Source of the DNA: Ignavibacteriales bacterium
GTDB lineage: Bacteria; Bacteroidota; Ignavibacteria; UBA10030
Reading direction: 5' to 3'
Length of the DNA: 12,543 nucleotides
NCBI GenBank assembly: GCA_016218005.1
Contig: JACRFF010000135.1
Coordinates: 1-12,543 of the forward strand
Positions within the stretch are counted from its first letter, which is position 1. Each line of letters opens with the position of its first letter. The translations under genes and the position numbers were made by a program. The notes below the pieces were generated by a model. That model worked only from the letters and a program-made list of their open reading frames with translations. It was not told the DNA's origin and searched no databases. Positions 1-12,543 of the stretch are shown here, piece after piece.

Positions 1-2
1 AC

Positions 3-2231
3 CTTGCCGTCTGGGTCAATAATACGGCGGAGGGCGTGTTCATCGAAGTGGAGGGAAGGAAGCCGGCGCTCGACACGTTTCTGATTCGGGTTGACCGTGA
101 TCGCCCACCGCGTGCGTTCATTCAAAGTCTTGAGTCGTCGTATTTGGACCCGGTTGGGTATTCATCCTTCGAGATTCGTCAGAGCGATGGAGGGGGGAGT
201 AAAACCGCAATCATCCTTCCGGATGTTGCTACGTGTCCCGATTGCTTGAACGACATCCTCGACCGCAACAATCGACGCTACCGGTATCCGTTCACGAACT
301 GCACCAACTGCGGACCGCGATTCTCCATCATCGAAGAGCTTCCGTACGACCGGCCTCATACCTCGATGAAGCATTTTGCAATGTGTCCGGATTGTGAGCG
401 TGAGTACCGCGACCCTGCTCATCGCCGATTCCATGCGCAGCCGAATGCCTGTCCCGCGTGCGGGCCGCAACTGACGTTGTGGGATGCGTACGGCAACGGT
501 ATTGTCAAGTTCGACGAAGCTCTCCGCAACGCCGCCGATGCCGTCAAGCGCGGCAAAATCGTCGCTGTCAAAGGTCTTGGCGGATTTCATTTGATGTGCG
601 ACGCCACGAACGACGTTGCCGTTCGTGAACTTCGTCTTCGCAAGCACCGGGAAGAAAAACCGTTTGCAGTGATGTTCCCCTCGCTCGACTCGGTGAAAGC
701 ACTCTGCGAAGTCTCGGAGCTCGAAGAACGGCTTCTGCTTTCTCCCGAATCACCCATTGTGTTGCTTCGGAAGAAAATCTCGGATTTCGGTTTTCGGGTT
801 GCGGATTTGGTTTCTGCGGGAAATCCATATCTTGGCGCTTTGTTGCCGTACACGCCCGTGCACCACCTGTTGATGCGCGAGATTGTTTCGCCGGTGGTTG
901 CCACCAGCGGCAATCTTTCCGATGAGCCGATTTGTATCGACAACGACGAGGCGCTCAAACGGCTTCACGGAATTGCCGACCTGTTTCTTGTGCACGACCG
1001 GCCCATCATCCGCCACGTAGATGACTCTCTAGTGCGTGTTGCGGCAGGGCGAGAGCTTGTACTTCGCCGCGCCCGCGGCTATGCGCCGCTGCCTGTTGCT
1101 TCTCACTTTAACGGTAAATCCATCTTGGCTGTCGGTGCGCACCTGAAAAACAGCGTTGCCCTTTCGGTGGGTGGCAACGTGTTCATCAGCCAACACATCG
1201 GAGACTTGGAAACCGAGGAATCTCTTGGCGCATTCAAACGAGTCATCGCAGATTTTGAGAGACTGTATGTTGCCCCGCCCTCCATCATTGCCGCCGATCT
1301 TCATCCGGATTATCTTTCCACCAAATTTGCTTGCGACACCACGGTCGAAGTTCGGCGCGTGCAACATCACTATGCGCACGTTGCTTCGTGCATGTTGGAA
1401 AACCAATTGGAAGGAAGCGTGCTCGGCGTATCGTGGGATGGCACCGGCTACGGCACCGACGGCACTGTTTGGGGCGGCGAGTTTCTGCTGACGACAGCCG
1501 ATGGATTTGACCGCGTTGCGACATTTCGTACCTTTCCGTTGCCGGGCGGCGAGAAAGCAGTCAAAGAACCGCGCCGCGTCGCTTTGGGAATTCTTCATGA
1601 ACTTTTTGGCAAGCACGTGTTTGAGATGAAGGAACTACATCCCGTCCAGGCGTTTTCCAATTCTGAGCTTGAACTTCTTCGGCAAGCGTTGCAGCGACAC
1701 GTCAACACGCCGCGGACATCCAGCGCCGGACGTTTGTTTGATGCGGTCGCATCGCTCATCAATCTTCGCCACGTGCTTCGGCACGAAGGACAGGGAGCGA
1801 TGCTGCTGGAGTTTGCCGCCACCGACGAATCTGGCGACGAGGCTTATCCCATACCCCTCCACCATCTCGACGAGGCTTCGCCGCTGATGCTTGATTGGGA
1901 AACGATGATCAAGGCGATTCTCCGCGATCTGAACAACGAATCTTCCATCGCACACATTGCCCGAAAGTTCCATCTGGCGCTCGTCAATGCCATCGTGGAG
2001 GTCGCAAGATCGGTGGGGCAAGAGCGTATCGTGCTTACCGGCGGATGCTTTCAGAACAAACTGCTTTTGGAAGAATCAATTGCGCGCCTGCACGCAGCCG
2101 GATTCAAGCCGTACTGGCATCAACGAGTTCCGCCGAACGATGGCGGGATTGCACTAGGGCAACTCTATGCCGTCCAGCAAAGATTGCTGATGCAGCAAGA
2201 TCGAACCGTGCAGGAACCGCATCTGGCATGA
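3..2231 (+). CDS. hypF: Carbamoyltransferase HypF, 5'-truncated by window edge
   Basis: HypF converts carbamoyl phosphate and ATP into a carbamoyl adenylate and transfers the carbamoyl group to the C-terminal cysteine of HypE, the source of the CN ligands of [NiFe] hydrogenase. The frame is open to the left edge. The first visible residues (LAVWVNNTAEGVFIEVEG) are the end of the N-terminal acylphosphatase-like domain, so the GTG at 36 is not the real start. Four CxxC pairs follow between 234 and 461, the HypF zinc-finger region. A YrdC-like domain spans about 505-1060 (KGLGGFHLMCDA, KPFAVMF, ATSGNLSDEPI). A Kae1-like domain runs from about 1110 to the end, with the metal-binding HHYAH near 1366-1380, SWDGTGYG, TGGCFQNKLL and PPNDGGIALGQ. 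About 742 codons are visible, close to a full HypF of 750-800. The TGA stop overlaps the ATG of the next gene (ATGA), so translation is probably coupled. An unusual AT-rich, low-complexity stretch lies at about 770-825. Confidence 0.96.
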   Translation, partial: LAVWVNNTAEGVFIEVEGRKPALDTFLIRVDRDRPPRAFIQSLESSYLDPVGYSSFEIRQSDGGGSKTAIILPDVATCPDCLNDILDRNNRRYRYPFTNCTNCGPRFSIIEELPYDRPHTSMKHFAMCPDCEREYRDPAHRRFHAQPNACPACGPQLTLWDAYGNGIVKFDEALRNAADAVKRGKIVAVKGLGGFHLMCDATNDVAVRELRLRKHREEKPFAVMFPSLDSVKALCEVSELEERLLLSPESPIVLLRKKISDFGFRVADLVSAGNPYLGALLPYTPVHHLLMREIVSPVVATSGNLSDEPICIDNDEALKRLHGIADLFLVHDRPIIRHVDDSLVRVAAGRELVLRRARGYAPLPVASHFNGKSILAVGAHLKNSVALSVGGNVFISQHIGDLETEESLGAFKRVIADFERLYVAPPSIIAADLHPDYLSTKFACDTTVEVRRVQHHYAHVASCMLENQLEGSVLGVSWDGTGYGTDGTVWGGEFLLTTADGFDRVATFRTFPLPGGEKAVKEPRRVALGILHELFGKHVFEMKELHPVQAFSNSELELLRQALQRHVNTPRTSSAGRLFDAVASLINLRHVLRHEGQGAMLLEFAATDESGDEAYPIPLHHLDEASPLMLDWETMIKAILRDLNNESSIAHIARKFHLALVNAIVEVARSVGQERIVLTGGCFQNKLLLEESIARLHAAGFKPYWHQRVPPNDGGIALGQLYAVQQRLLMQQDRTVQEPHLA

Positions 2232-2440
2232 ATTTGTTGACAGGAACCATACGTGAGATAAGCGAGTCCGGTCAAGAACGGGTCGGAAAGGTGAGCGTCA
2301 ACGGCGCGATCGTACACGTTCCACTTCTGTTGATTCCGGACGCAAAGGTGGGGGATGAGGTATTGGTCGAATCCGGCGTTGCAATAGCGCGAGTAGAACA
2401 ACCAAAGGAGCAAAATCATGTGTCTGGCAATTCCCGGTAA
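2228..2440 (+). CDS. HypC/HupF-like small protein lacking the N-terminal cysteine
   Basis: This 70-residue protein starts at the ATG that overlaps the hypF stop (ATGA) and ends 23 bases inside the next gene, hypC, in another frame. It aligns along its length with the HypC encoded immediately downstream: GTIREI matches GKVLEI, VGKVSVNG matches MGKVDFSG, and PDAKVGDEVLVESGVAIARVE matches PGIKVGDYVIVHVGFAISKVD. It is therefore a HypC-fold paralogue. HypC normally begins MC, and that cysteine holds the Fe(CN)2CO unit together with HypD. Here the start is MNLLTG, with Asn in place of Cys and a shortened N-terminus, so it cannot act as a normal HypC scaffold. A structural partner of HypD/HypE/HypF or a regulator are both possible. 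Family membership is inferred by eye; the function is unknown. Confidence 0.75.
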   Translation: MNLLTGTIREISESGQERVGKVSVNGAIVHVPLLLIPDAKVGDEVLVESGVAIARVEQPKEQNHVSGNSR

Positions 2441-2678
2441 AGTGTTGGAGATCGAACAGAACTTCCAGCCGATGATGGGGAAGGTGGATTTCAGCGGCAT
2501 TCAGAAACGCGTCTGCCTTGAGTGGATTCCGGGTATCAAGGTCGGCGACTACGTCATCGTGCACGTCGGCTTTGCCATCAGTAAGGTGGACGAGCAAGAA
2601 GCGCAAGAGACGATCAAGATGCTTCAGCAGATGGGAGAGAATCTTGACGAACTGGAGACGCCGGAGGATGGAAACTAA
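2418..2678 (+). CDS. hypC: Hydrogenase assembly chaperone HypC
   Basis: HypC binds HypD and carries the Fe(CN)2CO moiety to the apo-large subunit of a [NiFe] hydrogenase. The 86-residue product begins with the family signature MCLAIPGKV, in which Cys2 is the functional ligand exposed after Met removal. The beta-barrel core continues with MGKVDFSGIQKRVCLEW, KVGDYVIVHVGFAISKVD and a C-terminal helix (EAQETIKMLQQM). Length is normal for the family. An AAAGGAG ribosome binding site at 2404-2410 lies 7 bases before the ATG and inside the end of the preceding HypC-like gene, so the two overlap and are cotranslated. A 91-base gap with a small hairpin follows before the next operon gene. Confidence 0.96.
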   Translation: MCLAIPGKVLEIEQNFQPMMGKVDFSGIQKRVCLEWIPGIKVGDYVIVHVGFAISKVDEQEAQETIKMLQQMGENLDELETPEDGN

Positions 2679-2725
2679 GCAAGCGCAAAAACCAGAAGGC
2701 ATGAGACAGAAATCAGAATGTCGTG

Positions 2726-2746
2726 CACGCTGTACCATGGAGCGTG
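2726..2746 (+). other. Small hairpin between hypC and the AhpD-like gene
   Basis: CACGCT at 2726-2731 and AGCGTG at 2741-2746 form a perfect 6-bp stem with a 9-base loop. No T-run follows, so it is not a convincing intrinsic terminator. It could be an RNA processing or stability element, because it sits in the only gap of more than 20 bases within the hypF-hypD operon. Confidence 0.3.
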
Positions 2747-2769
2747 GTAGCTGAAACAGGGAGGGAGCA

Positions 2770-3141
2770 ATGCCCACAAAGCTTGATGAGTTCCGCACGT
2801 ACCGAACTGCGATGAACGGCCGCATCGCAGAAATCGACCATCTCGGCATCAAACGGTTCTTCAATCTCGACACAACCGCCTACAAAGACGGAGCGCTTGA
2901 TTCAAAGACGAAGGAATTGCTTGGCCTCGTGGCGTCGTGCGTTCTGCGATGCAACGACTGCATCGACTACCATCTGATGCAGTGCGTTGAGCTTGGCTGG
3001 AAGGACGAGGAATTGTACGACGCGCTTAACGTGGCGTTGATCGTCGGCGGAAGCATTTTCATTCCGCACTTGCGTCATGCGGTCGAGACGATTGACACAC
3101 TGCGCGCCGAAGAGAGGTCGAAGAGCGGCGTACGAACGTAA
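2770..3141 (+). CDS. AhpD-like / carboxymuconolactone decarboxylase family protein
   Basis: This 123-residue cytoplasmic protein belongs to the AhpD/CMD alpha-helical fold family. The core KTKELLGLVASCVLRCNDC carries Glu49, Cys61, Cys64 and His68 in the E-x11-CxxCxxxH arrangement used by AhpD-type disulfide reductases, with an extra Cys57. The active-site set is thus that of a thiol-dependent redox or peroxidase protein rather than of true carboxymuconolactone decarboxylase. A strong GGAGGGAG ribosome binding site precedes the ATG. The gene lies between hypC and hypD, 15 bases before hypD and on the same strand, so it is very probably cotranscribed with hydrogenase maturation genes. A role in protecting or reducing the thiols of HypC/HypD, or in general peroxide defence, is inference. 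The substrate cannot be told from sequence. Confidence 0.88.
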   Translation: MPTKLDEFRTYRTAMNGRIAEIDHLGIKRFFNLDTTAYKDGALDSKTKELLGLVASCVLRCNDCIDYHLMQCVELGWKDEELYDALNVALIVGGSIFIPHLRHAVETIDTLRAEERSKSGVRT

Positions 3142-3156
3142 AAGCCGGAGAAGACC

Positions 3157-4248
3157 ATGCGCTACATCGACGAATTCCGGAACGAAGCCGCGGCACGAGC
3201 GCTCTCGAAAGAAATACGCGCGGTTACCACCAAGCCATGGATACTGATGGAAATTTGCGGCGGCCAAACGCACACGATCGTCAAATTCGGTATTGAAGAG
3301 CTTCTTCCGAAGGAGCTAACGCTGGTGCACGGTCCCGGCTGTCCGGTCTGCGTTACGCCGTTGGAGATCATTGATAAAGCCATCGCCATTGCTTCGCGTC
3401 CCGAGGTCGTCTTTACTTCGTTCGGCGATATGCTGCGCGTGCCCGGCTCTTCCACCGATTTATTGAGCGTGAAAGCCAAAGGCGGCAACGTGCGGATGGT
3501 CTATTCGCCGCTCGACGCCGTGAAACTTGCGCAGCAGCATCCTGATAAGCAGGTCGTGTTCTTCGGCGTCGGGTTCGAGACGACTGCACCGGCGAACGCC
3601 ATGTCGGTCTACCAGGCCAAACAATTAGGACTCAAGAATTTCTCGCTGCTGTCGTCGCATGTGCTTGTGCCGCCGGCGATGGATGCATTGCTTTCATCGC
3701 ACACCAATCTGGTACAAGGATTTCTCGCCGCCGGCCACGTCTGCACGGTGATGGGGTATGAAGAATATTTTTCACTGGCGAAGAAGTACCGCGTGCCGAT
3801 CGTCGTAACGGGATTCGAGCCGGTCGATATTCTCCAAGGCGTGCTGATGACGGTGAAGCAACTCGAATCTCAACGGCACGAGGTGGAAAATCAGTACGTT
3901 CGATCCGTTCGGCAAGAAGGCAACGTTCCTGCTCAGCAACTCATCAAGAAAGTATTTACAACGACCGATAGAAAGTGGCGCGGCATTGGAGAAATACCGA
4001 TGAGCGGTTATCGGTTGAGCGACGAGTATGCGGAGTTCGACGCCGAGAAACGGTTTGACGTGCAGACCGTGACGGTGGAGGAATCACCGCTGTGCATTGC
4101 CGGACTTGTGTTGCAAGGATTGAAGAAGCCGCACGAGTGTTCCGCGTTCGGCAATCAGTGTACGCCTGAACGACCGCTCGGCGCGCCGATGGTGTCTTCC
4201 GAAGGTGCGTGCGCTGCGTACTTCCACTATCGCCGCGTGAAACAGTAG
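3157..4248 (+). CDS. hypD: Hydrogenase formation protein HypD
   Basis: HypD is the Fe-S protein that, with HypC, assembles Fe(CN)2CO for [NiFe]-hydrogenase maturation. At 363 residues it is of normal length. It carries the three conserved motifs: EICGGQTHT with Cys34, [11 protein letters not shown] with Cys62 and Cys65, and [22 protein letters not shown] and [11 protein letters not shown] are also typical. Four C-terminal cysteines (313, 328, 335, 352) match the usual [4Fe-4S] ligand cluster. A GGAG site lies just before the ATG and the gene follows the AhpD-like gene by 15 bases. It is the last gene of the left hyp block: the next gene is convergent, and hypE sits about 3.7 kb farther on. 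Confidence 0.97.
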
Positions 4249-4308
4249 CACACCCCTCCGCCGCGCTCCGCTCCTCTGCGTTGAACATACAACACCGATC
4301 TCTTGGAA

Positions 4309-4327
4309 CCGGCGCTAACTGTGCCGG
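4309..4327. other. Hairpin in the hypD/ychF convergent gap, overlapping the ychF stop
   Basis: CCGGCGC (4309-4315) and GTGCCGG (4321-4327) form a 7-bp stem that includes one G-U pair on the + strand, closed by a 5-base loop. It lies across the end of ychF, where transcripts from hypD and ychF converge. Neither side is followed by a T-run, so intrinsic termination is uncertain. The rest of the 66-base gap shows nothing recognisable. Confidence 0.3.
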
Positions 4328-5400
4328 ATGGACGTGATGTCGCCATCTTGCACGATGTATTCCTTTCCCTCCAACCGCCAGTGTCCCGACTCCTTTACCT
4401 TGGCGAATGAACCGCCAGCTTCAATGAAGTGATCGTAGTGCACGACTTCCGAGCGGATGAACTTCGCAAAGAAGTCCGAGTGAATTGCGCCGGCGGCTTC
4501 TTGTGCGTTCATGCCTTTCTTGATCGTCCACGCGCGGCACTCATCTTCTCCCACCGTGAAGAACGACTGCAATCCGAGCAAGGCGTACGCTTCGCGTATC
4601 AGCGTTGTCAATGCCGACTCTTTGATGCCGTACTCTTCCATGAACATCGTCATTTCATCCTCGGCAAGCTCGGACATTTCCAGTTCAATCTTTCCGAAGA
4701 ACGATACGACGCTTGTGTGCTTTCCCTTTTTTGTTTGCGCAATCCTCTGAATGACACGATCGACCTCGCCGCGTTGCGATTCGTCGAAGTTCAAGGCGAT
4801 GAGCATCGGTTTGATCGTGAGGAGTTGATACGTCTTGAGCGTGTGCAGCTCGTCTTTGGTGAATTCTATTTCGCGCAACGGCGTTTCTTTTTCCAGCGCC
4901 ATCTTGCACTTGTCGAGGAGCGGTAATTCACGCTTCAGCAGATCGTCATTCTGCTTCTGCAATTGTTTTTTGATTCGCTCGACGCGTGTTTCCAACAACG
5001 CGAGGTCGGAAAGAATAAATTCTGTCTCGAACGTCGTAACATCGCGCACCGCATCGATGGAACCGTCGGGGTGAGGCACTGTTTCATTCTGAAACAATCG
5101 TACCACGTGCACCAACGCATCGTTCGTCTTGACGTTCGACAAAAAATTGGTCGTGAACTGCGTCGAGCCGGTTTCGCCTTTCTTCAATCCCACCACATCA
5201 ACGAATTCGATCGTTGCGTGCACGGTGTTGCGCGGATTGAAGAGCGCTGCCAGCTTGTCCAATCTTGCATCCGGCACTTTGACAACGGCGTGATGGGCTT
5301 CGGTCTTTGCCAGCGCCGTCGGGTCAAGATGTGTCTTGGTGATGGTTTGGAACAAGGTAGATTTGCCGCAGTAGGGGAGGCCAACGATTCCGATTTGCAT
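4315..5400 (-). CDS. ychF: YchF/OLA1-family P-loop NTPase (redox-responsive ATPase)
   Basis: This 361-residue protein of the Obg-related HAS-NTPase family matches YchF (E. coli length 363). The G1 motif is GLPYCGKS (residues 7-14), with Tyr-Cys where most YchF have Asn-Val. The G3 motif DVVG is at 68-71. The G4-like NFDE at 204-207 replaces NKxD, the change that gives YchF its preference for ATP over GTP. A coiled-coil insert lies at about 130-175, and a C-terminal TGS/DUF933 domain begins near residue 278 (LQSFFTVGEDECRAWTI through EGKEYIVQDGD). Known YchF proteins bind ribosomes and influence stress and translation. The gene is on the opposite strand to everything else here, is not part of the hyp system, and is probably transcribed alone from a promoter near 5436-5441. 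No clear Shine-Dalgarno site precedes the start. Confidence 0.95.
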   Translation of the reverse strand: MQIGIVGLPYCGKSTLFQTITKTHLDPTALAKTEAHHAVVKVPDARLDKLAALFNPRNTVHATIEFVDVVGLKKGETGSTQFTTNFLSNVKTNDALVHVVRLFQNETVPHPDGSIDAVRDVTTFETEFILSDLALLETRVERIKKQLQKQNDDLLKRELPLLDKCKMALEKETPLREIEFTKDELHTLKTYQLLTIKPMLIALNFDESQRGEVDRVIQRIAQTKKGKHTSVVSFFGKIELEMSELAEDEMTMFMEEYGIKESALTTLIREAYALLGLQSFFTVGEDECRAWTIKKGMNAQEAAGAIHSDFFAKFIRSEVVHYDHFIEAGGSFAKVKESGHWRLEGKEYIVQDGDITSIRHS

Positions 5401-5435
5401 AGAGATGCTTTCGAGCGAGTAGAGAAATCGTCGGT

Positions 5436-5441
5436 AATATA
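5436..5441 (-). promoter_or_regulatory. ychF: Possible -10 element for ychF
   Basis: On the - strand this reads TATATT, one mismatch from the sigma-70 -10 consensus, about 35 bases before the ychF ATG. A matching -35 element is not convincing at 16-18 bases spacing, so the call rests on the -10 alone and on its position in a divergent intergenic region. Confidence 0.3.
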
Positions 5442-5563
5442 CGAGAAAAGGAAAATGAACGCTATGCCTGCCTCCCCGAAAAATGTGTTTTCACACAGTC
5501 TGCATCCCTTTGGGACACTTCGCGATTTCGGACAGGCGGCGCATCCGCGGGTTTGCCGTGATG

Positions 5564-5591
5564 TTGACAGAAAGAAAAAGAATCCTACATT
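5564..5591 (+). promoter_or_regulatory. Possible sigma-70-like promoter for the M28 peptidase gene
   Basis: A perfect TTGACA (5564-5569) is followed after 16 bases by TACATT (5586-5591), which matches the TATAAT consensus at four of six positions. It lies 20 bases before the ATG of the M28 peptidase, in the 211-base gap between two divergent genes, so a promoter is expected here. The leader it would give is very short and holds the hairpin at 5594-5610. Confidence 0.5.
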
Positions 5592-5593
5592 AA

Positions 5594-5610
5594 GCGCAAA
5601 GTCGTTGCGC
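5594..5610 (+). promoter_or_regulatory. Inverted repeat in place of the ribosome binding site of the M28 gene
   Basis: GCGCAA (5594-5599) and TTGCGC (5605-5610) form a perfect 6-bp inverted repeat with a 5-base loop. It ends one base before the ATG at 5612. No AGGAG-like sequence is present, unlike most other genes in the window. It may be an RNA hairpin affecting initiation or an operator just downstream of the proposed promoter. It could also be chance. Confidence 0.4.
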
Positions 5611-5611
5611 C

Positions 5612-6643
5612 ATGAGTCTTCAGAGAATCATACCACTGCTGATGATCGTTTCACTTGGCGGATGCGAGTGGGCAAGTCAGCCAGGCCCGCAGTCCGCGGA
5701 AAACATTTCGCACGCCATCAGCAGCATTTCCGCCGCTCATGTGTACAAGCACATTGATGCACTGCAAATGCCGGCCGGGCTGCCGAGCCGGATTGCCTTT
5801 ACGCCGGGATTCGATAGCGCCGTGTCGTACGTGCGCCGTGCGTTCAGTTCGATTCCTAATCTCACGTCGGTTGAATTAGACACGTTCTTTGTTTCTACCG
5901 CAACTCCGCCGTTGAATGCCAAAGCGCTTGTCAATGTCGTTGCGACGCTTCGAGGGTCAACGCAGCCCGAAAAGCAAGTCGTCGTCGGCGCGCACTTGGA
6001 TTGCTCGGCAAGTTTTGTGGGAACGAGCGTGTGGAATTCCACGTGGTCTACCATCCGCGCCCCGGGCGCTGATGACAATGCAAGCGGCGTGGCTGGAGTA
6101 TTGGAAATTGCGCGTGTGCTTTCCGAAACATCGCCGGAGTTGACACTGAAGTTTATCGCGTTTGGCGCGGAGGAATTAGTCCCCGCCTATAACCTCGGCT
6201 ATTCGCTTCTGGGAAGCGCAGTCTATGTGGGAAGAGCGGTTGCGCGTGGCGACCAAGTTGTGGCGATGATCAACTTGGACATGATCGCCTACAATCCGCA
6301 ATCGCTGTTTTGCGATATTGCCGCCGATTCGACCTCGACGTTTATCGGCCAGCTTGCAGTCGACTTGAACGCCGCGTACAATATTGGGCTTACAATGCGC
6401 CAGCAGCCCTTCAGTCCCGGCAGAAGCAGCGATCACGCTTCATTTTGGGACGCGAAAATTCCTGCCGTCTTGTTCATCGAAAATTTTCCGCCGCGACAAG
6501 CGACGCCGTACTATCCGTCGAACAGTTACTATCACCTGCCGTCCGATTCGCTCTCGCATTTGAACATGGACCTTGCGCGACGCATTACACAACTTGCTGG
6601 AGCTACGGCGTTGGCGCTTGCCAAACCAACAAGGGCGAAATGA
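5612..6643 (+). CDS. M28-family zinc metallopeptidase, predicted lipoprotein
   Basis: This is a 343-residue secreted aminopeptidase-type enzyme with a co-catalytic two-zinc centre. It begins with a short lipoprotein signal peptide ending SLGGC, predicting lipidation at Cys18 and attachment to a membrane on the envelope side; this supports the ATG at 5612. The M28 ligands are visible in order: His128 (GAHLD), Asp154/155 (PGADDNASG), the catalytic and ligand pair Glu187-188 (GAEE), Asp223 (NLDMIAY) and His308 (YYHLPSD). The spacing is normal and the enzyme appears complete. The substrate (peptides or N-terminal residues) cannot be specified. It is probably the first gene of a transcript that may also cover the broken transporter and hypE, although 128 bases separate it from the transporter. 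No functional link to hydrogenase maturation is apparent. Confidence 0.92.
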   Translation: MSLQRIIPLLMIVSLGGCEWASQPGPQSAENISHAISSISAAHVYKHIDALQMPAGLPSRIAFTPGFDSAVSYVRRAFSSIPNLTSVELDTFFVSTATPPLNAKALVNVVATLRGSTQPEKQVVVGAHLDCSASFVGTSVWNSTWSTIRAPGADDNASGVAGVLEIARVLSETSPELTLKFIAFGAEELVPAYNLGYSLLGSAVYVGRAVARGDQVVAMINLDMIAYNPQSLFCDIAADSTSTFIGQLAVDLNAAYNIGLTMRQQPFSPGRSSDHASFWDAKIPAVLFIENFPPRQATPYYPSNSYYHLPSDSLSHLNMDLARRITQLAGATALALAKPTRAK

Positions 6644-6771
6644 CACGGGTTGTGGTTGGTGAATGAACGACATTGGGTCTGGGGTGTAACTCCCTTTCAG
6701 CGTGGAGAGGCAAGAAGCGAGTCCGTGTTTTTTCTAGTTCCCCCTCTCCGCAAGGAAACCTGCGAGTTCAA

Positions 6772-7929
6772 ATGAATCTCTCCACGACATCTTCTGAATC
6801 TACGAGGACTGTCCGCACATTTGCCGCAGCCTCCTTTCTCAACGACTTCGGCTCGGATATCATCTATCCACTCTGGCCTACGTTCGTCACGACCGTTCTC
6901 GGGGCAAATGTTGCCGCGCTTGGACTGATCGATGGATTGGGCGACGCCATCGTTTCGATTTCGCAAGCGATCTCCGGCTATTGGTCGGACCGATTGCGGA
7001 AAAGAAAGGTCTTCATCTGGGCCGGCTATGCATGTGGGGCGATCTCACGGGTCGGGTATGCCATCGTGACGCTGTGGCCGCAGGCGATCGTGTTCCGCGT
7101 GCTCGACCGTGCAGGGAAGATGCGCGGCTCACCGCGCGACGCCATGATTGCCGAAGCGTCAACTGCCGGCAATCGGGGACGCAACTTCGGTTTGTTGCGC
7201 ACAATGGACAACCTCGGTGCGGTGTGCGGCATTACGGTTGCGATTGTCTTCTTCGATTGGGGTTACCGAACGCTCTTTCTTCTTGCCGCCATTCCGACCG
7301 TGCTCTGAGTGATCCTCGTTCTAACTTCCATTCGCGAGCATCCAAACCGCGCAACGATCTTCAAGGGGATTTCGCTGAAACATCTGAGCAGGAATTTCTA
7401 TCTCTTCCTGATGGTCAATGCAATCTTTGCGCTTGGTTCGTTCAGCTACTCATTCTTGTTGCTGTACGCAAAGCAGTTCGGCTATCAAGCATCGCGATTG
7501 CCGGTCTTGTATCTCGTGTTCACCGTGGCCGCGGCACTGGGGTCATTCCCGTTCGGTAAGCTCTCGGATGCGGTCGGCAGAAAGCGCCTGATGATGGCGG
7601 CGTTTCTCTTTTGGGGAGCGACGTGTTTGACGCTAATGATATGGCAATCGTTGGCGGGAGTGGCAGCAGCGTTCGTGCTTTACGGTCTGCACAAAGCAGC
7701 ACTGGAGCCGGTGCAGAAAACGCTGGTTGCCGAACTTGCACCGGCCGACCTGAAAGCAAGTACGCTTGGCGGATTCCAGATGGTGATTGGCTTGTGCGCT
7801 TTGCCATCATCGCTGGCGGCTGGACTTTTATGGCAGAATGTTTCTATCTTAGCGCCGTTGGTAGTGTCAATGGCTCTGACTGCCATTGCCCTTGTGATGA
7901 TGGTGTTTGTGAAAGAACACACACGGTAG
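6772..7929 (+). pseudogene. MFS transporter interrupted by an in-frame TGA
   Basis: The two halves read in one frame and together give a normal 12-helix major facilitator protein of about 385 codons. The first half (178 residues) begins MNLSTTSSES at ATG 6772 and includes the loop 2-3 signature GYWSDRLRKRK. The second half (206 residues) includes the matching repeat FGKLSDAVGRKR and continues to the TAG at 7927-7929. TGA at 7306-7308 cuts predicted helix 6 (LFLLAAIPTVL, stop, VILVLTSI). There is no frameshift. A GTG follows the stop immediately at 7309, so some reinitiation is conceivable, but no ribosome binding site is apparent and the second half would begin inside a helix. A nonsense mutation or a sequencing error is the simplest reading. 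The substrate is unknown. A weak GAG lies near the first ATG; hypE starts 16 bases after the end. Confidence 0.8.
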
Positions 7930-7945
7930 CTGGAGAACGACAACT

Positions 7946-9007
7946 ATGGCTGACACACCAATTGATTTCACCGGGCTTGCCTGCCCGATTCCGATTTCCG
8001 AATACCCGCACGTGTCGCTTGCCCACGGCGGCGGCGGAAAACTTTCTCAACAGCTCATCCAGAAAATGTTCGTGTCGCAATTTGCGAACGAGCAACTCTC
8101 GGCAATGCACGACGGCGCGATGTTCACGATCGACGGCGCTCGGCTTGCCTTCTCCACAGATTCCTACGTGATCAACCCGATATTCTTTCCCGGAGGGAAC
8201 ATCGGAGAGCTTGCGGTCAACGGCACGGTAAACGACCTTGCGATGTGCGGCGCCAAGCCGCTCTATCTTGCCGTAGGACTCATTATTGAAGAGGGGTTGT
8301 CGATGGATGAATTATGGAAGATCGTGCAATCCATGCAGAAGGCGGCACAACGCGCCGGGGTCGTGCTTGCCACCGGCGATACCAAGGTGGTTGACCGAGG
8401 CAAAGGAGACAAGATTTTTATCAACACCAGCGGCATTGGAACGATTTCGGAGGGCATCAACATTCATCCCCAACGCGCGCGGGTTGGCGACAAGATTCTT
8501 GTGAGCGGCAAGATTGCCCAGCACGGCATTGCCATCATGTCGGTGCGTGAAGGATTGGAGTTTGAATCTGAGATGAAAAGCGATACTGCCCCGCTCAACG
8601 AATTAGTTAAAGCGATGCTCGCGGCTTGCAAAGATATTCATGTGTTGCGCGACCCGACGCGCGGCGGTGTGGCAAGCACACTCAATGAAATTGCCGAAAG
8701 TGCGCACGTCGGGATTGCGATTCGGGAAGAAACGATTCCCATTGAAGGCGCCGTGCGCGGTGCGTGCGAAATTCTCGGACTCGACCCGCTGTATGTGGCG
8801 AACGAGGGGAAGCTCATCGCCTTTGTCCCGCAGGCTTACTCCAATCAAGTGTTTGCGGCAATGAAGCGACATCCGCTCGGCATCGACGCGGCAATCATTG
8901 GCGAAGTAGTTACCGACCATCCCGGTGCCGTGGTGATGAAGACGCGCATCGGCGGTTCGCGCGTGGTGGATATGCTTTCCGGCGAGCAGCTACCGAGGAT
9001 TTGTTAG
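7946..9007 (+). CDS. hypE: Hydrogenase expression/formation protein HypE
   Basis: HypE receives the carbamoyl group from HypF on its C-terminal cysteine and dehydrates it with ATP to a thiocyanate, the CN donor for Fe in the HypC-HypD complex. The 353-residue product has the PurM/SelD-like fold: an N-terminal glycine-rich AHGGGGKLSQQ, FSTDSYVINP, GTVNDLAMCGAKP, LATGDTKVVDRG, and DPTRGGVASTLNEIA. It ends in the diagnostic PRIC, so the acceptor Cys353 is intact. A GGAG site near 7934 precedes the ATG. The gene is separated from hypF-hypD by 3.7 kb of unrelated genes and would depend on readthrough from the M28/MFS region or on an unseen promoter. The last 106 bases (8902-9007) are repeated at 9457-9562. 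Confidence 0.97.
   Translation: MADTPIDFTGLACPIPISEYPHVSLAHGGGGKLSQQLIQKMFVSQFANEQLSAMHDGAMFTIDGARLAFSTDSYVINPIFFPGGNIGELAVNGTVNDLAMCGAKPLYLAVGLIIEEGLSMDELWKIVQSMQKAAQRAGVVLATGDTKVVDRGKGDKIFINTSGIGTISEGINIHPQRARVGDKILVSGKIAQHGIAIMSVREGLEFESEMKSDTAPLNELVKAMLAACKDIHVLRDPTRGGVASTLNEIAESAHVGIAIREETIPIEGAVRGACEILGLDPLYVANEGKLIAFVPQAYSNQVFAAMKRHPLGIDAAIIGEVVTDHPGAVVMKTRIGGSRVVDMLSGEQLPRIC
8902..9007 (+). repeat. Direct repeat copy 1: 3' end of functional hypE
   Basis: This is the hypE end from the codons EVV to the TAG stop. It aligns without gaps to 9457-9562, with 89 of 106 bases identical. Homology ends at the stop codon on the right and starts abruptly at CGAAGTAGTT on the left. Confidence 0.9.
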
Positions 9008-9058
9008 TGCGCTCGTGCCGCTTGCGTCTCACGTGCGGAGTGCGTAGATTTATTTGGA

Positions 9059-9077
9059 GCAGGAGGTCGGTTCCTGC
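9059..9077 (+). other. Leader hairpin upstream of the small lipoprotein gene
   Basis: GCAGGA (9059-9064) and TCCTGC (9072-9077) form a perfect 6-bp stem with a 7-base loop, 21 bases before the ATG of the lipoprotein gene. There is no T-run. It may mark the 5' leader of that gene or the end of hypE transcripts; the sequence does not decide. Confidence 0.3.
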
Positions 9078-9098
9078 CGCAGCAACACGGAGGTGAAC

Positions 9099-9464
9099 AT
9101 GAACGCGCAACGTACTCTCGCCCTGTGGTTGGTCGCTCTGCTCGTATTCTCTTGTCGCGACATGGGTAATGTTGCCTCGTTGCCGCCCGTCGATAGATCG
9201 AGCAGCAACGGAATGGTTTGGGTCTTCCAGATTTTCTCCGGAGGGAGGCAATGCGATACCTCTTCTCATTATACTCCCCCCGACGTCCGAGAACTTCTTG
9301 GAACGGCAAGCGTTGGTGTCAGTGATACGAAGATTGTCGGGCTCGCTGTTTGCGCAGCGTGCGGTTGCCCAACCTACGCGGCAAATCATTATGCACTCAT
9401 TCAGGCGTACGACCTGGAGAAAGCACAGGGTTTGGGATTCCAGAGAAGTGAAGAGCCGAAGTAG
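9099..9464 (+). CDS. Small cysteine-rich predicted lipoprotein, unknown function
   Basis: This is a 121-residue protein I cannot assign to a characterised family. The ATG at 9099 is chosen because GGAGG lies 5 bases upstream and the product then begins with a hydrophobic signal peptide ending LLVFSC, predicting lipidation at Cys19. The mature part has Cys52 (GGRQC) and a C-terminal CAACGC (Cys85, Cys88, Cys90), suggesting metal or Fe-S binding or disulfides. The tail NHYALIQAYDLEKAQGLGF is helical and polar. The gene lies between hypE and a second copy of the hypE end. Its last codon and TAG stop (9460-9464) lie within that repeat, read in a different frame from hypE, so the present C-terminus may have been fixed by the rearrangement. 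The tight ribosome binding site and clean signal peptide argue that it is a real gene. Its link to hydrogenase is by position only. Confidence 0.7.
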   Translation: MNAQRTLALWLVALLVFSCRDMGNVASLPPVDRSSSNGMVWVFQIFSGGRQCDTSSHYTPPDVRELLGTASVGVSDTKIVGLAVCAACGCPTYAANHYALIQAYDLEKAQGLGFQRSEEPK

Positions 9465-9562
9465 TTGCCGACCATCCCAGCGCCGTGGTGATGAAGACGT
9501 GCATTGGCGGTTTACGCGTGGTGGATATGCTCAGCGGCGAGCAGTTGCCAAGAATTTGCTGA
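9457..9562 (+). pseudogene. Remnant of a second hypE: diverged 34-codon 3' end
   Basis: Reading from 9458 gives EVVADHPSAVVMKTCIGG then LRVVDMLSGEQLPRIC and TGA, against EVVTDHPGAVVMKTRIGG and SRVVDMLSGEQLPRIC in hypE. Thirty of 34 residues are the same. Seventeen bases of 106 differ and there are no indels. Seven of the eleven changed sense codons are synonymous, including a Ser codon changed from TCC to AGC, and the stop differs (TGA against TAG). This pattern means the copy diverged while under protein-level selection, so it came from another working hypE rather than from a recent local duplication. No start codon or upstream hypE sequence is attached, so it cannot be expressed as HypE. 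Confidence 0.88.
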
Positions 9563-9823
9563 GGTAGTGGGTTGATTCACTCCGTCTTCCAATCTTGGAT
9601 CGACCGATGGCACTTCCGCCAATCACTTGATTTGCAAGTCTGGCTAAACGTTCAACACGCTCCCGCTTTCAAGAAAGTCAGTTCATCCTTTCTCATTTCT
9701 GCCAAGCCTTCCGTTGTCGTCAATCTTTGCCGCAACGATTTCAGTTTGATTTCCCCATCAGCGTTTGGCATACGCCTTGAAAAGAGTGAACCGGGTTTTC
9801 TATTCATCTGATAGGAGCTATCC
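9563..9823 (+). other. 261-base stretch without a convincing gene
   Basis: No confident gene, RNA or terminator is seen. The short open frames on both strands lack good starts and recognisable motifs. A 5-bp hairpin (ACTTG at 9625-9629, CAAGT at 9635-9639) has no T-run. The promoter of the oxidoreductase operon should lie here, but the best candidate (TTGATT at 9746-9751 with CATACG at 9769-9774) is weak. Two joined - strand frames read fairly coherently and may be gene debris (see findings). Confidence 0.5.
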
Positions 9824-10078
9824 ATGATTCGAGGAACGATCATCGTGGCGCAAGATACCTGCAAAGGATGCGAGCTGTGTATCGTTGCGTGTCCGCAGGA
9901 TTGTATTGAGATGTCGGAACGCCTGAATGTGAGGGGCTACCGATATGCTCAGTTGAAGAACGATACGTGCACCGGCTGTGTGAACTGTGCACTTGTCTGT
10001 CCCGATGTCGCCATCACCGTGTATCGCCAGCCGAAAAGTACTTCCAAAAAAATTCAACCAGCAGCCGCAGTTGCCTGA
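9824..10078 (+). CDS. 2-oxoacid:ferredoxin oxidoreductase delta subunit, 2x[4Fe-4S] ferredoxin
   Basis: This 84-residue electron-transfer subunit of a four-subunit 2-oxoacid:ferredoxin oxidoreductase has two complete CxxCxxCxxxCP motifs: Cys13, 16, 19 and 23 (CKGCELCIVACP) and Cys49, 52, 55 and 59 (CTGCVNCALVCP). It is therefore a bacterial-type 2x[4Fe-4S] ferredoxin that passes electrons from the TPP and internal cluster site to free ferredoxin. An AGGAG site at 9813-9817 lies 6 bases before the ATG. The alpha-subunit gene begins 18 bases after the TGA, and the delta-alpha-beta order identifies it as a subunit rather than a free ferredoxin. It is probably the first gene of its operon. KorD, PorD and VorD are equivalent names; substrate cannot be read from this subunit. 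Confidence 0.92.
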   Translation: MIRGTIIVAQDTCKGCELCIVACPQDCIEMSERLNVRGYRYAQLKNDTCTGCVNCALVCPDVAITVYRQPKSTSKKIQPAAAVA

Positions 10079-10096
10079 GCCAAAGGAGAACGACGA

Positions 10097-11182
10097 GTGG
10101 AAGCGAACGAGCCAGATGTGAGAATCATGAAAGGGAATGAAGCGTTAGCCGAGGCGGCGCTTCGTGCCGGCATGCACGCATATTTCGGATATCCGATCAC
10201 GCCGCAGTCGGAAATTCTTGAATACTTGATGGCGCACGGACAGAAGCGCGGCGCCATCGTTCTGCAAGCCGAAAGCGAAGTTGCGTCCATCAACATGGTC
10301 TACGGCGCGGCAGGGGCCGGACGAAGAGTAATGATCACGTCGTCGAGCCCCGGCGTCAGCTTGATGATGGAGGGATTGTCGTACATCGCGGCGGCGGAAT
10401 TGCCGTGCTTAGTGGCGAACATTCAACGCGGCGGTCCCGGTCTCGGCACGATTCAACCGTCGCAAGGTGATTATTTCCAAGCCACCAAGGGGGGCGGGCA
10501 CGGCGATTATCATCTCATCGTTCTTGCGCCGGCGTCGGTGCAGGAGATGGCAGACTTCGTGTTCGATGGATTTCGTTTGGCGGAGACGTACCGCAATCCG
10601 GCGATGATTCTTGCCGATGGCGCGCTCGGCCAGATGATGGAGAAGCTCGTGTTGCCGCCGGCAGGTTCGCTGCCGCATCGTGTACCGGAGTGGGCTACCG
10701 TTGGCAAACCGAAAAAACGCGAGCGCAATATTATTACCTCGTTGCATATTGAACCGGAGAAGATGGAACAGATCAATCTCCATCTCCAAGAAAAGTACCG
10801 CACGATCCGCGAGAAGGAAGTTCGCTTCGAAACCTTCCACACCGACGACGCCGACATCATTCTGGTGGCGTTCGGTCTCAGCTCCCGCATCTGCCAAAAG
10901 ACGGTGGAGCTTGCGCGTGAGAAAAACATCAGTGTTGGGCTTGTCCGGCCCATCACGCTGTACCCGTTTCCGAAATCAATTCTCAACACACTTGCCGACA
11001 TTGCGAACGCATTTCTCGTCGTGGAAATGAACGCCGGACAAATGGTGGAGGACGTCCAGTTGGCGGTGAACGGCAAGAAGCCTGTGTACTTCAAAGGTCG
11101 GATGGGAGGCATGATTCCCTCGCCCGAAGAAGTATTGCGCGAAGTCGAACTCATCGCAGAGCATCACACGGTTCAAGCATAA
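10097..11182 (+). CDS. vorB: 2-oxoacid:ferredoxin oxidoreductase alpha subunit (VorB-like)
   Basis: This 361-residue alpha subunit forms, with the beta subunit, the TPP-dependent active site for oxidative decarboxylation of a 2-oxoacid to acyl-CoA. The N-terminal pyrimidine-binding domain shows KGNEALAEAALRAG, FGYPITPQSEI (residues 30-40), AESEVASINMVYGAAGAG, SSSPGVSLMMEGLSYIA, RGGPGLGTIQPSQGDY and KGGGHGDY. The transketolase-C-like domain follows from about residue 190. The wording is closest to what I know as the VorB family (3-methyl-2-oxobutanoate, i.e. branched-chain 2-oxoacids), but homologues annotated KorA for 2-oxoglutarate look similar, so the substrate is uncertain. The start is GTG at 10097, with AAAGGAG about 9 bases upstream. 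The alternative ATG at 10127 would remove ten unconserved residues. The beta gene follows after 9 bases. Confidence 0.93.
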   Translation: MEANEPDVRIMKGNEALAEAALRAGMHAYFGYPITPQSEILEYLMAHGQKRGAIVLQAESEVASINMVYGAAGAGRRVMITSSSPGVSLMMEGLSYIAAAELPCLVANIQRGGPGLGTIQPSQGDYFQATKGGGHGDYHLIVLAPASVQEMADFVFDGFRLAETYRNPAMILADGALGQMMEKLVLPPAGSLPHRVPEWATVGKPKKRERNIITSLHIEPEKMEQINLHLQEKYRTIREKEVRFETFHTDDADIILVAFGLSSRICQKTVELAREKNISVGLVRPITLYPFPKSILNTLADIANAFLVVEMNAGQMVEDVQLAVNGKKPVYFKGRMGGMIPSPEEVLREVELIAEHHTVQA

Positions 11183-11191
11183 GAGGCGGCT

Positions 11192-11959
11192 ATGACACAA
11201 GTGATCGAAGGAATGGAACTCGTTTACGAAAAACCGCAGACGATGACCGACGCGTACCTGCACTACTGTCCGGGGTGCGGACACAGCGTGGCGCATCGAC
11301 TTCTAATGGAAGTGGTGCAGGAGATGGGCATTCAGGATCGAACCGTCGGCGTGGCGCCGGTGGGTTGCTCGGTGTTTGCCTACAATTACATGAACATCGA
11401 TATGCAAGAGGCGGCGCACGGACGCGCCTGCGCAGTAGCGACCGGCGTGAAGCGCGTTATGCCCGACAAGTTCATCTTCACGTATCAAGGCGACGGCGAT
11501 CTTGCCGCCATCGGCACGGCGGAAACGGTGCACACGATCAATCGCGGCGAAAATATTCTGATCGTCTTCATCAATAACGGCGTGTACGGCATGACCGGCG
11601 GACAGATGGCGCCGACGACGCTCATTGGCATGAAGACCACCACGTCGCCGTATGGCCGCGAGCAAGCGACGATGGGCTATCCGTTGAAGATCACCGAAAT
11701 GATTTCTGTCTTGCCGGGGGCGTTCTACGTTACGCGGCAAGCGGTGCACACCGCGGCGGCAGTGCGGAAAACAAAGAAGGCGTTCGAGAAAGCGTTCGAG
11801 TATCAAAAACTGAATCGCGGCACCTGTTTCATTGAAATTGTTTCCAATTGTCCCAGCGGCTGGAAGATGACGCCGGTGGAATCCAACGAGTGGATGGAAA
11901 AGAACATGTTTCCGCTCTATCCGTTGGGAGACATCAAAGTTCCCACACAACTTAACTAA
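11192..11959 (+). CDS. 2-oxoacid:ferredoxin oxidoreductase beta subunit, TPP-binding
   Basis: This 255-residue beta subunit binds thiamine pyrophosphate and the catalytic-site [4Fe-4S] cluster. YCPGCGH (Cys26, Cys29), VGCS (Cys59) and SNCPSGW (Cys220) supply the usual four cluster cysteines. GDGDLAAIG (100-108) followed by NILIVFINNGVYGMTGGQ (Asn128-129) is the TPP and Mg motif. Length is typical of the separate beta chains of Kor/Vor-type enzymes. The gene begins 9 bases after the alpha subunit, with GAGGCGG close to the ATG, and is followed after 9 bases by a small membrane protein instead of the expected gamma subunit. KorB, VorA and PorB are used for this chain in different organisms, so no symbol is given. 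It is cytoplasmic, apart from any contact with the neighbouring membrane protein. Confidence 0.94.
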   Translation: MTQVIEGMELVYEKPQTMTDAYLHYCPGCGHSVAHRLLMEVVQEMGIQDRTVGVAPVGCSVFAYNYMNIDMQEAAHGRACAVATGVKRVMPDKFIFTYQGDGDLAAIGTAETVHTINRGENILIVFINNGVYGMTGGQMAPTTLIGMKTTTSPYGREQATMGYPLKITEMISVLPGAFYVTRQAVHTAAAVRKTKKAFEKAFEYQKLNRGTCFIEIVSNCPSGWKMTPVESNEWMEKNMFPLYPLGDIKVPTQLN

Positions 11960-11968
11960 GGAGGCACT

Positions 11969-12364
11969 ATGTTCTTCCTTCTTCTTCTCGTCAGCTTTGT
12001 CATTGCGCTTGCAGTCTGCGCGCTTGTGGCGCGGATGTTCGCGAAGCCGGTTACGGCTATTCTTCAACGGCTCATCACCGAAGAAGTGCATCAAGCGTGG
12101 AGCAAGTATCTGATGTTCGCGCTCTACGTCGTCGGAATCTCCGGCGGTGTGCGCGTCTGGGAATTGCAGCGCTACATCACGCCGAAATCCGAAGGCGGCA
12201 CAGTGCTTGAACTCACCAACGAGCGATGGGTGCTGGAAATCTATTCGACAGTCATCGGCACGCTCCAAAGCATCGCGTGGATGCTGCTGATCTTCTTCCT
12301 CTTTGCGCTCATTGCCTACGTGATCGTGAAGGGACAAGAAATGAAGCGACCAATCAAGAACTGA
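11969..12364 (+). CDS. Small three-helix membrane protein inside the oxidoreductase operon
   Basis: This 131-residue protein has three predicted membrane segments: about 2-22 (FFLLLLVSFVIALAVCALVA), 47-64 (YLMFALYVVGISGGVRVW) and 100-120 (SIAWMLLIFFLFALIAYVIV). The loop between helices 2 and 3 is polar and about 35 residues long. It has one cysteine, within helix 1, so it is unlikely to carry a metal cluster. A textbook AAGGAGG site precedes the ATG, 9 bases after the beta gene stop. The gamma subunit gene begins 12 bases after the TGA, so it is embedded in the operon. I do not recognise a family. It might tether the soluble complex to the membrane or be a component of a respiratory link; that is inferred from position alone. 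Confidence 0.85.
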   Translation: MFFLLLLVSFVIALAVCALVARMFAKPVTAILQRLITEEVHQAWSKYLMFALYVVGISGGVRVWELQRYITPKSEGGTVLELTNERWVLEIYSTVIGTLQSIAWMLLIFFLFALIAYVIVKGQEMKRPIKN

Positions 12365-12376
12365 ACAGAACAGAGC

Positions 12377-12543
12377 ATGGAACACGCACACGAAATCATC
12401 ATCGCAGGATTCGGCGGACAAGGCGTGCTGTCGATGGGACAGATTCTCGCCTACACCGCCATGGTCGAAGGCAAAGAAATCAGTTGGATGCCTTCGTACG
12501 GACCTGAGATGCGCGGCGGCACGGCGAACTGCATCGTCATCAT
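12377..12543 (+). CDS. 2-oxoacid:ferredoxin oxidoreductase gamma subunit, cut by right edge
   Basis: Only the first 55 codons are in the window, with no stop. The product begins [21 protein letters not shown]; the GFGGQG at residues 11-16 is the signature of the gamma domain of pyruvate/2-oxoglutarate ferredoxin oxidoreductases. [17 protein letters not shown] follows at residues 37-52, also typical. In the four-subunit enzymes this chain contributes to CoA binding and complex assembly. The ATG at 12377 has only a weak purine-rich CAGAG upstream and lies 12 bases after the membrane protein stop, so coupling from the upstream gene is likely. Equivalent names are KorC, VorC and PorG. Confidence 0.9.

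Follow-up and report, generated by a model that had tools for sequence, protein, structure and literature searches.

Phage 21 and e14 integrate in the 3' end of icd and carry a replacement for the end that they displace. Other described systems lead to related arrangements. In an E. coli lacZ assay, 56 of 60 clones first taken as one-sided events had, according to the part of PMC3240628 cited here, the product expected from a single crossover of a trimmed and re-circularised molecule, and in the 14 clones that were sequenced the duplicated part of the target measured 109-950 bp. A further process, to which PMC3240628 and PMC2884548 both refer, is homology-facilitated illegitimate recombination; it is usually described with a deletion of resident DNA of similar size. 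Displaced 3' ends are described in the relevant part of PMC5361080 for T6SS effector arrays and, as cited there, for rhs genes.

The window analysed in this study, a stretch of 12,543 nucleotides, makes up an entire contig (G000:C34) in a draft assembly of 383 contigs with an estimated completeness of 81%. The last 106 bases of its hypE gene occur a second time downstream, with 89 identities and no gap (Table 1). In frame, 12 of the 35 codons, including the stop, differ between the two ends, eight of them synonymously and four nonsynonymously (T>A, G>S, R>C and S>L), and 29 of 33 encoded residues are identical. The gapless, mainly synonymous recurrence reported in the preliminary description was thereby confirmed. 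The similarity opens at CGAAGTAG in codon 318 and closes at the stop. It was returned by a repeat finder as the top direct repeat of the window (86% over 102 nt, the next one being 32 nt long), and the best other ungapped match to the 106 bases on both strands of the window reached 46/106. The G+C content of the insert does not differ from that of hypE. Regarding a function of the orphan end, no Rfam match was found up to E 0.5 in positions 8700-10100, and no promoter-like site in positions 8900-9850.

Table 1 Coordinates of the features of the window and of loci compared with it (window positions unless a genome or locus is named)
Feature	Position	Strand	Basis or remark
hypE, complete, 3' end working-looking	7946..9007	+	ORF; TIGR02124 hypE equivalog, 482.3 bits, residues 22-353
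First of the two 106-base hypE ends, in use, stop TAG	8902..9007	+	89/106 identical to 9457-9562
Insert separating the two hypE ends, 449 bases	9008..9456		G+C 0.54-0.59 in windows
Small lipoprotein-like gene, 121 aa, cargo	9099..9464	+	ORF, ATG 9099, stop 9462-9464 in second hypE end
Orphan second hypE end, starts in codon 318, ends TGA	9457..9562	+	Most likely displaced resident end
Ferredoxin and two 2-oxoacid:ferredoxin oxidoreductase subunit genes	9824..11959	+	Directly after hypE in G040
priA, AbiD-like gene and orphan priA end	G008:C15 ~72154-73565	minus	L143-L159
G082 hyp locus	L244 6628-6717	minus	
G082 hyp locus	L101 ~3302-3410	minus	
G082 hyp locus	L115 1109-3375		

The preliminary description had placed a small lipoprotein gene between the two copies. 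The spacing of 449 bases stood, but the gene runs on into the second copy, where its stop codon lies. A protein search returned four relatives at E up to 0.001, which were 46-51% identical in alignments, and all five proteins of the family (P0001-P0005) have in common a Cys after the leader and a C-x2-CGCP motif. The C-terminus lies at the usual place of the family (EEPK in the window versus PPK, PP and PPAL), and because it coincides with that of the relatives, the gene looks whole. No Pfam, NCBIfam or PADLOC model matched the protein. Matches to it were present in 8 of the 98 genomes of the order, including that of the window, and in none of the seven others did it share a contig with hypE; phages and plasmids gave no match. 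Two further observations concern the surroundings of the locus. The MFS transporter gene upstream of hypE is split by an in-frame TGA at 7306-7308 (6673-7308 and 7309-7929, same frame), and an MFS relative occupies the same place in G011 and others. Two HupF/HypC-family ORFs overlap head to tail (2228-2437 and 2418-2678, with 36.6 and 99.9 bits).

The distribution of hypE ends was searched with the last 48 residues of HypE as the query. As a result, the end was matched in 70 of 98 genomes of the order, and two matches were found in four of the 70, namely the genome of the window (G000), G017, G059 and G082, with the extra, orphan ends being ~98-106 bases long. A profile search of the order at looser limits added only weak hits. 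The samples of the class and the phylum, in which up to 17 candidates were scored per genome, contained the end in 157 of 391 and 132 of 395 genomes, respectively. A second end was found only in the same four genomes of the class, while the phylum gave, besides G000, a weak second match in G394; with this limit on scoring, some orphan ends may have escaped detection in both samples. No viral contig carrying a hypE end was confirmed among 25 stretches. Two hits came from the phage collection at 49-55% identity, one being an unannotated 8.7-kb record and the other annotated as HypE, and eight plasmid records matched the hypE end alone, six of these being annotated as HypE. Several candidates were rejected. 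Genes with N gaps accounted for the short-frame hypE ends in G074 and G083 and for the split hypE in G027. Further split hits (G004, G009, G031, G071, G088, G091 and others) were interpreted as pieces of split genes or of genes at contig edges, and the weak matches of G078, which looks like a decayed fragment, and G094 did not enter the count.

Genetic context analysis of the other orphan ends revealed differing cargo. In G017, hypE is followed by 5.9 kb encoding a sigma-54 response regulator, three further ORFs and a histidine kinase, then by the orphan end and a methyltransferase gene; its congener G002 has hypE and then directly the same methyltransferase gene, and the bases 3' of the G017 orphan align to this flank. 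In G059, an ORF resembling a Y1 transposase (L098 5262-6053, minus strand; Y1_Tnp 22.9 bits, just below the cut-off of 23) lies between palindromic repeats after hypE and ahead of the orphan end and the flank genes, and in the congeners G035 and G062 hypE adjoins the genes that follow the G059 orphan. The cargo thus varies from the lipoprotein gene of the window to a regulator operon and a Y1-transposase-like gene. In G082, the orphan end stands apart from the whole hypE: it follows a CoA-binding gene and precedes ferredoxin-korABC, and the whole hypE lies 3' of hypD on another contig. Its congener G040 has the order hypD-hypE-ferredoxin-korABC, and in G056 the end of the CoA-binding gene overlaps the start of a full hypE, so that G082 may represent either an insertion or a loss of the hypE body. 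Three contigs of G082 are involved, two with the orphan ends of hypD and hypE and one with the whole hypD-hypE pair, an arrangement that gives the impression of relocated hyp genes. Relative to the stop, the four orphans start at ~-106, -98 to -105, -104 and -106. The four joints fall within ~10 bases of each other, although that of G082 may be no insertion, and in three of the four cases the gene preceding the orphan ends at the joint.

Duplicated gene ends were also sought at other genes. Stop-anchored scans covered 622 kb, consisting mainly of hypE loci and partly of the same genomes twice, and 800 kb of mostly unrelated stretches. A second method was applied to 1.61 Mb, mostly the same stretches with 755 kb new, and a further 360 kb and two priA loci were scanned as well. 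Besides hypE, the cases retained were priA of G008 and a tentative one at an S41 peptidase gene of G033. The order in G008 is priA, an Abi_2/AbiD gene (Pfam 181.6 bits; PADLOC AbiD 247.8 bits), a 127-base orphan priA end and a helicase-like gene named by eye, and the congener G024 has priA directly before the same helicase-like gene. In the tentative case of G033 (G033:C7 ~139977-143713; L221, L222), a DUF5916 gene comes after the S41 peptidase gene, and then a short relic of the end of the latter. Scan hits in repeated stretches of G021 and G014 and short ones in G008 (31 and 44 bases) were dropped, as were single weak hits in G021, G040 and G033, some after being viewed and others on inspection of the hit table.

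When the whole order was searched, priA, which was picked because it was already a hit, had an orphan end in 1 of 86 matching genomes and hypD, tentatively, in 1 of 67 (G082), and a YchF-like gene gave one ambiguous case among 90. The layout is therefore not peculiar to hypE. The corresponding rate for hypE besides the window's genome is 3 of 69, an excess that is suggestive only. The orphan ends at other genes are ~76 to 127 bases long. A second hypD hit in G073 was taken as a split piece. In G028 (L243; G028:C54:45321-45464 and 51898-52014), one copy of the YchF-like gene extends upstream with a probable frameshift in a T run, and a 120-base end almost identical to it abuts a contig edge; this second end was left uncounted.

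In G017, G059 and the priA case, the flanking sequences identify the orphan as the resident end. By analogy with its position relative to the native flanks in G017, G059 and G008, the orphan of the window is most likely the displaced resident end as well. The preliminary description had proposed a search of related genomes for an empty site. Single ends in congeners provided it for G017 and G059, and likewise for priA. For the window itself, whose congeners lie outside the sample, the comparison extends only to G040, a distant genome of the order in which hypE stands directly before the ferredoxin-kor genes.

Whether the two ends stem from one lineage or two was addressed with a tree of 99 bases and 45 rows, which were drawn from hypE loci in part of the 70 genomes and included G082 twice but not its orphan. 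In the window (98/96) and in G059 (97/96) the two ends form sister branches, and in G017 they pair weakly (89/45); the orphan branch is the longer one in all three (window, 0.25 vs 0; G059, 0.29 vs 0.082; G017, 0.14 vs 0.054). Sister ends with a longer orphan branch in the window are what a local duplication followed by decay gives, in which the insertion of unrelated DNA would have entailed a copying of the genome's own hypE end, with decay of the orphan ever since, and they were counted against an insertion that brings an end from elsewhere. The replacements R>C and S>L, which introduce residues absent at those places in the relatives' ends compared, point in the same direction. However, too few amino acids have changed. 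Under a model with a constrained working end (omega 0.05), a neutral orphan, equal time on both branches and kappa 2, the changes observed and expected were 4 and 8.4 in the window (P 0.0053), 1 and 3.6 in G017 (P 0.0255), and 2 and 8.7 in G059 (0/4000 simulations). Moreover, the G017 ends are no closer to each other (90/99) than to the end of the congener G002 (89 and 88/99). The priA pair, with 11 changes against 11.7 expected (P 0.46), does fit local duplication and decay, and this was likewise counted against insertion. On balance, a local duplication is quite unlikely as the origin of the hypE layout. Because fewer amino-acid changes were observed than the neutral-orphan model predicts, the hypE ends seem, judged from their sequences, to have remained working ends for most of the time since they diverged, and the lineages concerned would be nearer to one another than to any other sampled genus. 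The earlier claim of two functional hypE lineages is thus borne out by the synonymous excess but qualified by the sister position of the ends. Sisterhood through a recent local duplication had been named as the outcome that would speak against it; the sisterhood was found, whereas its recent local origin is disfavoured by the same excess.

Two working genes would also be expected if a whole second hypE, either a tandem paralogue or a relative's copy, had once stood 3' of the lipoprotein gene and lost its body, leaving 106 bases; the synonymous divergence fits this history, and at G082 loss of the body is a fair reading, with the orphan directly after the CoA-binding gene whose G056 counterpart overlaps the start of a full hypE. 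Nevertheless, no second full-length hypE was found in the 100 genomes searched, 81 of which had a match, so that the tandem full copies that the preliminary description had considered as its alternative were not encountered. Two events per lineage would be required in several lineages, with the deletion stopping near codon 318 each time, and the gene after the G059 orphan is convergent, so that retention of a promoter offers no reason for keeping the end there. We regard this history as unlikely for the window. The closely spaced orphan starts combined with unrelated cargo, and the mainly synonymous replacement ends, would suit a site-specific integrative element for which the hypE 3' end serves as attachment site and which brings a substitute for that end, its copies being small or decayed or its recombinase acting in trans. 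The unknown element targeting hypE that had been proposed earlier found no such backing in the insert proteins: Pfam detected no integrase in the single insert protein of the window, the five larger ORFs of G017, or the single proteins of the G059, priA/G008 and tentative G033 inserts. The results for viral contigs and the phage collection and the similar ends at other genes also argue against it, and a dedicated element, though possible, is very unlikely.

With no double full hypE in the 100 genomes and no integrase in the insert proteins scanned, an insertion anchored by one homologous end fits best. The earlier reading of the layout as an insertion that brings its own gene end is upheld, with moderate confidence, by the empty sites in the three parallel cases and by the synonymous excess. 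We consider it rather probable that a segment with a close relative's hypE end and its cargo was inserted through homology and displaced the resident end; the direction of transfer, the donor and the route are what we infer from these comparisons. Since the two ends are sisters in the tree, any donor would be nearer than every other sampled genus, and it would most simply have been a member of the same genus, for the window one outside the sample. The donor segment would have carried the 3' end of the relative's hypE and, after it, the lipoprotein gene. The shared hypE end would have anchored it at the end of the resident hypE, and its other end, at the stop codon of the lipoprotein gene, would have been joined with little homology to codon 318 of the resident gene. 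The joint of the window shares CGAAGTAG at most, i.e. at most 8 bases, as judged with the donor sequence itself outside the sample. This would leave hypE with an end that works, then the cargo gene, and the last 106 resident bases as a relic ahead of the ferredoxin-kor genes. Such an insertion could have proceeded by trimming and circularisation of a fragment and its integration through one crossover in the shared end (insertion-duplication), or by one-sided, homology-facilitated illegitimate recombination.

The recurrence of the joint near hypE codon 318 is not accounted for by the known routes compared here, and neither is the ending of the preceding gene at the joint in three of the four cases. 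Random joining predicts no clustering, which counts against the favoured reading. Because the ends at other genes run from ~76 to 127 bases, part of the clustering may come from the least homology that recombines together with the shortest end that the searches detect. A bolder proposal, to which we give only a small chance, is that conserved gene ends, codon 318 of hypE foremost, are recurrent landing sites in the order, at which units of a ~100-base end plus cargo pass between close relatives with no integrase of their own, perhaps helped by a recombinase in trans.

Compared with phage 21 and e14 at icd, the hypE locus shows the same mainly synonymous replacement of a gene end with displacement of the resident one. 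However, no integrase or phage gene was found among the insert proteins scanned, and the cargo consists of one to five ordinary genes. An insert flanked by direct repeats of its target, one of them orphaned, is expected of homology-anchored insertion-duplication and was found in the window. As in the experiments described in the cited part of PMC3240628, a portion of the target is directly repeated on either side of the insert, and one stretch of homology suffices; the substrate there was a plasmid under selection, whereas the event here is natural, with a gene end of ~76-127 bases and two diverged ends. With homology-facilitated illegitimate recombination, as portrayed in the passages cited above, the locus shares one homologous anchor, one low-homology joint and the gain of a foreign gene, but resident DNA is usually described as lost in that process and is kept here, with its end duplicated. 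The rhs and T6SS effector arrays, as presented in the cited part of PMC5361080, resemble it in that cargo arrives together with a new 3' end, while the former end is pushed downstream and orphaned. In contrast, the new end there has a new function under selection, and new and old ends are unlike in sequence and function, whereas the two hypE ends each specify 33 residues of a housekeeping enzyme that are nearly the same, 29 being identical. Among the matches listed for open papers, no title dealt with duplicated housekeeping-gene ends around single passenger genes. Orphan gene ends offer a readable trace of the entry of single genes without phages, plasmids or integrases. Here, empty sites are available for comparison with such traces, and the passengers they point out are an AbiD-like (anti-phage) gene, a regulator operon and the gene for a small lipoprotein. 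If upheld in a larger sample, the codon-318 joint in hypE would indicate a site preference beyond what the known recombination routes predict.
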